Source of the DNA: Peptococcaceae bacterium | GTDB taxonomy: Bacteria; Bacillota; Peptococcia; Peptococcales; Peptococcaceae | Direction: 5' to 3' | NCBI GenBank assembly: GCA_017399005.1 | Contig: JAFQEO010000035.1 | Location: 124,001 to 188,000, forward strand | DNA: 64,000 nt | Part shown: positions 1-64,000 of the stretch, piece after piece | How positions within the stretch are numbered: the stretch's first letter is position 1 | How the letters are laid out: every line of letters begins with the position of its first letter | Program-made: the position numbers and the translations under genes | Notes under the pieces: model-generated | What the model was told of the DNA's origin: nothing | Database searches by the model: none | What the model saw: only the letters and a program-made list of their open reading frames with translations

Positions 1-2
1 AT

Positions 3-56
3 GTGAAACCAGAACCGAAAAAACCGGCAGGTCTGAAAGATTTGTTTAAATTCTAG
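3..56 (+). CDS. C-terminal end of a protein that starts before the window
   Basis: An open frame enters from the left edge and stops with TAG at 54-56, leaving 17 residues rich in Lys and Pro and ending in LKDLFKF. A Pro/Lys linker followed by a short amphipathic tail is a believable protein end, and the next gene is co-directional 60 bp later. Another frame is open over the same bases until 49, so the frame choice is a judgement. No function can be read. Confidence 0.4.
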   Translation: MKPEPKKPAGLKDLFKF

Positions 57-116
57 CAAGCAATGAAACAAATAATACAAAAATTTGCGTAAAGCGCACA
101 AAAGGAGAACGAGTGT

Positions 117-1019
117 ATGAAAAAGTGGTTATCAATCTTACTGGTGTTTATGATGATGTTTACCTTAACAGCCTGTGGTGGCGGCGGTGGAGAAGCTGAC
201 CAGCAGGAGGCAAACAATAATGAAGCTGTGGAACAGCCAGCGGATGAGAACGCACCGGTAAGCAGTATCAGCTTAGCAGCTGATAAAGGCTCTTACTGGA
301 GTATGGATGCCGCGGACGCTCAGGAACTACTTGTTTCTATGGGTTTACCGGAATATCCAGACGGCGAGATTATCTATGGCAGTCAGTTTGAATCGGACAA
401 CAGCGGTACCATTTATATCAATAATACAAGCCTAGATGCGTGCGTAAGCTATTGTGAATCCATTGCGAATGTATCTCCTGCTTATGCAGAGAGCAATTCC
501 AACGGCGAGTACCTCAAATATGAGTTTGCAAACGATAACTACGAGTTTGTAGTGAAATACTTTGCAGCAGCGCAGGAACGTTCTTACAAACGCAATGGCG
601 AGCCGGTAAAAGACACCTGGCAGGCTGAAATTGACTTTACACCAGTTGTAAATGATGAGCCAGCCGGTTCGGCAATTGCAGACGGATGGGAAATCCCGGA
701 ATATCCATACGGTGAAGTTGTTTATACCGAATACGATGAAAACGGCGCAGTTGTTTCTCTGTACATCAATAATACAACCGTTGAAGAATGTCACGAATAC
801 TGCATTGATGTAGAGAATAAAGGCTTTATGGAAGTAACAAACAATGATATTCATGTAGATTCCGACGGATTAGGCAACTATATGCATTACATTGCAATGC
901 ATCCATCCAGCTATATCAATTATGAAATCAGCTATGAATATGATGGAATGGAACATACCGTAGCAACTCCAGACGGCGAAGTTCCGTATCAGTTGGTAAT
1001 CAGCAACAGAGGGAAATAA
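117..1019 (+). CDS. secreted lipoprotein with two copies of a Cys-containing repeat
   Basis: The 300-residue product begins with a lipoprotein signal peptide: MKKW, a hydrophobic stretch, then lipobox LTAC at residues 17-20 followed by Gly. It should be lipid-anchored outside the membrane. An acidic Gln/Asn/Glu-rich linker follows. The rest holds two related units: PEYPDGEIIY then IYINNTSLDACVSYC, and PEYPYGEVVY then LYINNTTVEECHEYC, each with a Cys pair three residues apart. The start is set by AAAGGAG ten bases before ATG. It heads a run of five co-directional genes. I do not recognise the family. Function is unknown; the duplicated unit could be a binding domain (inference). Confidence 0.85.
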   Translation: MKKWLSILLVFMMMFTLTACGGGGGEADQQEANNNEAVEQPADENAPVSSISLAADKGSYWSMDAADAQELLVSMGLPEYPDGEIIYGSQFESDNSGTIYINNTSLDACVSYCESIANVSPAYAESNSNGEYLKYEFANDNYEFVVKYFAAAQERSYKRNGEPVKDTWQAEIDFTPVVNDEPAGSAIADGWEIPEYPYGEVVYTEYDENGAVVSLYINNTTVEECHEYCIDVENKGFMEVTNNDIHVDSDGLGNYMHYIAMHPSSYINYEISYEYDGMEHTVATPDGEVPYQLVISNRGK

Positions 1020-1057
1020 GAGTCAGACAGATAAGCGAATAAAAGGAGGACAACACT

Positions 1058-1582
1058 ATGACAATGAAGAAATCGTTATCGATGTTACTGGTGCTGATGA
1101 TGGTATTCTCCTTAACCGCCTGTGGCGGAAACAACGCCGACCAGCAGGAAGCAAATAATAACGAGGCAGTGGAACAGCAGCCTGTAGCAAGTGAACAGGA
1201 CTACGATAATGTGGGGTTCACAAAAGCGCAGCGTCAGGTGATTGCGGAAGAGATCGGCATCACCACCGAGGGTGAAAAAGTGGTGTTCATGTATGAAGTA
1301 GAAGAAGGCGATGAGGTTATCTACTTTGACGTATACGATGAATTCACTGGAACAAGCTCCCGCTATACCGACTATCGCTTCTGCCTGAATGAAGAAGCAT
1401 ACGAAGGCGAACAGCACGACATGGTTGACAGCTATGAAGACCTGACCGAAGTAAAAGGCGACCTGTATCTGTACGGCAGTGAAGAAGCAGATTTCAGCTG
1501 GTCTGGCAGCTATGAAGATCTCGTTGCTTATTATGATGAACGCTACAGACCTTACAATACGGACTATTTAATCGTTGAATAA
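1058..1582 (+). CDS. secreted lipoprotein, acidic
   Basis: The 174-residue product has a signal peptide with lipobox LTAC and a GGNN tether. Its linker (ADQQEANNNEAVEQQ) is nearly the same as in the lipoproteins before and after it. The mature part is acidic and rich in Asp, Glu and Tyr, with no motif I recognise. AAAGGAGG precedes ATG by about ten bases. The 38-base gap to the preceding gene fits one operon. The shared signal and linker with unrelated mature domains suggest secretion and anchoring sequences copied onto different domains. Surface location is well supported; function is unknown. Confidence 0.82.
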   Translation: MTMKKSLSMLLVLMMVFSLTACGGNNADQQEANNNEAVEQQPVASEQDYDNVGFTKAQRQVIAEEIGITTEGEKVVFMYEVEEGDEVIYFDVYDEFTGTSSRYTDYRFCLNEEAYEGEQHDMVDSYEDLTEVKGDLYLYGSEEADFSWSGSYEDLVAYYDERYRPYNTDYLIVE

Positions 1583-1625
1583 CACAAAGATAATGTAAAT
1601 CGAGATACAAAAGGAGGACGAGTGT

Positions 1626-2300
1626 ATGAAAAAGTGGTTATCAATCTTACTGGTGTTTATGATGATGTTTACCTTAACAGCCTGCGGTGGCGGCGGAGAA
1701 GCTAACCAGCAGGAAGCAAACAATAATGAAGCTGTGGAACAGCAGCAGGAAGAGCAACAGCAGGAAGTGGAATTGAGTCCGTGGCTGAAAACCAAAACCG
1801 GTCAGTTCTACAGCCAGTTTAAAGACGGTAAGATGTATATGAAATACGAAACCGAATATGAGGGCATGGCTATGCAGATGATTTCTGCAACCAGCGGCGA
1901 TAAAACCTATTCGGAAACCCTGATTGACGGGCAGCGCACCGGCACAAGCCTGATGATTGGCGAAGATATGTACGCAATCGACCACGGCAGCAAAATGATT
2001 GTGAAGATGTCTCTGGAGGCAAATGCACAGCAGATGGTAGATGTTATGCTGGATGAGGAAGATGTGGATCCGGCTAGCGTTGTAAACGGCACATACACTG
2101 TGGATGGTAAAACCTACGAAACCGAAGAATGGATTATGGAAGATGCCAAAACCATCCTGTGTTTCGATGGGAAAGACCTGGCTTACATGGTAGGCGTTTA
2201 CGGGGAAGATGAAATGATTCTGAAGGTTCTGGAAATCTCCGACAAGGTGGATGACTCCCTGTTTGAACTGCCGGAAGGCTACCAGATGATGGAAATGTAA
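1626..2300 (+). CDS. secreted lipoprotein with LolA/DUF-like beta domain
   Basis: The 224-residue product has the lipobox LTAC. Its first 24 codons, and the ribosome binding site before them, are nearly identical in DNA to those of the gene at 117. After a Gln/Glu-rich linker, residues about 55-220 alternate short polar beta strands and read like small lipoproteins with a LolA-type half-barrel (YMKYETEY..., DKTYSETLIDG..., VDGKTYETEEW...). That reading is from general appearance only. AAAGGAGG sets the start. It is the last of three lipoprotein genes and lies 12 bp before a zinc-ribbon gene, probably in the same transcript. Confidence 0.82.
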   Translation: MKKWLSILLVFMMMFTLTACGGGGEANQQEANNNEAVEQQQEEQQQEVELSPWLKTKTGQFYSQFKDGKMYMKYETEYEGMAMQMISATSGDKTYSETLIDGQRTGTSLMIGEDMYAIDHGSKMIVKMSLEANAQQMVDVMLDEEDVDPASVVNGTYTVDGKTYETEEWIMEDAKTILCFDGKDLAYMVGVYGEDEMILKVLEISDKVDDSLFELPEGYQMMEM

Positions 2301-2312
2301 GTAGGTGATACT

Positions 2313-2867
2313 ATGGCAAGATTCTGTACCGGATGCGGCAGTGAATTAAACGATAATGCTTCGTTCTGCACAAACTGCGGCAAGGCATTTGACACACAGC
2401 AGACAGCACAAAATACCATGCAGACTCCTGCAGCACCACAGGCACCAAAAGCAAAGGCGCAGCCTGCAGCACAGCCGGTTTATGCACCGGTTCCAAATAC
2501 AGGTGTGGTAGGCACCGGATATTATTTCGGTATGATGCTGCTGTTTGCAATACCGGTTATCGGGTGGATTCTCTGCCTGGTAACTGCCTTAAGCAATAAA
2601 AATCAGAGCAAGAAGAATTTTGCAAAAGCAATGTTAATCTGGCTGATTATCGGGTTGATATTATCCATCGCCATGTTCTTTGCAGTACAATGGGTGACTG
2701 CTGTGGTGGTAGATTCGGTAAATGCCTATGCGGCAGAAATGACCGGTGGCATGATGGGCGAAATAGGAAGCCTGGACGAATTGATTGAACTGATGCAGCA
2801 GATGGAAAACATGGAAGGCTTGGAAAATATGGATTTGACACAGCTGGAAGGGCTGATGCAGCAATAA
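2313..2867 (+). CDS. zinc-ribbon membrane protein
   Basis: The 184-residue product opens with a zinc ribbon (FCTGCGSEL then FCTNCGKAF), that is, two CxxC pairs about 13 residues apart as in the zinc-ribbon domains common in Bacillota membrane proteins. An Ala/Pro/Gln-rich linker follows. There are two membrane segments, about residues 70-94 and 104-133, and then a Met/Glu-rich amphipathic tail. The ribosome binding site is GTAGGTG before ATG. Its stop codon touches the ParB-type site at 2868. Function is unknown; the ribbon probably faces the cytoplasm (inference). Confidence 0.8.
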   Translation: MARFCTGCGSELNDNASFCTNCGKAFDTQQTAQNTMQTPAAPQAPKAKAQPAAQPVYAPVPNTGVVGTGYYFGMMLLFAIPVIGWILCLVTALSNKNQSKKNFAKAMLIWLIIGLILSIAMFFAVQWVTAVVVDSVNAYAAEMTGGMMGEIGSLDELIELMQQMENMEGLENMDLTQLEGLMQQ

Positions 2868-2883
2868 TGTTTCACGTGAAACA
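2868..2883. promoter_or_regulatory. parS: parS site (ParB/Spo0J binding site)
   Basis: A perfect 16-bp palindrome, TGTTTCACGTGAAACA, begins on the base after the stop codon of the zinc-ribbon gene. It matches the conserved ParB recognition sequence of Bacillota (consensus TGTTNCACGTGAAACA). ParB loads here, spreads, and recruits SMC for origin segregation. Identical sites lie at 11724 and 55364. In studied species most such sites sit near oriC. Confidence 0.92.
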
Positions 2884-2911
2884 ATGTAGATGAGATAAAG
2901 GAGGAATACTT

Positions 2912-3901
2912 ATGGCATTCTGTATGAATTGTGGTTCTCAACTTCCTGACGGCAGCAGATTCTGTGGTAACTGCGGATCTCCGCAGGGTGAGGTGGCTCC
3001 TGCTCCACAGGCGATGGGCGGGCAGGCTCCGATGGCCCCAAATCCAAACCTGATGCAGAAAAACGGCATCACTTTTACCAAAGCTGACGTGATTGATTTT
3101 GAAATCTTTGGCGATGATTTACAGCTGGTGGAAATTGTGCTGGACCCTGGCGAAAGCGTAGTGGCCGAAGCCGGTGCAATGAACTATATGGATGCACATA
3201 TCAAGATGGAAACTATCTTTGGTGATGGCAGTGGCGCCGATGCCGGCAAAGGGCTGGGCGGTATGCTGATGAGTGCCGGTAAACGGGCATTAACCGGTGA
3301 AGGGCTGTTTATGACGGTATTCCAGAATGCGGACCCTCAACGCACTGCAAAAGTGGCCTTTGCGTCTCCGTATCCGGGCAAAATCATTCCAGTGGATCTG
3401 GACACCTTCGACCAGACACTGATTTGCCAGAAATCCGCGTTCCTGTGTGCAGCAAAAGGTGTAAATGTGAGCATCCACTTCCAGAAAAAACTGGGCGCCG
3501 GGTTATTTGGCGGAGAAGGGTTTATCATGCAGCGCTTAACCGGTGACGGCATTGTGTTCCTGAATGCCGGTGGCACCATTATTAAAAAAACACTGGAAGC
3601 TGGCGAAATGCTGAAAATTGATACCGGCTGTCTGGTGGCAATGAGTGAAACGGTAGATTACGATGTTGCATTACAGAACGATATCAAAAACGGGCTGTTA
3701 GGCGGCGAGGGTCTGTTCCTGGCAACTCTGACCGGGCCTGGCGAAGTATGGCTGCAGTCTCTGCCATTCAGCCGCATGGCCGATGAAATCATCAAGGCAA
3801 GCCGCAGCAACAATAAAGAAGAAAACAGCGGTATCAATAATCCGCTGAACGAAGTAACCGGCGGTTTAAGCGGTGCATTAGGCGGGCTGTTTAAAATCTA
3901 A
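2912..3901 (+). CDS. zinc-ribbon protein with AIM24 (TIGR00266) domain
   Basis: The 329-residue product starts with a zinc ribbon (FCMNCGSQL then FCGNCGSPQ). From about residue 55 it has the AIM24-type beta-rich fold, recognised by ESVVAEAGAMNYMDAHI, Gly-rich turns (GLFGGEGFIMQRLTGDG) and LLGGEGLFLATLTGPGEVWLQS. The N-terminal ribbon fusion also occurs in other Bacillota. The biochemical role of bacterial AIM24 proteins is not established; the name comes from a mitochondrial protein. The start has AAAGGAGG eight bases before ATG. It follows the parS site and ends this gene run before a strong terminator. Confidence 0.88.
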   Translation: MAFCMNCGSQLPDGSRFCGNCGSPQGEVAPAPQAMGGQAPMAPNPNLMQKNGITFTKADVIDFEIFGDDLQLVEIVLDPGESVVAEAGAMNYMDAHIKMETIFGDGSGADAGKGLGGMLMSAGKRALTGEGLFMTVFQNADPQRTAKVAFASPYPGKIIPVDLDTFDQTLICQKSAFLCAAKGVNVSIHFQKKLGAGLFGGEGFIMQRLTGDGIVFLNAGGTIIKKTLEAGEMLKIDTGCLVAMSETVDYDVALQNDIKNGLLGGEGLFLATLTGPGEVWLQSLPFSRMADEIIKASRSNNKEENSGINNPLNEVTGGLSGALGGLFKI

Positions 3902-3927
3902 CATACCAAACCTCTTTTAAGTAGTAG

Positions 3928-3973
3928 AAAAAAAGGATGACTACCCTGAATTTCGGAGCTGTCATCCTTTTTT
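3928..3973 (+). terminator. Rho-independent terminator
   Basis: The arms AAAGGATGAC and GTCATCCTTT pair around a 19-base loop, with A-rich DNA before and a T run after. The hairpin can work in both directions. It closes the lipoprotein/zinc-ribbon run. Confidence 0.88.
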
Positions 3974-4013
3974 ATGTTTATGTTCTTATTGTATTATATG
4001 ATTAATAAAAAAC

Positions 4014-4199
4014 AGAGAGCGTGTATTATGCAGGAACGAATTCTGTTTACGATGGACATTTGCTTGATTGTTTCATGCGTGAAAGACGAAGTCTTGCAAA
4101 GCGAAACAATCAAGCATAAGCATAGCTGTATCCATATCTCTTAGAGGGAATCAATGTCCAGCATTAAACAGAAGAGTGGGGTGCATAAACACGCTCTCT
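4014..4199 (+). repeat. fold-back intergenic element, subfamily I, copy A
   Basis: This 186-bp imperfect palindrome lies between two convergent genes. From outside in, AGAGAGCGTGT pairs with ACACGCTCTCT, TTCTGTTTA and GGACATT pair with AATGTCC and TAAACAGAA, CTTGATTGTTTC pairs with GAAACAATCAAG, and AGAC-GAA-GTCT forms the tip. The inner 140 bp match copies B (9886) and C (14401); the outer arms do not. It carries the GAATTC-GATGGAC box and the GCGTG...CAAAGC core. No open frame, transposase or tRNA-like feature is inside. The neighbouring + gene has its own terminator, so termination is not its only possible role. Confidence 0.85.
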
Positions 4200-4210
4200 C
4201 AGGTAAAGGT

Positions 4211-4678
4211 TTACTCATTTGGTGCGTAGTCAAATCCGGCGAACATGCCGAATTTGATTACCGGCTGGGTGGCATAGCGGGCACTAAAATCCTTTTTAGC
4301 CTGTGCGATGGCTTCTTTTTCGCTCATGCCTTCTGCAAGATGCTGTGTTTTCTGTTTTTCTTTAAAGGCTTTTGCAAAGTCCTCGCATACATAGACCTTT
4401 TTGTAAGCTTTATAAAGTTTCTGCTGCACTAAAAAACGGTAGCTGCCCGACTGTTCTTTATATTCAATCTCGCCGCGATGCACGCTGATTTCTTTATATT
4501 CCCGGTCATCCTCGCTGAAGCTTGCCCACAGTTTTTCCGCATCGGCAATTGCATCCTCTTTGTTCTGATAATACACGATAGTTGTTTCATGGTCGGTCAT
4601 ATCCCGGTTTTCCACAGTGTAAAGCTGCACACCTGCATAATTATCACCTAACATTGCTAATACGCTTTCAAAATCCAT
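4211..4678 (-). CDS. hypothetical cytoplasmic protein
   Basis: The 155-residue product has no signal peptide or membrane segment. It is rich in Lys, Glu, Tyr and Ala, with long predicted helices in the second half (FAKAFKEKQKTQ..., MSEKEAIAQAKKDF) and a start (MDFESVLAMLGDNYAG) that looks globular. AGGAGG eight bases before ATG supports the start. It is a single leftward gene between the hairpin element and the rightward rarA, so it is probably expressed alone. I do not recognise the family. Confidence 0.8.
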   Translation of the reverse strand: MDFESVLAMLGDNYAGVQLYTVENRDMTDHETTIVYYQNKEDAIADAEKLWASFSEDDREYKEISVHRGEIEYKEQSGSYRFLVQQKLYKAYKKVYVCEDFAKAFKEKQKTQHLAEGMSEKEAIAQAKKDFSARYATQPVIKFGMFAGFDYAPNE

Positions 4679-4839
4679 ATATGATTCCTCCTTATAAATT
4701 ATACAATCGGGACGCCTCGGCTGCCCGTAACATTCTGTTATGTTTTATTCTTACCCTCAATCCTCGTTACTCTAACATAAAAATGCCGTATAGACGGATG
4801 GATACGGAACATGATAAAATAACAGACAGGTGATGCAAA

Positions 4840-6168
4840 ATGACATTGTTTGATAATAATCTGTTTGATACAAATAAAAAAGAGACCTTGCAGAAAAATG
4901 CGCCGCTGGCACAGAGAATGCGTCCGCAGACATTAGATGAAATTTTAGGGCAGGAGCATATTATCGGGCCGGGCAAATTACTGCGCCGTGCCATTGAAAC
5001 CGATAAGCTTTCGTCGCTGATTTTCTGGGGCACACCGGGCTGCGGAAAAACCACAATTGCCTCGGTAATAGCCAATGTAACCAATAAATTTTATGCCAGC
5101 CTCAATGCGGTAACCGACGGCGTGGCTGATTTACGCAAAGTAACGGCTGCGGCCGAGGAAAATCTGGCCATGTACGGACGGCAGACCATCCTCTTTATCG
5201 ATGAAATTCACCGCTTTAACAAAGGGCAGCAGGATGCGCTGCTTCCATCTGTAGAAAAAGGCCTGATTGTGTTAATCGGTGCTACTACACAGAATCCGTA
5301 TTTCAGCCTCAATCCGGCGCTGTTATCACGCTCCATGGTGTTTGAGCTGAAACCTCTGCAGAAATCGGATATCGAAACAATTCTGCGTCGAAGCTGTGAA
5401 GATGTAAAGCGGGGTCTCGGTACCTATCAGCTCAATGTAACACAGGAGGCTATCGACCATTTATGTAACTGCAGCCGGGGCGATGCCCGCATTGCGTTAA
5501 ACGGTCTGGAACTGGCAGTTCTGTCAAGCCGGCCAAATGAAGAGGGCATTCGTGTTATCGATTTATCGGTAGTAGAAGAATCGGTTCAACGCCCGGCAAT
5601 TGTATACGATAATACCGGTGATGACCATTATGACATTATTTCGGCATTTATTAAAAGTATGCGAGGCTCTGACCCCGATGCAGCGGTTTATTATCTGGCT
5701 CGTATGCTGGATGCCGGTGAAGACCCGATGTTTATCGCACGTCGTATTGTTATCCATGCCTGTGAAGATGTAGGTCTTGCCGATCCGCATGCGCTTCAGG
5801 TGGCACAGAGTGCCGCTTCTGCGGTGCAGTTTATCGGTATGCCGGAAGGGCGCATTATTTTAGCTGAGGCTGCAATTTATGTGGCAAAGGCTCCAAAAAG
5901 CAACAGCGTTATCTGTGCCATTGATTCTGCACTGTCGCAGGTGCGGAGCGGCAAAAACGGGCCAGTGCCCGACCATTTAAAAGACAGTCACTATGCCGGA
6001 GCAAAACAGCTGGGGCATGGTGTCGGGTATCAGTATCCGCATGATGACCCGAGTGGCTGGGTTCCGCAGCAATATCTGCCGAATAATTTAGCCGATGCGG
6101 TGTTTTACAGAGAAAATCCGCGTGATTATAAAGGTTTTACCAAACCGGAAAAGGGGAGAGGTAGATGA
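4840..6168 (+). CDS. rarA: replication-associated recombination protein A (AAA+ ATPase)
   Basis: The 442-residue product is full length for RarA/MgsA, a clamp-loader-like AAA+ ATPase that acts at stalled replication forks. Walker A is GTPGCGKT at residues 64-71 and Walker B LFIDEIHRF at 118-126. The conserved opening APLAQRMRPQTLDEILGQEH precedes them, and the C-terminal half has the family's tetramerisation and fork-binding region (DHLKDSHYAGAKQLGHG). AGGTGATG precedes ATG. The stop overlaps the mnmA start by four bases (ATGA), so the two are translationally coupled. Confidence 0.95.
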   Translation: MTLFDNNLFDTNKKETLQKNAPLAQRMRPQTLDEILGQEHIIGPGKLLRRAIETDKLSSLIFWGTPGCGKTTIASVIANVTNKFYASLNAVTDGVADLRKVTAAAEENLAMYGRQTILFIDEIHRFNKGQQDALLPSVEKGLIVLIGATTQNPYFSLNPALLSRSMVFELKPLQKSDIETILRRSCEDVKRGLGTYQLNVTQEAIDHLCNCSRGDARIALNGLELAVLSSRPNEEGIRVIDLSVVEESVQRPAIVYDNTGDDHYDIISAFIKSMRGSDPDAAVYYLARMLDAGEDPMFIARRIVIHACEDVGLADPHALQVAQSAASAVQFIGMPEGRIILAEAAIYVAKAPKSNSVICAIDSALSQVRSGKNGPVPDHLKDSHYAGAKQLGHGVGYQYPHDDPSGWVPQQYLPNNLADAVFYRENPRDYKGFTKPEKGRGR

Positions 6169-7238
6169 GTCAGAAAAAACCGGTGGTCGCTCTCGGCATG
6201 AGCGGTGGGGTAGACAGTTCTGTGGCAGTTCATTTGCTGCAGCAGGCTGGATATGAAGTGCACGGTATCCATATGCTGATGATTCCTGAGAAATTTCAGC
6301 CAAATTCCGGTGCTGTAAGCGATGCAAAAACTGTTGCAGAACAGTTTCGAATTAAATTCACTGTACTAGATGTAAGAGATAAATTTGAAGAATGTATTAT
6401 ACAACAGTTTGGAAAAGAATATTCTGATGGTAGAACACCAAATCCTTGTATAAATTGCAATCAACAGCTTAAATTCGGACTTTTTGCTGATGCTGCAAAA
6501 AATATTGGTGCCGATTATATTAGTACAGGTCATTATGTTCGAACTGAAATTTTTGAAAATGGCCATAAACTGTTTCATAAAGCAGTGGATGCCAAAAAAG
6601 ATCAGAGCTATTTTCTGTCACTGGTATCGCCAGATGTGTTAGACCGCTGCATTTTTCCACTGGGCGAACTGACAAAAGATCAGGTGCGTGAAATTGCAAA
6701 AGAGATTGGCCTGCACGTGGCGGAAAAAGGAGACAGTCAGGAAATCTGTTTCATTCCGGATAACGATTACAAAGCATTCTTAAAACAGATTCTGCCGCCC
6801 AAAGCATTCCGGAAAGGCAAAGTATATCATGCTGATGGACGATTATTAGGTAATCATGATGGGATTCAGAATTACACCATCGGCCAGCGAAAAGGGCTGG
6901 GGATTGCTCTGGGAAAACCGGCTTATGTGGTTCAGCTGGATGCAAAGAAAAACACCGTGATTCTGGGGGATAATGAGCATCTGCTTCATAATCAGCTTAC
7001 AGCGAGCCGGAATAATTATTTTGTGGAGCTTCCTCTGGAAACACCTGTGCAGGTCGATGCAAAAATCCGTTATCGGGCGCAGGCAGCACCGGCAGAATTA
7101 ATCTGCCATGCCGATGGCACATCCACGGTAACATTTAACGATGCACAGCGGGCTATTACACCGGGGCAGTGTGTGGCTTACTACAAAGGCGATGCGTTAA
7201 TCGGCGGCGGGATGATTGAAACCGCACAGACCGTGTAA
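6165..7238 (+). CDS. mnmA: tRNA-specific 2-thiouridylase
   Basis: The 357-residue product is full length for MnmA, which thiolates U34 of tRNA-Lys, Glu and Gln using ATP and a sulfur relay. The PP-loop SGGVDSS is at residues 13-19. NPCINCN gives the catalytic Cys98, and GDSQEICFIP holds the partner Cys195. The NYTIGQRKGLGI segment and C-terminal beta barrel are present. It overlaps rarA by four bases. Bases about 6310-6575 are visibly poorer in GC than the rest of the gene and use ATA, AGA and CTA codons that are otherwise scarce here, although the protein is intact. Confidence 0.96.
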   Translation: MSQKKPVVALGMSGGVDSSVAVHLLQQAGYEVHGIHMLMIPEKFQPNSGAVSDAKTVAEQFRIKFTVLDVRDKFEECIIQQFGKEYSDGRTPNPCINCNQQLKFGLFADAAKNIGADYISTGHYVRTEIFENGHKLFHKAVDAKKDQSYFLSLVSPDVLDRCIFPLGELTKDQVREIAKEIGLHVAEKGDSQEICFIPDNDYKAFLKQILPPKAFRKGKVYHADGRLLGNHDGIQNYTIGQRKGLGIALGKPAYVVQLDAKKNTVILGDNEHLLHNQLTASRNNYFVELPLETPVQVDAKIRYRAQAAPAELICHADGTSTVTFNDAQRAITPGQCVAYYKGDALIGGGMIETAQTV

Positions 7239-7267
7239 CTTATAAATTAGAAAGGGGATAATAGTAG

Positions 7268-7939
7268 ATGCGAGGTAATCTGGCAGCAAAAGCTGTTATG
7301 AAATATCTGGCAGGGCTGATACTTGTCGGTTTTCTTCTGTTTGTTCCGGCAGGAACGATTTTTTACTGGAATGGCTGGCTGTTTATCGGGCTTTTGTTTA
7401 TCCCTATGTTCTTTCTTGGGCTTGTACTGTTATGGAAAGCACCTGATTTACTGGAGAAACGTTTGAATACAAAAGAAAAAGAGAACGACCAGAAACAGGT
7501 GGTGGGTTTATCGGCGCTGATGTTTCTGGCCGGTTTTATACTGGCCGCTCTGGATTATCGATTTCAGTGGACACAGCTGCCCGGTTGGATTGTATTAATT
7601 GCCTCTGTAGTATTGCTGTTTTCTTACGGCATGTATGCCGAAGTAATGCGGGAGAATGCATATCTGTCCCGCACCGTGGAGATTCAGGAAAATCAGAAAG
7701 TTATCGACACAGGGCTTTACGGAATTGTGCGCCATCCCATGTACAGCAGCACCATTCTTTTATTTTTATCTATTCCGCTGGTTTTAGGCTCCGGCCTTGC
7801 CTTTCTGCTGTTTTTGTGTTATCCGGCATTGATTATTAAACGGATAAAAAATGAGGAAGAACTCCTGGAAGCAGGACTGACAGGATATCGCGAATACAAA
7901 CAAAAGGTAAAATATCGCCTGATACCGTTTGTGTGGTAA
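7268..7939 (+). CDS. isoprenylcysteine/phospholipid methyltransferase-family membrane protein
   Basis: The 223-residue membrane protein has about five hydrophobic segments. Its C-terminal half carries the signature of the ICMT/PEMT methyltransferase family: GLYGIVRHPMYSS at about residues 150-162, then an EEELLEAGLTGYREYKQKVKYRLIP tail. In this family these parts bind S-adenosylmethionine at the membrane face. The substrate in bacteria is usually unknown. The RBS GAAAGGGG lies ahead of ATG. It follows mnmA by 29 bp, possibly by read-through, and converges with the CDP-alcohol transferase. Confidence 0.85.
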   Translation: MRGNLAAKAVMKYLAGLILVGFLLFVPAGTIFYWNGWLFIGLLFIPMFFLGLVLLWKAPDLLEKRLNTKEKENDQKQVVGLSALMFLAGFILAALDYRFQWTQLPGWIVLIASVVLLFSYGMYAEVMRENAYLSRTVEIQENQKVIDTGLYGIVRHPMYSSTILLFLSIPLVLGSGLAFLLFLCYPALIIKRIKNEEELLEAGLTGYREYKQKVKYRLIPFVW

Positions 7940-7972
7940 AGCTATTTTCAGTTTGGGGTATTTAAAACTGGA

Positions 7973-8479
7973 CTACTTGCTTTCAAATCCTGTTGCAACA
8001 TAAAACGCTTCCTGAATTGCTGCGAATGTTGCTATGGAACATACTGCAATGGAACTGTATTTCAATTCAACAAAAGACAAGGTCAGGGGGAGAAGAAACA
8101 ATAACAATCCTGTAATCTTGTTCATTATAGTATGCAGGGATATTAACTGCTTTTTAGAAGCATATCCCCATATGATAGTACCGATTTTGATAATTGCGAT
8201 TACAACACCCCATATCCATAACCATTGAGGAAGATTAATTGCTGGCAATATTTTAATCAGAGACACTGTTACGAAAGCAAAGTCGGCTGCAGTATCGATT
8301 TTAGCCCCCGATTCACTAGTGCTGTTTGTCTTTCTTGCGATAGTACCATCTATCATGTCACTAAAACCGCAGAGGATATATACAATATAAAACTCTACTG
8401 AAAACGCAGGAAAGAACAATAACAAAACACTGCCCAGAATACGACAGCCTGTGACTATATTTGCAATATGTTTTATCAT
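7973..8479 (-). CDS. CDP-alcohol phosphatidyltransferase family protein
   Basis: The 168-residue membrane protein has the complete family motif D-x2-DG-x2-AR-x8-G-x3-D-x3-D at residues 41-66 (DMIDGTIAR...G...D...D). These enzymes transfer a phosphatidyl group from a CDP-lipid to an alcohol such as glycerol-3-phosphate, serine or inositol; the acceptor cannot be told here. I chose the ATG at 8479 because TAGGAGA lies seven bases before it. An upstream ATG at 8521 would add 14 polar residues without a good ribosome site. It stands alone, convergent with the methyltransferase gene. Confidence 0.88.
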   Translation of the reverse strand: MIKHIANIVTGCRILGSVLLLFFPAFSVEFYIVYILCGFSDMIDGTIARKTNSTSESGAKIDTAADFAFVTVSLIKILPAINLPQWLWIWGVVIAIIKIGTIIWGYASKKQLISLHTIMNKITGLLLFLLPLTLSFVELKYSSIAVCSIATFAAIQEAFYVATGFESK

Positions 8480-8598
8480 CGGTTCTCCTAAAATTCTGAA
8501 TTTTTTTGATCTGTTTGACAAATTCCAGTTTGTCTCACTCTTTTTATATTATAGCACACTTTTTTAACTGTATCGTTTTGAAAAGATTGAACAATACG

Positions 8599-8632
8599 AA
8601 AAAAGGCAGCAACGACTGGGTTGCTGCCTTTT
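8599..8632 (-). terminator. terminator for the small-protein operon
   Basis: AAAGGCAGCAAC and GTTGCTGCCTTT form a perfect 12-bp stem with a six-base loop. Read leftward it ends in TTTTTTCG. It lies 68 bp after the stop of the last small leftward gene. Confidence 0.88.
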
Positions 8633-8699
8633 GTGTTTGTGTTCAGTTATTTTTTTGTCATCACCGGCATACAGTGATAGAAACAGGCTGAGTTATTGC

Positions 8700-8933
8700 T
8701 TAGCAGCACCAGTTGTTGTTGCCACCGCCAAAACCGTTAATCAGATACAGGAAGATTACGAAAATGATAATCCACCAGATCCAGCTCCATGTGCCGTTGT
8801 TTGTGCCGTTCCAGCCCCATGCGCTATTGCAGCCGCAGGAGTTGCAGGAATTGCAGTTATTATAATTTGTGTACCCGCAGTTGTTGTCACATTCATTATA
8901 GCCGCAGCCACAGGAAGATACTTGTTCGTTCAT
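8700..8933 (-). CDS. Cys/Asn-rich one-helix membrane protein (77 aa)
   Basis: The start is the ATG at 8933, six bases after AAAGGAGG; a longer frame has no such site. The first 40 residues are Cys, Asn, Gly and Tyr (SSCGCGYNECDNNCGY..., then NSCNSCGCN). About residues 49-66 form a Trp-rich membrane helix (WSWIWWIIIFVIFLYLI), followed by a Gly/Asn tail ending WCC. It is the last gene of a four-gene leftward operon of tiny proteins. Cys/Asn-rich one-helix proteins are often spore-coat or envelope parts in spore formers; that is inference. Confidence 0.8.
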   Translation of the reverse strand: MNEQVSSCGCGYNECDNNCGYTNYNNCNSCNSCGCNSAWGWNGTNNGTWSWIWWIIIFVIFLYLINGFGGGNNNWCC

Positions 8934-8947
8934 AGGAAAAACCTCCT

Positions 8948-9052
8948 TTAGATGATAAAAAGCCATTTGATGAGCCACAGGATTAAAATCAGCATCAGCA
9001 TGGTTTCAAAGTAAAACCAGCTGGTGGCTCTAGCGGTGTGATAATACTCCAC
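8948..9052 (-). CDS. 34-aa single-helix membrane peptide
   Basis: This very short frame starts with GTG at 9052, nine bases after AAAGGA, and ends TAA at 8950-8948. The product is a dozen polar residues (MEYYHTARATSW) and one membrane helix with FETMLMLILILWLIKWLF. That helix closely matches the helix of the 67-aa protein two genes upstream (FFETLIMLIIIIWLLRWLF), which strongly supports it as a real gene rather than chance. It lies between the 74-aa and 77-aa genes, with the downstream RBS just after its stop. Function is unknown. Confidence 0.72.
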   Translation of the reverse strand: MEYYHTARATSWFYFETMLMLILILWLIKWLFII

Positions 9053-9084
9053 CGGAATCAATCCTTTCGTTTTTCCTTCCGGCA

Positions 9085-9309
9085 TCAGAAGCCGGGAGGT
9101 CGCCGCCGGTAAAGATTGTGCGGCGGGCGGGGAATCTGATTTTGCAGATGTCGGGAACTGGAGGCGAATTTCTCAATAAAGGGATAAAACTCCTCCAGCG
9201 CATCCAGCAGATGATCCACACTGTCTGTGAATCCCCGAATACTGGTTGTGGTACATTTCAGATGGTCAACCGTACGCATCAGCGGTTCAGAAGCTCGTTT
9301 TTCGCTCAT
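9085..9309 (-). CDS. 74-aa soluble hypothetical protein
   Basis: The ATG overlaps the stop of the preceding gene as TAATG, so it is translationally coupled. The product is predicted helical (RTVDHLKCTTTSIRGFTDSVDHLLDALEEFYPFIEKFA), then a basic Pro/Arg tail. There is no signal or membrane segment. Position and coupling argue that it is expressed with the Cys-rich membrane peptides. No family recognised. Confidence 0.68.
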   Translation of the reverse strand: MSEKRASEPLMRTVDHLKCTTTSIRGFTDSVDHLLDALEEFYPFIEKFASSSRHLQNQIPRPPHNLYRRRPPGF

Positions 9310-9512
9310 TAGCAGCCGTTATTGCATCCAAATACCGTATTTTGGCAGCCGAACATACCACAGCTAAACAGCCATCTTAATAACCAGATAATAATAATCA
9401 GCATAATCAGAGTTTCAAAAAAACTGCCGTTACATCCACCGCCAAAATTGCAATGTTCTTCGCAGCCATTCTGGCATTGATTGCCCCAGCCGAAGCCTAA
9501 GTTTTCAGACAT
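9309..9512 (-). CDS. Cys-rich one-helix membrane protein (67 aa)
   Basis: First gene of the leftward small-protein operon, with AAAGGAGG nine bases before ATG. Residues 1-30 are Gly/Asn/Cys-rich (NQCQNGCEEHCNFGGGCNG), residues 32-50 are a membrane helix with the FFETLIMLIIIIWLLRWLF motif, and the tail has more Cys (CGMFGCQ, FGCNNGC). Ten Cys in 67 residues suggest metal binding or disulfide cross-linking (inference). It is divergent from the gene at 9657 across a 144-bp promoter region. Confidence 0.8.
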   Translation of the reverse strand: MSENLGFGWGNQCQNGCEEHCNFGGGCNGSFFETLIMLIIIIWLLRWLFSCGMFGCQNTVFGCNNGC

Positions 9513-9656
9513 AGTCAGTTCCTCCTTTAGTATGTTTCAGTGTACGTTTTGCGTACCTGTTATCTGGAGTGTATTTCGCACTCACAGTACTATCTTATGT
9601 AAAGATCAGAAAAGCGTGACTGTTTTCTAAAATTTCAGGAAAGGAGGGATACCATT

Positions 9657-9869
9657 ATGGAGCAGATGCCATCGATGCCGGGCAGTATGGAGGAATTAAA
9701 AACACTGGTGCAGAATTTTGAGATGTTTCTTCCGGAGGAACAGCGCCGGGTTATTCACAAGACCATTGCGCAGATGGAAAGCACCGGCGGGATTCAGAGC
9801 GAGGAACAGGGCCGCGAGATTCTGGCCGGTTTAATGCAGTCTCTGGGATTGCCGGGAATGCAGAAATAA
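9657..9869 (+). CDS. 70-aa hypothetical protein
   Basis: AAAGGAGGG nine bases before ATG gives a strong start. The product begins MEQMPSMPGSMEEL, then an amphipathic helical stretch (TLVQNFEMFLPEEQRRVIHKTIAQME) and a Met/Gly-rich end (LAGLMQSLGLPGMQK). There is no membrane segment. It precedes spoIIM but is separated from it by hairpin element B. No family recognised. Confidence 0.75.
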   Translation: MEQMPSMPGSMEELKTLVQNFEMFLPEEQRRVIHKTIAQMESTGGIQSEEQGREILAGLMQSLGLPGMQK

Positions 9870-9885
9870 ATAAAACGTATTCAGT

Positions 9886-10085
9886 AAAGAATCAGGCAGG
9901 ACAGATGTGTTCCCTTTTCTGTTTAATGCTGGACATTGATTACCTCAAAGCAAAATGGATATTGCTATGCTTATGCTTGATTGTTTCGCTTTGTAAGACT
10001 TCGTCTTCCACGCCCGAAACAATCTTCGCAAATGTCCATCGTAAAGCAGAATTCGGTCCACACATTCTGTGCTGCCTGATTCTTT
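9886..10085 (-). repeat. fold-back intergenic element, subfamily I, copy B (inverted)
   Basis: This 200-bp palindrome lies between the 70-aa gene and spoIIM, in the opposite orientation to copies A and C. The outermost arms (AAAGAATCAGGCAG at the left, CTGCCTGATTCTTT at the right) pair perfectly and are unique to this locus. Inside are the shared boxes: the GGACATT/AATGTCC pair, the GATTGTTTC/GAAACAATC stem, the AGAC-GAA-GTCT tip, GAATTC-GATGGAC and GCGTG...CAAAGC. One frame stays open through it, but that frame is only the palindrome read as codons. Confidence 0.86.
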
Positions 10086-10141
10086 GCAGACTTTGTTGTC
10101 AAATTTTGAACGATTTTCAGCCTGAAAGGGGGACAAACTGG

Positions 10142-10675
10142 ATGAAAAAACTGCTTCTGTTTCAGAGTGTTCTGATGCTGAGCGGCATTATTTTCGGCAT
10201 GATTGCCTATCTGGTGTTATCGGACGAGCAGGTTTTGACTTTGCATCAGTATTTGACAGCGCAGATGCAGAATCTGACCTCGATTTCACAGCTTGAGGCC
10301 GGGAGCCGCATTTTAAAAAACAACGGGCTGGAGTTATTGCGTGTTTATCTGACCGGTATCTGCCTTCTGGGTCTGCCGATTCTGATTTTGCTGTTGTTTT
10401 TAAAAGGCTTCTCGTTTGGATTTGTGAGCTGTTTTCTGATTTCCCGCTCGCCGCTTTTAATCCTCACCCGTTTTCTGTATCTGCCGGTGTTTCTTCTGGC
10501 TGTGGCTATGGGGATCCGCTTTTCGTGGATTATGGTGCAGAACCGGATGAACAGCCCCGCTCGTCAGCTGGTGGAATATACCTTTCTGTTTGGACTGCTT
10601 CTGCTTCTCACGATTATCTGCAGTTATGCGGACGGGTTAAGCTGCAGTGCATATCTTAACGGTCTGGTTGGATAA
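10142..10675 (+). CDS. spoIIM: SpoIIM-like stage II sporulation membrane protein
   Basis: The 177-residue product has about five membrane segments. Its centre (LTGICLLGLPILILLLFLKGFSFGFVSCFLI) matches the core of SpoIIM, the scaffold of the DMP complex that degrades septal peptidoglycan during engulfment. The context agrees: spoIIM, xerD, deoB and a nucleoside phosphorylase follow each other as in Bacillus. The ATG at 10142 follows AAAGGGGG; an upstream frame extension runs through hairpin element B and is not credible. The sequence is diverged, so the name rests on topology, the central motif and gene order. Confidence 0.78.
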   Translation: MKKLLLFQSVLMLSGIIFGMIAYLVLSDEQVLTLHQYLTAQMQNLTSISQLEAGSRILKNNGLELLRVYLTGICLLGLPILILLLFLKGFSFGFVSCFLISRSPLLILTRFLYLPVFLLAVAMGIRFSWIMVQNRMNSPARQLVEYTFLFGLLLLLTIICSYADGLSCSAYLNGLVG

Positions 10676-10803
10676 GGAGTATTTACTGGACTTTTGATGA
10701 TAAAACCTTTACACTGATATTAAAACAGGACTTTTTTGAAACACAGCAGAAAATAGTAATAGAACAGAACAAAACAGAACGATAAGAGACAGGATGTGAC
10801 AGA

Positions 10804-11709
10804 ATGTTAGATCAGGCCATTGATGATTATATTGTGTATCTGACGGTGGAAAAGGGGTCATCCCGCAACACCATTGAGGCATACAGCAACGATGTGCGAA
10901 AACTGGCGCAGTATCTGAGCGATGCGGATATCAAACGCTGGAGTCAGGTGGATTCGTATCATATACGGGGGTATCTTGCCTTTATGCAGCAGGAGGATGT
11001 AACCAACACCACCCGGGCGCGAAATGTGGCGGCCATGAAGAGTTTCTTCCGGTTTCTCTACATAGAGAAATATACCGACAGCAACCTGGCCGAGCTTCTG
11101 GACGGGCCTCGCAAAGAGAAAGTGCTGCCAAAATATCTCACCATCGAGGAAGTGGAGCGTCTGATGGCTGCTCCCGATGTAACCACTCCCAACGGATGCC
11201 GGGACAAAGCCATGCTGGAGCTGTTATATGCTTCCGGATTGCGTGTTACCGAGCTGATTACGCTACGGCTCAGCGATATCAGTTTTGAGATGGCCTATGT
11301 GCGCTGCTTTGGCAAAGGCGCCAAGGAACGGGTGATTCCGCTGGGCAAATATGCCCTGCAGGCTCTGGAGCGATATATTGATGTATGCCGCCCAAAAGTG
11401 ATGAACAACTGGCAGACGGATATTCTGTTTCTCAACAAAAGTGGCAACGGCCTGACACGGCAGGGATTCTGGAAAATTATCAAGAAATACGGCCAGGAGG
11501 CAGGCATTACTGCCGATTTAACGCCCCATGTGCTGCGTCATTCCTTTGCCACACACCTGTTAAGCAATGGTGCTGATTTGCGTGCTATCCAGGAAATGCT
11601 GGGCCATGCCGATATTGCCACCACGCAGATTTACACCCATCTTCTGGGAGAACAGATGCTGGAAGTGTACAAGGAGGCCCATCCGAGAGCAAAGAAGAAA
11701 CAGTCGTAA
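10804..11709 (+). CDS. xerD: site-specific tyrosine recombinase XerD
   Basis: The 301-residue tyrosine recombinase has all catalytic residues: Arg147 (SGLRVTEL), Lys171 (GKGAKER), His242 and Arg245 (PHVLRHSFATHLL), His268 (LGHAD) and Tyr277 (IYTHL). The N-terminal SAM-like DNA-binding domain occupies residues 1-100. With XerC (30757) it resolves chromosome dimers at dif. Position after spoIIM and before deoB is the usual xerD (ripX) location in Bacillota, which is why I name this one XerD. Confidence 0.93.
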   Translation: MLDQAIDDYIVYLTVEKGSSRNTIEAYSNDVRKLAQYLSDADIKRWSQVDSYHIRGYLAFMQQEDVTNTTRARNVAAMKSFFRFLYIEKYTDSNLAELLDGPRKEKVLPKYLTIEEVERLMAAPDVTTPNGCRDKAMLELLYASGLRVTELITLRLSDISFEMAYVRCFGKGAKERVIPLGKYALQALERYIDVCRPKVMNNWQTDILFLNKSGNGLTRQGFWKIIKKYGQEAGITADLTPHVLRHSFATHLLSNGADLRAIQEMLGHADIATTQIYTHLLGEQMLEVYKEAHPRAKKKQS

Positions 11710-11723
11710 GCAATAGTTGCAAA

Positions 11724-11739
11724 TGTTTCACGTGAAACA
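11724..11739. promoter_or_regulatory. parS: parS site (ParB/Spo0J binding site)
   Basis: A second perfect TGTTTCACGTGAAACA, 15 bp after the xerD stop and before deoB. The flanks extend the palindrome (AAATGTTTCACG / CGTGAAACATTT). Same family as the sites at 2868 and 55364. Confidence 0.93.
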
Positions 11740-11826
11740 TTTGTTCTTTCAAACGAACAAACGAACGAATTCATAAATCGATGTAAGAGCAGATATTGTA
11801 TTATAGTCAAAACGGGGTGAAGCCTT

Positions 11827-13014
11827 ATGAAAAAAGCGATTTTAATTGTATTGGACAGTGCCGGAATTGGCGCTCTGCCCGATGCGGCACAATATGGAGA
11901 CTGCGGCTGCAATACCTTTCAGCGCATTGCCGATGCCATGCCTGAGCTGGAACTGCCTTATCTGAACGGTATGGGATTACATAAGCTGGTGCCGCAGTTT
12001 AAAAACCGGCAGAAAGCAGAAATTGCGCTCCCCTGCATAGCGGGGCGGATGGCCGAGCTGTCAAAAGGGAAAGATACCATCACCGGGCACTGGGAACTGA
12101 CCGGCATTATTACTGAGGAGCCGTCACCTACCTTTCCGGATGGATTTCCCGATGAGCTTCTGCGGCAGCTGTATGATGCCTGCGGTGTGGAGTTTCTTGG
12201 CAATGAGGTGGCATCGGGCACCGAAATTATTGCACGGCTTGGTGCAGAACATGTAAAAACAGGCAAACCGATTTTATATACATCAGCAGACAGCGTTCTG
12301 CAGATTGCAGCTCACGAGGAAGTGATTCCGCTGGAACGTTTGTATCAGATTTGTGAAGCAGCACGTGAACTGACCCGCACCGGCCCTTATAAAGTAGGCC
12401 GGGTGATTGCCCGCCCGTTTATCGGAGAGGAAGGAAATTATCAGCGTACATCGAACCGGCATGACTATTCGCTGATGGTGCCGGAGGACAACCTGCTTGC
12501 GGATTTATTAAAACAGCAGTATCAGGTGATGTCGGTAGGCAAAATTCAGGATATCTTTGCCAATGTTTCCTTCACCAGAGCGGTGCACACAAAGAGCAAT
12601 GCTGATGGCATGGCGCAGACTATGGCCTTTTATGAGGATTTGCAACAGGGGCTCTTGTTTGTGAATCTGGTGGATTTTGATATGAAATACGGGCACCGGA
12701 GAGATGCCTCTGGATACGGACAGGCACTTGCCGATTTTGATGTACAGCTTGGCCGTCTGCTGGATAAACTGGATGATGAAACCATTCTGATTCTGACGGC
12801 AGACCACGGGTGTGACCCGGGCTTTACCGGAACCGATCACACCCGGGAATATGTACCGCTTCTGATGTGCGGCAAACCGCTGAAACAGAAGACCGTGTAC
12901 GAACAAACAGCAACCTATCAGAGCTTTGCAGACCTGGCAGCCACACTGGCACAGTATTTTGCAATTTCCTATTCCGGTGCCGGAACCAGCTTTGCCTGTG
13001 ATGTTTTTGAATAA
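11827..13014 (+). CDS. deoB: phosphopentomutase
   Basis: The 395-residue product is full length for DeoB, which interconverts ribose-1-phosphate or deoxyribose-1-phosphate with the 5-phosphate using two Mn ions. Metal-site motifs are LDSAGIGALPDA at the start (Asp10), ADHGCDPGFTGTDHTREY near the end, and the catalytic KDTITGHWE with the phosphorylated Thr expected at residue 86. It works with the pyrimidine phosphorylase that follows by feeding the freed sugar phosphate to central metabolism. The RBS is GGGGTGA before ATG. Confidence 0.96.
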   Translation: MKKAILIVLDSAGIGALPDAAQYGDCGCNTFQRIADAMPELELPYLNGMGLHKLVPQFKNRQKAEIALPCIAGRMAELSKGKDTITGHWELTGIITEEPSPTFPDGFPDELLRQLYDACGVEFLGNEVASGTEIIARLGAEHVKTGKPILYTSADSVLQIAAHEEVIPLERLYQICEAARELTRTGPYKVGRVIARPFIGEEGNYQRTSNRHDYSLMVPEDNLLADLLKQQYQVMSVGKIQDIFANVSFTRAVHTKSNADGMAQTMAFYEDLQQGLLFVNLVDFDMKYGHRRDASGYGQALADFDVQLGRLLDKLDDETILILTADHGCDPGFTGTDHTREYVPLLMCGKPLKQKTVYEQTATYQSFADLAATLAQYFAISYSGAGTSFACDVFE

Positions 13015-13074
13015 TGTATTGAGTTATGCTTCGTGTTATGCTTTTGAGTAATGTTTTTGAGAGGGGTGTTCTGC

Positions 13075-14373
13075 ATGAGAGCATGTGACATCATTGCCCG
13101 CAAACGGGATGGATTGGAACACAGCCGGGAAGAACTGGAGTTTTTTATCAGCGGCTATGTAAAAGGCGACATCGGTGACGAACAGATGGCTGCCTGGCTG
13201 ATGGCGGTATATTTTCAAGGGCTGAACCGTGAGGAAACACAGATTCTCACCGATTTCATGATGCATTCCGGTGATATCATTGATTTGAGCGGTATTCAGG
13301 GAATTGTGGTAGACAAACACAGTACCGGCGGTGTGGGGGATAAAACCACGCTTGTTCTGGCGCCTCTGGTTGCTTCGGCCGGTGTGCCGGTTGCCAAATT
13401 ATCGGGTCGAGGACTTGGTTTTACCGGCGGCACCATTGATAAGCTGGAAGCCATTCCGGGCTTTCAGACCAGCATTCCATCGGAACAGTTTCTGAATCAG
13501 GTAAATGAAATCGGGCTGGCTGTGGCCGGGCAGACGGCAAGTCTGGTACTGGCGGATAAAAAAATGTATGCGCTGCGGGATATTACAGCAACCGTTGAAA
13601 GCATTCCGCTGATTTCCAGCAGCATTATGAGCAAAAAACTGGCATCTGGTGCAAATCGCATTGTGCTGGATGTGAAATTCGGCTCCGGCGCCTTTATGCA
13701 GAACAAAGAAGATGCCGAGCTTTTAGCCCGCACCATGGTGAATATCGGCAACGGGCTGGGGCGTAAAACCGTTGCGGTGCTCTCCTCTATGGAAGAACCT
13801 CTGGGGTATGCCGTGGGTAACGCGCTGGAAGTGCAGGAGGCCATCGATACCCTGCAGGGGCATGGCCCGGCCGATTTCACTGAATTATGCCTGACACTGG
13901 CCGGCCAGATGATTTATCTGGGCGATAAGGCAGCCTCGGCAGAAGACGGATATAAACTGGCTGAGGAGCTTTTGAAAAGTGGCGCTGCCATGAAAAAATT
14001 TGAACAGATGGTGACAGCACAGGGCGGCAGCCTGAAACTGGCCATGGCACAGGCGAAATATCAGTATGAAGTGCTGGCCAGCCAATCCGGCGTGGTGCAG
14101 AGCATTACCGCCCGGGATATCGGCCATGCCAGTATGCTGCTGGGGGCAGGGCGTGAAACCAAAGCATCGGCCATTGACCTGTCGGCAGGGATAGTATTAA
14201 AGAAAAAAGTGGGCGATACCGTTCAGCAGGGCGAACCGCTAGCCGTTTTATATTACAATGACGCTTATGCCCATCGGGTGCAGGATGCCGCAGACGAATT
14301 ACGGCAGGCATACACCATTGGTCATGCCGACGCACACAAAGAACCGTTAATCTGGAAGATTATAAGCGAGTAA
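13075..14373 (+). CDS. pdp: pyrimidine-nucleoside phosphorylase
   Basis: From the ATG at 13075 the product is 432 residues, the usual length of Pdp/thymidine phosphorylase; GAGGGGTG lies six bases before it, and an upstream ATG at 13051 would add only eight residues. The phosphate-binding signature KHSTGGVGDKT is at residues 81-91, and SGRGLGFTGGTIDKLE follows. The enzyme splits uridine, thymidine or deoxyuridine into base and sugar-1-phosphate, which DeoB converts next. The 60-bp gap suggests co-transcription with deoB. In Bacillus the matching slot holds a purine phosphorylase. Confidence 0.94.
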   Translation: MRACDIIARKRDGLEHSREELEFFISGYVKGDIGDEQMAAWLMAVYFQGLNREETQILTDFMMHSGDIIDLSGIQGIVVDKHSTGGVGDKTTLVLAPLVASAGVPVAKLSGRGLGFTGGTIDKLEAIPGFQTSIPSEQFLNQVNEIGLAVAGQTASLVLADKKMYALRDITATVESIPLISSSIMSKKLASGANRIVLDVKFGSGAFMQNKEDAELLARTMVNIGNGLGRKTVAVLSSMEEPLGYAVGNALEVQEAIDTLQGHGPADFTELCLTLAGQMIYLGDKAASAEDGYKLAEELLKSGAAMKKFEQMVTAQGGSLKLAMAQAKYQYEVLASQSGVVQSITARDIGHASMLLGAGRETKASAIDLSAGIVLKKKVGDTVQQGEPLAVLYYNDAYAHRVQDAADELRQAYTIGHADAHKEPLIWKIISE

Positions 14374-14400
14374 CCCTCTCTTTGCATAGAATATATTGCG

Positions 14401-14586
14401 GCATCAGCGCATGATGTTGGAACGAATTCTTCTTTACGATGGACATTTGCGAAGATTGTTTCCGGCGTGGAAGACAAAGTCTTACAAAGCGAAACAATCG
14501 AGCATGACCTTTTGCACAATCCATACTTATTTGGGAATGACAATGTCCAGCATTAAAAAGAAGAGTGATAACATCTGGCCTGATGC
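14401..14586 (+). repeat. fold-back intergenic element, subfamily I, copy C
   Basis: This 186-bp palindrome begins 27 bp after the pyrimidine phosphorylase. Outer arms GCATCA/TGATGC and GATGTT/AACATC are unique to this locus. Inside are the shared boxes GGACATT/AATGTCC, GATTGTTTC/GAAACAATC and AAGAC-AAA-GTCTT, and the GAATTC-GATGGAC and GCGTG...CAAAGC blocks. Same orientation as copy A. Confidence 0.86.
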
Positions 14587-14654
14587 CGATTTTATATATC
14601 AGGCACACTTTGCTCCCCTTCTGCATAAAGTAAAGCAGGAAGGGGAGATTTTTT

Positions 14655-15260
14655 ATGAGCGATGAAAGCAAAGTAAGCAGGGACGATATTCTGGATCAGC
14701 TTCAGGCTGGTCATCGGGCAAGAATTGACGGGCAGATGCTGCAGAATCTGAACAAAGACGCTGTGCAGTTTCATGAAGTGGTGCCAAACCGCAATGCAGC
14801 ACAGCCTGCCGCAGAACAACCGGAACAGACCATGCCGGAAAGCTATCTGAATTATGCGGCACAGCTTCTGGAACAGATGCGCGGCGTATACGCAAGTTCC
14901 TGGGAAAACTGCGGCTGCGGAAGCACATCGTCGTGGCACGGCGGGCATAATCATTTCTATGACCCGTGCAGCGGAGCCGATAATCCGCCGCAAAGCAACT
15001 GCCCGGTATATGACTGTGAAAACACGTGCTGTTCGGATAACCATCACGGACATCACCCGAAACCTCCAAAACCGCCATACCATTCAGAACCAGACTGCGG
15101 CTGCGGAACCACAACCTATTATAACGACTGCGCCTACAAACTGCAGAAAGTAAGCGACCAGCTGAACCGCGTAGAAAACCTGGTAAAAGAAAACTATGCC
15201 TTAAATCAGCAGCTTGCCAGTTATATCATCGAGTACCTGAATAAGCTGATTACCAGCTGA
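14655..15260 (+). CDS. Cys/His-rich protein with C-terminal coiled coil
   Basis: The 201-residue product has a helical start (residues 1-80), then a Cys/His/Pro-rich middle (NCGCGSTSSWHGGHNH, NTCCSDNHHGHHPKPP, DCGCGTT) and a leucine-spaced helical tail (LQKVSDQLNRVENLVKENYALNQQLASYIIEYL) that looks like a coiled coil. There is no signal peptide. The middle could bind metal or cross-link through disulfides. Such a make-up is common in spore-coat proteins of spore formers; this is inference, helped by nearby spoIIM. GGAAGGGGAG precedes ATG. A perfect terminator follows. Confidence 0.82.
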   Translation: MSDESKVSRDDILDQLQAGHRARIDGQMLQNLNKDAVQFHEVVPNRNAAQPAAEQPEQTMPESYLNYAAQLLEQMRGVYASSWENCGCGSTSSWHGGHNHFYDPCSGADNPPQSNCPVYDCENTCCSDNHHGHHPKPPKPPYHSEPDCGCGTTTYYNDCAYKLQKVSDQLNRVENLVKENYALNQQLASYIIEYLNKLITS

Positions 15261-15267
15261 TGATTAC

Positions 15268-15294
15268 CGCCAGCCTTCGGGCTGGTTTTTTTAT
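15268..15294 (+). terminator. Rho-independent terminator (TTCG tetraloop)
   Basis: CCAGCC-TTCG-GGCTGG followed by a run of seven T, directly after the Cys/His-rich gene. Confidence 0.93.
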
Positions 15295-15382
15295 ATTTCA
15301 ACCAAAGCTGAAAGCAGCGGGGATTGCGATAATATTAACACTATGCTATACTTAATTTCATAACTATGAAAAGAGGTGTGCT

Positions 15383-15877
15383 ATGAAACAGTTATTTCGC
15401 AAGCGAAAGATAATTATCGTTATCATTCTTGTATTGCTTGTTTATCATTTTCCACTGCACCATGTTATTCTGGTAGCAGGGCCGTATTTGGATTTCTATA
15501 CAGCTAGCGAAATAGGAATGCTGGCGTTTGCCGGAATGCCTGGTGATCGTATTAAGGCGGAACCAGTTCTGGAATTGGCGGAAGAGGCCTTTTCTGATAT
15601 CGAAAGTACCCGGGAGGAACGGGAGAAGAAATATGGTTTGTTGTATCGTTATGGTTTTGCAAATGACTATTATACCGCTGCATCGGAAAAACATTCACTG
15701 AAACTGTGGGCAGCGCATTTTTATGGTACAGAAGGTTATATGTGGATTTGTTATTCTAGTGAGGCATATGATGCTGATGGAAATATAACTTCTGGCAGTC
15801 AGAATGTACAGGCATTGTGGAAGCTGGAAAAAATAGATGGCGAATGGGTGGTTGTGCATATTAAAGAACACCCGTAA
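15383..15877 (+). CDS. membrane-anchored hypothetical protein
   Basis: The 164-residue product has a basic start (MKQLFRKRK), one membrane segment at about residues 10-30, and an outside domain. Its end (ALWKLEKIDGEWVVVHIKEHP) resembles the closing strands of NTF2-like or lumazine-binding-type domains, though I would not name it. GAGGTG precedes ATG. The next gene begins 38 bp later and is also an anchored exported protein, so the two probably form an operon. Confidence 0.78.
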   Translation: MKQLFRKRKIIIVIILVLLVYHFPLHHVILVAGPYLDFYTASEIGMLAFAGMPGDRIKAEPVLELAEEAFSDIESTREEREKKYGLLYRYGFANDYYTAASEKHSLKLWAAHFYGTEGYMWICYSSEAYDADGNITSGSQNVQALWKLEKIDGEWVVVHIKEHP

Positions 15878-15914
15878 GAATGGTTTACAGCAAAAATCGA
15901 AGGATGTGGGTTCT

Positions 15915-17780
15915 GTGAAGAAACAGAGTAAGACGTGGCTTGTACTGATAATAGTTTGTATGGCGGCAGTACTGTTTATGGGCTTTCTGGTGTACAGGCA
16001 CAATGATGAACCTCAGATGCATGAAATTAGTGTGATGGAGAACCGGAAAGATGAACTGGTTTTTGATGTTTCACTGGATGAATATATTGAACAGTTTAAC
16101 CGGTATTATCGGGCAGATTACAGAAAGGATTACCTGTTGCCGATGGCTGAGTGGTATTCCGAAACATACAGTCAGGGGATTCATTCCCGTTATGAGACTG
16201 TCTGCTATGATTTTTCCGAAGACCCGACTATGTGGACACTGCCGACTATAACAGCGTATGTACCGTCAGATTGCGATGCAATACAGGAAATTACGGTTAA
16301 TTTTGATGACCACGGTTATCGGGAAGATATGTATACGCTTTATGGGGAACTTTGCTTTTATACAGTGAAGGTGTTTTTTCCAGAACTGGACAATCGTACG
16401 ATTACCTGGCTCTGCAAGACACTGAATAACTATGCGTATCAGAATCTTCTGCCATATGAACAGGGGTACAGCAGTGATTCTGTTCCGGCGGTGCTGTATT
16501 ATCAGAACGGAGCTGGCATTTATCCGTATTTTGCTACTGGCGAGAGTATGCATCTCTGTATTATTCCGGTAACCGATGAAACGCTTCAGGTGTTTGCAGA
16601 TAAAGGCACAGAAATTCACAATCTTTCTGTGCAGAGCAGCGAATCGGAGAATGTACATTCAGAAGAAGAGGTTCTGATGTCTGATGATGAACAGAAACGT
16701 GTGGAAACAGTCTGCCGCACTGTTACGGAAATCTGCGAACCGGAATATCGAAATGCCTGCTGGGAGCCGTCTGCATATATGCCCGATCAGAATGTGATGA
16801 CGCAGGAATCAATTGATGCGATGGAACAGCGCCTGATTGCAGAAGGCTATGCCGTGCTGGACAGTGACAGCCGATATCCGGCATTTTTACAGAATGCCGA
16901 GGGTTTTTCCGCGTTCTGGAAAGCTGTACAGAACGGGAAAACGGCGCAGCAGGATTATCTGTGGATTTCACCTTATGGCGGAATGCATTATGCTTCAATG
17001 GAAAATCGTGAAGACGGTGCCTATTATCTGGAAGCCGTAGTGAAGTGGAACGAGCAGCACAAGATGATGATTACCGAGTTGTATAAACGGGATGTGCTGG
17101 ACTGGGAATTGACTGAAAACGGCAATTTTTATTATAAACTGTATGAGGCACATTCCCCGGCCTTTGAAGATTATACAATGCTGCGTTTAGAAAAACCGGA
17201 TTATGCTTTGTGGGATTTGACTATCGCATATTTGAATCCGGTGGGGTATCAGAGTAATAATCTGTTCAGTTGTGAATGGAGTGCGGAAGATTACGGAACC
17301 CTTTGCTTTAATGACCTGCTGGAGTTTTTGTATCGGGAGCAGAGCGGGCAGATTCTTGACCCGACGGTGTTATCCTGTCAGGAGAAACCGTTTTATTATC
17401 AAATCCCGGCAGAAACCTTTGAGTCATCTATCCTGCCTTATTTTTCGATTTCTCTGCAGCAATTGCGTGAAAGAAGCTGTTATGACAGCAAGACCGGCAC
17501 ATATCCATGGCTGGATGTAGCTTATGATAATCTCAGCTATTTTCCGCTGATTACACCGGAGGTGAAAGCATGCAGGCAAAATACAGACGGCAGTTTTACG
17601 CTAACCGTAGATGCCATGTGCATCGGGTTGAAAACCGATTCGCTGTTTCGTCATGAAGTACGGATTCGTCCGGGAGATAGCGAGGCATTTCAGTATATGG
17701 GCAATCATTTAATCAAGGTATCTGACGAACTGCCGGCCTATGTTCCCCGTTTGGAAATGCAGAGAAAGGGAACCGTGTAA
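15915..17780 (+). CDS. large membrane-anchored exported protein, unknown
   Basis: I start it at the GTG at 15915 (GAAGGATGTG upstream), which gives VKKQSKTW and then a membrane segment at about residues 8-30. An ATG at 15837 would overlap the previous gene by 41 bases and add 26 unlikely residues. The remaining 590 residues are rich in Tyr, Trp, Asp and Glu, look all extracellular, and include two broadly similar halves (DEYIEQFNRYYRADY..., then YLDQ-like helices). No recognised motif. The terminator at 17798 follows. Confidence 0.78.
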   Translation: MKKQSKTWLVLIIVCMAAVLFMGFLVYRHNDEPQMHEISVMENRKDELVFDVSLDEYIEQFNRYYRADYRKDYLLPMAEWYSETYSQGIHSRYETVCYDFSEDPTMWTLPTITAYVPSDCDAIQEITVNFDDHGYREDMYTLYGELCFYTVKVFFPELDNRTITWLCKTLNNYAYQNLLPYEQGYSSDSVPAVLYYQNGAGIYPYFATGESMHLCIIPVTDETLQVFADKGTEIHNLSVQSSESENVHSEEEVLMSDDEQKRVETVCRTVTEICEPEYRNACWEPSAYMPDQNVMTQESIDAMEQRLIAEGYAVLDSDSRYPAFLQNAEGFSAFWKAVQNGKTAQQDYLWISPYGGMHYASMENREDGAYYLEAVVKWNEQHKMMITELYKRDVLDWELTENGNFYYKLYEAHSPAFEDYTMLRLEKPDYALWDLTIAYLNPVGYQSNNLFSCEWSAEDYGTLCFNDLLEFLYREQSGQILDPTVLSCQEKPFYYQIPAETFESSILPYFSISLQQLRERSCYDSKTGTYPWLDVAYDNLSYFPLITPEVKACRQNTDGSFTLTVDAMCIGLKTDSLFRHEVRIRPGDSEAFQYMGNHLIKVSDELPAYVPRLEMQRKGTV

Positions 17781-17797
17781 TTCATTTTTGCAAATAC

Positions 17798-17827
17798 AAG
17801 GTGTCAACTCCGGTTGGCACCTTTTTA
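17798..17827 (+). terminator. Rho-independent terminator, copy 1
   Basis: AAGGTGTCAAC-TCCG-GTTGGCACCTT with a T run. The same hairpin is repeated at 19128, so the MFS gene lies between two identical terminators. Confidence 0.9.
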
Positions 17828-17894
17828 TATTTTCTTTTTTTTCGAAAAGGCGTATAATGAAAACATAGTATGTTATCAACAGGCGGTGAAGAGG

Positions 17895-19097
17895 ATGGAA
17901 CAGGCATCATCAAAATTGTGGACAGGGCAGTTTATTCTTGCACTTATACTGCAAATGGGACTGGCTATGAGTTTTTTTATCTATTATTCGACTATCGGGA
18001 TATATGCCACGAAAATGACATCGGTAGAAGTTTATATTGGTATTGTGACAGCTATGTATACTTTGGCCTCGCTGTCGACCCGTCTGTTTTCGGGTAATAT
18101 GATGAAGCAGTTTACATGCAAGCGAATTCTTGTGACTGGCAGCGCATTATTGCTGGCGGCATCGGTTGGATATTTCTTTACAGCTAGTATTCAAAGTCTG
18201 ATTTTTGTGCGTGCTATTCATGGGCTTGGCTATGGTTTTGCAAGTGCAGCTCTGGCTACTTTGATTAGCACCATGCTGCCGAAAGAAAGGCTTCTGGAAG
18301 GTCTGGGTTATGCCATGATGTTAAACACCATCTGTGCGGCATTAGGGCCTGCGCTTTCACTGACATTGAGCCAGAGTAATCCGGAGCATTTTATGCCGGT
18401 GTTTGTCACTGCGCTGTTTGTTTCGATTCTGGTTATGGTTTTATCTCTATGTATGAAAAATCGTACAATCCCGCAAGGTGATGCTGCGATGAAAAAAACA
18501 GAGAAAACAGGTTTGTTTTCCTGTTTCTCTCTGGCAACGGTATTTGCTGTCTGTATCACATTTTTACTCTGCCTGAATCATTCTTCTGTCAATGCCTGTC
18601 TGGCGTTATATGCGGTTGATGAACAGTTTGGGAATCTGTCTCTGTTTTTCATTCTGTTCTCCACAGCCAATTTTTTCTCCCGTCTGTTTATGACCAAAAT
18701 CTATCAGTTTTTTACAGAACGGCAGGTTTTTCTGGGAATCACAATGCTGCTGATTGTGTTTTTCTTTGGAATCGGGCTTGCGCCGAACCGTTTCTGGATT
18801 TTTGTACTGGCTCCGGTATTTGGTGTGGTAATGGGGCTTTATTATCCACTGATGGCGGCTAAAATTCTGAAATCCATGCCGGAATCGGAACAGGGAACCA
18901 GTAACAACATCAACATGGGGCTGCAGGATATTGGTGCTACGATTGGTGCTGTAATATGGACCGGTATGGCCGGGGTATTTGACAGTTATCGGATTATTTA
19001 TCTGGTATGTGCTCTGCTGGCTATTGCAATGCTTCTGATTGTTGCAATCTATCCGTCCGTTCTGAAGCGTTATCATGTGAAAGAGGAACAGTGGTAA
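17895..19097 (+). CDS. MFS transporter
   Basis: The 400-residue protein has about 12 membrane segments and the loop 2-3 pattern of the major facilitator superfamily (TRLFSGNMMKQFTCKRI; GLGYGFASAALATLISTMLP). Substrate is unknown; it resembles drug/metabolite exporters. The ATG at 17895 follows AGGCGGTG; an upstream start would put the N-terminus inside the terminator. A TATAAT box at 17853-17858 suggests its own promoter just after terminator copy 1. Confidence 0.85.
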   Translation: MEQASSKLWTGQFILALILQMGLAMSFFIYYSTIGIYATKMTSVEVYIGIVTAMYTLASLSTRLFSGNMMKQFTCKRILVTGSALLLAASVGYFFTASIQSLIFVRAIHGLGYGFASAALATLISTMLPKERLLEGLGYAMMLNTICAALGPALSLTLSQSNPEHFMPVFVTALFVSILVMVLSLCMKNRTIPQGDAAMKKTEKTGLFSCFSLATVFAVCITFLLCLNHSSVNACLALYAVDEQFGNLSLFFILFSTANFFSRLFMTKIYQFFTERQVFLGITMLLIVFFFGIGLAPNRFWIFVLAPVFGVVMGLYYPLMAAKILKSMPESEQGTSNNINMGLQDIGATIGAVIWTGMAGVFDSYRIIYLVCALLAIAMLLIVAIYPSVLKRYHVKEEQW

Positions 19098-19127
19098 GTT
19101 ATATCCGTAAGAATATCAATCATTATT

Positions 19128-19159
19128 TAAAGGTGTCAACTCCGGTTGGCACCTTTTTT
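19128..19159 (+). terminator. Rho-independent terminator, copy 2
   Basis: AAAGGTGTCAAC-TCCG-GTTGGCACCTTTTTT, the same hairpin as at 17798, 31 bp after the MFS stop. Confidence 0.92.
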
Positions 19160-19183
19160 GTATGCTGCTGATTCTACAAACGC

Positions 19184-19440
19184 TTATATTATATAATATA
19201 TAAACATTATAAAAACACTAAAACATTATTTAAAACATAGTAAAACACTTAAAACACTTAAAACACTGTAAACATTATAAACATATTCCAAAGCTCTGAT
19301 GATGCACTGGTAATGTACTGGTAATGTACTGGTGCAGATTTTCCGTTATCCTGCAAAAATGTTCGTTATCCTGCATTCTGTTTGCGATATCCTGCAGATA
19401 TTTTATGATATCCTGCATTTCTTTGCAGGATTATGATTTT
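19184..19440 (+). other. iteron-type replication-origin-like region
   Basis: Three layers lie in order ahead of the initiator-like gene. First comes a very AT-rich stretch (19184-19285) with repeated AAAACACTT and AAACATTATAA units. Next are two direct copies of TGGTAATGTAC followed by TGGTGCAG (19308-19336). Then four direct repeats sharing TATCCTGCA begin at 19344, 19364, 19385 and 19406, spaced 20-21 bp, about two helix turns, with an inverted TGCAGGA after the last. AT-rich DNA, iterons and a replication gene are the classic layout of theta-type plasmid and phage origins. Activity is inference. Confidence 0.6.
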
Positions 19441-19510
19441 GCGCAAATCGCGGTGCCTGTGATATGATTTCGTCACCATGATGAGAACAGAACACCGGGA
19501 GGACACACGA

Positions 19511-20338
19511 ATGAATACGATTGAGCGTTTTAACCAGTTTGCCATTAAATACAATCTGTCTGCAGGAGCCATTCTGCTGTGGCAGTATCTGTTTTTTACC
19601 ATGCAGCGCAAAAATCAGTTTGCCGATGTGCAGCAGCATACCGCTGTGCTGCTGGCGGTACTCAATGTAAGCCGCCAGGGGCTGCAGAACATGCGCCAGA
19701 TGCTGATTGATAACGGGTTTTTAGCTATTCGTCAGGATGAGCATCAGCAGATTTTTTATACCCTGATGATTGACGGGAAAGCTGTGGAGGAGAAGGAAAA
19801 AAGCTCCTTCTCCGAAACCTCTGGTACCACCTCTCCCGAAGGGCAAGGTTCCGATAAACCTTTATGCAGCATAAAGGAGCCCTCCCCTCGGGAGAACTTG
19901 CAGAAGGAAGGCATGGCTGAGAGGCCATCCGGCGATATTATCCTCACAAATCAGTATCGGCCGTATATCCGTCAGTTCTGCGAGGTTTACGGACTGGAAG
20001 TTAAGAACGATTTAATGCAGTGGGCGGAAATGCGCCGCCAGAATGGCTGGACACTGACTTTGTGGGGGCTGGAAACCATGATGAAAAATCTGATTGAGCT
20101 ATCAGGCGGCGACGCTGTGCAGATGCGCAGCATTGTGGCACAGTCGGTAACAAACCGATGGAAAGGGTTCTTTTCGCTGAAAGTAAAGCCAAAGCCAAGC
20201 GGAGCAAAACTGCTTGCAGAAGAAGCAAAACAGAATAACATATCGTCAAAAAAATATGGATATCCGGATAATTATAACCGGAAACCGGTACAAAAATTCA
20301 AACCGGAAGGCAGAGATTTATCGTTTCTGGAAATTTAG
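19511..20338 (+). CDS. replication-initiator-like winged-helix protein
   Basis: The 275-residue product starts with a helix-turn-helix/winged-helix region (about residues 1-90: SAGAILLWQYLFFTM..., LLAVLNVSRQGLQNMRQMLIDNGFLAIRQ). A low-complexity linker rich in Ser, Gly, Pro and Glu follows. A helical domain at about 140-230 (PYIRQFCEVYGLEVKNDL..., AQSVTNRWKGFF) recalls DnaD-like and phage replisome-organiser proteins. The ATG follows GGGAGG by eight bases. The iterons directly upstream support a replication or iteron-binding role (inference). It may be a remnant of a plasmid, phage or integrative element; no integrase or other mobile genes are adjacent. Confidence 0.65.
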   Translation: MNTIERFNQFAIKYNLSAGAILLWQYLFFTMQRKNQFADVQQHTAVLLAVLNVSRQGLQNMRQMLIDNGFLAIRQDEHQQIFYTLMIDGKAVEEKEKSSFSETSGTTSPEGQGSDKPLCSIKEPSPRENLQKEGMAERPSGDIILTNQYRPYIRQFCEVYGLEVKNDLMQWAEMRRQNGWTLTLWGLETMMKNLIELSGGDAVQMRSIVAQSVTNRWKGFFSLKVKPKPSGAKLLAEEAKQNNISSKKYGYPDNYNRKPVQKFKPEGRDLSFLEI

Positions 20339-20434
20339 TGATGAGATGGCTGCTGTGCTTTGATTTTTGTTTCTTTTTTACGGCAGCTGAAGTATAATAG
20401 AATGCAGAAATGATGGATTGCAAGGAGAATTGTC

Positions 20435-21640
20435 ATGAGCGAATGGAAACAGTATGTGGAGGAAATGGTTGCGGCACCGATAAACAAAATGGTGCTCAGT
20501 CATCCCAAATCCAAAAGCGAAGAATATAAAAAAATCAGTATTCAGAAAAAGAAGGACTTCTTTCAGATTGAGAAATATACCGACAAGCAGGTGTTTCATG
20601 AAAATGTGAAGGCGGATGCACTGCTTGCGCGTTGTGTGGAACTGATTGATAATCATTATCTGCAGGTGAATGCATGGACCGATACTCTGGAATATGCGCT
20701 GCTGATTTCGAAAAAAGGGAAATGCTCTTTTAAGAAAATCGGTCAGAAGGGGTCGCAGAAGCCTGGTACAAAACAGCCGGGCGGATGCCAGAGCGGGAAC
20801 TGTGCTGTGGAGAGTCACAACCGTAAAAAGCAGTATCTGCTGGAAGAGGGCAGTGTAATCCCGCCGCTGGTGGATATGGGCATTTTTACACAGGAGGGCA
20901 AAGTTGTGCGCTCCATGTACGATAAGTATCGGCAGATTAACCGGTTTATCGAGCTTATTGATGATGCGGTGCGTGATTTAAATGTGGAAACACTGCATGT
21001 TATCGATTTCGGCTGCGGCAAAAGTTATCTGACGTTCATTCTGTACTACTATCTGACGGAGATTCGCAACATCCGGGCAGAGATTATCGGGCTGGATTTA
21101 AAAGAAGATGTGATTGTAAACTGCAATGCGGCAGCGCAGAAATACGGCTATAGCGGTCTGCGCTTTGAGATGGGTGATATCAACGGTTATAAAGCGCCCT
21201 TTGATGTGGATATGGTAATCACGCTTCATGCCTGTGATACCGCCACCGATTTTGCGCTGTATAACGCCATCCAGTGGAATGCAAAAATGATTTTCTCGGT
21301 GCCTTGCTGTCAGCATGAGCTGAATCATCAGATGAAAGCGGAGAGCCTGTCGATTTTATCCAATTACGGAATCATTCAGGAACGCTTTGCAGCTCTGGCT
21401 ACCGATGCCATCCGCGGCAATCTGCTGGAATACTGCGGCTACAAAACGCAGCTCTTAGAGTTTATTGACTTTGCCCATACACCAAAGAATATTCTGATTC
21501 GGGCAACGCTTCGCCAGAACACGCCAAAACGTCACAGAGAAACCAAACTGGCCGAAGTGCATCGCATTATGGAAGAATTCCATTTTGCACCGACATTATA
21601 CGGTCTGGTAGTGCCGGAAAGCGAACGCAATAACGCGTAA
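20435..21640 (+). CDS. SAM-dependent methyltransferase, METTL25/Methyltransf_32 type
   Basis: The 401-residue product has a class I SAM-binding domain: VIDFGCGKSYLTFIL (motif I, about residue 189), IIGLDLKEDV (motif II), and VITLHACDTATDFAL then VPCCQHEL. The HACD and PCCQH elements are typical of the Methyltransf_32 (METTL25/RRNAD1-like) family seen across Bacillota. Target is unknown; rRNA has been suggested for relatives. A Cys-containing linker (GGCQSGNCAV) lies at about 112-121. The RBS AAGGAGA precedes ATG. Confidence 0.85.
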   Translation: MSEWKQYVEEMVAAPINKMVLSHPKSKSEEYKKISIQKKKDFFQIEKYTDKQVFHENVKADALLARCVELIDNHYLQVNAWTDTLEYALLISKKGKCSFKKIGQKGSQKPGTKQPGGCQSGNCAVESHNRKKQYLLEEGSVIPPLVDMGIFTQEGKVVRSMYDKYRQINRFIELIDDAVRDLNVETLHVIDFGCGKSYLTFILYYYLTEIRNIRAEIIGLDLKEDVIVNCNAAAQKYGYSGLRFEMGDINGYKAPFDVDMVITLHACDTATDFALYNAIQWNAKMIFSVPCCQHELNHQMKAESLSILSNYGIIQERFAALATDAIRGNLLEYCGYKTQLLEFIDFAHTPKNILIRATLRQNTPKRHRETKLAEVHRIMEEFHFAPTLYGLVVPESERNNA

Positions 21641-21730
21641 AGAAAGCGTAAGCGAAAAAAACAGAAAACCCGGAATTTTGCAAAAAACGGCTTGCGAGAA
21701 TCGATTTTAAAGCGCGAAATAATAATTTAT

Positions 21731-21779
21731 GAGAAAACCCTTTTGAAATTCATTTCGATGAGTTTTAAAAGGGTTTTTT
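21731..21779 (+). terminator. Rho-independent terminator
   Basis: AAAACCCTTTT and AAAAGGGTTTT pair around a 22-base loop, followed by T. It lies 90 bp after the methyltransferase gene. Confidence 0.85.
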
Positions 21780-21906
21780 AGCGTTTGAGCAATGTGAGGC
21801 AAAAAGTGAGGCAAAAAAATGGGGCAACAGGACGTTTTGTATAAATCAGAGGAGGACATAAGGACAAGAAGGGTTGAAATTATGGTAATATTTATTGAAA
21901 ACAGGG

Positions 21907-21935
21907 TTGAAACCGTTATAAAAGTATGCTATAAC
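21907..21935 (+). promoter_or_regulatory. promoter of the OhrR-like gene
   Basis: TTGAAA, a 17-bp spacer, then TATAAC. It fits a SigA-type promoter and puts the palindrome at 21949 just after the transcription start. Confidence 0.6.
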
Positions 21936-21948
21936 TATATCAATATGT

Positions 21949-21979
21949 TATTTTATTTATAGAATCTATAAATAAAATA
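21949..21979. promoter_or_regulatory. perfect 14-bp inverted repeat, likely operator
   Basis: TATTTTATTTATAG and CTATAAATAAAATA are exact reverse complements separated by AAT. AT-rich palindromes overlapping the start region are usual for MarR/OhrR autorepression. A role for the downstream regulator is inferred. Confidence 0.65.
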
Positions 21980-22040
21980 TAGCCTATTATTTAATTTTGG
22001 TATACTAAATTTTACACAGTGTCGTTTTGGGGGGAATTAT

Positions 22041-22478
22041 ATGGAAAATCAGAATTATGACGCACTGAAACTGGAAAATCAGATTTGTTTTCCGCTGTAT
22101 GCAGCTGCGCGTGAAATCGTGAAGCAGTATAAACCAATGCTGGATAAAGTGGATTTAACCTATACGCAGTATATTGTAATGATGGTGTTGTGGGAAAAGA
22201 AAGCCGTTACCACAAAAGAACTCGGGCATCGGTTATTTTTAGATTCCGGAACATTAACACCGCTGTTAAAGAAAATGGAAGCCAAAGGGCTGCTTACTCG
22301 TAAACGGTCAAAACACGACGAGCGTAACCTGGATGTAACCATTACCGAAAAAGGTGAACTGTTAAAAGAACAGGCAATCGAGATTCCGGCACAGATGGCA
22401 AAATGTTCTCAGCTGGATTCCGAAGAAATGCTGATGCTGTATAAGACGCTGTATAAAATTCTTGGCCAGGAGAAATAA
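22041..22478 (+). CDS. OhrR-type MarR-family peroxide-sensing regulator
   Basis: The 145-residue product is close to OhrR: LKLENQICFPLYAAAREI with the single redox Cys at residue 16, then DLTYTQYIVMMVLWE, and the winged helix LDSGTLTPLLKKMEAKGLLTRKRSKHDERN. OhrR represses an organic hydroperoxide reductase gene until the Cys is oxidised. No ohr gene lies here; the gene is alone, with its own promoter, palindrome and terminator. Its target must be elsewhere, or it may control another stress gene. GGGGGGAA precedes ATG. Confidence 0.88.
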   Translation: MENQNYDALKLENQICFPLYAAAREIVKQYKPMLDKVDLTYTQYIVMMVLWEKKAVTTKELGHRLFLDSGTLTPLLKKMEAKGLLTRKRSKHDERNLDVTITEKGELLKEQAIEIPAQMAKCSQLDSEEMLMLYKTLYKILGQEK

Positions 22479-22493
22479 ATTCAGAATCATATA

Positions 22494-22531
22494 AAAAAAC
22501 AGACCTGTAAATCCTGCAGGTCTGTTTTTTA
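22494..22531 (+). terminator. Rho-independent terminator
   Basis: ACAGACCTG and CAGGTCTGT with an eight-base loop and a T run, 15 bp after the regulator stop. Confidence 0.93.
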
Positions 22532-22621
22532 TAATTATTAAGTTTACATAACAATGATTATACGAAGTTATACAGGTGAAAGAAGAGGCGCCCCATTTCG
22601 AGCGCCCTGAGAAATTTTATG

Positions 22622-23137
22622 TTATTTCTGTTTTTTTGTCCAGGCATATTTTATCGGATAGATTGTAAATGCAGCACCGGCCAGCGCAAATACTCTGCTT
22701 ATATTAAATATCATTACAGCCATAGCGTCAGGCAGATTGGTAAAGCTGAATAGCATCGCAAAGACACTTACTACCGCACAGAAAATGATTGCAATGCAGA
22801 ATTTCAACAGCGGTTTATGTTTGTGGATAGCTAATCTGGTTGTATCACCAATTGAGCCGAACCAGACAGCCAGAAACATCCATCGCAAAAATCTGTCGTT
22901 CATGTTTATATAGTATAGTGCATCTTCCATAATGATTTCACGATTTACAAGTGCAAGAGAAAAAAAGCAGTAAAATATCAGTATTGTATACAGTGGCAGA
23001 AATTTTTCTGTTTTGTGTACAGCAGATTCAATTTCTTCAACACGCCGTTCTTCCCGTTCCCGTGCCCATTCTTCCCGTTTGGCTTCAATATCAAAATCAT
23101 CAAAATTGTTCTCGTTGTTATATGGAGTTTCTGTCAT
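22622..23137 (-). CDS. four-helix membrane protein, unknown
   Basis: I start it at the ATG at 23137, eight bases after AAGGTGG; upstream ATG and GTG codons sit too close to that site. The 171-residue product has an acidic/charged N-terminus with a KREEWAREREERRVEEIE helix, then about four membrane segments (near residues 50, 85, 110 and 140). No family recognised. The two genes upstream on the same strand also encode anchored proteins, but a 78-bp gap leaves co-transcription open. Confidence 0.75.
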   Translation of the reverse strand: MTETPYNNENNFDDFDIEAKREEWAREREERRVEEIESAVHKTEKFLPLYTILIFYCFFSLALVNREIIMEDALYYINMNDRFLRWMFLAVWFGSIGDTTRLAIHKHKPLLKFCIAIIFCAVVSVFAMLFSFTNLPDAMAVMIFNISRVFALAGAAFTIYPIKYAWTKKQK

Positions 23138-23215
23138 CTGCATCACCACCTTGTGGAACTAGAATAACATACAAGTGTGGAATTTGCAAGAATGAGATTT
23201 CACTAATATTACAGA

Positions 23216-23767
23216 TTACCGCAATTTGCCTAAATCAATTCGATATACCTTTTTATACAGGTTCTTGCTTTCATCAGGAATAACAACATTAAGACTAACA
23301 TAGTCTGAGTTTTCGGGAACCAGAACAATATATAGCTGTGTTTGACTATCGTCACCGGGTAGTATTTTATCTGGTCGTGGAGTTTTACCTGTAACATTTC
23401 CTAATGAATCGTAACTGCCGGTATAAAGTTCAAAATTTTCCCCTGCCCCTTCAAAGCCTTCTTTAATTTTTAGAGAGAATGTCAACTGACAGATTAATTG
23501 TTCGTTCAAGTTCACATTTTTTGAGAAAATGTTTTCTGCTTCTTCTTTTGAAAGCAGTTTTACATTGCTAATCTCAAATTGAAACTTTGATTCCTCCCAT
23601 ATCTCTCCCGGCTCGAGAAATTCGCCAACCTTGTTTTCATATAACATATCGTGCTTATCTAATAGTGCATTAACTGAATATGTGGTAAAAATTGCAATGA
23701 ACGGCAGAGAACATACAAACAGAACAAGCAGCATGCTAATACTTAGCACTTTGATTACATCTTTCAA
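23216..23767 (-). CDS. membrane-anchored DUF4352-like protein
   Basis: The 183-residue product has a membrane segment at about residues 8-30 and an outside domain of beta strands. Its layout (GEIWEESKFQFEISNVKLL early, LPGDDSQTQLYIVLVPE later, ending KKVYRIDL) resembles immunoglobulin-like DUF4352 lipoproteins. The next gene upstream shares this pattern (DVWNQKGIFKFQFLDIKEI; HPGDSCIKTFLI), so the pair look like diverged duplicates. The RBS GGAGAGGG lies ahead of ATG. Function is unknown. Confidence 0.72.
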   Translation of the reverse strand: MKDVIKVLSISMLLVLFVCSLPFIAIFTTYSVNALLDKHDMLYENKVGEFLEPGEIWEESKFQFEISNVKLLSKEEAENIFSKNVNLNEQLICQLTFSLKIKEGFEGAGENFELYTGSYDSLGNVTGKTPRPDKILPGDDSQTQLYIVLVPENSDYVSLNVVIPDESKNLYKKVYRIDLGKLR

Positions 23768-23811
23768 TATCGCCCTCTCCTTATTATAACTTGAAAAAGA
23801 AATTCGAAAAT

Positions 23812-24411
23812 TTATGGAATCGTATACATGAATTCTCGTCTGTATTGATAATAACTGTCCCGATAGATATAGACATTAAATCGAAGATTTTCAACCTGTT
23901 TGCCGTCATTTAGTTCTTCAGTTTCTTTGCAGGTAATAAGGAATGTCTTTATGCAGCTGTCTCCTGGATGTATAAGATTTCCATTTTCTATACCGGTAAG
24001 TCCTCCTACTCCATCTACCATTGCATAAGCTTTCCCTTCTGTATCCGCAGTACAGCAGCTAATGTTGTAATACAGAATGCTTTCGGAATTGTCAGGGCCG
24101 TCGTAATCCTCTTCAAGAGTATAATCCAATGAATATGTATATTCAAATAGCCGTTCATGGTTTTCCACAATTTTCTGGTAATCGTCTTTTGATATAGTGT
24201 AATCAGTAAGTGTCTGATTAGTCTCTTCTAATGTAGTCAACGGTATTTCTTTTATGTCTAAGAATTGAAATTTAAAGATTCCTTTTTGATTCCAAACGTC
24301 GTTGTATGGAACCCTTTCACAAGTATCTAACAATTCATATTCCGCTGGGGAATTGCAGCCATATAAGAGTAGTACACAAATAACAAGTATCAATAGTTGA
24401 ACTTTTTTCAT
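23812..24411 (-). CDS. lipoprotein, diverged partner of the downstream protein
   Basis: The ATG at 24411 follows AAGGAGGGG; an upstream start would bury the signal peptide. The 199-residue product has a lipoprotein signal (MKKVQLLILVICVLLLYGC, Cys19), then an acidic beta-rich domain related in pattern to the next gene. The base composition of this pair is more AT-rich than that of the ribosomal genes alongside, as often seen for accessory surface genes. The two genes are 44 bp apart and probably co-transcribed. Confidence 0.78.
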   Translation of the reverse strand: MKKVQLLILVICVLLLYGCNSPAEYELLDTCERVPYNDVWNQKGIFKFQFLDIKEIPLTTLEETNQTLTDYTISKDDYQKIVENHERLFEYTYSLDYTLEEDYDGPDNSESILYYNISCCTADTEGKAYAMVDGVGGLTGIENGNLIHPGDSCIKTFLITCKETEELNDGKQVENLRFNVYIYRDSYYQYRREFMYTIP

Positions 24412-24491
24412 CGTTAGCCCCTCCTTTTTAAGTAATATACCAGACATTTAAACAAATCTCAATATAGCTGACATAACATGTCAAAAACAAT

Positions 24492-24529
24492 ACAAAAAAA
24501 CCGGTGCATATCTCAGCACCGGTTAAAAA
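24492..24529 (-). terminator. terminator of the rpsB-tsf-pyrH-frr run
   Basis: AACCGGTGC and GCACCGGTT with an eight-base loop. Read leftward it ends in a run of seven T. It lies ten bases after the frr stop. Confidence 0.92.
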
Positions 24530-24538
24530 TCATTCTAA

Positions 24539-25096
24539 TTAAACTGTCATGATTTCTTTTTCTTTGTTGTCGATTACTTTATCGATTTCAGCGATAAATT
24601 TGTCGGTCATTTTCTGGATATCATCCTGAGCGCCTTTGCTTTCGTCTTCGGTGATTTCTTTGGATTTTTCCAGACCTTTCAGATCGTCGTTCCCATCACG
24701 GCGGATGTTACGAACGCTAACTTTTGCGTCTTCGCCTTTTTTCTTAACGCGTTTTACCAGATCTTTTCTGTTTTCCTGGGTCAGCTGTGGCATAACCAGA
24801 CGGATTACAGTACCATCGCTGGTAGGTGTGATACCTAAATCGGATTTCAGGATTGCTTTTTCAATTGCAGCGATTGCGGATTTGTCCCATGGCTGAATTG
24901 CCAGCATTCTTGGTTCTGGTACGGAAATGTTAGCCAGCTGGTTGATTGGTGTTGCTGCACCGTAGTAATCTACAGAGATTCTATCCAGTAAGGATGGAGA
25001 TGCAATACCGGTACGGATAGTTGCCAGATCGCTTCTCAGAACACCCAGAGTTTTGCTCATTCTTTCTTCTACGTCTGTTTTAATTGTGTTAATCAT
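24539..25096 (-). CDS. frr: ribosome recycling factor
   Basis: The 185-residue product is full length for RRF, which with EF-G splits the post-termination ribosome. Family signatures are visible: [43 protein letters not shown], and [21 protein letters not shown]. It is the last gene in the order rpsB-tsf-pyrH-frr, six bases after pyrH, with a terminator directly behind. AGGTAACAAG precedes ATG. Confidence 0.97.
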
Positions 25097-25101
25097 ACTT
25101 G

Positions 25102-25928
<827 letters not shown>

Positions 25929-25951
25929 ATTTTCAATATGATCGGCAAGTC

Positions 25952-26830
25952 TTAGCCTTTGATCTGTGCAGCAACTTCTGCAGCGAAATCTTCGTTTTTC
26001 TTTTCCAGACCTTCGCCCATTTCGAAACGTACGAAACGTACAACTTCAGCGTTTGCTTTTTTCAGCAGTTTGCTGATAGCTTCGCCGTCATCGCTCTTAA
26101 TGAATGCCTGGTCAACTAAGCATACTTCTTTGTAGTATTTTTCGATACGGCCAACAACCATTTTTTCAATGATGTTGTCTGGTTTACCTTCGTTACGAGC
26201 CTGTTCAGTCAGGATCTGTTTTTCGTGTTCCAGTTCAGCGCTTGGAACTTCGGTACGATCCAGATAGCCTGGGTTTGCAGCTGCAACCTGCATAGCGATA
26301 TCTTTCGCCAGAGCAGCGTCGCCGCCTTTCATTTCTACCATTGTAACGATTTTACCGCCAGCATGGCTGTAGGAAGCTACGATACCTTCTGTTTCGTATA
26401 AAGCGAAACGACGCAGGGAAATATTTTCACCGATTTTAGCAACTTTTGCAGTGATTAAATCAGCTACAGTCTGACCATTCAGTTCGGAAGCCAGTAATGT
26501 ATCGTTGTCAGCTGGTTTTGTAGCTGCAACGTGAGCAGCGATACCGTTTACTAATTCTTTGAATTCGTCTGTTTTTGCAACGAAGTCTGTTTCGCAGTTG
26601 ATTTCTACGATAACGCCTGTTTTAGCGTCTTCAGAGATGTAGGAACCTACCAGACCTTCTGCAGCGATACGACCAGCTTTTTTCGCAGCGGAAGCCAGAC
26701 CTTTTTCGCGTAAGAAGTCTACTGCTTTATCAATGTCGCCATCGCATTCTGTTAATGCTTTTTTGCAGTCCATCATGCCAGCGCCTGTCATTTCTCTTAA
26801 TTCTTTAACCTGTGCAGCTGTAATTGCCAT
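25952..26830 (-). CDS. tsf: translation elongation factor Ts
   Basis: The 292-residue product is EF-Ts, the nucleotide exchange factor for EF-Tu. The N-terminal UBA domain ([24 protein letters not shown]) and the EF-Tu-contacting [10 protein letters not shown] stretch are clear. I start it at the ATG at 26830, nine bases after GGAGG; a TTG three codons upstream is less likely. It follows rpsB across a hairpin-bearing gap of 92 bp. Confidence 0.97.
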
Positions 26831-26874
26831 TTTGAGCAACCTCCAAATTTCATTTTATAACATTTTATAAAAGG

Positions 26875-26902
26875 ATAGGGTAACCTGTTGCGGTTACCCT
26901 AT
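26875..26902 (-). terminator. hairpin between rpsB and tsf
   Basis: ATAGGGTAACC and GGTTACCCTAT form a perfect 11-bp stem with a six-base loop. Read leftward it is followed by CCTTTTATAAAATG, a weak T tract, so it is more likely an attenuator or RNA-stability element than a full stop. Confidence 0.7.
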
Positions 26903-26922
26903 GAAAATGTCTGTATATAAGA

Positions 26923-27666
26923 TTATTCTTGTACTTCTGCTGCTTCTTCTACAACAGCTTCTTCTGCAGCTTCAGCATTGCTTTCGCCCTGTTTAGCTTC
27001 CAGAACAGCGTCAGAGATTACAGATGCCAGTAATTTTACGGCTCTGATTGCATCGTCGTTACCAGGAATAACGTAATCTACATCATCAGGGTCACAGTTG
27101 GTATCTACGATAGCTACTACTGGAATACCTAATTTTTTAGCTTCGGTAACAGCAATTTTTTCTTTTCTTGGGTCGATTACGAACAGTGCGCCTGGCAGGC
27201 TTGGCATATCTTTAATACCGCCTAAGAAGCGTTCCAGTTTTTCTTTTTCGCCCAGTAATTTGAATTTTTCTTTTTTAGTCAGCAGATCCATGGTGCCTTC
27301 TGCTTCCATGGTTTCTAATTTTCTCAGACGAGCGATACGTTTTTCGATTGTCTGATAGTTGGTCAGCATACCGCCTAACCATCTTTCGTTTACGAAGTAC
27401 TGTTCACATCTCAGAGCTTCTTCTTTGATGGTTTCCTGAGCCTGTTTTTTAGTACCAACGAACAGGATTGGTTTGCCTTCTGCTGCTACTTCACGAACGA
27501 AATCGTAAGCTTCAACAACTTTTTTTACTGTTTTCTGCAGGTCGATGATATAGATACCATTTCTTTCTGCAAAGATGTAAGGAGCCATTTTAGGGTTCCA
27601 GCGTCTTGTTTGATGACCAAAATGTACACCAGCCTCTAATAACTGTTTCATAGAGATTACTGCCAT
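26923..27666 (-). CDS. rpsB: 30S ribosomal protein S2
   Basis: The 247-residue product is ribosomal protein S2: [49 protein letters not shown] and [19 protein letters not shown]. The acidic Ala/Glu-rich tail is typical for Bacillota. I use the ATG at 27666; an ATG three codons upstream abuts the GAGGAG site with no space. Its promoter at 27796-27824 leaves a leader of about 120 bases with a hairpin. Confidence 0.97.
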
Positions 27667-27731
27667 TTTAAACATCTCCTCTCATAAATTAGATTTTTTA
27701 TTTGTTGCATTCCCTCCGCCCGAGTCATCTC

Positions 27732-27762
27732 CTGCAGGAACCGTTTCAGGCTCTGCCTGCAG
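27732..27762 (-). promoter_or_regulatory. hairpin in the rpsB leader
   Basis: CTGCAGG and CCTGCAG pair within the untranslated leader. S2 operons are often controlled by S2 binding its own leader; whether this hairpin does that is inference. Confidence 0.4.
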
Positions 27763-27795
27763 AATCATCAGACGTGTGTATTTGCACCGCTAAAT

Positions 27796-27824
27796 ATATT
27801 AGCACACTTCATATGAAATTACAA
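27796..27824 (-). promoter_or_regulatory. promoter of the rpsB operon
   Basis: On the minus strand TTGTAA, a 17-bp spacer, then TAATAT. This is the only good match between galU and rpsB. Confidence 0.65.
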
Positions 27825-27867
27825 CATGTTTTTGTTAAAAATTCGCAGAAATTTTAAGGAGTTTTTC

Positions 27868-28755
27868 TTAACAGTGCAGATCATCCAGCCCGCCGTCGTT
27901 TAACAGTTTCAGATAGGCTGCAAAGTCATCGTGCAGGTCAGGACGTTTCAGTGCCATTTCCACAGTTGCTTTTAAAAATCCAAGCTTGTCGCCCACATCA
28001 TAGCGGCATCCTGCAAATTCATAAGCATATACTGCTTTGTGACGAGCCAGTTCTTTTAAGGCATCGGTCAGCTGAATTTCCAGTCCGGCACCCGGTTCGG
28101 TTTGCTCCAGGATTGGAAAGATGTCTGGTGTGATAATATAACGGCCCAGAATTGCTACATTGGATGGCGCGATTTCTCTGTCTGGTTTTTCAAACAGTGT
28201 TTTTACTTTATGGATACCGTCTTCCATTACTTCACCGGATACGATGCCGTATTTGTCAACATCGCTCCAGTTTACCTGCTGTACGCCAAGAACTGTGGAA
28301 TTGTAGCGTTCATATACATTCATCAGCTGTTTCAGGCATGGCACGTTGGAATCTACCACGTCATCGCCTAAAAGTACTGCAAACGGTTCATTGCCTACAA
28401 AATTTTTTGCGCACAGAACAGCGTGGCCCAGGCCTTTTGGTGTCTGCTGACGGATATACTGAATATTTACGATGTTGGAGATATCTTTGATTTCTTTCAG
28501 AAGAGCGTCTTTGTGTTTGCGTTCCAGCTCCATTTCCAGTTCGATGGACCGGTCAAAATGGTCTTCAATCGCGCGTTTGTTACGGCCTGTGATAATCAGA
28601 ATATCGGTAATGCCGGAAGCTGCGGCCTCCTCAATAATATACTGAATCGTAGGTTTGTCCACAATCGGCAGCATTTCTTTCGGCTGTGCTTTCGTAGCCG
28701 GTAAAAAACGGGTGCCCAGCCCTGCCGCAGGGATAACTGCTTTGGTAATTGCCAT
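27868..28755 (-). CDS. galU: UTP-glucose-1-phosphate uridylyltransferase
   Basis: The 295-residue product makes UDP-glucose from UTP and glucose-1-phosphate. Signatures are VIPAAGLGTRFLPATKAQPKE (nucleotide-binding loop and catalytic Lys), QYIRQQTPKGLGHAVLCA, LLGDDVV, and FAGCRYDVGDKLG near the end. It supplies glycolipid or cell-surface polysaccharide synthesis. It lies 42 bp after hslU in the same direction, the slot that codY often fills in Bacillota. The RBS is GGAAAGGAAG. Confidence 0.96.
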   Translation of the reverse strand: MAITKAVIPAAGLGTRFLPATKAQPKEMLPIVDKPTIQYIIEEAAASGITDILIITGRNKRAIEDHFDRSIELEMELERKHKDALLKEIKDISNIVNIQYIRQQTPKGLGHAVLCAKNFVGNEPFAVLLGDDVVDSNVPCLKQLMNVYERYNSTVLGVQQVNWSDVDKYGIVSGEVMEDGIHKVKTLFEKPDREIAPSNVAILGRYIITPDIFPILEQTEPGAGLEIQLTDALKELARHKAVYAYEFAGCRYDVGDKLGFLKATVEMALKRPDLHDDFAAYLKLLNDGGLDDLHC

Positions 28756-28797
28756 ATGGTTTTCTTCCTTTCCGGATTAGCTGTATTCGTTAATAGC

Positions 28798-30195
28798 TTA
28801 TAAAATAAAATTACTTAAATCACGGTCAACAATCATGTCGCGCAGCTGTTCTTTCACATAATCCTCGTCAATGACAAACTGCTGTCCTGCATAATCGCTG
28901 GCAGTGTACATGATATCAGCCAGCAGTTTTTCCAGAATGGTATGCAGACGGCGTGCGCCGAGATTTTCAGTCTGTTCGTTTAAATCGCAGGCGATTTTTG
29001 CCAGCTGTTCAATGGCATCATCGGTAAATACCAGTTCCACATCTTCGGTTTTCATCAGCTGTGCATACTGTTTTAACAGGGAGTTGTCCGGTTCACGCAG
29101 GATGCGTTCCAGATCCTGCTGACTGAGATTTTCCAGATATACACGTACCGGGAAACGGCCCTGCAGTTCTGGAATCAAGTCGGTCGGTTTTGCCACATGG
29201 AAGGCACCGGCTGCGATGAAAAGAATATGGTCGGTACGGATATTGCCGTATTTTGTTTTTACAACGCTGCCTTCTACAATCGGCAGGATATCACGCTGTA
29301 CCCCTTCGCGGGAAACATCCGGCCCGTGGCTGCTGCCTTTGCCTGCAATTTTATCGATTTCATCCAGGAAGATAATGCCGTGATTTTCTGCAAGCGTGAT
29401 TGCCTCCTGCTTTACATCGTCAAAGTCAACCAGTTTTTCCGCTTCCTGCTGTGCCAGAATTTTGCGTGCCTGTTCTACCGTCACTTTGCGTTTCTTTGTT
29501 TTCTTCGGCATAAAGTTGTTCATCATATCGCCGAAATTCCCGTTGGTATCATCCATACCCATGCTGGCAAGCATATCATTCATAGCGTTGCTGTCTTCCA
29601 CTTCCACATCGATATAATCTTCTTCCAGCTCCTGACGGCGCAGTTTCTGTTTCAGAATTTCCCGTTTATCTTTGATAGCCTGTACATCGGCATCGCTGGT
29701 GGAAGTATTCTGATTAGACGGTGCATTGCCGTTGTTGAAAAACATTTCAAAGGGATTGGTCATCGGCGTTTTTTTCTTAGGCATTGGAGCCAGAATATCC
29801 AGCAGGCGTTCTTCAGCAAGCTGTTCGGCCTGATGCTCCACTTCTTTCATTTTGTTATCGTTTACCTGGCGGATTGCGGCTTCCAGTAAATCGCGAATCA
29901 TAGATTCCACATCACGGCCCACATAGCCCACTTCGGTGAATTTAGTAGCTTCCACTTTTACAAAAGGTGCCTGTACCAGTTTTGCCAGGCGGCGTGCGAT
30001 TTCTGTTTTCCCAACACCGGTAGGCCCGATCATAATAATGTTTTTCGGACTGATTTCTTCCTGCTGCTCTTTTGGAAGACGGCTTCTGCGATAACGGTTT
30101 CTTAAAGCAACGGCCACGCTTTTTTTAGCATCGTTCTGGCCGATGATATATTTATCTAATTCTTTTACAATCTCCTGCGGTGTATAAGTTTCCAT
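28798..30195 (-). CDS. hslU: ATP-dependent protease ATPase subunit HslU
   Basis: The 465-residue product is the unfoldase of the HslUV (ClpYQ) protease. Walker A is GPTGVGKT at residues 57-64, Walker B GIIFLDEIDKIAG at about 272-284, and GYVGRDVESMIRDLLE marks the start of the insertion domain. The C-terminal LSNFIL tail inserts between HslV subunits to activate it. It follows hslV by ten bases. AGGAGG lies ahead of ATG. Confidence 0.97.
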   Translation of the reverse strand: METYTPQEIVKELDKYIIGQNDAKKSVAVALRNRYRRSRLPKEQQEEISPKNIIMIGPTGVGKTEIARRLAKLVQAPFVKVEATKFTEVGYVGRDVESMIRDLLEAAIRQVNDNKMKEVEHQAEQLAEERLLDILAPMPKKKTPMTNPFEMFFNNGNAPSNQNTSTSDADVQAIKDKREILKQKLRRQELEEDYIDVEVEDSNAMNDMLASMGMDDTNGNFGDMMNNFMPKKTKKRKVTVEQARKILAQQEAEKLVDFDDVKQEAITLAENHGIIFLDEIDKIAGKGSSHGPDVSREGVQRDILPIVEGSVVKTKYGNIRTDHILFIAAGAFHVAKPTDLIPELQGRFPVRVYLENLSQQDLERILREPDNSLLKQYAQLMKTEDVELVFTDDAIEQLAKIACDLNEQTENLGARRLHTILEKLLADIMYTASDYAGQQFVIDEDYVKEQLRDMIVDRDLSNFIL

Positions 30196-30205
30196 GCTGC
30201 ACCTC

Positions 30206-30730
30206 CTATTTCACTTCTTCTACGGTGATATTGCCGTTGGTGTATACACAGATGCTGCTTGCAATTTCCAGCGATTTACGGGCAATTTCGGCAGCACTCA
30301 GATCGGTGTTCTGCATCAGAGCCAGCGATGCGGCATAGGCATAGGAACCGCCGGAGCCGATAGCCACAGTATCAAAATCCGGTGCGATTACTTCACCGGT
30401 ACCGGATAACACCAGAATTTCCTCTTTGTTCGCCACAATCAACATGGCTTCCAGATTGCGGAGCATTTTATCGGCTCGCCATTCTTTTGTCATTTCAACA
30501 GCGGCTCTGGTGAGATTGCCTCCGTTGGATTCGAGATAATTTTCAAATTTTTCAAATAATGTGATGGCATCCGATACAGTACCGGCAAAACCGGTCACTA
30601 CCTTGCCGTGATATAATGTGCGAACCTTTTTCGCAGAATGCTTCATAATAACATGTTCGCCCATGGTTACCTGGCCGTCACCGGCGATAGCAACCTCATC
30701 ATTGCGTTTTACTGCCAGAATGGTTGTCAT
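30206..30730 (-). CDS. hslV: ATP-dependent protease subunit HslV
   Basis: The 174-residue product is the proteasome-like peptidase HslV. After removal of Met1 the catalytic Thr2 (TTILAVKR) becomes the N-terminus; [21 protein letters not shown] and [17 protein letters not shown] are family signatures. It partners HslU encoded next. The operon dprA-topA-trmFO-xerC-hslV-hslU matches the common Bacillota arrangement. AAGGAGG precedes ATG. Confidence 0.97.
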
Positions 30731-30756
30731 GTGAATCCTCCTTGTCTGTGCTTATC

Positions 30757-31659
30757 CTATGCACGGGGATGTGCTTTTCTGTAAATCTGCTGCAAATGGG
30801 TTTTGGATACTTCGGTATACACCTGTGTGGTAGACAGACTTTCGTGGCCAAGCAGTTCCTGAATCACACGAAGGTCGGCTCCGTTATCCAGTAGATGAGT
30901 TGCAAAAGAATGACGGAATACATGAGGGGATACTTTATATTTTAAAGCCCCTTTTTTAACGTACTGCTCCAGAATATATTCGACACCGCGGGCGGTTAAT
31001 CTTCCTCCCTGCTGGTTTAAAAATAGAGCGTTTTCCTCGTTTTTCAGCAACCGCGGTCTCCCGCTTTCCAGATAACGGGCAATGGCGGTTTGTGCCTGTT
31101 CGCCCACAGGAACAATGCGTTCTTTTCCGCCTTTCCCGAAAATGCGCAGAATCCCTTTCTGTTTGCCGATTTCCTGCATATCCAGCTGAACCAGCTCCGA
31201 TACACGAAGCCCGGAACTATATAACAGTTCAAAGATTGCTTTGTCGCGTAGCTGAAGCGGTTCGGAGCCTGATAAAAAATCATCCAGAAAGGCAGTCATA
31301 TCAATTTCGTTAATAACCGGCGGCAGATGCTTTTCTTTTTTAGGCGCCGAGAGCAGATCCGCCGGGTTATGTTCCATCCAGCCTTCCCTGTTTAAAAATT
31401 TGCAGAAGCTTTTGATAGCCGCTGTCTTTCGGCTCAGAGTGGTCTTCTTGAGTGTCTGGTCTTTCTGCAGACTTGCCATATAATAGCGCAAATCCCGATA
31501 TTCCAGCTGTTCTAAGGTGATATCCTGTTCCTGAAGGAACTGACCGAACTGTTCTAAATCCTTTTTATATGCAGTGACTGTATGCAGCGAACAGCCTTTC
31601 TCATTCTGCTGCCAGTTCAGAAATTCCTGCAGATAAAAACTGTACGGATGATTAGGCAT
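30757..31659 (-). CDS. xerC: site-specific tyrosine recombinase XerC
   Basis: The 300-residue product has the catalytic set Arg152, Lys176, His246, Arg249, His272 and Tyr281 (SGLRVSEL, GKGGKER, PHVFRHSFATHLL, LGHESLSTTQVYTEV). I start it at the ATG at 31659 because AAAGGAG lies nine bases upstream; an ATG eight codons earlier has no such site. Neighbours trmFO and hslV identify it as XerC; its partner XerD is at 10804. Confidence 0.94.
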   Translation of the reverse strand: MPNHPYSFYLQEFLNWQQNEKGCSLHTVTAYKKDLEQFGQFLQEQDITLEQLEYRDLRYYMASLQKDQTLKKTTLSRKTAAIKSFCKFLNREGWMEHNPADLLSAPKKEKHLPPVINEIDMTAFLDDFLSGSEPLQLRDKAIFELLYSSGLRVSELVQLDMQEIGKQKGILRIFGKGGKERIVPVGEQAQTAIARYLESGRPRLLKNEENALFLNQQGGRLTARGVEYILEQYVKKGALKYKVSPHVFRHSFATHLLDNGADLRVIQELLGHESLSTTQVYTEVSKTHLQQIYRKAHPRA

Positions 31660-31693
31660 GGCGGTCAGCTCCTTTCGGTTCAATATGTAATAC

Positions 31694-31713
31694 GGTCAGC
31701 CAGTCTGGCTGAC
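31694..31713 (-). other. perfect intercistronic hairpin between trmFO and xerC
   Basis: GGTCAGCCAG and CTGGCTGACC are exact complements with no loop to spare. There is no T run, so it is more likely an RNA-processing or stability element, or a remnant palindrome, than a terminator. Confidence 0.55.
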
Positions 31714-31747
31714 CGCTAATTAAATGTATTAAGAACAAATACGGCTT

Positions 31748-33103
31748 TTATTTCTGTTCGTCCGGTTTCAGCTCCTGCTGAATAAATGCATCTAAATGTT
31801 CCAGAGCTCTCTGGGCAATCAGTGCATTTTTTTCTTTCTTGTTGCGAATTTTTTTGCCTTCCAGGCCCGGAATCAGGCTGAAGTTCACATTCATTGGCTG
31901 GAAATGTTTGCTGTCGGCAGTAACGATATAATTCATCAGCCCGCCGATTGCAGTGGTTAACGGAAATCTCACAAGTTCCTGTTCCTGATACATGCGGGCA
32001 GCATTGATACCGGCCACTAAACCGCTGGCGGTGGATTCCACATACCCTTCCACCCCGGTAATCTGCCCTGCCAGGAATAACTGCTCTTTGCTTTTAATGC
32101 GGCAGGTGGATTCCAGTGCAATTGGAGAATTTACAAAGGTGTTGCGGTGCATAACCCCGTAACGTACAATTTCCGCATTTTCGAGGCCAGGGATCATCTG
32201 CAGAACACGCTTCTGTTCGCCCCATTTCATACGGGTCTGAAAACCGACGATATTAAACAGGGTTCCTTCCAGATTGTCTTTACGCAACTGGACAACGGCG
32301 TAGAATTCCTCATTCTCTTTGCGATGATCCACTAAACCAACCGGTTTCATCGGGCCAAACAGCAGAGTCTGACGACCACGGCTTGCCATTGCTTCGATTG
32401 GCATACAGCCTTCAAAGAACTTCTCTTTCTCAAACTCTTTGGTTTCAATCAGTTCCGCACTGGTCAGTGCATCATAAAACTGATTATACTCTTCCTCGGT
32501 CATCGGGCAGTTCAGATAATCGGCATCGCCTTTATCATAACGAGATGCCCAGAACGCCTTATCGTAGTTAATCGATTCTGCAGTTACGATTGGAGCCGCC
32601 GCATCGTAAAAATAAAAGTCATCCTGGCTGGTTACCTGTTTGACATATTCCGCCATAGCCCCTTCTGTTAGCGGACCGGTAGCAATGATTGTAATTTCAT
32701 CTTCCGGCACCTGAGTTACTTCCTCATACACGATTTCAATCAGCGGATGCTGCTTGATGGTTTCGGTAATCTGTGCAGAGAATTTCTCGCGGTCTACTGC
32801 CAGAGCACCGCCGGCCGGTACCTGATTATCATCAGCACAGCGCATAATCAGAGAGTCGCAGCGGCGCAGCTCTTCTTTTAATAAACCAACAGCATTTTCA
32901 ATATTATTGGCCCGCAGAGAGTTACTGCATACCAGCTCACCGAACCCGTCGGTGTGATGAGCTGGAGAATATTTCAGCGGACGCATTTCGTACAGGCGAA
33001 CCGGAATCCCGCGCTGAGCCAGCTGCCATGCAGCTTCTGACCCGGCAAGACCGGCGCCGATTACATTAACTTTCCTGATTGTCTGATTGTTCAACTGGTT
33101 CAA
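31748..33103 (-). CDS. trmFO: methylenetetrahydrofolate-tRNA-(uracil-5-)-methyltransferase
   Basis: The 451-residue product is the folate- and FAD-dependent enzyme that makes T54 in tRNA. The Rossmann loop [15 protein letters not shown] is near residue 12, and [19 protein letters not shown] and [17 protein letters not shown] are family signatures. The start is a TTG at 33103, eight bases after AAGGAG, inside the end of topA (38-base overlap), so the two are translationally coupled. It lies between topA and xerC as usual. Confidence 0.95.
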
Positions 33104-35159
33104 AGTTACACTCCTTATTGCTGCAAATCACTAATTTCCCTTTTTTCGTATTGCGTTCTACCATGATACTGTCGCATTTCGGGCAGCGCTGACCGGTTGG
33201 ACGGTCCCAGCTCACGAAACTGCATTCCGGATAATCGCTGCATCCATAGAAGGTTCTCCCTTTTTTGCTGCGGCGCAGCACAACATCCCCTTTCCCGCAG
33301 ACCGGGCAGGTAACATCGATTTTTTCCAGAAGCGGTTTGGCGTTGCTGCATTCCGGGAATCCAGGACATGCCAGGAATTTCCCGAAGCGCCCCATTTTGA
33401 TAACCATATTGCGGCCGCATTTTTCACAGATTTCATCGGAAACCTCGTCCTCGATTTTAATCTGGCCGATTTTTTCCTCGGCTGCCGCCAGTTCTCTGGA
33501 GAACGGTTCGTAGAAATCACGAACAACGGCTTTCCATTCGTATTCGCCTTCTTCGATGCCATCCAGTTTGTCTTCCATACCGGCGGTGAAGTTCACATCG
33601 ATAATATCCGGGAAGTGTTCTTTCAATAGATCCACAACCAGAATCCCCAGCTCGGTCGGATAGAACTGTTTTGCCTCGCGCACCACATAATTGCGTGCCA
33701 GAACGGTTTCTACGGTTGGTGCATAGGTACTTGGACGACCAATGCCCTTTTCCTCCAGCGCTTTGATTAAGGTAGCCTCTGTATAGCGGGCAGGCGGCTG
33801 TGTAAAATGCTGTTTTGGAATCAGTTTTTCCGATTTCAGACTCTGGCCGATTTCCACCGGAACCAGTTTCTGATTTTCTTCGCCGTCCTCTTCTTTGCTT
33901 TCCTCGTAGACTTCCATATAACCTTTAAAGGTTACAATTGTACCGCTTGTGGTGAAATCATATTTGCCGGAACGGGTCAGAATGGTGGTCTGTTCCAGCT
34001 GAGCTGATGCCATCTGACTTGCCACAAAGCGCTCCCAGATTAATTTATACAGTTTGTACTGTTCATTGGACAGATATTCTTTGATGGATTCCGGAGTTTT
34101 ATCCACATAGGTTGGACGGATTGCCTCGTGGGCATTCTGTGCATTGTTTTTATTTTTATAGGCTTTCTGTTCTTTCGGCAGATACTGTTCCCCGTAGCGT
34201 TCCTTAATAAAAGCCGCTGCATCCGCTTTCGCAACATCGGCAATACGGGTAGAGTCGGTTCTCATATAGGTAATCAGACCGACCGTGCCGCCTTTGCCCA
34301 GAGAGATGCCTTCGTAAAGCTGCTGGGCAACACGCATGGTTTTCTTTGCAGTGAAGTTCATTTTCCGGTAGGCATCCTGCTGCATGCTGCTGGTGATAAA
34401 CGGTGCTGCCGGGTTTTTTGTTTTCTTCTGCACTTTTAAATCGGCTACTTCGTAGGAAGCGCCTTTCAAATCATCCAGGATTGCCTGCATTTCTGCTTCC
34501 GATCCGATTTCTGCTTTCTTGCCGCTGATTTTGCTCAGTTTTGCGGTCATTTTGCTGCTCCCGGTGGATAACACATTGTCCAGTGTCCAGTATTCCTCCG
34601 GAATAAAGCTGTTGATTTCCTCTTCGCGCTCGCAAATCATACGTACCGTTACCGACTGTACACGGCCGGCACTCAGCCCTTTTTTCACTTTGCGCCATAA
34701 TAGCGGGCTTAACTGATACCCGATAAAGCGGTCCAGTACACGACGTGCCTGTTGCGAATATACACGGTTGTATGCCAGTTGACGAGGATGTTTTACCGCG
34801 GTTTTAACGGCTTCTTTTGTAATCTCGTTAAACTCAATCCGGCATTTCTCCTCCGGATTAATTTTCAGAGTTTCCATCAGGGTCCACGCAATGGCTTCCC
34901 CTTCGCGGTCCGGGTCCGATGCCAGCAGAACACGGTCTGCTTTCGATGCGGCTTTTTTCAGTTCTTTGATTTTATCGCCTTTTCCACGGATGGTGATGTA
35001 TTTTACCTCAAAGTCATTTTCCACATCGATGCCGAACTGACTTTTCGGGAGATCGCGGACATGCCCAAGGGAGGCCAGAACCTCATAATTTTTACCCAGA
35101 AACTTTTCAATTGTCTTCGCCTTTGACGGGGATTCCACAATCACTAATGTTTTTCCCAA
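33066..35159 (-). CDS. topA: DNA topoisomerase I
   Basis: Type IA topoisomerase that relaxes negative supercoils. The TOPRIM domain has [14 protein letters not shown] and DPDREGE (residues 82-88), and the active-site Tyr298 is in [10 protein letters not shown]. Three C-terminal four-Cys zinc ribbons (CEKC...CPGFPEC, CPVC...CSDYPEC, CPKC...CSNKEC) end the protein. I prefer the TTG at 35159, six bases after GAGGTG, giving the usual start (M)[10 protein letters not shown]; a GTG three codons earlier overlaps the ribosome site. It follows dprA by ten bases. Confidence 0.95.
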
Positions 35160-35169
35160 TACGAACACC

Positions 35170-36369
35170 TCAACCTATTCTGATATATTTTCTTCCAATC
35201 ATCTGCTGCACCATGCCGTATAGCTCCAGCATACTCAAAATGGGCATTAGCTCGGCCATCGGCAGTTTGCACAGATACGCAAGTTCTTCTATAGCAACCG
35301 GCTCCGCAGTGATATACTGCAGAACACGGGATTCTTCTTGTGTTAACGATATATGACTGGTTTCCTGAATTTCTTCCTTTATATTTGTATCTTTATCTTC
35401 TGATACAGCTTTCTTCAGGAATTCATTTTTATTTTCTTTCTGCTTTCCGGAAGCAGATTCCTCTAAATCCGGAAACAGAATCAGCGGCTTCTGCCCATAT
35501 TCCTCCAGGATATCCTCCACGCAGGTAACCAGCTTGGCTCCTTCCTGAAGAAACCGGTGGGGTCCTGCCGATAACGGATTCTGAATCTGCCCTGGAACTG
35601 CAAATACATCTTTACCTTGCTCCAGAGCGGTTTCCACCGTTATGAAGGCGCCGCTTTTCACGGCAGCCTGTACAATTACAACACCGCGGGACAATCCACT
35701 GATAATCCGGTTTCGCTGCGGGAAATGCCAGGCCAGAGGCTGGCTTCCAAGCGAAAACTCCGATATAATGCATCCTCTCTCGTGGGCGAGAATCTCTTCT
35801 GCAAGCCGTGTGTTCTCTTTTGGATACACACGGTCAATGCCGCAGCCCTGCACGGCAATGGTGCCCGCAGAACCTTTCAGAGCTCCTTTATGTGCATGGG
35901 CATCGATACCCCTTGCTAAGCCACTTACAACACATACACCAGAGCGACTTAAATCGGCACCAAGCTGTTCCGCTGTGGCCAGGCCGTAGCTGTCGGCTTT
36001 TCGGCTGCCCACTATGGCGATATTCAAATCAGACGGCACAAAGTTTCCCTTCCAGTACAGAATGGCCGGTGGCTGATGAATCTGACGCAGTGCCGCGGGA
36101 TAATTCGACATAGAGTACAAAAAAATATCAATTTTGTTTTCATTCAGATAAGATTCGACTTTTGAAAGGTCAGTCCGGGTTCGTCGCTTCACAAAACATT
36201 GCCACACCTCAGCGGGAACATCAGGAAACTGATGCCTTAACTCCAGCTCCGAGGCGCTCCATAATTGTTCTCCCGAGATGTTCATCAGAAGCGTTTTCAG
36301 CAAACGCTCGTGCTTCATGCTTTCCTCCCAGGATTTGTGCAGTACAGCCCAGATGGCCTTTTCTCTCAT
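35170..36369 (-). CDS. dprA: DNA-processing protein DprA
   Basis: The 399-residue product has the DprA Rossmann-like core: YPAALRQIHQPPAILYWKG, IAIVGSRKADSYG, VVSGLARGIDAHAH, GCGIDRVYPKEN, SEFSLGSQPLAWHFPQRNRIISGLS and PGQIQNPLSAG. DprA loads RecA on incoming single strands during transformation. A C-terminal winged-helix domain (EESRVLQYITAEPVAIEELAYL) follows a charged linker. GGAGAGG precedes ATG by nine bases. With mecA just upstream this is a small competence-linked neighbourhood. Confidence 0.95.
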   Translation of the reverse strand: MREKAIWAVLHKSWEESMKHERLLKTLLMNISGEQLWSASELELRHQFPDVPAEVWQCFVKRRTRTDLSKVESYLNENKIDIFLYSMSNYPAALRQIHQPPAILYWKGNFVPSDLNIAIVGSRKADSYGLATAEQLGADLSRSGVCVVSGLARGIDAHAHKGALKGSAGTIAVQGCGIDRVYPKENTRLAEEILAHERGCIISEFSLGSQPLAWHFPQRNRIISGLSRGVVIVQAAVKSGAFITVETALEQGKDVFAVPGQIQNPLSAGPHRFLQEGAKLVTCVEDILEEYGQKPLILFPDLEESASGKQKENKNEFLKKAVSEDKDTNIKEEIQETSHISLTQEESRVLQYITAEPVAIEELAYLCKLPMAELMPILSMLELYGMVQQMIGRKYIRIG

Positions 36370-36430
36370 AAGCAGAATCCTCTCCTGTCACATATATTCT
36401 GTTGTTTTTGAATGCGTTATACATTTCGTG

Positions 36431-36463
36431 TTCATTCGGTTTCGATGAACCGTTTAATGAACG
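36431..36463. other. intergenic imperfect hairpin
   Basis: GTTCATT..CGGTT and AACCG..AATGAAC pair with a bulge in the gap between mecA and dprA. It has no T run and none of the boxes of the fold-back element family. Function is unknown. Confidence 0.4.
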
Positions 36464-36512
36464 CCTTGTACCTTGGTTCTTTCGTTTTGGTTCAGAGCCT
36501 CTGTTCAGGCGC

Positions 36513-36549
36513 AAAAAGAGAGCAGTCAAAGCGGATGCCAACTGCTCTT
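36513..36549 (-). terminator. terminator of mecA
   Basis: AGAGCAGT and ACTGCTCT pair around a 14-base loop; read leftward it ends CTCTTTTTGC. It starts eight bases after the mecA stop. Confidence 0.88.
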
Positions 36550-36556
36550 CAAGATA

Positions 36557-37180
36557 TTACAGCGTTGCAAGAATCTCAAGGGCACGTTCCGCCATTACCA
36601 TCTGGCCATGTTCTGCAAAGAATGCAGATACGGTGCTGATTTCATCACCGTATTCCGACAGCAGTGCTACGCCGCCATCGGTGAGCCACTCTTTCTCCAT
36701 CAGAACCAGATAGTATGCATCCTCATAACGGAACAGCTGGCTCGCACCATCATAAGATGGTTTCAACAGATGAGCAGCCTGAATGACATCTTCCAGAGTC
36801 TCAAACCGGTAAACAGCCTCATCAGATGCGATTTCCGGCAGAGCATCCTCAGCCTCATGCTGCATCAGCTCATCCATCAGAGCCTTTCCAATTCCCTCGA
36901 TATCCAGATCAAACGGTAAACGCGGATGACTTCCTTTGATTTTGGTTACGGTCACCAGCAGACTTTCGCCGGTCATCGGATATGCCTCAATCATCAGCTG
37001 GGCATTCTGACCCACATCAAAGCCACAGGCCTCTTTCGCTTCCTCCAGAATCTCATAGAACATCTTCTGGGCTGCAGGATTATGCGGGGTCAGATCCCAT
37101 TTCTGCATGTCGCGTTTTTCCATATCATCCTTGCTGATAATAATCTGTAATTTATCATCATTCACTAAATTGAACTTCAA
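36557..37180 (-). CDS. mecA: MecA adaptor protein
   Basis: The 207-residue product matches the ClpC adaptor MecA: an N-terminal substrate-binding part (KFNLVNDDKLQIIISKDDMEKRDMQKWDL, then FYEILEEAKEACGF) and an acidic linker (LMQHEAEDALPEI). The C-terminal ClpC-binding domain (VYRFETLEDVIQAAHLL, then YYLVLMEKEWLTDGGVALLSEYG) ends the protein. In Bacillus it targets ComK and other proteins for degradation. It is monocistronic, with its own terminator. The RBS GGAGGTGG lies before ATG. Confidence 0.87.
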   Translation of the reverse strand: MKFNLVNDDKLQIIISKDDMEKRDMQKWDLTPHNPAAQKMFYEILEEAKEACGFDVGQNAQLMIEAYPMTGESLLVTVTKIKGSHPRLPFDLDIEGIGKALMDELMQHEAEDALPEIASDEAVYRFETLEDVIQAAHLLKPSYDGASQLFRYEDAYYLVLMEKEWLTDGGVALLSEYGDEISTVSAFFAEHGQMVMAERALEILATL

Positions 37181-37332
37181 TGTTTACCACCTCCAGAATG
37201 GACGGAATTAATTTAATATTATAGGGGACTGATTCAAATTGTCAAGTTCCTTCCGGTTTATTCTGTATTTTATGCCGGAGCTGTGGTATACTGACACAAG
37301 AAAATCGGAGATATCCGGAGGTGTCTGTACCT

Positions 37333-38100
37333 GTGAATAAAAACGACAGCAAATGGTTCCTCAGCAAAGTAAAACAGGCTGTGAAACAATATAATATGAT
37401 AGAACCGGGCGACCAGGTGGCCGTTGCCCTATCCGGCGGGAAAGACAGCCTGGTGCTTTTATGGATTCTTCATCAGCTGCAGCAGAAATCCCATCTGGAT
37501 TTTGAACTCAAAGCCGTTCATATTGACTGCGGATGGCCAAATCAGGATACGCAGTTCATGCAGAAACTCTGTTCTATGATGTCTATTCCACTTTCCTTTG
37601 AAAAATCCTGCATCGCACAGGCAATTTCTCCCAACGGAATTCTGATAGACAATCCATGCGCATTATGCAGCCGCCTTCGTCGCGGCGCTCTTCTGCAATG
37701 GGCAGAAAAACAGGGCTGTAATAAAATTGCACTGGGTCATCATCTGGACGATGTGGTGGAAACGCTGTTTCTCAATCTGCTGCACGGCGGTCACTACCAT
37801 GTATTTGCGCCCCGCATCGATTATGAAGACCGGCACATTTCGATTATTCGTCCACTGGTTTATCTGGACGAACAGACCTGTATCCGCATCGCGGAACGGG
37901 AACAGCTGGAACCGATGAAAAACACCTGCCCGGTCAATCATCAGACACAGCGGCAGGCAATTAAAAATCTGCTAACGGTTATGCGCCAGCAGTATCCTGA
38001 TTTTAATCGCAAAGTTCTCCACTCGCTGGAACATGCCAGCCCGGAGGATTTGTGGAGCGCAATGCCGGATTATCGTTCGGAACAGAAGAAAAACGAGTAA
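37333..38100 (+). CDS. TtcA-family tRNA thiolation enzyme
   Basis: The 255-residue product has the PP-loop ALSGGKDSLVLLW and the Cys pair CALCSRLRRGALLQWAEKQG, followed by KIALGHHLDDVVETLFLNLLHGG. These mark the TtcA/TuS family that adds sulfur to tRNA C32 or related sites using an iron-sulfur cluster. The Bacillota members are shorter than E. coli TtcA and their exact tRNA site is unsettled. I start at the GTG at 37333 (GGAGG upstream); a GTG at 37321 overlaps that site. It converges with the phosphatase gene across a large hairpin. Confidence 0.85.
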   Translation: MNKNDSKWFLSKVKQAVKQYNMIEPGDQVAVALSGGKDSLVLLWILHQLQQKSHLDFELKAVHIDCGWPNQDTQFMQKLCSMMSIPLSFEKSCIAQAISPNGILIDNPCALCSRLRRGALLQWAEKQGCNKIALGHHLDDVVETLFLNLLHGGHYHVFAPRIDYEDRHISIIRPLVYLDEQTCIRIAEREQLEPMKNTCPVNHQTQRQAIKNLLTVMRQQYPDFNRKVLHSLEHASPEDLWSAMPDYRSEQKKNE

Positions 38101-38102
38101 AT

Positions 38103-38201
38103 ATAAAAAGACAGCGGCTGTTTAAAAGAAACGGATTCTGAAACCGGATATCAGCATCTGATTTTCAGAATCCGTTTTAAAACAGTCGTTGTCTTTATAA
38201 T
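38103..38201. terminator. long bidirectional hairpin between convergent genes
   Basis: Outer arms AAAGACAGCGGCTGTTT and AAACAGTCGTTGTCTTT, with inner arms AAACGGATTCTGAAAA and TTTTCAGAATCCGTTT, give nearly 40 paired bases around an apical loop. T-rich DNA lies outside on both sides. It should stop both genes. It has the size of a fold-back element's arms but lacks the GATGGAC and GCGTG core. Confidence 0.8.
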
Positions 38202-38218
38202 TTTTATAGTGTTCTCAA

Positions 38219-38680
38219 TTATCTGGATTTGTTCAGAATCTCTTTTAAGAGACCTTTGCATCCACGCAGTACATCATCATAGGTTACATCAAAATTGCCT
38301 GTGTACCACGGGTCTGCAATATCGCCTGTTTCCCCGGCATATTCCAGTAACAGATGAATTTTGCCGGCTTCATCCCCGCCGCAGATGCGGGTCATATTAC
38401 TGATATTGTAATGGTCCATGCCAATCAGATAATCATACGCGGCATAATCCTGCTTCGTCATCTGTCGTGCTGCACGTCTCGGGCACGGAATGCCCACTTC
38501 TGCCAGCTTTGTTTTAGTGCCGTAATGCACATCATTGCCGATTTCCTCCCGGCTTGTCGCAGCCGAAGCAACCTCAATCCAGTCCTCCAGCCCCTCTTTT
38601 CTCACCAGATCCTGCATTACATATTCCGCCATCGGCGACCGGCAGATATTGCCGTGACATACCATTAAAATTTTAAGCAT
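38219..38680 (-). CDS. low-molecular-weight protein-tyrosine phosphatase
   Basis: The 153-residue product has the P-loop CHGNICRS (Cys8, Arg14) at its start and the acid-catalyst loop DPWYTG near residue 122. This is full length for the LMW-PTP family, which removes phosphate from tyrosines and in bacteria often acts on tyrosine kinases of polysaccharide export. The usual partner kinase is not nearby. It follows the Fic gene by 32 bp in the same direction. Confidence 0.95.
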   Translation of the reverse strand: MLKILMVCHGNICRSPMAEYVMQDLVRKEGLEDWIEVASAATSREEIGNDVHYGTKTKLAEVGIPCPRRAARQMTKQDYAAYDYLIGMDHYNISNMTRICGGDEAGKIHLLLEYAGETGDIADPWYTGNFDVTYDDVLRGCKGLLKEILNKSR

Positions 38681-38712
38681 CGTGTAGCTCCTTTACATTT
38701 CCTGTTTCATAA

Positions 38713-39798
38713 TCATTTCAAATCGATCAGTACTTCCCATTTACCATTACGTTTTCCATTTACCCTTTTAATATGGCCTTTTTCTCTTAATGAGGCAACT
38801 TTCATTTTTACTGTCCGCTCTGATTTTTTTATCTGCTTTGCAAGTTCTTTTTGTGTAATAGATGGATTTTCAATTATTAATTTTAAAATTGCTAACTCAT
38901 CCAAAGGGCAATCCAAAGTGCAAATATTGCCCTTTGAAATTTTATCGTTTCCCTTTTGAATTTCCTCCACATAATCCACATGCAAATACCGGTTTTTTAA
39001 CGGATAACTGGTTCCCAGCAGCAAATTGCTAAAAAACTGTTCCAGATATTTTGTGGTGGCATGGATTCCTTTGGTTAAATCACTATAGTTCGCTCTTACC
39101 AGTGCATTGCGAAAATACCAGGAATGATTCTGAAATGTCTCGTTATTTACATTGAGCCCAAAGGTTCGCAGATATTTGATAATAAAGACGGCAGTTGCTC
39201 TGGTGTTGCCTTCACAGAACGGATGAATTTGCCAGATATCTGATGTGAATTTCACCAGATGACGGATTGATTCTTCGATAGATAACCCTTCGTAGGAAAA
39301 CTGTTTCTCCATCTGAAAGTCATAATCGATGGTTTCTTTAATATTATTACAGGAGGCATAAATAACACTTTCGCCATTCAGAACCCATTCCTTTTTTGTG
39401 ATATTCCATGTTCTGATTTTTCCTGCATCTTTCAGAACGCCTTCAAACAGACGGCGATGAATGGTCTGCCATTCAACCGGTGAGAACTGAAAGGTTTTTT
39501 CGCCGAGCAGCTCGGTAATTCTGGCCGATACTACATCGGCCTCCTGTGTATTTTCTTCAATATTCAGTCGTTCGGTGCGCTGTTCGTAATAACTGTGAAT
39601 ACGTTTCTGCGCCTCTTTGATGGTAATATTGCCTTCGATATGTTCTTTAGCAGTGTCCAGCAGATATGCGGACGTTTTCAGCCCGTCCACCTGCTGCAGA
39701 CCGATTGCAATCTGCCACGCCTGACTTTTTTCGGACATCTCCGGTTCGCCAAGCCGTATATATTCGGCAAGGTCCATCTGCCACTTTTCTTCGCTCAT
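38713..39798 (-). CDS. Fic-domain protein with C-terminal winged helix
   Basis: From the ATG at 39798 (GGAGG eight bases upstream) the product is 361 residues. The Fic motif HPFCEGNTR is at residues 192-200 with catalytic His192; Thr replaces the usual Gly before the final Arg. Fic enzymes transfer AMP or another phosphate-linked group to proteins. HIEGNITIKEAQ at about 53-64 recalls the inhibitory helix. The C-terminal 70 residues form a winged helix (ITQKELAKQIKKSERTVKMKVASLREKGHIKR), suggesting DNA binding. A TTATCGG-type box lies 44 bases before the start. Confidence 0.88.
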   Translation of the reverse strand: MSEEKWQMDLAEYIRLGEPEMSEKSQAWQIAIGLQQVDGLKTSAYLLDTAKEHIEGNITIKEAQKRIHSYYEQRTERLNIEENTQEADVVSARITELLGEKTFQFSPVEWQTIHRRLFEGVLKDAGKIRTWNITKKEWVLNGESVIYASCNNIKETIDYDFQMEKQFSYEGLSIEESIRHLVKFTSDIWQIHPFCEGNTRATAVFIIKYLRTFGLNVNNETFQNHSWYFRNALVRANYSDLTKGIHATTKYLEQFFSNLLLGTSYPLKNRYLHVDYVEEIQKGNDKISKGNICTLDCPLDELAILKLIIENPSITQKELAKQIKKSERTVKMKVASLREKGHIKRVNGKRNGKWEVLIDLK

Positions 39799-39841
39799 AT
39801 CTGCCACCTCCTGCCTGTTATCGTATCTTAAATTATACCAT

Positions 39842-39860
39842 ATTATCGGTACAAATATAA
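39842..39860. promoter_or_regulatory. TTATCGG box before the second Fic gene
   Basis: ATTATCGGTACAAATATAA closely matches ATTATCGGCAAAAATATAA at 41149, ahead of the first Fic gene. Shared long boxes before two Fic genes with DNA-binding domains suggest a common operator (inference). Confidence 0.5.
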
Positions 39861-39870
39861 CGGTTTCTCC

Positions 39871-40194
39871 TTATCTCATCAACTCGATATAACGCTCCAT
39901 CTGGCGAAATATTTCGTCCATGCTGAAATAGCCGGCCTGTTCAATGCAGCGCTTTCCATTAGCGAATACCAGCACTGCCGGGGCTGTGAAAATCTGCAGT
40001 TCACCTGCGGCTTCGGGAATCTCCTCTATTTCCAGATATGCGGTGCCGATTGCCGGATAATCTATCGCCCACTCCTCTATTTTGCGACGGATGCTGACGC
40101 ACGGGGTACAGGAACTACTGGCGATTTCCAGTATGGACAGGCCGTCCTGCGCAATATAGTTTCGCACCTCTTCGATTGTATGCAGTTTCAGCAA
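39871..40194 (-). CDS. thioredoxin-like protein
   Basis: The 107-residue product has a thioredoxin fold pattern: active site SSCTPC at about residues 28-33 (CxxC with Thr-Pro in place of Gly-Pro) and the cis-Pro segment FTAPAVLVFANGK. It is probably a cytoplasmic disulfide reductase. It sits between two Fic genes, 12 bp after the first, so is probably co-transcribed with it. The link between redox and Fic activity is only positional. Confidence 0.85.
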   Translation of the reverse strand: MLKLHTIEEVRNYIAQDGLSILEIASSSCTPCVSIRRKIEEWAIDYPAIGTAYLEIEEIPEAAGELQIFTAPAVLVFANGKRCIEQAGYFSMDEIFRQMERYIELMR

Positions 40195-40206
40195 ATTCTC
40201 ACTTCC

Positions 40207-41103
40207 TTAACCTTCATACGAAATTCTGAAATAGTCCAGATAAGCCTTGTAACGGTCCTGAGCAGTCAGACAGGTATCACGTAAATAGCCCCGTTCATGA
40301 TTCCATTCGTTCAGTCCTCGATAGTAATACCATTTTAAATCGTCTTCTATTATAAACGGTACAATTTTATATTTCAGACATTCCTTAAACATTATCAGAC
40401 GGCCGACACGTCCGTTACCATCCTGAAACGGATGAATCTTTTCAAACTGCACATGAAATTCCAGAATATCATCAAAGGTTTTCTCCGTTTTTGCGTTATA
40501 TTCCTTCAGCAGTGCTTTCATTTTTGCAGGTACATCTTCCGGCATTGCAGTTGGTAAACCGCCGACTTCATTCGGCATACGCTTATAATTCCCTACTGCA
40601 AACCAGTCCATTTTGGAGTCACTGGTGCCCGATTTCAACAGCAAATGCAGTTCTTTAATCATTTTCTCAGATAATGCAGATCTGGCATTATCGATGATAT
40701 AATCAATGCATCGAAAATGATTTGCAGTTTCGATGATATCGTCTACGTTGACGGTACCCTGTTCAATACCGATAGTGTTGGTTTCAAAAATATGCCGCGT
40801 CTGGTCATGTGTCAGGCGGCTTCCTTCTATGTGATTTGAATTATAGGTTAAATCAATTTGTGTTTTATGATAGATTCCTCCAGAATATCTGGCTTTTTTT
40901 TCTTTAACCAGAATATCCAGAAGGCTTTTGGTCGCAGTGCCTTTTTTATTGGAACGTGGTGGTTTTTCCGCATCTTCAGGAATATTCCATGTTTTCCCGG
41001 TAAGAAATGCTCCGGGGATACGTCCGCTGGCACAATAATTACGAACGCTCCGTTCTGAAACGTTCCATCGCGACGCAGTTTCTGCAACAGACAGATAACG
41101 CAT
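40207..41103 (-). CDS. Fic-domain protein with N-terminal helix-turn-helix
   Basis: The 298-residue product begins with a MerR/excisionase-like DNA-binding domain (YLSVAETASRWNVSERSVRNYCASGRIPGAF). An inhibitory helix motif SNHIEG is at residues 89-94 (S/T-xxx-E-G). The full Fic motif HPFQDGNGRVGR is at 224-235, with catalytic His224. The self-inhibited architecture suggests an AMP-transferase kept off by its own helix. I start at the ATG at 41103 (AAGGCGG eight bases upstream). A large inverted TTATCGGCA pair lies in its promoter region. Confidence 0.9.
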   Translation of the reverse strand: MRYLSVAETASRWNVSERSVRNYCASGRIPGAFLTGKTWNIPEDAEKPPRSNKKGTATKSLLDILVKEKKARYSGGIYHKTQIDLTYNSNHIEGSRLTHDQTRHIFETNTIGIEQGTVNVDDIIETANHFRCIDYIIDNARSALSEKMIKELHLLLKSGTSDSKMDWFAVGNYKRMPNEVGGLPTAMPEDVPAKMKALLKEYNAKTEKTFDDILEFHVQFEKIHPFQDGNGRVGRLIMFKECLKYKIVPFIIEDDLKWYYYRGLNEWNHERGYLRDTCLTAQDRYKAYLDYFRISYEG

Positions 41104-41148
41104 ATTTTTCACCGCCTTACAAATGGTCGTTGTGTAATATTATATCAC

Positions 41149-41206
41149 ATTATCGGCAAAAATATAAATATGTAAATTGTAATTTCATATGATTTATTGC
41201 CGATAA
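41149..41206. promoter_or_regulatory. inverted TTATCGGCA operator pair before the first Fic gene
   Basis: TTATCGGCA at 41150-41158 and its reverse TGCCGATAA at 41198-41206 lie 39 bp apart in AT-rich DNA (ATATAAATATG between them). A related direct copy is at 39842. The N-terminal DNA-binding domain of the Fic protein is the obvious candidate reader (inference). Confidence 0.55.
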
Positions 41207-41359
41207 CGGAAATAATAACTGTACAGAAACATAGGCACAGCATTGTATTCTGTATAGAAAAACGGTATATCCCGCATAATTGACGGTGATGAGGCCCTTT
41301 GCTACAATCAAAATGAAATCGTTAAATGAACGCATTTATTTATAAAATGAGGTGTTTCT

Positions 41360-42259
41360 ATGAATCAGACAGGATTTGCTTATGTACAGATTGGTGCAGA
41401 GAATTATAAAGCGCTGGCGGATTTTTATGTAAGGGCAATGGGCTTTGTTTATTGTGAGGACAAGGGATGGCTTTGCGGCAAAGAAGGAGTATGTCTTGCA
41501 GCTCCCGGCTTTGAAAACGAAAGCGGGCCGGTATTCGGGTTTGTTCCGGCATCAGATGGTAATGCGGCACAGATTAATGATGCCGGGTTCGCTCACACAT
41601 GTTTTGAAACAAATGATGTGAAGGCTGCAGTGAATCATTTTGTGAAATGCGGCGGTTCTATCCACTCCACTATGAAGAATCCGGAAAACCATCCGTGTGT
41701 ATATTGCAAAGACCCGGAAGGCAATGTGGTGGAATTCCACATTCCGTTTCCTGCTGAGAAATCCGCAGGCGCATATCTGCATACCGCCGGCTGCCTGCTG
41801 GGGCTCAAACCGGAGAAACAGCTTCGCAAAGGCAATGCGGAAGATGCTGTCAAATTCATTCATGTGAACATCATTTGCTCCGACTGGGAGCATCTATGCG
41901 GTTTCTATCGCAATGTATTCGGCTGTGTGAACTTCGGCAGTCTGAAAAATCATCAGGGCAGCTACAAGGAACAGGTTATCGGTGTTCCGGGTGTGCATGT
42001 TACAGGTCAGCACGTACTGCTGCCGGGTTTTCAAAAGGATTATCCGACTCTGGAGATTTTCACCTATTCGGTGCCGGGCAGAACAGCTCCATGCGATGAA
42101 TCGGCCATCGGAATTAACTGCATCGGCTTTGCCTGCGATAATCCGGAGGCTGTAGCAGAACAGATTACATCGGCCGGCGGCGTTCTCAACGAAAAGAATG
42201 CAGATTACATTCTCGCCGGTGATTTGCAGAACGGCAGAGTCCTTCTGCGCAAGGGCTAA
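41360..42259 (+). CDS. two-domain VOC (glyoxalase/dioxygenase-like) protein
   Basis: The 299-residue product has two vicinal-oxygen-chelate domains, about residues 1-130 and 165-299. The first has FAYVQIGAENYKALADFYV..., and FETNDVKAAVNHFV..., YCKDPEGNVVEFHIP. The second has KFIHVNIICSDWEHLCGFYRNVFG... and IGINCIGFACDNPEAVAEQI. VOC proteins bind a metal and act as lyases, dioxygenases or drug binders; the substrate is unknown. GAGGTG precedes ATG. It converges with the pseudouridine synthase across hairpin element D. Confidence 0.87.
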   Translation: MNQTGFAYVQIGAENYKALADFYVRAMGFVYCEDKGWLCGKEGVCLAAPGFENESGPVFGFVPASDGNAAQINDAGFAHTCFETNDVKAAVNHFVKCGGSIHSTMKNPENHPCVYCKDPEGNVVEFHIPFPAEKSAGAYLHTAGCLLGLKPEKQLRKGNAEDAVKFIHVNIICSDWEHLCGFYRNVFGCVNFGSLKNHQGSYKEQVIGVPGVHVTGQHVLLPGFQKDYPTLEIFTYSVPGRTAPCDESAIGINCIGFACDNPEAVAEQITSAGGVLNEKNADYILAGDLQNGRVLLRKG

Positions 42260-42320
42260 AATCGATACAATACAGATACAATATAATTAAAAAGAGGCTA
42301 AGACATAACGGCTTACGTAT

Positions 42321-42490
42321 AAAAACACGCAGGGTATCCTTTCCCCTGTCCCTCCATATCTGGGCACTACCGGAAAGCTATCCAGCGTTGACGGATTTCT
42401 GCACTTCGTGCAAATCCATCACGCTTCTGGACAGCTTTCATCCGTGTCCATCTATAGTCGGAATTCAGGGAAAGATACGCTGCGTGTTTC
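42321..42490 (-). repeat. fold-back intergenic element, subfamily II, copy D
   Basis: This palindrome of about 170 bp lies between convergent genes. The outer arms AAACACGCAGGGTATC and GATACGCTGCGTGTTT pair with one base difference and belong only to this locus. In minus-strand orientation it has GAATTC-CGACTATA-GATGGAC, then a 12-bp stem (GAAAGCTGTCCA with TGGATAGCTTTC), GCGTG...CAACGC, GGATTT/AAATCC and GCAC-GAA-GTGC at the tip. Weaker pairing may extend to about 42300-42512. The inner part matches copy E. Confidence 0.85.
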
Positions 42491-42515
42491 TGTTTACAGA
42501 TAGCTGTCTCTTGAT

Positions 42516-43139
42516 TTATTCTGTTTTGCCTGGTTGCGCCCAGTCTGGCATTGCTTCAAAGCTTCTGGTTTCACCTTTGTACGGGAAGGTGATGCGGCAG
42601 GAAAACAGCATTGGTTCGGTCTCTTTTGCTCTGGAGCCGTATTTGTGATCGCCCACTAACGGATAGTTGCGGCTGGAGAACTGCACGCGAATCTGATGGC
42701 TGCGCCCGGTATACAGGCGGATACGAACCAGGGAGCGTGTTTCGGTCTCATCTGCGCCTTTCTCAACACGGAGCCGTTTATATTCCAGACGGGCTTTCTT
42801 TACACCTTTGCGTTCCCGGTTTACCACAAACACTTTATTTTTTTTCGAATCCTTCCAGAGCAGATCCTCCCAGTCGCCGGATTCGGGCACTTCCCCGTGA
42901 ACCACGGCAACATATTCCTTAATCATATCGCCGTCCTGAATGGCACGGGACAATGCCGCAGCCATGTTTTTCGTGCGGGCGTAAACCATTACACCGCCCA
43001 CGTTTAAATCCAGCCGGTGCAGTGTATAAATCTCTCCGCCAAGCGCTTCTTTTAATGCGGACGGCAGCTGGCTCTCCGAATCCATTCCCACCGGTTTGAT
43101 GCAAACGGCAATCTCCCTGTCGTGATATAAAATCTCCAT
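42516..43139 (-). CDS. RluA-family pseudouridine synthase
   Basis: The 207-residue product lacks an S4 domain. The catalytic core TLHRLDLNVGGVMVYA holds Asp44 (HRLD), and GRSHQIRVQFSSRNYPLVGDHKYG is the second family motif. In this family the enzyme converts U to pseudouridine in rRNA or tRNA; the site is unknown. The usual TSG after HRLD is replaced by VGG, which is unusual but seen in short paralogues. Just upstream is the LysE-type exporter. Confidence 0.9.
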   Translation of the reverse strand: MEILYHDREIAVCIKPVGMDSESQLPSALKEALGGEIYTLHRLDLNVGGVMVYARTKNMAAALSRAIQDGDMIKEYVAVVHGEVPESGDWEDLLWKDSKKNKVFVVNRERKGVKKARLEYKRLRVEKGADETETRSLVRIRLYTGRSHQIRVQFSSRNYPLVGDHKYGSRAKETEPMLFSCRITFPYKGETRSFEAMPDWAQPGKTE

Positions 43140-43181
43140 CAGTACACCTCTTTATAACAGATAACAGCTTTATAACAATAT

Positions 43182-43790
43182 TTATAACAGCTGGATAAAA
43201 TGCAGCAGCAGACGCAGCCCGTAACATACAATCACGATACCGCAAATTATATTGATGCCACGCAGAATCCGGGCATTGAACCGTTCACGAAATACCGAAA
43301 TCAGCAGTGTCAAAAGCGTAAACCACAGGCAGGATGCACTGACCACCCCTGCCAGAAAAAACAGGGAGGAATCCGGCGGTAATACTGCCCGAAAGGCTCC
43401 CAGCATCATGGTTCCGTCAATAATGGCCTGCGGATTAAACCACGTTACCACACAGGCTGTGGATATCATCCTGAGCAATGGCAAATCTGTACTCTGCCGT
43501 TTGATTTCATCCGGTCTGGTTCGCAGCAGGCCGATGCCAATCCAGATAACTACAAGGCTTCCCAGCAGCAGAATCAGCATCTGAAGCCAGGTGTAGCGCT
43601 CCATCAGAGCGCCGATTCCAAAAAAACAGGCCATGGATAGCGTAATATCAAAAAAAATTACAATCCAGGCCCGTAATAGTGCATGGTATCGGGAGCAGCT
43701 CAGTGCCCCGTTAATGACAAACAGATTCTGGACGCCGATGGGGGCAACATAGGCAAGCCCCATCGTCAGTCCCTGTAAATAGATTTCCAT
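43182..43790 (-). CDS. LysE/ArgO-family amino acid exporter
   Basis: The 202-residue protein has six hydrophobic segments and the family start GLTMGLAYVAPIGVQNLFVINGAL. ACVVTWFNPQAIIDG is the second LysE/YggA signature. Family members export basic amino acids such as arginine or lysine. It lies nine bases after rpe, in the same direction, and so may share the kinase operon transcript. Assignment to family is strong; substrate is inferred. Confidence 0.88.
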   Translation of the reverse strand: MEIYLQGLTMGLAYVAPIGVQNLFVINGALSCSRYHALLRAWIVIFFDITLSMACFFGIGALMERYTWLQMLILLLGSLVVIWIGIGLLRTRPDEIKRQSTDLPLLRMISTACVVTWFNPQAIIDGTMMLGAFRAVLPPDSSLFFLAGVVSASCLWFTLLTLLISVFRERFNARILRGINIICGIVIVCYGLRLLLHFIQLL

Positions 43791-43799
43791 AGGAATACG

Positions 43800-44438
43800 T
43801 TACCGTAAAGCCTGAATGGCAGCAGCGCGGTCTGGTTTGCCGAATACAGCAGAACCTGCCACCAGTACATTGGCACCGGCAGCGGTTACGAACGGTGCGG
43901 TTTCCGGTGTGATGCCGCCGTCCACCTGAATCAGAGGCTGTACGTTCTGTTCTTTGCACATTTCCATCAGGCGTTCCAGTTTTGGTACGATATTAATAAA
44001 TTTCTGACCGCCAAAGCCAGGGTTTACACTCATTAACAGAACCATATCCAGTTCCGGCAGAATGTAATCCAGAACGCTCAGCGATGTTGCCGGATTCAGC
44101 GCAACACCGGCTTTTTTGCCAGTGGCATGAATGGACTGGATGGTGCGGTGTAAATGGGTGCACGCTTCAGCATGTACCACAATCATATCGGCACCGGCAT
44201 TTGCAAATTCCTGAATGTACTGATCCGGATTGGAAATCATCAGATGTACATCAAAAAACAGATTGCTGTGCGGGCGCAGTGCTTTAATCAGCCCCGGGCC
44301 GAATGTAATATTTGGAACAAAATGACCGTCCATAACATCTAAATGGAGCCAGTCGGCACCGCCCTGCTCAATGTCGCGCACTTCGTCCTGTAAACGGCTG
44401 AAATCGGCGGATAATAAAGATGGTGCAATGTATAACAT
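43800..44438 (-). CDS. rpe: ribulose-phosphate 3-epimerase
   Basis: The 212-residue TIM barrel interconverts ribulose-5-phosphate and xylulose-5-phosphate. Signatures are [34 protein letters not shown] (metal-binding His and Asp) and [15 protein letters not shown], then [13 protein letters not shown]. It follows rsgA with one base between stop and start, as in other Bacillota where rpe trails rsgA. Confidence 0.96.
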
Positions 44439-44439
44439 G

Positions 44440-45390
44440 TTAAAAACTCCTCTCCTGCTGAATGACTTCTTCTAAAAATGCCAGGTAATTATCATAGCGG
44501 CTCTGCGCAATCTGGCCGTTTTCCAGCGCTTCCTTGATGGCGCAGTCCGGTTCGTTTTTATGCATACAGGTGGCAAAGCGGCAGTCTCCTATCCGGGATA
44601 AAAACTCTGGAAACAGACGGCACAGCTCCTCCCGTTTGATATCCTCGGGCAGCTGCAGTGAGCTGAATCCCGGTGTATCGGCAATCAGTGTATCCTTGTC
44701 CATCTGGAACAGCTCCACATGGCGTGTGGTGTGTTTGCCCCGTTTGGATTTGTCGCTGATTTCGCCGGTTGCCAGTTCCCACTGGTCGCTCACGGCGTTC
44801 ATCAGGCTGGATTTGCCAACACCTGAGTTTCCGGCCAGCACCGAGCATTTTCCATGCAGCACCGCTTTCATATCCTCGATGCCCTGTCCGGTTACGGTAC
44901 TGCACATATAAACCGGAAACCCAATGGACTGGTAGATGCCAAGCAGTCTCTGCTGCTCCTGTTCGCTCACCAGGTCGCATTTGTTAAAGCAGATAACCGG
45001 TGTAATCTGGTTCCATTCGGCAAATACGGTCAGCCGGTCAATCAGACGCAAATCAGGCAGAGGGTCTGCCATAGCCGCCAGAATGACAAGCTGGTCAAGA
45101 TTGGCCACCGGAGGACGCAGCAGTTCGTTTTTGCGAGGCAGCACTTCCTCAATGGCACCGCCTTTTGTGGCATCGCCGGAAACGCTGAATTTCACTTTGT
45201 CGCCGGGCAGAAACTTGACACTCTTCTTACGGTTCTTACCGCGCAGCGAACATTCGTACACGATACCCTCGCAGGCCACATAATAAAATCCGCTGTAGCC
45301 CTTGATGATGGTACCTTCCAGAATGGTCTCCTGCCCGGCGTTTATTTCAGGCTGGCTGTTTATTTCGTTTACATTCTCATTAGGATTCAT
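44440..45390 (-). CDS. rsgA: small ribosomal subunit biogenesis GTPase RsgA
   Basis: The 316-residue product is a circularly permuted GTPase that matures the 30S subunit. It has an N-terminal OB domain ([17 protein letters not shown]), then G4 NKCD at residues 136-139, followed by G1 GNSGVGKSS at 187-195 and G3 DTPGF, which is the permuted order. The zinc site [14 protein letters not shown] is near residue 271. The N-terminal 20 residues are extra. It overlaps the end of prkC by 11 bases. Confidence 0.97.
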
Positions 45391-47326
45391 ACACTTTACT
45401 CCAGATTTCCTCTCCGTTGCAGGTGATGGTTACTGTGCCGCTTTCGTGATACAGGAAGGACTGCTCCAGCCGTTCCCCTGCCTCACAGCGTTTCTGATAC
45501 AGCACCGAGGTGCCTGTTGCATCGGTTAATGTGACAACCACATTGCCGCTCTGCGGGATGATTAAATCAAACTGGGCCGATATTTCAGGGCCCGGGCCTG
45601 TGCTTACCGATAACCCCACAGCCGTGCCTTTTTCCACACTGCTTCCGGCCGGCGACTGCTGGCTTACCACATAGTTGTTGTAATATTCGGTGCTGCTCAC
45701 CTGTGTTACGTTGCCAGCTTCTAACCCGGCAGACCGTAACGCCTGCAGTGCCTCTTCCAGCGTTTTACCCTTCAGTGACGGCACTGTAACGGTTTCCGCC
45801 TGCGGTTCGGCATCAGGGTCGTTAATCATAACATCAATGCTGGTGCCGGCTTTTACCGGTTTTTCAGCCTCTACAGACTGATACACAACCACGCCCAACA
45901 GTTTTTCCGAATCGGTTACCAGTGTAACATTGCCGAGCACTAAATCCTCGTTTTCCAGCGCAATGCGGGCTTCCTGCTCGGTTTTGCCGCTTAAATCAGG
46001 TACTGGTATCTCACTGGAACCAAGGCTTACCACCACGGCAATTTCACGGCCCTCTTTCACTTTGGTGCCGCCCTTCGGCAGCTGGCTGACAACTCTGTCT
46101 TTCTCGATGTCCTCGTCATATACTTCATCTTCAATCAGGATTTTCAGGTCCGCCTCTGTCAGCAGTTTTTCGGCTTCCAGAACGGTTTTATTGTGCAGCT
46201 CAGGCACAACCACCTCATCACTTCCCATCAGAGCCTGTACCAGAAACATTGGAACCAGAAACAGGGCCAGTGCCCCTGCAATCAACATAAACACGCGCTT
46301 TTTGCTGGCGCGGCGTGCGCCTCCGGTGCGATGCCCTGCATCATAGGGGATATCATAATCCATCACACGGGTGTTGTCGTTGATGGTGTTTCGCTTATAG
46401 GATTCTTTCCGGGTCATCATGCCGGTTTCCAGATCCAGCGGTTCCACGGTATATTTTTCCGCAGCGCTTAACGAGGAGCCGTTTTTAAAATAGCCCTTCT
46501 CCTCCAGATACAGCTGCAGGTCAATTAAGGCATCGGCCATCTCCTGCATACTCTTGAAGCGGTAGGAAGGTTTCTTTTCCAGTGCTTTGAAGATGATGCG
46601 CTCCAGCTCTATAGGAATATCGGAGCGCTGCTGCATCAGGCTTTGCGGTTTGTCCTGCATATGCTTTAATGCAACCGATACCGGATTGTCGCCGGTAAAC
46701 GGCACCTTGCCGGTCAGCATTTCGTACATCACAATCCCCAGCGAGTAGATGTCGGTTTCAAAATCTACCTGGTCGCCTCTGGCCTGTTCCGGCGAGAAAT
46801 AATGTGCCGAACCCAGAATCCCCTTGTTGTGGGTGATGGTCAGATTGTTCATGGCCTGCGCAATGCCGAAATCGGTGATTTTCACAGTATGATTGGCATC
46901 CACCATCACATTGTGCGGTTTGATGTCTTTATGGATAATGTCGTGATCGTGGGCCTGTGCCATACCGTAGCAGAGCTGAATGCCGTAATCAATGGCAAGG
47001 TTCACCGGCAACGGACCTGTACGGCTGATGATTTCCTTCAGCGTATGCCCCTGCACATACTCCATAACCAGATAGGCCATGCCGTCGCTTTCACCGTAAT
47101 CGTAAATATTGACGATATTCTGATGCGAAAGCCGTGCTACGGCCTGTGCCTCCTTCTGGAAGCGGCGGGCGAACTCGGGGTCGTCTGCATATTCGTCCCG
47201 CAGTAATTTGATTGCAACGGTTCTGTCAAGGGATGTATCGTAGGCCCGATACACCACAGCCATGCCGCCTGTGCCGATTTTATCCAGCAGTTCGTAGCGG
47301 TTTGCAAGTATATGTTTGGCTACCAT
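45380..47326 (-). CDS. prkC: PASTA-domain Ser/Thr protein kinase
   Basis: The 648-residue product has a kinase domain at about residues 10-270 (GTGGMAVVY, HKDIKPHNVMV with Lys in place of the usual Arg in HRD, and TDFGIA). A juxtamembrane region and one membrane helix follow (VFMLIAGALALFLVPMFLV, near 345). Three extracellular PASTA repeats (VVPELHNKTVLEAEKLL, IPVPDLSGKTEQEARIAL, VTVPSLKGKTLEEALQAL) and a beta-rich tail end the protein. PASTA kinases sense peptidoglycan fragments and control growth and germination. The ATG at 47326 follows GAGAGGTG. It follows stp by 11 bases. Confidence 0.95.
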   Translation of the reverse strand: MVAKHILANRYELLDKIGTGGMAVVYRAYDTSLDRTVAIKLLRDEYADDPEFARRFQKEAQAVARLSHQNIVNIYDYGESDGMAYLVMEYVQGHTLKEIISRTGPLPVNLAIDYGIQLCYGMAQAHDHDIIHKDIKPHNVMVDANHTVKITDFGIAQAMNNLTITHNKGILGSAHYFSPEQARGDQVDFETDIYSLGIVMYEMLTGKVPFTGDNPVSVALKHMQDKPQSLMQQRSDIPIELERIIFKALEKKPSYRFKSMQEMADALIDLQLYLEEKGYFKNGSSLSAAEKYTVEPLDLETGMMTRKESYKRNTINDNTRVMDYDIPYDAGHRTGGARRASKKRVFMLIAGALALFLVPMFLVQALMGSDEVVVPELHNKTVLEAEKLLTEADLKILIEDEVYDEDIEKDRVVSQLPKGGTKVKEGREIAVVVSLGSSEIPVPDLSGKTEQEARIALENEDLVLGNVTLVTDSEKLLGVVVYQSVEAEKPVKAGTSIDVMINDPDAEPQAETVTVPSLKGKTLEEALQALRSAGLEAGNVTQVSSTEYYNNYVVSQQSPAGSSVEKGTAVGLSVSTGPGPEISAQFDLIIPQSGNVVVTLTDATGTSVLYQKRCEAGERLEQSFLYHESGTVTITCNGEEIWSKVYES

Positions 47327-47337
47327 ACAATCACCTC

Positions 47338-48036
47338 TCATTCATGCCGGTAAATAATTACCGTGATATTATCAGTGGCCCCTTTGGCAAGGGCTGTCTC
47401 TATCAGCAGATGCACCGCATCGGATGCTGTGTGCTGTTCCATAATCTGTTTGATATCCTCATCGGGCACCGCATTGTATAAGCCGTCGGTGCATAAAAGC
47501 AGCTGGTCGTCAGGATAGAGTTTCTCCTCAAAATACTGGCCGTTGACTGTTTCCTCCGGCCCCAGCGCTTTCAGAAGCACGTTTTTCTGCCGGTTCTCCA
47601 GCGGGATATCGGTGTTGCCCTGCCGCATCAGCTCCGCGTAGTAGGAATGGTCCTGCGTCAGCTGGGTCAGTTCATCATCCCGCAGCAGATACAGGCGGCT
47701 GTCACCCACATGCCCGGTGTAAAGCCGATTGCCATCCACCATGGCCACAGTCAGTGTGGTTCCCATAATACCGCTCTGCAGCGCCTCCTGTTTTTCGTAC
47801 ACGGCTTTGTTGGCCTGTTCAAACAGGGTTTCCATCTGCTCAACCGAGAATGCCTCCGGGCATTTGCCGTCCACCAGCGTTACAAACTGCTGTACGGCAA
47901 GTTCACTGGCCAGCTGCCCGTGTTCGTGCCCCCCCATACCATCGGCAATCACTAGCAGTCGGCAGTCCTCGTTGATATAATAACTGTCTTCGTTGTTTTT
48001 TCGTAATCCAATATGGCTTTCGCCTGCTGCTGTCAT
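47338..48036 (-). CDS. stp: PP2C-type Ser/Thr phosphatase
   Basis: The 232-residue product reverses the PASTA kinase's phosphorylations. PP2C metal motifs are ESHIGLRKNNEDSYY, IADGMGGHEHGQLAS, GHVGDSRLYL, TQDHSY, LLLCTDGLYN and GATDNITVIIY. The ATG at 48036 follows AAAGGAGG; a longer frame upstream lacks a site. Its pairing with prkC, rsgA and rpe is the conserved Bacillota order. Confidence 0.95.
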   Translation of the reverse strand: MTAAGESHIGLRKNNEDSYYINEDCRLLVIADGMGGHEHGQLASELAVQQFVTLVDGKCPEAFSVEQMETLFEQANKAVYEKQEALQSGIMGTTLTVAMVDGNRLYTGHVGDSRLYLLRDDELTQLTQDHSYYAELMRQGNTDIPLENRQKNVLLKALGPEETVNGQYFEEKLYPDDQLLLCTDGLYNAVPDEDIKQIMEQHTASDAVHLLIETALAKGATDNITVIIYRHE

Positions 48037-48170
48037 AAACCGGCCTCCTTTCTGTTCAAAATCGGGCTTCAAAATCATGCCATGATTTCGAACCGGTATG
48101 ACGCAATTACAGATACTATCATGATACTATGGAACGGCCGGAAATGCAAATAAAACCCGTTCCCGGCAAG

Positions 48171-49163
48171 CTACCGGTTGATAATTTCCCCGATTTTCTT
48201 AATGCTGATGGAGATGGTACCATCCTCGTTGCTGATAAATTCGATATAGTCCGGATTGTTAAAAAAGTCCGACGGCACGATAATCTCGATGCCGGTATCG
48301 GTTTTGATTTTGTGCGATTTGTTGGCACGTACCGCATAGTCCCGGTCAACAGCGGTCTCTTTCGGCAGGCTGGCTTTTGTAATCTCCTCCATGTAGCTCT
48401 GCTGCATGCCCGGATGCTGTTCAAACACTTTGCGCCCCACCTCGGCCGGCTCGATGATCTCGGTTTTCTGCCCTGCCTCCAGCAGTACCGATTTGGCTGC
48501 ACAGATGGCCTGTGTAGGGTTCTGGCCAAACTCCTCAGCCACTTTTGTCACGATTTTGTGCACCTTTTTGATGGTGTCTCTGGACGATACCGGCATGGTG
48601 CAGTTTAAGAGCCGGTCTGGCAGCAGATAAACCTCCTCGCCGTCCAGAATCCGTTTTTTGTCGGTGAAGGTGACAGTCCAGTTTTCCATGTCGATAAACA
48701 CAAACGTGCTGACTTTCTGTGTCGGGTTTGGCAGAATGGCATGGTGCTGGATAATCTGGTTGTTCTGCTGATTATCCGTATAGCTTACCTTGTGGGTGTA
48801 GCCCAGCTGGTTCGGGTACATCAGGATGGCAAAGTGCGGAATCTCCATGTGCATCATGTCGATAGCCACAAAATCCATTGCCTGTTCCTCGCCGCAGAGC
48901 ATTAAATCCTGATGCAGTCTGCCGGCCATCTCCTGTGTCACCTGGGCAAATACATCCGGATTGTCCAGATAGCGCTCCAGCTGCTGCCGTACCGGATTCA
49001 CCTCGCCCAGTTTGCTGGTGTGGGCCGCAGCATCCCGGCTGGCCTTTTCCAGATGCTTCAGCAGGTAATCAAAAATCTCCCGGTCCAGGTCGTTATCCGA
49101 ATACACCGGTACCCCGGCGTTTAAGTCTAAAATATGCAGAATGGCGCGTTTTACCTCAATCAT
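48171..49163 (-). CDS. NdpA/YejK-family nucleoid-associated protein
   Basis: The 330-residue product matches the 37-kDa nucleoid-associated protein family: AILHILDLNAGVPVYSDNDL at the start, a centre with IPHFAILMYPNQLGYTHKVSY and IQHHAILPNPTQKVSTFVFID, and NNPDYIEFISNEDGTISISIKKIG at the end. E. coli YejK binds the nucleoid and topoisomerase IV. Here a promoter with an SOS-like box lies 162-190 bp upstream (49325-49353), suggesting damage control (inference). GGAGGAG precedes ATG. Confidence 0.85.
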   Translation of the reverse strand: MIEVKRAILHILDLNAGVPVYSDNDLDREIFDYLLKHLEKASRDAAAHTSKLGEVNPVRQQLERYLDNPDVFAQVTQEMAGRLHQDLMLCGEEQAMDFVAIDMMHMEIPHFAILMYPNQLGYTHKVSYTDNQQNNQIIQHHAILPNPTQKVSTFVFIDMENWTVTFTDKKRILDGEEVYLLPDRLLNCTMPVSSRDTIKKVHKIVTKVAEEFGQNPTQAICAAKSVLLEAGQKTEIIEPAEVGRKVFEQHPGMQQSYMEEITKASLPKETAVDRDYAVRANKSHKIKTDTGIEIIVPSDFFNNPDYIEFISNEDGTISISIKKIGEIINR

Positions 49164-49324
49164 GGCTGTCTCCTCCGTGTTTTGTGTGCTGTGTTTTTAT
49201 ATTAACTCCGATTATTTGCAGTTACATTAATTTCCACATGGGCACCAAAAATCCCTGCCCGCTTCGCTGATTTTCCGCTGCCCATCCCGTGTGTTGAAAC
49301 AATGCGTCTGGTGTGTAGTGTGGA

Positions 49325-49353
49325 AGTATAACACACGAACAGATGTTTTGCAA
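49325..49353 (-). promoter_or_regulatory. promoter copy 1 with SOS-like box
   Basis: On the minus strand TTGCAA, a 17-bp spacer, then TATACT. The spacer includes CGAACAGATGTTTT (49336-49349), close to the Gram-positive LexA box CGAAC-N4-GTTCG. The same 30 bp recur at 49977-50006, which drives the toxin. Downstream is the NdpA-like gene with a leader of about 155 bases. Confidence 0.6.
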
Positions 49354-49471
49354 GTACTTTTTCCAAATCGTCTCTGTGTGGAGACACAGCCTGTAAATAA
49401 GTTATCCACAGGCAGATTTCCTCGCGCGCGTTCTTCCACTTCTGCAATAACAACGACGACGACTTGTTTTA

Positions 49472-49543
49472 TATCAGTATCCGTTTCAGTGTCTATATCC
49501 GTATCAGTATCCGTATCTGTTTCAGTATCAGTATCTGTATCGG
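49472..49543 (+). repeat. hexanucleotide tandem array
   Basis: Twelve degenerate hexamers of the form TATCAG/TATCCG/TATCTG/TTTCAG run without a break. One frame reads Ser-Val/Ile repeats, but there is no good gene around it. Slippage-prone short repeat. Confidence 0.8.
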
Positions 49544-49569
49544 CTTTTTTGGCTTTTTCAAAATAACCG

Positions 49570-49676
49570 TTCGCTTTTTTGCTTCCTTTTGCTTTGTTTT
49601 GCTTTCATTTGCTTTTTAACAAAAAACCGTTCGGTTTTTGCTTCTTTTTATTTTACTTTGCTTTCTTTTGCTTTCA
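49570..49676. other. T-rich low-complexity stretch with TTTTGCTTT repeats
   Basis: Many copies of TTTGCTTT/TTTTGCTT, split in the middle by the hairpin AAAAAACCGTTCGGTTTTT (49620-49638). No ribosome binding site or credible frame on either strand. Between 49200 and 50070 I see no protein gene other than the 24-aa toxin. Confidence 0.6.
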
Positions 49677-49680
49677 GCGT

Positions 49681-49717
49681 AAAATAAAACAGCACCCGCC
49701 TGAAGGCAAGTGCTGTT
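49681..49717 (-). terminator. terminator of the toxin transcript
   Basis: ACAGCAC-CCGCC...GGCAA-GTGCTGT; read leftward it ends TTTTATTTTAC. Nearly the same hairpin ends the LUD gene at 50026. Confidence 0.8.
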
Positions 49718-49744
49718 GACGAATAAATGTTTGTATGGTAGTAT
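49716..49744 (+). promoter_or_regulatory. promoter of the antitoxin RNA
   Basis: TTGACG, a 17-bp spacer, then TAGTAT; a TATAAT also overlaps at 49744-49749. It points into the short terminator-ended transcript on the plus strand. Confidence 0.6.
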
Positions 49745-49750
49745 ATAATC

Positions 49751-49834
49751 AATAAATGGAGTTGCCGCTTCTCCAAGGCGGTCAGTCCAAAATGGTTTCT
49801 GCCGTCCTATTCAATCGAATGGGCGGCTTTTTTT
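49751..49834 (+). ncRNA. putative antisense RNA antitoxin (RatA-like arrangement)
   Basis: About 84 nt from the predicted start to the T run. It ends with a Rho-independent terminator (GCCGTCC...GGGCGGC then seven T at 49801-49834) and has a second small hairpin (CCGC...GCGG) before it. It has no open frame. It is complementary to the 3' untranslated part of the toxin transcript, the geometry of TxpA/RatA-type type I systems. The transcript itself is inferred from promoter and terminator. Confidence 0.6.
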
Positions 49835-49839
49835 GCGTT

Positions 49840-49914
49840 CTACTTGTTTTTCAACAAGGAAGCTAGACCTATCAATACAAGACAAAAGGTGAATATCTCT
49901 GTCCATGTAATCAT
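49840..49914 (-). CDS. 24-aa hydrophobic type I toxin-like peptide
   Basis: A very strong ribosome site (AAAGGAGGTG, six bases before ATG) precedes a 24-codon frame: MITWTEIF, then the hydrophobic FCLVLIGLASLL and the basic tail KNK. This is the pattern of small holin-like membrane toxins of Gram-positive type I systems (short polar start, Glu near residue 6, one helix, Lys-rich end). The gene has its own promoter (49978), a long 3' tail, and an antisense RNA gene convergent with it. Toxicity is inferred, not seen. Confidence 0.65.
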   Translation of the reverse strand: MITWTEIFTFCLVLIGLASLLKNK

Positions 49915-49977
49915 AGGCGTCACCTCCTTTACTGCTTAATTGAGGTGACCAACCGCCAAACGGCAACTCTGCATAGC

Positions 49978-50006
49978 AGTATAACACACGAACAGATGTT
50001 TTGCAA
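49978..50006 (-). promoter_or_regulatory. toxin promoter, copy 2, with SOS-like box
   Basis: TTGCAA, a 17-bp spacer, then TATACT on the minus strand, with CGAACAGATGTTTT at 49989-50002 inside the spacer. The same sequence is copied at 49325. LexA control of the toxin is inferred from the box. Confidence 0.65.
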
Positions 50007-50025
50007 GAAAATTCTGTAAAATCAT

Positions 50026-50060
50026 ACAAAAACAGCACCCGCCCGAAGGCAGGTGCTGTT
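50026..50060 (-). terminator. terminator of the LUD gene
   Basis: AACAGCACC-CGCC...GGC-AGGTGCTGTT; read leftward it ends TTTTTGTATG. It starts 14 bases after the LUD stop and is nearly identical to 49681-49717. Confidence 0.9.
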
Positions 50061-50073
50061 GGGTAACGATATC

Positions 50074-50715
50074 TTAATAGCCTAATACTTCGCCGACCAG
50101 GATGACTTTGATTTTGCCGGCTGGTTTGCATCTTCTTGTGCGAACGATATAGTTGCACACGCAGTCTGGAGAGTTGCAGTCATGGCACAGACCGTCTACT
50201 TTGCACGGGGTTTTTAAATCAAACCGCTGAATGTTTACCGGTGCGGCTTCGCTGCGTGCACGGCTTACGGCAGCCATTACATCAGGCACCAGTTTGTTCA
50301 TGCCTGCTACCACAATAACGCTGTCCGGGCCGTAAATCATAGCGGCTACACGGTTGCCGTTGCCGTCGATGTTTACCAGTTCGCCGGTTTCGGTGAGGGC
50401 GTTGGTGCCGGTTAAGAACACATCACAGGTCAGTGCCTGTTTCATTAATGCGACGCGTTCTTCCGGTGTTTTTGCGCTGTCACGGTCAATTACCTGATAG
50501 TTGCCCTGTTTTACGGCATCTAAAAGGCCAATCTGTTCGCAGGTTTTGGTGCCGCCCCAGCTTACCACACTGCCTTCCGGAATCAGGCTCAGAGCCTTTT
50601 GGAGTGCTTCTGCCGAGTTTTCACAGTAGTAGGCATCAAAGCCTCTGCTTTTCAGATTTTCGCATACTTTCTCGCCCGCCAGTTTATTGCGGGTTGCACG
50701 AATATTGTCTGTCAT
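50074..50715 (-). CDS. LUD-domain (lactate-utilisation/YkgG-like) protein
   Basis: The 213-residue product has the LUD fold: AYYCENSAEALQKALSLIPEGSVVSWGGTKTCEQIGLLDAVK, then FLTGTNALTETGELVNIDGNGNRVAAMIYGPDSVIVVAGMNKLV. A Cys cluster near the end (CHDCNSPDCVCNY) could bind metal. Full LutABC operons are absent; single LUD proteins occur widely in anaerobes with unknown roles. The ATG at 50715 follows GGGAGG; the longer frame runs toward hairpin element E. Confidence 0.87.
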   Translation of the reverse strand: MTDNIRATRNKLAGEKVCENLKSRGFDAYYCENSAEALQKALSLIPEGSVVSWGGTKTCEQIGLLDAVKQGNYQVIDRDSAKTPEERVALMKQALTCDVFLTGTNALTETGELVNIDGNGNRVAAMIYGPDSVIVVAGMNKLVPDVMAAVSRARSEAAPVNIQRFDLKTPCKVDGLCHDCNSPDCVCNYIVRTRRCKPAGKIKVILVGEVLGY

Positions 50716-50742
50716 AGGATAACCTCCCTGAATATAAAATCC

Positions 50743-50941
50743 GGCAGCGATGATTGTATAATAACTCCTGTCCAATTACCATTTGCCTCTCCCTCCACAC
50801 CTGGACTCTACCTCAGAATTGTTCAGCGTTGCCGGATTAACATCCGTCACGCTCCTGAACAATTCTGACCGCGTCCATCTGTAGTCGGAATTCGTGCAAA
50901 TGTACATTGGACATCTGTACCGTTATACATTCTTCGCTGCC
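50743..50941 (-). repeat. fold-back intergenic element, subfamily II, copy E
   Basis: This 199-bp palindrome lies between threonine aldolase and the LUD gene. Outer arms over 45 bp (GGCAGCGATGATTGTATAA at the left; TTATACATTCTTCGCTGCC at the right) pair with few differences and are unique to this locus. In minus orientation it holds GAATTC-CGACTACA-GATGGAC, the perfect stem CAGAATTGTTCA/TGAACAATTCTG, GCGTG...CAACGC and the tip GGAT-GTTA-ATCC. It pairs with copy D by sequence but its stem differs by compensating changes. Confidence 0.87.
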
Positions 50942-50950
50942 TTGTTTGCT

Positions 50951-51976
50951 TTACAGTAATTTCATCAGTTCATCAATGTTTTCTTTTGGGGTTGCCCAGC
51001 TTGTGGCAAAGCGTACCACGGTGTGGGTGTCGTCCGGTTTTTCCCAGAAGCAGCAGCGTACCTGTTTCTGCAGTTCGTTGTATTTGGCATCGTCCAGAAC
51101 GATAAACTGCTGGTTGGTCGGGGAATCCAGATGGAACTGATAGCCTTTTTCGGCAAAGCCCTGTTTCAGCAGTTCTGCCATCTCGATGGCGTGTTTACTG
51201 ATTTCGAAATACAGGTTATCGGTAAACAGGGTATCAAACTGCACACCGGCCAGGCGGCCTTTTGCCAGTAATGCGCCGTGCTGCTTCACATGGGTTACAA
51301 AGTATTTCGGCATGTTGTGTTTTGTAAACACCAGTGCTTCGCCGCACAGGGCCCCCACTTTTGTGCCGCCGATATAAAATACATCGCACAGCTCGGCGAT
51401 ATCCGGCAGGGTCACATCGGTGTGTTTGCTCATTAAGCCGTAGCCCAGGCGCGCGCCGTCCAGATACAGCGGGATTTCATAACGTCTGCAGATTGCCGAT
51501 AAGTCGGTCAGTTCCTGTTTTGTGTATAAGGTGCCGTATTCGGTTGGATGGGAAATGTATACCATGCCCGGGAACACCATATGTTCGTGGCTTTCGTCCT
51601 GCCAGAAGGTTTTGAGGTAAGCCTCTAAATCGCTGGCTTTCATTTTGCCGTCATACTGCGGAATTGCCAGAACTTTATGACCAGTATATTCGATGGCACC
51701 GGCTTCGTGTGCGTTTACATGGCCGGTCTGTGCCGATACCACGCCTTCGTATGCCTGCAGCATGGAATCAATCACCACCGCATTGGTTTGGGTGCCGCCC
51801 ACTAAAAAGAAAATTTCTGCATCCGGGCAGTTGCACGCTGCGCGGATTTTTTCTTTTGCGCTATCGCAGTAAGGGTCACTGCCGTAGCCCGGAACCTGTT
51901 CTAAATTGGTTTCTACGAAGCGCTGCAGAATCGCTGGATGTGCGCCTTCGGAATAGTCGTTTTCAAAAGATAACAT
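50951..51976 (-). CDS. ltaE: low-specificity L-threonine aldolase
   Basis: The 341-residue PLP enzyme cleaves threonine to glycine and acetaldehyde. SFENDYSEGAHPAILQRF starts it, Asp173 (LYLDGARLG) contacts the cofactor, and Lys206 in YIGGTKVGAL binds PLP. The RBS AGGAGG is before ATG. It is followed after ten bases by hairpin element E, which could serve as its transcript end. Confidence 0.93.
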   Translation of the reverse strand: MLSFENDYSEGAHPAILQRFVETNLEQVPGYGSDPYCDSAKEKIRAACNCPDAEIFFLVGGTQTNAVVIDSMLQAYEGVVSAQTGHVNAHEAGAIEYTGHKVLAIPQYDGKMKASDLEAYLKTFWQDESHEHMVFPGMVYISHPTEYGTLYTKQELTDLSAICRRYEIPLYLDGARLGYGLMSKHTDVTLPDIAELCDVFYIGGTKVGALCGEALVFTKHNMPKYFVTHVKQHGALLAKGRLAGVQFDTLFTDNLYFEISKHAIEMAELLKQGFAEKGYQFHLDSPTNQQFIVLDDAKYNELQKQVRCCFWEKPDDTHTVVRFATSWATPKENIDELMKLL

Positions 51977-52063
51977 GGTTATATCCTCCTCTATGAGTTC
52001 GCAGAGAGCCTCTGCTGAATATGCAATCTATCGCAATCAATTATAGCATGATATGGAACATTA

Positions 52064-52100
52064 GAAAAGGAGGAAAACCAGATTATAGTCTCCTCCTTAT
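52064..52100 (-). terminator. terminator of the BlaI/BlaR-like operon
   Basis: AAGGAGGA and TCCTCCTT pair around a 16-base loop; read leftward it ends TTTTCTAATG. It lies just after the stop of the membrane protein at 52108. Confidence 0.83.
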
Positions 52101-52107
52101 TGATTCG

Positions 52108-52722
52108 CTATTCAGGTTTTAATATTTCCAGATGCGCTGTTTCGTCGGTGCAGATATCCGGCACTTTGGTTTCACAATTTGCCAGATGCAATTCGTTCCT
52201 GCGGAGTTCATCGCCCCGGTTACCGAAAATCAGTTTCAGCCAGATAATCAGAATCACCTGTCCGATTGCAAGCAGCCAGATAATCAGTTCGTTGTTCTGC
52301 ACATACTGCAGCGTCAAAAACATTCCTGCATTCAGTGCAAGATTGATATTGCGCAGCAGGTACAGATCATTATGGAGCATCCCTTCCTCAATAAAGCGCT
52401 GCCCTATCCATGTGAACAGCACATACCATAAATACAGCTCCATAACCGAACAGATTACTGCAATCGGTACCCAGTCTCCTATGCCGAACTGCATGCCAAA
52501 CAGAATCGTAAACACTGGAAATATCAGACGCACAACAAGAAGTATGCATGTAAAGCCATACAGTGTTTTCAGTTCTGGATGCTGAACACACAGCTCCTTT
52601 ATGAAAAACAGAATCAGAATGGCTGCCAGAAAATCCGGAAGCAGATTAAACGAACCCAGGTTGATATCCAGACAGTCAATCAGATAGGCCATCCAGATTA
52701 ATGAGAGATGGTCATTCTTCAT
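52108..52722 (-). CDS. membrane protein, third gene of the BlaI/BlaR-like operon
   Basis: The 204-residue product has about five membrane segments and a short polar tail (NCETKVPDICTDETAHLEILKPE). The ATG at 52722 follows GGAGG and overlaps the end of the BlaR1-like gene by 11 bases, so it is coupled to it. I do not recognise the family. Its position where a beta-lactamase or other target gene is expected makes it a candidate target or accessory of the sensor. Confidence 0.8.
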   Translation of the reverse strand: MKNDHLSLIWMAYLIDCLDINLGSFNLLPDFLAAILILFFIKELCVQHPELKTLYGFTCILLVVRLIFPVFTILFGMQFGIGDWVPIAVICSVMELYLWYVLFTWIGQRFIEEGMLHNDLYLLRNINLALNAGMFLTLQYVQNNELIIWLLAIGQVILIIWLKLIFGNRGDELRRNELHLANCETKVPDICTDETAHLEILKPE

Positions 52723-54886
52723 ACAGCATCGCCTCCTGTTCCAGAACAACATCCGCTTCCAGTACATCATCTATATAAATCTGTACACGGTAAGGCTTCT
52801 TTAATTCATCTAATGTCCAGCAGCCTTCTCCACCGCCTCCCAGTTTAATGCAATACGGAGCGCTGGTCTGCTGTACACGAAAGACTTTGTAGTGCCATCC
52901 CTGATTACTGCCGGTTGAAGATTCAATATGACTTAACTGGCTATGCCGCTCGTACAATTCATGAATATCTTTTAATGCGCTATCCGGGTTATCGTCAGCT
53001 GGTAACATCAGCACTTCAACTTTACTGTTCCATGCTAAAGAGCGTTTTAAATCCAGCTGCATCTGTACATCCGTCCAGTCACCATCTAGCTCTCTCTGAA
53101 ATTCCGGGACTCCTGCATTCTGTCCAAACGGGTCCCAGGCATATTGCCATAGCAAATTATTAAACGAGCCATGACTATACTGCTGCAATGTAATAGCATA
53201 GTTTTCATCTTCATAACTCTGCACAGCTAATACCGGCCAGCGATTCAAATAATAATCATTCCCCATTGGCTGCAATACATCGGGAACGCCCTGCAGTTCA
53301 GCAGCGTTTTTTACCTGCTGTGCATCTAAGATGCGTATGTTCCAGTCGTTTGTTTTCTCAACGGCTAAATCGAAATATACGCTTTCCAGATTTTCGTTAT
53401 CATAGTGCCAGTCCCAGATGGCCTGACAGCGATAGGTGTTATCGTCTATCTGGTAAAGATTCTGAATGATGCAGGTATCAATATTTGACCGTGGGATTGG
53501 CCGGTAAAGGGTACCGTCTTCAAAAAAGAAATACGGATGCACGAGTACCATATTTCCGTATACATACAGATAGGTATTGTCATCATTCAGTATTGGCCGT
53601 CCGTTTTCTCCAAAAGCCTGTTCCGCCAGCAGGATGCTGTAAGCAGTTCCTCCTTCGATGTGTCGTCCTCGTTTTCCCATCTCCCACACCCATGCTTCGT
53701 ATGCCTCCCACTCATCGGGCGGAATCACCAGAGCCATATAGCCCATGTTGCCGTCTTCCAGTGCTTTGCAGAAGATATTGATGGCTTCCTCCGGTGTCTG
53801 TGTCTGATAGAGCTGTGCGTTTAACAGCATGCGCTCCATGGATTTGGTGTCTGTTACATTATCGGTGTCAAAGTCGGGCTCGGGCACCGATGCATTGGCA
53901 ACGCAGGATAAGGTTAACAGCAGTGTGATGCAGAAGGCGGCAGCTCCGTGGCCTTTTGGCACACGGCTGAAATCCACCATGCGTTTTAACCGCCGTTTGA
54001 TATTGCGTTTTCCGTTGGCCATGGTGGTGGTTCCTACCACCGTTGGATATTTGCTGCGGGCCAGATCCAGCAGCTGATGGCCATAGGCTTTGTGCTGCTC
54101 CTGTTCGGTGCGCTCCAGCACGCGCTGGTCGCAGAAGGCCTCGCTGTCGTTCTGGATACGGTTTAAAATCAGCCACATCAGCGGATTGCACCAGTTTAAG
54201 ATACGCACAGCGTGAATCACAAAGTTCATCCAGATGTCTTTGTATTGCAAATGCAGCAGCTCGTGAAGAATCATGGTATCGGTTACGCTGTCTTTTAAAT
54301 GGGCCGGAATCACCAGAACCGGCCTGATAATGCCGCATACAAAGGGAGTATCAAACCCGGCACAGATGCGGATATCTCTGCACGGCTTTACGCCATACTG
54401 CGCCGCTGTGTTCTGCACCAGCGTTTTCAGTGCATTATCGGCAGGCAGCCCCCGCCGGATGCGATGCCGAAGCTGTACATAAATGATGGTATAAAACAGG
54501 GCAAGCAGCCCGGCCACTGCCAGATAGATGACAAAGAGCCAGTCGGTCAGCGAATAGTTCTGCCACTGCATCATGGCTTCTGCAGAAACACCTGTACCCG
54601 GTATGGCTGCGTAAGGCTGGCTGAATACCGAGTGCATACGCTGTTCCACCTGCATCTGAAGCAGTGCCATCCACTGGTTAAACCGTACACTGCCCAGCAG
54701 AGAAAGCGGCGAGGAAATGCGGCTGGTCTGCACCGGAATTAATAGGCGAACCAGCAGAACCGTCCAGATAAAATAATGCCAGCGGGCGGTCAGCTTATCG
54801 TGAAACAGCGCTTTAATCAGCAGTAGAAACAATCCGACCAGTGTGGCGCTGATGGTAAAGTTTAAAACATCCCAGATATGATACAT
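52712..54886 (-). CDS. BlaR1/MecR1-like M56 membrane metallopeptidase
   Basis: The 724-residue product has about four membrane helices in its first 330 residues and the zinc motif HELLH at 208-212 between helices, with further conserved segments (WCNPLMWLILNRIQNDSEAFCDQRVLE). This is the M56 peptidase fold that cuts BlaI-type repressors. The outside half (from about 345) is not a penicillin-binding sensor: there is no SxxK-type acylation motif at the expected place. The signal it senses is probably something else. It overlaps the next gene. Confidence 0.88.
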   Translation of the reverse strand: MYHIWDVLNFTISATLVGLFLLLIKALFHDKLTARWHYFIWTVLLVRLLIPVQTSRISSPLSLLGSVRFNQWMALLQMQVEQRMHSVFSQPYAAIPGTGVSAEAMMQWQNYSLTDWLFVIYLAVAGLLALFYTIIYVQLRHRIRRGLPADNALKTLVQNTAAQYGVKPCRDIRICAGFDTPFVCGIIRPVLVIPAHLKDSVTDTMILHELLHLQYKDIWMNFVIHAVRILNWCNPLMWLILNRIQNDSEAFCDQRVLERTEQEQHKAYGHQLLDLARSKYPTVVGTTTMANGKRNIKRRLKRMVDFSRVPKGHGAAAFCITLLLTLSCVANASVPEPDFDTDNVTDTKSMERMLLNAQLYQTQTPEEAINIFCKALEDGNMGYMALVIPPDEWEAYEAWVWEMGKRGRHIEGGTAYSILLAEQAFGENGRPILNDDNTYLYVYGNMVLVHPYFFFEDGTLYRPIPRSNIDTCIIQNLYQIDDNTYRCQAIWDWHYDNENLESVYFDLAVEKTNDWNIRILDAQQVKNAAELQGVPDVLQPMGNDYYLNRWPVLAVQSYEDENYAITLQQYSHGSFNNLLWQYAWDPFGQNAGVPEFQRELDGDWTDVQMQLDLKRSLAWNSKVEVLMLPADDNPDSALKDIHELYERHSQLSHIESSTGSNQGWHYKVFRVQQTSAPYCIKLGGGGEGCWTLDELKKPYRVQIYIDDVLEADVVLEQEAMLYEE

Positions 54887-54910
54887 ATGTCTCTCCTCCC
54901 TGCTGTTGTG

Positions 54911-55276
54911 TTATGGATTGTCCATACGGTCCAGAATTTTGCGAAGGTCTTCAATCTCCTCTTTTGATAAATCGCCGTCCTGTAAAAAACTTGATATCAG
55001 TCTGCCGACAGACCCCTGATACACTTTGTTCAGAAAGCTCTGTTTCTCCTGATAGATGCAGTCCTCACGCTTTACCAGAGCCTGATACTGATGCGGTGTG
55101 CACGACTTGTCGATAATGACCAGCCCTTTCTTCTCAAGCCGTGTCAGAAAGGTGTGCACCGTGTTTTTGTTCCACTCACGGCTTAACTGCTGCATCAGCT
55201 GAGGCTGGGTAAGCGGGCCGTGTTCCCATAAAATCTGCATCACCGGCCATTCACTGTCGGAAATTCTGTAATCCAT
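54911..55276 (-). CDS. BlaI/MecI/CopY-family repressor
   Basis: The 121-residue winged-helix protein starts MDYRISDSEWPVMQILWEHGPLTQPQL, has the NTVHTFLTRLEKKGLVIIDK recognition helix, and a C-terminal dimer helix. It is the repressor that BlaR1-like peptidases destroy. The ATG at 55276 follows AAGGAGG. Two identical palindromes overlap its promoter, fitting self-repression. It is the first gene of the operon blaI-blaR-52108. Confidence 0.92.
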   Translation of the reverse strand: MDYRISDSEWPVMQILWEHGPLTQPQLMQQLSREWNKNTVHTFLTRLEKKGLVIIDKSCTPHQYQALVKREDCIYQEKQSFLNKVYQGSVGRLISSFLQDGDLSKEEIEDLRKILDRMDNP

Positions 55277-55363
55277 AATAACGCCCTCCTTCTTCAATAT
55301 CATCCAAATCAATGTAGGGGCTGGCGCCCTCGACAGCCCGTTGGCATATCGTGTTATCTTAAT

Positions 55364-55379
55364 TGTTTCACGTGAAACA
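55364..55379. promoter_or_regulatory. parS: parS site (ParB/Spo0J binding site)
   Basis: Third perfect TGTTTCACGTGAAACA, flanked by AAT/ATT so the palindrome extends. It lies in the leader between the repressor's operators and its start. Confidence 0.93.
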
Positions 55380-55395
55380 ATGGGAATACAAAAGC

Positions 55396-55407
55396 CTACA
55401 CGTGTAG
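55396..55407. promoter_or_regulatory. operator 1 of the BlaI-like repressor
   Basis: The palindrome CTACACGTGTAG, with the TACA/TGTA half-sites typical of BlaI/MecI operators. Downstream of the transcription start. Confidence 0.78.
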
Positions 55408-55423
55408 TTTTCCTGTTGAGTTA

Positions 55424-55452
55424 AGAATACTACACGTGTAGGCATGCGTCAA
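55424..55452 (-). promoter_or_regulatory. promoter of the BlaI/BlaR-like operon with operator 2
   Basis: On the minus strand TTGACG, a 17-bp spacer, then TATTCT. The second CTACACGTGTAG (55430-55441) fills the spacer, so bound repressor would block RNA polymerase. The two operators are 34 bp apart centre to centre. Confidence 0.8.
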
Positions 55453-55482
55453 GAGTCTATTATGAAAAGTCTATTACGTCTA

Positions 55483-56193
55483 TTACAGTAATGCGATTCG
55501 GAATTTCTCAATGCGGTCTTTTGGATTTACAAAGCAGTCAAAGCGGACGGCCTTGCCTTCGGTTGTATAATCGGGCTTTACATCGGCCAGATGGGGCCCT
55601 TTTGGCGGCCGTTTGACAATCAGTTTTTTCGGCGCTGCCTCCATAGCGATGAGCAGCAGCTCTTTCTCATCCACGCACGGGAACTCCAGTTTCTGAATCA
55701 TCTGCAGTTTTTTCTTCACCAGTGCGTTTTTCTGACGGGCCGGAAACATCGGGTCCAGCAGAATGACATCGGGAGCCAACTCGGGCGCATTGTGCAGCTG
55801 TTTCATGGCTTCCATGCTGTCGGAATAATGCAGATGCATACGGGATACGGTTTCCGCAAGTTCCGGAATGGCTTTTGCCCGCTCTATGGCATCGGCAAGC
55901 AGTGCATGAATCACGGGATTGCGCTCGTACATCTGCACATCAAAGCCGGCTGCGGCAAGAAGAATGGAATCATCGCCCAGGCCTGCGGTGGCATCCACAG
56001 CGCGCAGGGAATGGCCGGCATCTTTTATTTTAGCCGCTTTCACTAAAAGCTCCTGTGTCAGATTATGATGTTTTAGCCGGGGTATCATTTTTACAAAGTC
56101 GCCGCGGAGCACCTGGTCGTCCGAATAAAGTGCCAGTCCGTTTTCATCCCGTTGTAAGGATAAACCGTCCGGCAGTATAAAATCATGATTCAT
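55483..56193 (-). CDS. rsmJ: RsmJ-like SAM-dependent methyltransferase
   Basis: The 236-residue product has a class I SAM fold with AVDATAGLGDDSILLAAAGFDVQMYERNPV (motif I and II) and VILLDPMFPARQKNALVKKKLQ (catalytic DPMFP). This is the pattern of RsmJ, which methylates G1516 of 16S rRNA in E. coli; Bacillota relatives are common. It lies 15 bp downstream of the LysR gene. GGAGGGAA precedes ATG. Confidence 0.9.
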   Translation of the reverse strand: MNHDFILPDGLSLQRDENGLALYSDDQVLRGDFVKMIPRLKHHNLTQELLVKAAKIKDAGHSLRAVDATAGLGDDSILLAAAGFDVQMYERNPVIHALLADAIERAKAIPELAETVSRMHLHYSDSMEAMKQLHNAPELAPDVILLDPMFPARQKNALVKKKLQMIQKLEFPCVDEKELLLIAMEAAPKKLIVKRPPKGPHLADVKPDYTTEGKAVRFDCFVNPKDRIEKFRIALL

Positions 56194-56208
56194 CGTATTC
56201 CCTCCGGT

Positions 56209-57162
56209 TTAAGACCACGGCAGCGGCCCGTATAAACGGTTCATGGCATCGCGTACATCTTTCACCCGTTCGATGAATCCCTTTTCCACGCTGCTGAACC
56301 GATAGCCCTGCGGGCTGATTAACACATCGCGGAACGGGCGGTCTGCCATTTCGCTGCAGCCAAGCTGTACCAGCTGATAGCGCTGCAGAATCTGCTCCGG
56401 CACAGGCGAAACCCACATGAAGCTGTCCGGGATACTCTGCAGTAAATCAAACTGGCTGCCGCGTTCATATACATACACTTTTTTCTTCTGGTTGGGTACC
56501 GACAGAATCTGTTCCTGTTCGTCGGACGGGATAAACGGCACATCCCAGTCGCCGTGAATGATTTCGGTCAGCGGCACTAAATCCTCCAGGCTGATTTTCT
56601 GTTTGCTGGCAAGCGGATTGCGAACCGGCATCAGCGCCTGGTATTCAAATTCCCAGAGCAGTTCAGACTGCAGCCGTTTCTCCTGCAGCATCTTCTGAAA
56701 GTAGGCATCGTATTCGGACTGGTAACGGATGATGCCCATGGTGTATCCCTTTTTGCTGATATTCTGAATGGCCTCCATGGAGTTGGTTTCCATGAAGTTC
56801 AGCTCAAACTCGCCCATGGTGTTCAGGCTGTTGGCAAAATCGGCAAAGGCATAGGTAATATAGCTGGCGCGGGGCACCGAAACCGAAAAGGCCACTTTGC
56901 GATGCTCCTCTGATTTATAGCGGGCCTCTAACTCCTCCACCTGCTGTAGAATATGACGGGCCGAATCCAGAAATTCCCGCCCCTGCGCCGTTGGAATTAC
57001 GCCGGTGGAGGTGCGCTGAAAGATGGTCATATTGTATGAGCTTTCCAGTTCTTTGATGGCCTTGCTCAGGTTTGGCTGGTTCATGGCAAGCTGTTCGGCA
57101 GCAGCGCTGATGGAACCGCATCGTGCCACGGTTAATGCATATTTTAACGATAACAGATTCAA
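56209..57162 (-). CDS. LysR-family transcriptional regulator
   Basis: The 317-residue product has the LysR winged helix (LLSLKYALTVARCGSISAAAEQLAMNQPNLSKAIKELESSYNMTIFQR) and a periplasmic-binding-like effector domain. The start is a TTG at 57162, seven bases after GAGGTGG. It is divergent from the nad operon across 271 bp, so it might act there, but NiaR is the better candidate. The downstream gene is rsmJ. The effector is unknown. Confidence 0.87.
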   Translation of the reverse strand: MNLLSLKYALTVARCGSISAAAEQLAMNQPNLSKAIKELESSYNMTIFQRTSTGVIPTAQGREFLDSARHILQQVEELEARYKSEEHRKVAFSVSVPRASYITYAFADFANSLNTMGEFELNFMETNSMEAIQNISKKGYTMGIIRYQSEYDAYFQKMLQEKRLQSELLWEFEYQALMPVRNPLASKQKISLEDLVPLTEIIHGDWDVPFIPSDEQEQILSVPNQKKKVYVYERGSQFDLLQSIPDSFMWVSPVPEQILQRYQLVQLGCSEMADRPFRDVLISPQGYRFSSVEKGFIERVKDVRDAMNRLYGPLPWS

Positions 57163-57268
57163 AATATATCCACCTCTATCTCTTATCCTGATAATTGTTT
57201 GCAGTCTTTTGTTTCTAACTTTATATTATATCATATTCCGGTCATAGTTTGGCATTAACTTTTGCTCT

Positions 57269-57314
57269 GTTTACAGAAATCTGTTTTCAGAAACATCAAA
57301 AAAAGTTTACAGCT
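57269..57314. promoter_or_regulatory. GTTTACAG boxes before nadA (candidate NiaR operators)
   Basis: GTTTACAG at 57269, GTTTTCAG at 57283 and GTTTACAGCT at 57305 lie just upstream of the nadA promoter. The reverse of GTTTACAGCT is at 60631 in the niaR promoter. Sharing between the two suggests NiaR control (inference). Confidence 0.55.
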
Positions 57315-57329
57315 TACTTTACATCTATC

Positions 57330-57358
57330 TTGTCATTGTTAAATCAGAGTGCTATACT
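57330..57358 (+). promoter_or_regulatory. promoter of the nadABC operon
   Basis: TTGTCA, a 17-bp spacer, then TATACT. About 75 bp before nadA. Confidence 0.7.
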
Positions 57359-57433
57359 ATACAAGGCTGCGAATTTTGAAAGCGGTCCAATCCGGCAAAT
57401 GCCGTATCATTATGATTAAAAGAGGGATTTTCA

Positions 57434-58354
57434 ATGACTAAGACAGAGTTAATCAATGAAATTCAGAAACTGAAACAGGAGAAAGATGCTGTCATCCTGG
57501 CACATTATTATCTGGACGATGATGTACAGGCTCTGGCTGATTATATTGGCGACTCCTATTATTTAAGCGAGGTTGCCACAACCATTCCGCAGAAGGTAAT
57601 TGTGTTCTGCGGCGTATCCTTTATGGGGGAAAGTGCAAAAATTTTGAATCCGGAGAAAACCGTGCTGCTGCCGGACCCAACCTCCGACTGCCCGATGGCA
57701 CACATGGCATCGGCAGAAAACATTCAGAAAGTGCGTGAAGAGTACGATGACGTGGCAGTTGTGTGCTATATCAACTCCACTGCCGATATCAAACAGTATG
57801 CCGATGTGTGCGTAACATCGGCCAACGCCATGCGCATTGTACGCAATCTGCCTCAAAAGAACATCTACTTTATCCCGGACCAGAACCTGGGCCGTTTTGT
57901 GGCAAAACAGGTGCCTGAGAAACACTTTATTTTCAACGACGGCTACTGCCCGGTTCATGTACAGATGACCGGGGAACTGGTGGCAAAGGCAAAAGCGGAG
58001 CATCCAGGTGCACTGGTGCTGGCACATCCTGAATGTACACCGGATGTTCTGGAACAGGCCGACTATATCGGCAGTACCTCCGGCATTATCAAATATGTAA
58101 CCGACAGCGCAGAAAATCAGTTTATCATTGCAACCGAACTGGGGGTTCTCTATCAGATTCGTCAGAACTGCCCGGATAAACAGTGTTTTGCCGTGATTCC
58201 GGAACAGATTTGCCCGGATATGCGCAAAATCACACTGGAGAAAGTGGCATCGGTGCTGCGCAATTTTGACCACACCGTGGAAATGGATGCCGAGCTCTCG
58301 CAGAAAGCACATGCACCGCTGATTAAAATGCTGGAATTAGCCAGAAAGGAATAA
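57434..58354 (+). CDS. nadA: quinolinate synthase
   Basis: The 306-residue product condenses iminoaspartate and dihydroxyacetone phosphate to quinolinate using a [4Fe-4S] cluster. Signatures are ILAHYYLDDDVQALADYIGDSYYLS, FCGVSFMGESAKIL, HPECTPDVLEQADYIGSTSGI and PEQICPDMRKITLEKV; Cys residues of the three homologous domains are present. AGAGGGA precedes ATG. It is first of nadA-nadB-nadC. Confidence 0.96.
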   Translation: MTKTELINEIQKLKQEKDAVILAHYYLDDDVQALADYIGDSYYLSEVATTIPQKVIVFCGVSFMGESAKILNPEKTVLLPDPTSDCPMAHMASAENIQKVREEYDDVAVVCYINSTADIKQYADVCVTSANAMRIVRNLPQKNIYFIPDQNLGRFVAKQVPEKHFIFNDGYCPVHVQMTGELVAKAKAEHPGALVLAHPECTPDVLEQADYIGSTSGIIKYVTDSAENQFIIATELGVLYQIRQNCPDKQCFAVIPEQICPDMRKITLEKVASVLRNFDHTVEMDAELSQKAHAPLIKMLELARKE

Positions 58355-58359
58355 CGATC

Positions 58360-59700
58360 ATGCAGACCAATGAGATTCAGAACAGAGGGCTGTTTTTGAA
58401 TGGGGATATCATAAAAGCCGATGTATGTATTGCGGGGACCGGTGCGGCCGGGCTGTTTGCAGCGTTATCGCTGCCTGCGGATAAACAGATTCTGCTTATC
58501 ACAAAGGATGCCGCCGAACAGAGCGACTCCTTTCTGGCACAGGGCGGTATCTGCGTACTGCGGGATTCTGACGATTACGCCAGTTATTATGAAGACACCC
58601 TGAAAGCCGGTCATTATCAGAATAATCCAGCATCGGTTCACACTATGATTTCCTCCTCCCGCATGATTATCAATCAGCTTTTGTGCTGCGGTGTTCCCTT
58701 TGAACGGCAGAACGGAGAACTCTGCTATACCAGAGAAGGCGCTCACTCGGTGCCGCGCATTCTCTATCACAAAGACCAGACCGGCAAAGCCATCACCAGC
58801 TGTCTGCTGGAACTGGTAAAACAGAAAGCCAATGTGACCCTTCTGGAATACACCACTCTGATTGACCTGCTTGCGAAAGACAACTGCTGCTACGGCGCAC
58901 TGATATACAGCGAGGAACGCGGATTTCAGAAAGTGCTCTGTGAGGATGTGCTGCTGGCAACCGGCGGTATTGGCGGATTATACAGTCACTCCACCAATTT
59001 CGGCCATCTGACCGGCGACAGCCTTGCCATTGCGCTGCGGCATGATATCAAACTGCAGGATATGCAGTATGTGCAGATTCACCCTACCTCCCTCTATTCG
59101 GACAGGCCGGGACGCCGGTTTCTGATTTCCGAATCGGTGCGCGGAGAAGGCGCTGTGCTTTTGAACGCTGCCGGAGAACGGTTTGTGGATGAACTGCAGC
59201 CCCGTGATGTGGTGGCGCAGGCTATTTTAAAACAGATGGAAGCCGACGGCACCGATTTTGTGCATCTGTCGCTGGCCGGTATGGATAAGGACATGATACT
59301 GCATCACTTCCCTACCATTTATCAGCACTGTCTGGAAGAAGGCTACGACATAACAAAAGAGCCGGTTCCTGTGGTACCGGCACAGCATTATTTTATGGGC
59401 GGCATCCAGATTGACCTGGAAGGCCGCACTTCCATGAATCACCTGTATGCGGCCGGCGAAACGGCCTGCAACGGTGTGCACGGAGCCAACCGGCTGGCAA
59501 GCAACTCTCTGCTGGAAAGCCTTGTATTTGCCCAGCGTGCGGCTATCTCTATGCTGGCGCATCCGGCAGAAGCTGACCACCTGAAAACCGCGGAAGTACT
59601 TGCCGAAGCACTGAATACCGATACTTATACAAACCTGAACGATTACCAGCAGCACAATCAGGAACTGGTGCGCGCTGCTGTTGCAAATGCAACATTATAA
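58360..59700 (+). CDS. nadB: L-aspartate oxidase
   Basis: The 446-residue flavoprotein oxidises aspartate to iminoaspartate. The FAD loop CIAGTGAAGLFAAL, SFLAQGGICVL (substrate loop), ATGGIGGLYSHSTNFGHLTGDS and HYFMGGIQIDLEGRTSMNHLYAAGE are visible. It is shorter than the 530-residue E. coli enzyme, with the C-terminal helical domain missing; such short forms are known in anaerobic Bacillota, where fumarate is the likely acceptor. It starts five bases after nadA. Confidence 0.95.
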   Translation: MQTNEIQNRGLFLNGDIIKADVCIAGTGAAGLFAALSLPADKQILLITKDAAEQSDSFLAQGGICVLRDSDDYASYYEDTLKAGHYQNNPASVHTMISSSRMIINQLLCCGVPFERQNGELCYTREGAHSVPRILYHKDQTGKAITSCLLELVKQKANVTLLEYTTLIDLLAKDNCCYGALIYSEERGFQKVLCEDVLLATGGIGGLYSHSTNFGHLTGDSLAIALRHDIKLQDMQYVQIHPTSLYSDRPGRRFLISESVRGEGAVLLNAAGERFVDELQPRDVVAQAILKQMEADGTDFVHLSLAGMDKDMILHHFPTIYQHCLEEGYDITKEPVPVVPAQHYFMGGIQIDLEGRTSMNHLYAAGETACNGVHGANRLASNSLLESLVFAQRAAISMLAHPAEADHLKTAEVLAEALNTDTYTNLNDYQQHNQELVRAAVANATL

Positions 59701-59749
59701 CAACATGATAATCTGTACGATACTCTGTACTGGAAAGGATGTTTCTCCT

Positions 59750-60604
59750 ATGAACGATAAAATTACACAGATGCTCAATCAGGACCCTCTGATTCTGCAG
59801 GCCCTTCGCGAAGATATTTCCAGCGAGGACGTAACCACCAACGCTATTTTACGCGCTGCCTGCCCGGGCACAGCCGATTTAATCTGCAAACAGGACGGCG
59901 TAATTGCAGGGCTGCCTGTATTTGCCCGCACCTTTTATCTGCTGGATGCGGATACCGAAATCACCTTCTTCTGTGAAGACGGCGACACCGTGCACAAAGG
60001 CCAGAAACTGGCCGAATTAAAAGGCGATATGCGTGTGCTCTTAACAGGCGAACGCACCGCATTAAACTATCTGCAGCGCATGAGCGGCATCGCCACTTAT
60101 ACACGCAACACTGCCGCCCTGCTGGAAGGCACCGGCATCCGTTTATTAGATACCAGAAAGACCACTCCAAACATGCGCATTTTTGAAAAATATGCGGTAC
60201 GCGTTGGCGGCGGGCTGAATCATCGATACAATCTGTCTGACGGCATTTTAATCAAAGACAACCATATCGGCGCAGCCGGCGGTGTGGCAAAAGCTGTCCA
60301 GATGGCAAAGGAATACGCACCGTTTGTACGCAAAATCGAGGTGGAAGTGGAAAATATGGATATGGTGCGCGAAGCTGTGGAAGCCGGCGCCGATATCATC
60401 ATGCTGGATAATATGACCGTGGAACAGATGAAAGAAGCCGTTGCCTATATCGATGGCCGTGCCAAAACAGAATGTTCCGGCAATGTGACAAAAGAGAACA
60501 TTGCAAAAATTGCCGAAGCCGGTGTTGATTATGTATCCAGCGGGGCACTCACCCACTCCGCTCCGATTCTGGACCTGTCGCTGAAAAACATGCATGCAAT
60601 TTAA
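59750..60604 (+). CDS. nadC: nicotinate-nucleotide pyrophosphorylase (quinolinate phosphoribosyltransferase)
   Basis: The 284-residue enzyme turns quinolinate and PRPP into nicotinate mononucleotide. REDISSEDVTTNAIL, GERTALNYLQRMSGIAT, DTRKTTPNMR, KYAVRVGGGLNHRYNLSDGILIKDNHI and EVEVENMDMVREAVEAGADIIMLDNM are its signatures. The ATG at 59750 follows AAAGGAT by nine bases; a start inside nadB is less likely. It completes de novo NAD synthesis with nadA and nadB. Confidence 0.96.
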   Translation: MNDKITQMLNQDPLILQALREDISSEDVTTNAILRAACPGTADLICKQDGVIAGLPVFARTFYLLDADTEITFFCEDGDTVHKGQKLAELKGDMRVLLTGERTALNYLQRMSGIATYTRNTAALLEGTGIRLLDTRKTTPNMRIFEKYAVRVGGGLNHRYNLSDGILIKDNHIGAAGGVAKAVQMAKEYAPFVRKIEVEVENMDMVREAVEAGADIIMLDNMTVEQMKEAVAYIDGRAKTECSGNVTKENIAKIAEAGVDYVSSGALTHSAPILDLSLKNMHAI

Positions 60605-60625
60605 TTGTATTTCTGCGGAAAACAC

Positions 60626-60655
60626 TTGTCAGCTGTAAACCTGATATAGTATAAT
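60626..60655 (+). promoter_or_regulatory. promoter of niaR with self-operator
   Basis: TTGTCA, an 18-bp spacer, then TATAAT. The spacer contains AGCTGTAAAC (60631-60640), the reverse complement of the GTTTACAGCT box before nadA. Confidence 0.65.
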
Positions 60656-60695
60656 ACTCAAACATGCAATTTATAGATTAAAGGAGTTTTGTAAT

Positions 60696-61211
60696 ATGTC
60701 CGCAGAACGACGCCGCGAAACCATTATACGAATTTTAAAAACTGCTGCTGTACCTGTTTCGGGAACCGACCTTTCCCGCGAATGCAAGGTCAGCCGTCAG
60801 ATTATTGTGCAGGACATCTCCTGGCTGCGTGCTGCCGGGCATCAGATTTTATCCACAACCAAAGGCTATCTGCTGCAGAGCAGTCCCTCCTGCTCCTGCG
60901 TGCTGAAAGTGCGGCACACCGACGAGCAGATTGAAGATGAGCTGAACACCATCGTGGATTTAGGCGGTACCGTGCTGGATGTATCGGTATATCATGATGT
61001 ATATGGATACTTAAAAGCGCCTCTGTACGTAGCATCTCGTCATCAGGTTCAGGAATTTCTGGAATCGCTGAAACAGCGCAAAGCCAACCCGCTGAAAAAC
61101 CTGACTGCCGATGTGCACTGCCACACCATCGAGGCGGAAACCACCGCTGTACTCTGTATGATTGAACAGGCGCTGCAGAAAAAAGGCTATCTGATAGAGC
61201 GGGTTGAGTAA
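60696..61211 (+). CDS. niaR: NiaR niacin-responsive repressor
   Basis: The 171-residue product has an N-terminal HTH_11 winged helix (RRRETIIRILKTAAVPVSGTDLSRECKVSRQIIVQDISWLRAAG) and a C-terminal 3H domain with the metal/niacin-binding His residues (VSVYHDVYG, ASRHQVQEFLESL, DVHCHTIEAE). NiaR represses NAD synthesis and niacin uptake genes when nicotinate is present. Its position after nadC and the shared box in both promoters agree. AAAGGAG precedes ATG. Confidence 0.95.
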   Translation: MSAERRRETIIRILKTAAVPVSGTDLSRECKVSRQIIVQDISWLRAAGHQILSTTKGYLLQSSPSCSCVLKVRHTDEQIEDELNTIVDLGGTVLDVSVYHDVYGYLKAPLYVASRHQVQEFLESLKQRKANPLKNLTADVHCHTIEAETTAVLCMIEQALQKKGYLIERVE

Positions 61212-61239
61212 AACAGTATAAATTGAAACGTATAAACAG

Positions 61240-61286
61240 AAACGCTGTGCGTAACATTTATTTTTGTTACACACAGCGTTTTATTT
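61240..61286. terminator. bidirectional terminator between niaR and the pilus operon
   Basis: AAACGCTGTG and CACAGCGTTT, plus inner GTAAC/GTTAC, with T runs on both sides. It ends niaR and the leftward sortase-like gene. Confidence 0.88.
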
Positions 61287-61331
61287 TGATAGCTATGACA
61301 GATGCCGTATACAGCTAATCACATTCTTTTC

Positions 61332-61910
61332 TTATTTCTCCTTGCAACGAAGAATGATATATTCAAATGACTGGGCATCACGAACAAAGAGTGTTAAATC
61401 TGCTTCATCATCTATCAGAATTTCTGCATCTGCAGAGTTTGAGCGTTCCACTTTATCTACCGCATAAGAGAATACAGTCCCGGTCATATCGGTTACTGTC
61501 ACTGCGGAATCATTTTGAATACGATCGAAGAACTCAAATTGACCGGGCTGGTCATACCCTCCAATCACAAGCGTTCCATTATAGACTGTACCATAGAACC
61601 GGCAAGGATATGACACAACTTTCCCCTTATCCCAGACATTGCAGACCGGCAGCTTCAATCCATATGAAGGAATCTCCAGAAGAGCGATAAAATCCTCACT
61701 CTGAAGCTCCAGTGCGGGCATTTCTGATTTCTGTTCAGCATCTTTCGTGCCTTCTCTGCGGTCAGGCAAAATCGTTTCGATTGTATGGACTATCTCGGCA
61801 TTTGTTTGTTCCGCCTGTTTCGATTGAAGCTGTAACAAAAACAGCGATACAATACTGCAAATAATCAGCAGACAGCCAAGTATAAAAATAACTCTACCGT
61901 TTTTTCTCAT
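61332..61910 (-). CDS. sortase-fold protein lacking catalytic His and Cys
   Basis: The 192-residue product has a membrane anchor (residues 5-27) and a domain aligned with sortases: ALLEIPSYGLKLPVCNVWD resembles the IPKIG...LPIYHG start, and LVIGGYDQPGQFEFFDRI occupies the place of the GH...F..L segment with Tyr119 for His. DLTLFVRDAQ occupies the place of TLLTC with Arg177 for Cys, and IILRCKEK keeps an Arg near the end. Without His and Cys it should not cut LPXTG. It ends the pilus operon, overlapping the pilin gene by 17 bases. It may be a structural or regulatory partner. Confidence 0.72.
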   Translation of the reverse strand: MRKNGRVIFILGCLLIICSIVSLFLLQLQSKQAEQTNAEIVHTIETILPDRREGTKDAEQKSEMPALELQSEDFIALLEIPSYGLKLPVCNVWDKGKVVSYPCRFYGTVYNGTLVIGGYDQPGQFEFFDRIQNDSAVTVTDMTGTVFSYAVDKVERSNSADAEILIDDEADLTLFVRDAQSFEYIILRCKEK

Positions 61911-62982
61911 GTTTTCCTTCTCTCAGCCTCATAACGCCTAAAATCATCAAACCCAGTCCGGAAACACACATCATGCACATATATAGTAATAACGGAGATG
62001 TATCTCCAGTTTTTGGAACATCCCCTAATGGGTTTTTCGGATCTGGAACATTCTCTACCGGCTGCCCCGGAATTATGATTGGCTCATCCGGTACATCTGG
62101 TACATCCGGTTCATCTTTTGGCACATCCGGATTATCGGTCGGTACATCCGGGGTATCTGGAGAGCCTGGTGTGTCAGGACCGTCAGGTGATTTTGAATTT
62201 GTAATGGTAAATCTGCTATTACTGTTCGTGATAGAAACCTGATAGCCAGCTGGAACATCTTTTTCTATAACACTCCAGTTCCCTGCACTATTCAAAGCCT
62301 CCCAGCTATAAGACCAGTTATTAGAGCTATTCAGAATAACACTCTTCTGAACCACTCCGTCTTTCAGAATCTCTACACAGACCGAGTCCGGTCTATAACT
62401 GGAATCGGCAGCATCCTTCCACAACTTGACCACGGTGTATCTCTCATACTCCGGATTAGGCGGTGTATGTTTACTGGATTTCGGGTTTGCCTCAACATCA
62501 TAATCATATACGCCATTCACAGGGTTCGGTACATAAATCATGAAATCCTGAAAGGTAACAACTCCATCAGCATTTTGGGCTTTCGTTCCCTTCACCATGT
62601 AAAGCCCTGCTTCCAGTTCAGCAAAGCATACCTTGCCTTTGTTATCCGTCTTTTGGCTCTGATATGCTTCTATTTGATTAGCCATAACATAGTTTCGGAC
62701 TGTCTGAGCAGTATCCCGCCATTCACTCTGAGAGGTTATTCCATGGATTCTAATCGGATAGCCTGAGAATGGCTCTATCAGTCTGTATTCTCCATTGTCA
62801 CAGAGTTCTGCCACCCGGTAGATATCAATGTCTAAGCCGGAAAACGCCTGCCCGTTTCGGGCATAGGTCAGTGTTAAACTGCATGGCTGGCTGATATCCA
62901 CTACCGCAGCACTACATTCCGCCGAAATCATCCCGAAGCAAATCAATAATGTACAGAACGCACAGACGATTCGTTTTCTCAT
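61894..62982 (-). CDS. SpaA-type pilin with Cna-B domain and VPKTG sorting signal
   Basis: The 362-residue product has a signal peptide (MRKRIVCAFCTLLICFGMISAECSAA) and an SpaA-like N-terminal region. A Cna-B domain follows (RYTVVKLWKDAADSSYRPDSVCVEILKDG...NWSYSWEAL), then a Pro/Asp-rich spacer with PDTPDVP repeats. The sorting signal VPKTGD with membrane helix and RLREGKHEKKR tail ends it. Isopeptide-forming Lys and Glu residues are plausible but not certain. It overlaps the class C sortase by ATGA. Confidence 0.92.
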   Translation of the reverse strand: MRKRIVCAFCTLLICFGMISAECSAAVVDISQPCSLTLTYARNGQAFSGLDIDIYRVAELCDNGEYRLIEPFSGYPIRIHGITSQSEWRDTAQTVRNYVMANQIEAYQSQKTDNKGKVCFAELEAGLYMVKGTKAQNADGVVTFQDFMIYVPNPVNGVYDYDVEANPKSSKHTPPNPEYERYTVVKLWKDAADSSYRPDSVCVEILKDGVVQKSVILNSSNNWSYSWEALNSAGNWSVIEKDVPAGYQVSITNSNSRFTITNSKSPDGPDTPGSPDTPDVPTDNPDVPKDEPDVPDVPDEPIIIPGQPVENVPDPKNPLGDVPKTGDTSPLLLYMCMMCVSGLGLMILGVMRLREGKHEKKR

Positions 62983-63815
62983 AGCTCATCCTCTCCCAAC
63001 ATTTCTTTTTTAACCGGTGCAACCATCACGTAAGCCAGCAGCACAAAAATAATCGGCAGTGCCACCATCGGCATCACAACCAGCGGATCTACACGATAAG
63101 CCTCATTGGCAATGTAGATACTGCGTTTTTGCGATGCATCAATCTGATGGCCTCTGACCAGCAATCGCTGCGTATTAATCCCGTATGGAGTACAGGTCAG
63201 CAAGGTACAATAATCCTTACCTTCCTCAATCTGAATCAGGCTGGTATCATCCGGCTCTACAATATGAATCTGGTCAACCTCGTATGTATATTTACGGTCC
63301 AGTATTTTAAAATAAAAGGTGTCTCCTACTTCTAAACGATCTAAATGGCTAAAGAGTACCGCTGTCGGAAGACCGCGATGTGCGGAAACAACACAGTGCG
63401 TATTTTCTCCTCCAACCGGAAGGCTTGTACCCTCCAGATGGCCGACCGCAATACTCAGTACCGCATCGGATGTACCGTGGTATACCGGAAGCTCCTGACC
63501 GATTTTGGGAATGGCCAGATAGCCCATCATTCCTGTTCCGCTGATATCCAGCGTATTCCAGTATTGCTCATCCAGCTTTGGATATTCCTCCAATGGAAGC
63601 GTAAGGCCTGCCAGTGCTTTGTTATAGTCATTGGCCTGTTCAAAAATATGGGTATAATCTTCCGGCTCATAGGCCGCAAGCATGGCTTCGTAGTCTACAA
63701 TGGCCTCACTGGCCGTTTTGGAGTTCCAGTAGCTGCTGACAGCCGGATATAACATCACGGACAGACCTATGAAAAAGGATACAAGAAGAATGATGGTCGA
63801 TTTTCTGCTTTGCAT
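62979..63815 (-). CDS. class C (pilus-building) sortase
   Basis: From the ATG at 63815 the 278-residue product has an N-terminal membrane anchor, the catalytic His146 (SAHRGLP), Cys208 (TLLTC) and Arg217 (QRLLVRG), and a second C-terminal membrane helix (VVMPMVALPIIFVLLAYVMV). Class C sortases link pilin subunits. GGGGGAGG is before the ATG with short spacing. The hairpin at 63841 separates it from the upstream pilin, probably lowering its level relative to the pilin. Confidence 0.93.
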   Translation of the reverse strand: MQSRKSTIILLVSFFIGLSVMLYPAVSSYWNSKTASEAIVDYEAMLAAYEPEDYTHIFEQANDYNKALAGLTLPLEEYPKLDEQYWNTLDISGTGMMGYLAIPKIGQELPVYHGTSDAVLSIAVGHLEGTSLPVGGENTHCVVSAHRGLPTAVLFSHLDRLEVGDTFYFKILDRKYTYEVDQIHIVEPDDTSLIQIEEGKDYCTLLTCTPYGINTQRLLVRGHQIDASQKRSIYIANEAYRVDPLVVMPMVALPIIFVLLAYVMVAPVKKEMLGEDEL

Positions 63816-63840
63816 AGGCCTCCCCCTAACGTCATAAATT

Positions 63841-63870
63841 TTCCGGCAGGGGCAAAACGCCCCGCCGGAA
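63841..63870 (-). terminator. partial terminator between pilin and sortase
   Basis: TTCCGGC-GGGGC and GCCCC-GCCGGAA pair around a four-base loop, very GC-rich; read leftward it is followed by AATTTATG, a weak T tract. It would let part of the transcript pass. Confidence 0.72.
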
Positions 63871-63910
63871 TCATTCATGTTAATCAGATTGTTATAATAT
63901 TAACGAATTG

Positions 63911-64000
63911 CTATTGGATCATACTCATACGTTTCTTGGTTACCAGCAGCACACCAGCACCTAAAACTACAATCATACCGCAGGTAACAAACATCACCGT
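63911..64000 (-). CDS. C-terminal end of an LPXTG-type surface or pilin protein
   Basis: The leftward frame enters at the right edge and stops with TAG at 63913-63911. The last 29 residues are a membrane helix (VMFVTCGMIVVLGAGVLLV) with the tail TKKRMSMIQ, which is the end of a sortase substrate. It is most likely the major pilin of this operon, being directly upstream of the class C sortase. Everything before the helix is outside the window. Confidence 0.85.
   Translation of the reverse strand, partial: TVMFVTCGMIVVLGAGVLLVTKKRMSMIQ

Follow-up and report, generated by a model that had tools for sequence, protein, structure and literature searches.

The analysed DNA (a 64-kb stretch, hereafter the window) carries three intergenic hairpins, whose coordinates are collected in Table 1 together with those of two related hairpins. 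Copy 3 stands between a 440-aa gene (13051-14373, + strand) and an ORF on the same strand (14655-15260). Copy 1 borders a - strand gene (4211-4678), and on that strand the hairpin is followed by CTGTTTTTTATTAA, i.e. copy 1 appears terminator-like for this gene. Two further kinds of repeat were seen in the window: the start regions of three neighbouring small putative lipoprotein genes (98-192, 1045-1139 and 1607-1701) are nearly the same, two of them being 96% identical, and differ from one another over the remainder of the genes; and a 43-bp direct repeat (49325-49367 and 49978-50020) is 86% identical over a distance of 653 bp.

Table 1. Hairpins of the window, their tip domains and outer arms.
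Feature	Position	Strand	Remarks
Copy 1, whole hairpin	4014-4199	+	outer arms AGAGAGCGTGTATTATGCA / TGCATAAACACGCTCTCT
Copy 1, conserved tip domain	4064-4115	+	tip model R1, 68.4 bits
Copy 2, whole hairpin	9886-10085	-	
Copy 2, conserved tip domain	9975-10026	-	tip model, 71.4 bits
Copy 3, whole hairpin	about 14391-14599	+	outer arms GGCATCAGCGCATGATGTT / AACATCTGGCCTGATGCC, then GATTTTAT
Copy 3, conserved tip domain	14452-14503	+	tip model, 69.1 bits
Related hairpin with variant tip CGTGACGGAT..AATCCGGCAACG	50743-50941	-	arms GGCAGCGATGATTG..CATTCTTCGCTGCC; weaker tip match 50813-50866
Weaker relative of the variant-tip hairpin	42323-42489	-	tip 42372-42438, 21.3 bits; arm ends by eye

All three copies are long imperfect nested palindromes and each folds as a single long hairpin, copy 1 reaching -76.9 kcal/mol as RNA (z -9.30) and copies 2 and 3 giving z scores of -8.81 and -5.84 (DNA parameters), with none of 200 shuffles as stable as the native fold in any of the three cases. 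These results bear out the first-pass annotation, which had placed three near-complete imperfect palindromes at these positions, two in plus and one in minus orientation, and had taken them to be free of genes (the overlapping ORFs are mechanical only). The boxes that it listed, GGACATT/AATGTCC and GATTGTTTC/GAAACAATC, are present in all three copies; the apical AGAC-GAA-GTCT holds for copies 1 and 2 and is replaced by AGAC-AAA-GTCT in copy 3, whose arms also run slightly beyond the limits of 14401-14586 given at first. The close inner match that had been noted is real as regards the common core, in which copy 1 is 88% identical to copy 2 (query 20-163) and 81% identical to copy 3 (query 12-165), and does not extend to the outermost arms, which vary in sequence from copy to copy and are self-pairing in each.

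Rfam (release 15) gave no match at gathering thresholds in the whole window, and at E<=1 the region had one match only, chance-level and unrelated. BLAST with copy 1 recovered further copies in its own genome; of the seven other genomes of the genus, three had copies as well. The genus comprises ruminant-gut Peptococcaceae MAGs and relatives. A scan for the tip pattern over one genome per species (84,980 species) returned 35 DNA stretches, which came from Peptococcaceae MAGs, nearly all named for the ruminant gut, and from the assembly CALXUG (titled uncultured Clostridia), apparently the same as our genome G006 and hence of the same genus. The covariance model of the tip (R1, built from 40 copies) found matches in all eight genus genomes, and 13 genomes from other genera of the order gave none; copies per genus genome ranged from at least 4 to at least 63, these being lower bounds with 150 candidates scored per genome. 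The elements are dispersed nested palindromes of about 140-250 bp, up to 96-98% alike within one genome, and the part shared across the larger family is the hairpin tip, the outer arms being mostly locus-specific. The initial reading of an unnamed intergenic fold-back family is therefore supported, the covariance-model search having shown the nested pairing to recur in many copies in each genus genome searched, and neither a match to a known MITE or RNA family nor an absence from related genomes was encountered among what was searchable. The three copies are members of a previously uncatalogued, genus-restricted family, with named repeats outside Rfam compared by description only.

Several other repeats were observed alongside the family. 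The variant-tip hairpins of Table 1 (CGTGAYGGAT..) are related to loci L056 and L060, and are possibly the other subfamily of the first-pass annotation. A nearly invariant 21-bp palindrome, CCCGACCAGAAARGCGTCGGG, occurs at about 50 places in six of the eight genomes, in many of them a short distance from a tip match in either arm (positions compared by eye); it lies inside many hairpins, its loci include L005, L008, L009, L038, L057, L093 and L103, and in L057 it is within what looks like an rRNA leader. Locus L126 (G006:C46:645-1178) consists of three tandem hairpin copies about 193 bp apart, just upstream of an apparent tmRNA gene, and belongs to a subfamily with many copies in G006 that are 92-98% identical. 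Head-to-head inverted doublets of the tip, with a REPIN-like look, were seen at L174, L194, L204, L205, L206 and L217.

The tip has the consensus CGTG-R-MAGAC-GNA-GTCTK-R-C-NAAG atop an 8-bp helix (CGTGGAAGACGAAGTCTTACAAAG as the single strand for folding). From the base, this helix gives way to a bulge of two bases and then to a short helix whose closing pair is C-G. Above it come the internal loop GT/NAA, one G-C pair, a mismatch (A.G or G.A), a run of five pairs and, at the apex, mostly a GNA triloop. Pairing was found in 96.3% of 680 cells, and changes on both sides were counted in 99 cells as against 32.9 +/- 4.1 in shuffles. The two sides of the non-Watson-Crick position switch in concert (G.A in 26 cases, A.G in 12 and A.A in 2), and this concerted exchange suggests that the folded strand is recognised.

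Gene context was assessed for the 87 copies flanked on each side by a called gene, with a simple ORF rule for gene calling: 34 lie in convergent, 51 in tandem and 2 in divergent gaps. A circular chromosome has as many convergent gaps as divergent ones, so 34 against 2 is far from chance (lower binomial tail about 1e-8, calculated by hand, with copies at orthologous sites not fully independent), and the elements are shown to be almost confined to the 3' ends of genes. Within the tandem contexts there is no strand preference, the tip pointing with the genes in 25 and against them in 26. Right ends are T-rich in 27 of 58 copies and A-rich in 8, left ends A-rich in 28 of 58 and T-rich in 6, and an A-rich left end is combined with a T-rich right end in 16 of 27 convergent cases; about half of all ends have neither tract. 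In the direction of transcription, a T-tract comes after the hairpin at 20 of the 42 ends serving a left + gene and 26 of the 43 serving a right - gene. With such A-rich and T-rich ends the outer stems often look like bidirectional terminators.

Comparison between species was based on seven orthologous pairs, obtained by locus-to-locus BLAST and aligned (an eighth, L014/L185, is outside the counts). In three of the seven the tip is reversed relative to the flanking genes: L001/L027 (157 of 179 positions identical), L010/L040 (= L191; 192 of 215) and L011/L033 (136 of 156), the identities being those in tip orientation with the outer arms included. Alignment in this orientation over the entire element, arms included, means that it has been inverted in place, and copy 1 of the window (L001) is among the inverted elements. 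The outer arms move with the inversion and are therefore at least long-lived parts of the element; the idea of a fixed core dropped into pre-existing terminators is only partly supported, as the arms travel with the inverting element. A general wholesale exchange of inner parts was rejected, since inner cores are on average more alike between orthologous (0.88) than between non-orthologous copies (0.80). Paired positions that changed between orthologs comprise 18 double Watson-Crick replacements and 38 single-sided changes (8 G.T, 7 A.C and 23 other); as the single-sided changes are the more numerous, correction of one arm by the other is incomplete and not immediate.

Many sites are stably inherited, and at others there has been gain or loss. 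Copy 2 is present in its own genome, and the tip model found nothing in the syntenic gap of G001, G004 or G007; in G004 and G001 the site without the element carries plain hairpins of unrelated sequence. Copy 3 is present in its own genome and in G004, with no tip model match in the syntenic gap of G001, G005 or G006. In a single-gene tree the own genome and G004 are neighbours (split support 79), and the pattern of presence fits a gain on the branch of these two genomes, with loss also possible. Where the element is missing, the orthologous gaps have diverged too far for alignment, and no clean empty site or target duplication is definable.

Template switching between inverted-repeat arms reportedly homogenises the arms and inverts spacers (PMC8604942), and is also reported to create and maintain hairpins through multi-base compensatory changes accompanied by loop inversions (PMC8794818); the inversions in both studies concern short spacers, as against elements of 150-250 bp here. 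Both signatures, arm matching and inversion, occur in the family. We favour, at about even confidence, a family of DNA-level hairpins that is spread by a hairpin-recognising enzyme, acts as a two-way terminator at gene ends and is matched and flipped by template switching. On this reading the elements would act mainly at the DNA level, with the apical hairpin as the signal that is recognised once replication has exposed a single strand and this has folded. They would spread as non-autonomous repeats through the putative enzyme, the palindrome at gene ends may serve as, or be tolerated as, a two-way transcription terminator, to judge from its sequence, and template switching between the arms during replication would keep them matched and turn the element around. 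Against arm correction as the sole force, conserved internal loops persist, and the folded form must therefore be under some selection as well; the mismatches kept in the tip need a cause of their own, the simplest candidate being recognition by a putative protein.

The same copies might instead be selected purely as bidirectional terminators, the core spreading only by recombination between copies and with no dedicated mobile system. This would suit the terminator-like ends and the unrelated plain hairpins at the copy 2 site in other species, and the inner part may swap while the outer arms stay, the best case being L006/L032 (inner 0.82, outer 0.78). A terminator needs no conserved tip, yet the tip is the part common to the genus, and T- or A-tracts are missing at about half of the ends; we regard this account as possible, if unlikely. 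Distinctly unlikely, in our estimate, is a mobile DNA system of a new type in which hairpins recognised by the folded tip enter other hairpins, terminators for example, or take the place of their inner part. The products would be nested palindromes whose outer stems are local, and the enzyme would be something other than a Y1 transposase or a reverse transcriptase.

A structured regulatory RNA would require that the hairpin be transcribed and its tip bound as RNA by a protein, for example in stabilising or processing mRNA 3' ends, and such a role would account for the strong covariation, for the conserved asymmetric tip with its G.A mismatch and GNA triloop, and for the location at gene ends. 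Maintenance of pairing in the RNA of a single strand would be expected to leave more G.T than A.C. Over 70 copies we counted 4269 Watson-Crick pairs, 76 G.T and 86 A.C, and on the gene-sense strand in tandem contexts 57 G.T against 61 A.C. Strong covariation with no wobble bias argues against upkeep as a one-strand RNA, and an RNA of fixed strand is disfavoured because neither strand has a G.U excess and sense and antisense placements are balanced; a terminator working on either strand is compatible with both the pair counts and this balance. The inverted orthologous copies and the lack of an Rfam match also stand against a regulatory RNA, which we consider quite improbable.

We give little credence to the view that the family is a classical MITE, related to an IS with a DDE transposase but itself non-autonomous. 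Size, dispersal, intergenic location and the near-identity of copies within one genome are as expected of such an element, but conserved terminal inverted repeats are missing, the outer ends mostly differing per locus, and no target duplication is definable. Nor was a transposase-bearing relative with the same ends noticed: at five loci the ORFs lying between adjacent copies were read through, and none was taken for a transposase. Searches for a mobilising enzyme found none, Y1 and reverse transcriptase being missing from several carriers. Reverse transcriptase (PF00078) is present in only three of the eight genus genomes and was rejected as a partner, as it does not track the family. The Y1 transposase domain (PF01797) does not track it either, being absent from seven of the eight carrier genomes (G004, G006 and five others, some of them incomplete) and represented by two matches in the own genome, the only carrier with any. 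Mobilisation by a RAYT (Y1) transposase, as in a REP/REPIN system, is accordingly hard to credit at all, in spite of the short hairpin with its 5' CGTG tag, the inverted doublets and a gene-end distribution like that reported for REPs (PMC3733652), given these seven carriers and a conserved unit that forms the apex of a hairpin of 140-250 bp.

Three points go beyond the first-pass annotation: the tip is what the copies share, the outer arms for the most part are local and look like terminators, and inversion in place occurs. With long palindromes that have orthologs in several species, the family is a natural collection through which the evolution of arm matching and flipping becomes accessible. 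It lets one ask whether covariation in a hairpin always means selection on RNA, since strong covariation occurs here with no G.U signature; it gives a concrete target to search for, the factor reading the CGTG..AAG tip; and it suggests terminators as possible sites of repeat spread.

Among known systems, REP, BIME and REPIN sequences, CGTC-tagged REPs included, are high-copy intergenic hairpins with a short tag and are often arranged as inverted doublets; REPs are 20-40 bp palindromes with a GTAG or CGTC tag unpaired at one end, lie between convergent and tandem genes, mostly downstream of genes, and in the CGTC group have no known transposase (PMC3733652). The present family is like REPs in consisting of dispersed hairpins at gene ends, in convergent and tandem gaps (34 and 51, against 2 divergent). 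However, its CGTG motif is internal and partly paired within a nested hairpin of 140-250 bp, which places it outside the REP definition by size and tag, its outer arms mostly differ from locus to locus, and inversion in place affects whole elements. YPAL/RU-2 of Yersinia, likewise a dispersed hairpin at gene ends, is about 168 bp long, has internal inverted repeats without conserved terminal ones, and inserts at or next to dyad symmetry with reported target duplications of 3-26 bp (PMC2229807). The likeness in size, in internal inverted repeats and in the lack of conserved terminal ones is by description only, and Yersinia belongs to another genus and phylum; dyad symmetry is found here in the terminator-like palindromes of the outer stems and in the hairpins at the copy 2 site without the element (G004 and G001), with no clean empty site. 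The MITEs ERIC, Correia/NEMIS and RUP are dispersed elements of 100-200 bp whose transcripts are predicted to form long stem-loops, and bacterial MITEs have conserved terminal inverted repeats, usually with TA ends and target duplications (PMC2229807). Compared by description only, the two groups share dispersed long hairpins, whereas the ends in the present family are mostly not conserved, contrary to the defining terminal repeats of MITEs. Integron attC sites, in which structure is kept while sequence varies and a folded single strand is recognised strand-specifically, serve as a working analogy, with the difference that our family is dispersed rather than in cassette arrays and is conserved at the tip, not the base. 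On these comparisons the family would best be filed as a variant of the dispersed bacterial palindromic repeats, of the REP/YPAL-like kind.

Follow-up and report, generated by a model that had tools for sequence, protein, structure and literature searches.

A probable late mother-cell operon of four very small proteins

Four consecutive small ORFs, here named A, B, C and D, were found by reading-frame inspection on the minus strand between positions 9512 and 8700 of the window (the whole stretch of 64,000 nucleotides that was analysed). They probably constitute (probability about 0.68) a single sigma-K operon of the late mother cell, the predicted products of which would form a lineage-specific outer layer of the spore envelope. 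The timing, as read from the sequence, is well supported; the location in the spore envelope, be it coat, exosporium or outer forespore membrane, and the cross-linking through Cys we infer from the likeness to surface proteins rich in Cys (PMC6101409) and to yjcZ (PMC517825), as the cited passages of these papers describe them. All four ORFs had been noted in a first-pass annotation, which did not state their strand. The features of the region are as follows:

9591-9619, minus strand: sigma-K-type promoter; -35 TCACG, -10 ACATAAGATA, gap 14; spacing identical in 9/9 loci
9513-9585, minus strand: predicted 5' leader (start site inferred), whose 5' end carries a GAGTG/CACTC hairpin (9583-9567)
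9528-9521, minus strand: ribosome site of gene A, SD AAAGGAGG, strong
9309-9512, minus strand: gene A, 67 aa; one hydrophobic helix (FFETLIMLIIIIWLLRWLF) between Gly/Cys-rich ends
9085-9309, minus strand: gene B, 74 aa, helical, soluble; motif RTVDHLKxTTTxxRGFADSVDHLLxALEEFxPFIEK
8948-9052, minus strand: gene C, 34 aa with a GTG start; one hydrophobic helix, a paralog of the helix of A
8949-8942, minus strand: ribosome site of gene D, SD AAAGGAGG
8700-8933, minus strand: gene D, 77 aa; N-terminus rich in Cys, Asn and Gly, a hydrophobic helix, and WCC at the C-terminus
9657-9869, plus strand: gene E, 70 aa, adjacent and divergent; member of a helical family that is module-linked in other lineages
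10142-10675, plus strand: spoIIM-like gene; PF01944 E = 6.5e-14, TIGR02831 below its cut-off

For every one of the genes A-D, either the ribosome site is good or the start is coupled. The translational coupling proposed at the outset is real between A and B, where the start of B lies within the stop of A (TAATG, at 9309), and this overlap is kept in 6/9 loci. C starts at the GTG at 9052, which is preceded by AAAGGA; an alternative reading of 45 aa from an upstream ATG, with a TGATG overlap with B, was discarded, as the orthologs do not conserve its N-terminal extension. The starts of the nine orthologs (ATG in six; GTG in G000, which is the genome containing the window, G010 and G005) confirm the 34-aa form, as first proposed, and its frame, the absence of which from relatives had been named as an argument against the gene, is kept in all nine operon-bearing genomes.

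Protein features and family searches

The helices of A (FETLIMLIIIIWLLRWLF) and C (FETMLMLILILWLIKWLF) are identical in 12 of 18 residues when compared by eye and follow the common pattern FET-x2-MLIxIxWLxR/KWLF. The repeated helix motif of the first-pass annotation is thus borne out, with a spacing of FET-x2-MLI and not FET-x3-MLI as written there. Two of the proteins are very rich in Cys, as was also noted early on (8/67 residues in A and 10/77 in D), while C contains none. The predicted structure of B consists of two helices, at residues 8-20 and 24-58 (mean pLDDT 75, pTM 0.40).

The best 19-aa Kyte-Doolittle scores of A, C and D (2.27, 2.21 and 2.07, respectively) are hydrophobic enough for a membrane helix, and the helix shared by A and C has a conserved E and K/R inside. 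Both observations would suit a scenario in which the sigma-K-dependent products stay in membranes (that of the mother cell, or the outer one of the forespore) with a role in cortex, transport or germination, and no cross-linked layer is formed. Cys/Gly/Asn-rich flanks are, however, typical of spore surface proteins and not of transporters or signalling subunits, and no enzyme domain was matched by A-D in Pfam or NCBIfam; we consider this scenario unlikely, and favor an envelope layer.

No Pfam or NCBIfam model matched A-D. More broadly, no credible family was found for A-E in Pfam, NCBIfam or PHROGs, and an Rfam search across 7900-10800 returned nothing at E 0.1. A profile search of the PDB with B yielded seven sequences with E-values no higher than 1, among which 8qae_A (E 9.8e-12) ranked first; this entry (sc-apCC-6-SLLA) was rejected as a homolog of B, and is regarded, judging from its name, as a composition match to a designed coiled coil. 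The protein families of the operon are unnamed in the libraries searched, while their kind, small late spore proteins, is already known.

It is very improbable that the tiny hydrophobic peptides are holin- or toxin-like and lyse the mother cell for spore release: the promoter is of the late mother-cell type and C consists of hardly anything beyond a single helix, in which an E and a K are conserved, but a pore peptide would not need the conserved Cys/Gly-rich ends of A and D, no toxin or holin family was matched in the three libraries and no phage family in PHROGs at E 0.1, and the multi-gene A-like arrays of f2 (see below) look structural.

Conservation and genomic surroundings

The arrangement A-B-C-D, in this order, is kept in 9/13 genomes of the family (f1), including the 2.4 Mb genome that contains the window. 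In profile searches, B was found in 9/13 family genomes, and A (E < 1e-17) in exactly these nine; C was detected in 9/9 of these as a second A-like match, downstream of A, with A-derived profiles. Two weak matches to A were dropped, one in G002 (E 0.011), on the opposite strand of a 468-aa ORF, and one at G000:C14 (E 0.015), which has two stops inside. For each of the four genes pN was lower than pS in 36/36 genome pairs, with pooled pN/pS values over the nine operon loci of 0.16 for A and 0.32 for each of B, C and D; all four genes are under purifying selection. Beyond the family, A was found in 13/46 genomes of the class and in 6/398 of the phylum sample, all within the same order. The D-like profile matched only 2/398 genomes of the phylum sample, and the tiny proteins alone therefore cannot be traced far.

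The spoIIM-like gene lies one gene away from the operon and divergent from it in all nine loci, in agreement with the closeness remarked upon earlier. In addition, xerD is syntenic in all eight other loci, and a profile of E, built from window and f2 sequences only, matches E in all eight other f1 loci. This flanking synteny demonstrates orthology, and by itself is no evidence of function. The spore role, originally guessed from the proximity of spoIIM only, is now supported by the sigma-K-type promoter, by co-loss with sporulation genes and by linked genes elsewhere, as described below.

On the other side of the operon, D is separated from the 6165-7238 gene by a CDP-alcohol phosphatidyltransferase (PF01066) and an ORF that looks, by its sequence, like a membrane methyltransferase (positions 7268-8521 of the window). 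In two relatives (L034 and L038) the homolog of the 6165-7238 gene directly follows D, which points to an insertion or a loss specific to some lineages.

A sigma-K-type promoter upstream of gene A

A motif of the form AC-N16-CATAnnnT(A/G) is located 73-105 nt before A in 9/9 loci; it was first spotted by eye on aligning these nine upstream regions. The published sigma-K consensus is KCACM / GCATANNNTA (PMC3416734), with a second form given in PMC9562818 and a -35/-10 gap of 14-16 (PMC517825). The -35 sequences match KCACM at 5/5 positions in five loci and at 4/5 in the other four, and the -10 sequences match GCATANNNTA at 8-9 of 10 positions, with a gap of 14, in 9/9 loci. Dinucleotide shuffles of the nine upstream regions contained the motif in a mean of 0.083 regions of nine and in 2 at most; as the motif had been found in these same regions, this shuffle is not an independent test, and the sister family f2 was examined. 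There, 15 A-like genes were taken out of 19 A-like matches, with two starts from profile hits; the motif was present within 130 nt of nine of these 15 (shuffle mean 0.17) and of 2/5 D-like genes (shuffle mean 0.02). In a comparison set of ORFs of at least 150 aa in the loci, the motif preceded 6 of 93, and four of these six are genes of the linked clusters: gene F, two large B-domain proteins and a subtilase-like ORF. On the strand of E, the interval between A and E lacks the motif in all nine loci. Across the whole window it shows no enrichment (2 matches vs 1.58 expected), so that the promoter evidence consists of position and conservation, not of rarity.

The hairpin at the 5' end of the leader is the minimum-energy form in only 6/9 leaders, and for this reason no functional role is claimed for it; it possibly stabilises the mRNA. 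Its stem sequences differ between genomes (for example in G006, G004 and G001).

Co-occurrence with sporulation genes

Among the 13 family genomes, matches over the cut-off were found for spo0A in 11, for spoIVA in 9 and for sigK in 9; the genome of the window is one of those with an over-cut-off match to the sigK model TIGR02846. No such sigK match was obtained in two operon-bearing genomes, G006 (76% complete) and G011 (68%). Two genomes, G002 (98% complete) and G012 (87%), have neither spo0A, spoIVA and sigK nor the operon, which may represent one loss event, and in G007 and G009 (79-80% complete) spo0A is present and the operon is absent. In the 21 genomes of the order, A occurs in 12/15 spoIVA-positive vs 1/6 spoIVA-negative genomes (Fisher p 0.014, an optimistic value because the genomes are related). 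The single spoIVA-negative genome with A is G011, in which spo0A is present; the spoIVA-positive genomes without A include G015 (f2, 96% complete) and G018 (f3). Across the 46 genomes of the class spoIVA was found in 34 vs 13 for A, which indicates that the operon is not part of core sporulation and is a lineage-specific addition.

A vegetative envelope operon that lies near spoIIM by chance, under a sigma-A or sigma-E promoter, can be set aside as highly improbable: closeness to spoIIM is by itself plain synteny and the -10 box is common to sigma-E and sigma-K, yet the -35, which alone favours sigma-K, fits sigma-E at 5/8 or less at best in every locus vs 4-5/5 for sigma-K, and the operon is absent from both spo0A-negative genomes.

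Related genes in other families

In family f2 there are arrays of A-like and D-like genes, together with B-like genes and E. In two f2 loci a further gene, F, adjoins E (L063 4529-5131 and L061 4142-4504); it encodes one hydrophobic helix and VLYSRSLGK repeats, has a sigma-K-type motif upstream in both loci, and gave no credible family match. A B-like protein of 144 aa at L064 4143-4577 has two tandem B domains, and a subtilase-like ORF (L062 7357-7713) is found near B and A genes.

The B profile matched in 11/398 genomes. Among the matches are larger proteins from G018 (f3) and from three genomes of the distant family f50 (G083, G159 and G413); one weak match was obtained in G204. In G018 and in the three f50 genomes, B-type genes lie less than 10 kb from tiny one-helix proteins and from an E homolog, the latter matched by the E profile (L109, L110, L111 and L114; E 1.4e-13 to 1.6e-11 at Z = 10,000). 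The f3 locus (L109 4487-6853) contains six tiny one-helix ORFs of 34-38 aa with strong ribosome sites, placed between and beside the B-domain genes. Each of the three f50 loci also has a subtilase-looking protein adjoining its B-domain gene (L110 4128-5279, L111 4083-5231 and L114 1512-2741), and the one in L110 was checked (PF00082, E 1.1e-62). In f50, the tiny gene directly upstream of E is preceded by a sigma-K-type motif in 3/3 cases, a count that is weaker evidence since these genes were chosen after inspecting the loci.

The clustering in f50 may be a sign of a wider spore-envelope module that has no name yet. We tentatively suggest, while giving it less than even odds, that A-E may be parts of a sigma-K-type module of this kind in f1, f2 and f3, which make up one order, and in the distant f50, and that it would build an outer spore layer so far undescribed in all these lineages. 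The module, on the same tentative footing, might comprise E, adaptors with a B domain and tiny proteins of one helix each, joined in some cases by a subtilase.

A possible course of assembly and its significance

In the favoured reading, RNA polymerase with sigma-K would transcribe A-D as a single operon late in the mother cell, and the products would come to lie on the outside of the developing spore. The single hydrophobic helix of each of A, C and D would then be inserted in, or packed against, the outer forespore membrane, which derives from the mother cell, or the coat surface, and disulfides could cross-link the ends of A and D, rich in Cys, Gly and Asn, while the mother cell dies. B, its translation coupled to that of A, may act as a soluble helical adaptor that bridges to other parts, and the end product would be a lineage-specific outer layer of the spore envelope.

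Spore coat genes differ strongly between lineages, and further low-complexity coat proteins, yet unidentified, are expected in other firmicutes (PMC3533761). For gut Peptococcaceae the operon provides a concrete set of candidates, with a promoter that indicates their time of use, and the E and B profiles locate the module even where the tiny membrane proteins escape detection because of their shortness.

Comparison with known spore proteins

Bacillus proteins of the YjcZ/SscA type are tiny and easily overlooked by annotation, as are A-D. YjcZ is Gly-rich with one hydrophobic helix; it is not known to have Cys-rich ends or a FET..WLLRWLF helix. The YjcZ model is presumably contained in the family library searched, and YjcZ/SscA-like family models were matched neither by A-D at E up to 1 nor by the D-like forms of f2 at E up to 10. 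In the literature, sscA is listed as a spore assembly and germination protein (PMC5743806). A-D would work like YjcZ/SscA and are not members of that family.

A second likeness is to the Cys-rich proteins of the crust and exosporium, CotY/CotZ, ExsY and the C. difficile proteins CdeC and CdeM, which share with A and D a high Cys content. Disulfide cross-linking has been proposed for CdeC (9% Cys) and CdeM (8.7% Cys), and disulfide-bearing self-assembly is described for CotY/CotZ (PMC6101409). At 405 and 161 aa (PMC6101409), CdeC and CdeM are far larger than A and D, and no Pfam or NCBIfam profile matched A or D. In contrast to these Cys-rich surface proteins, A and D additionally carry a membrane-type helix.
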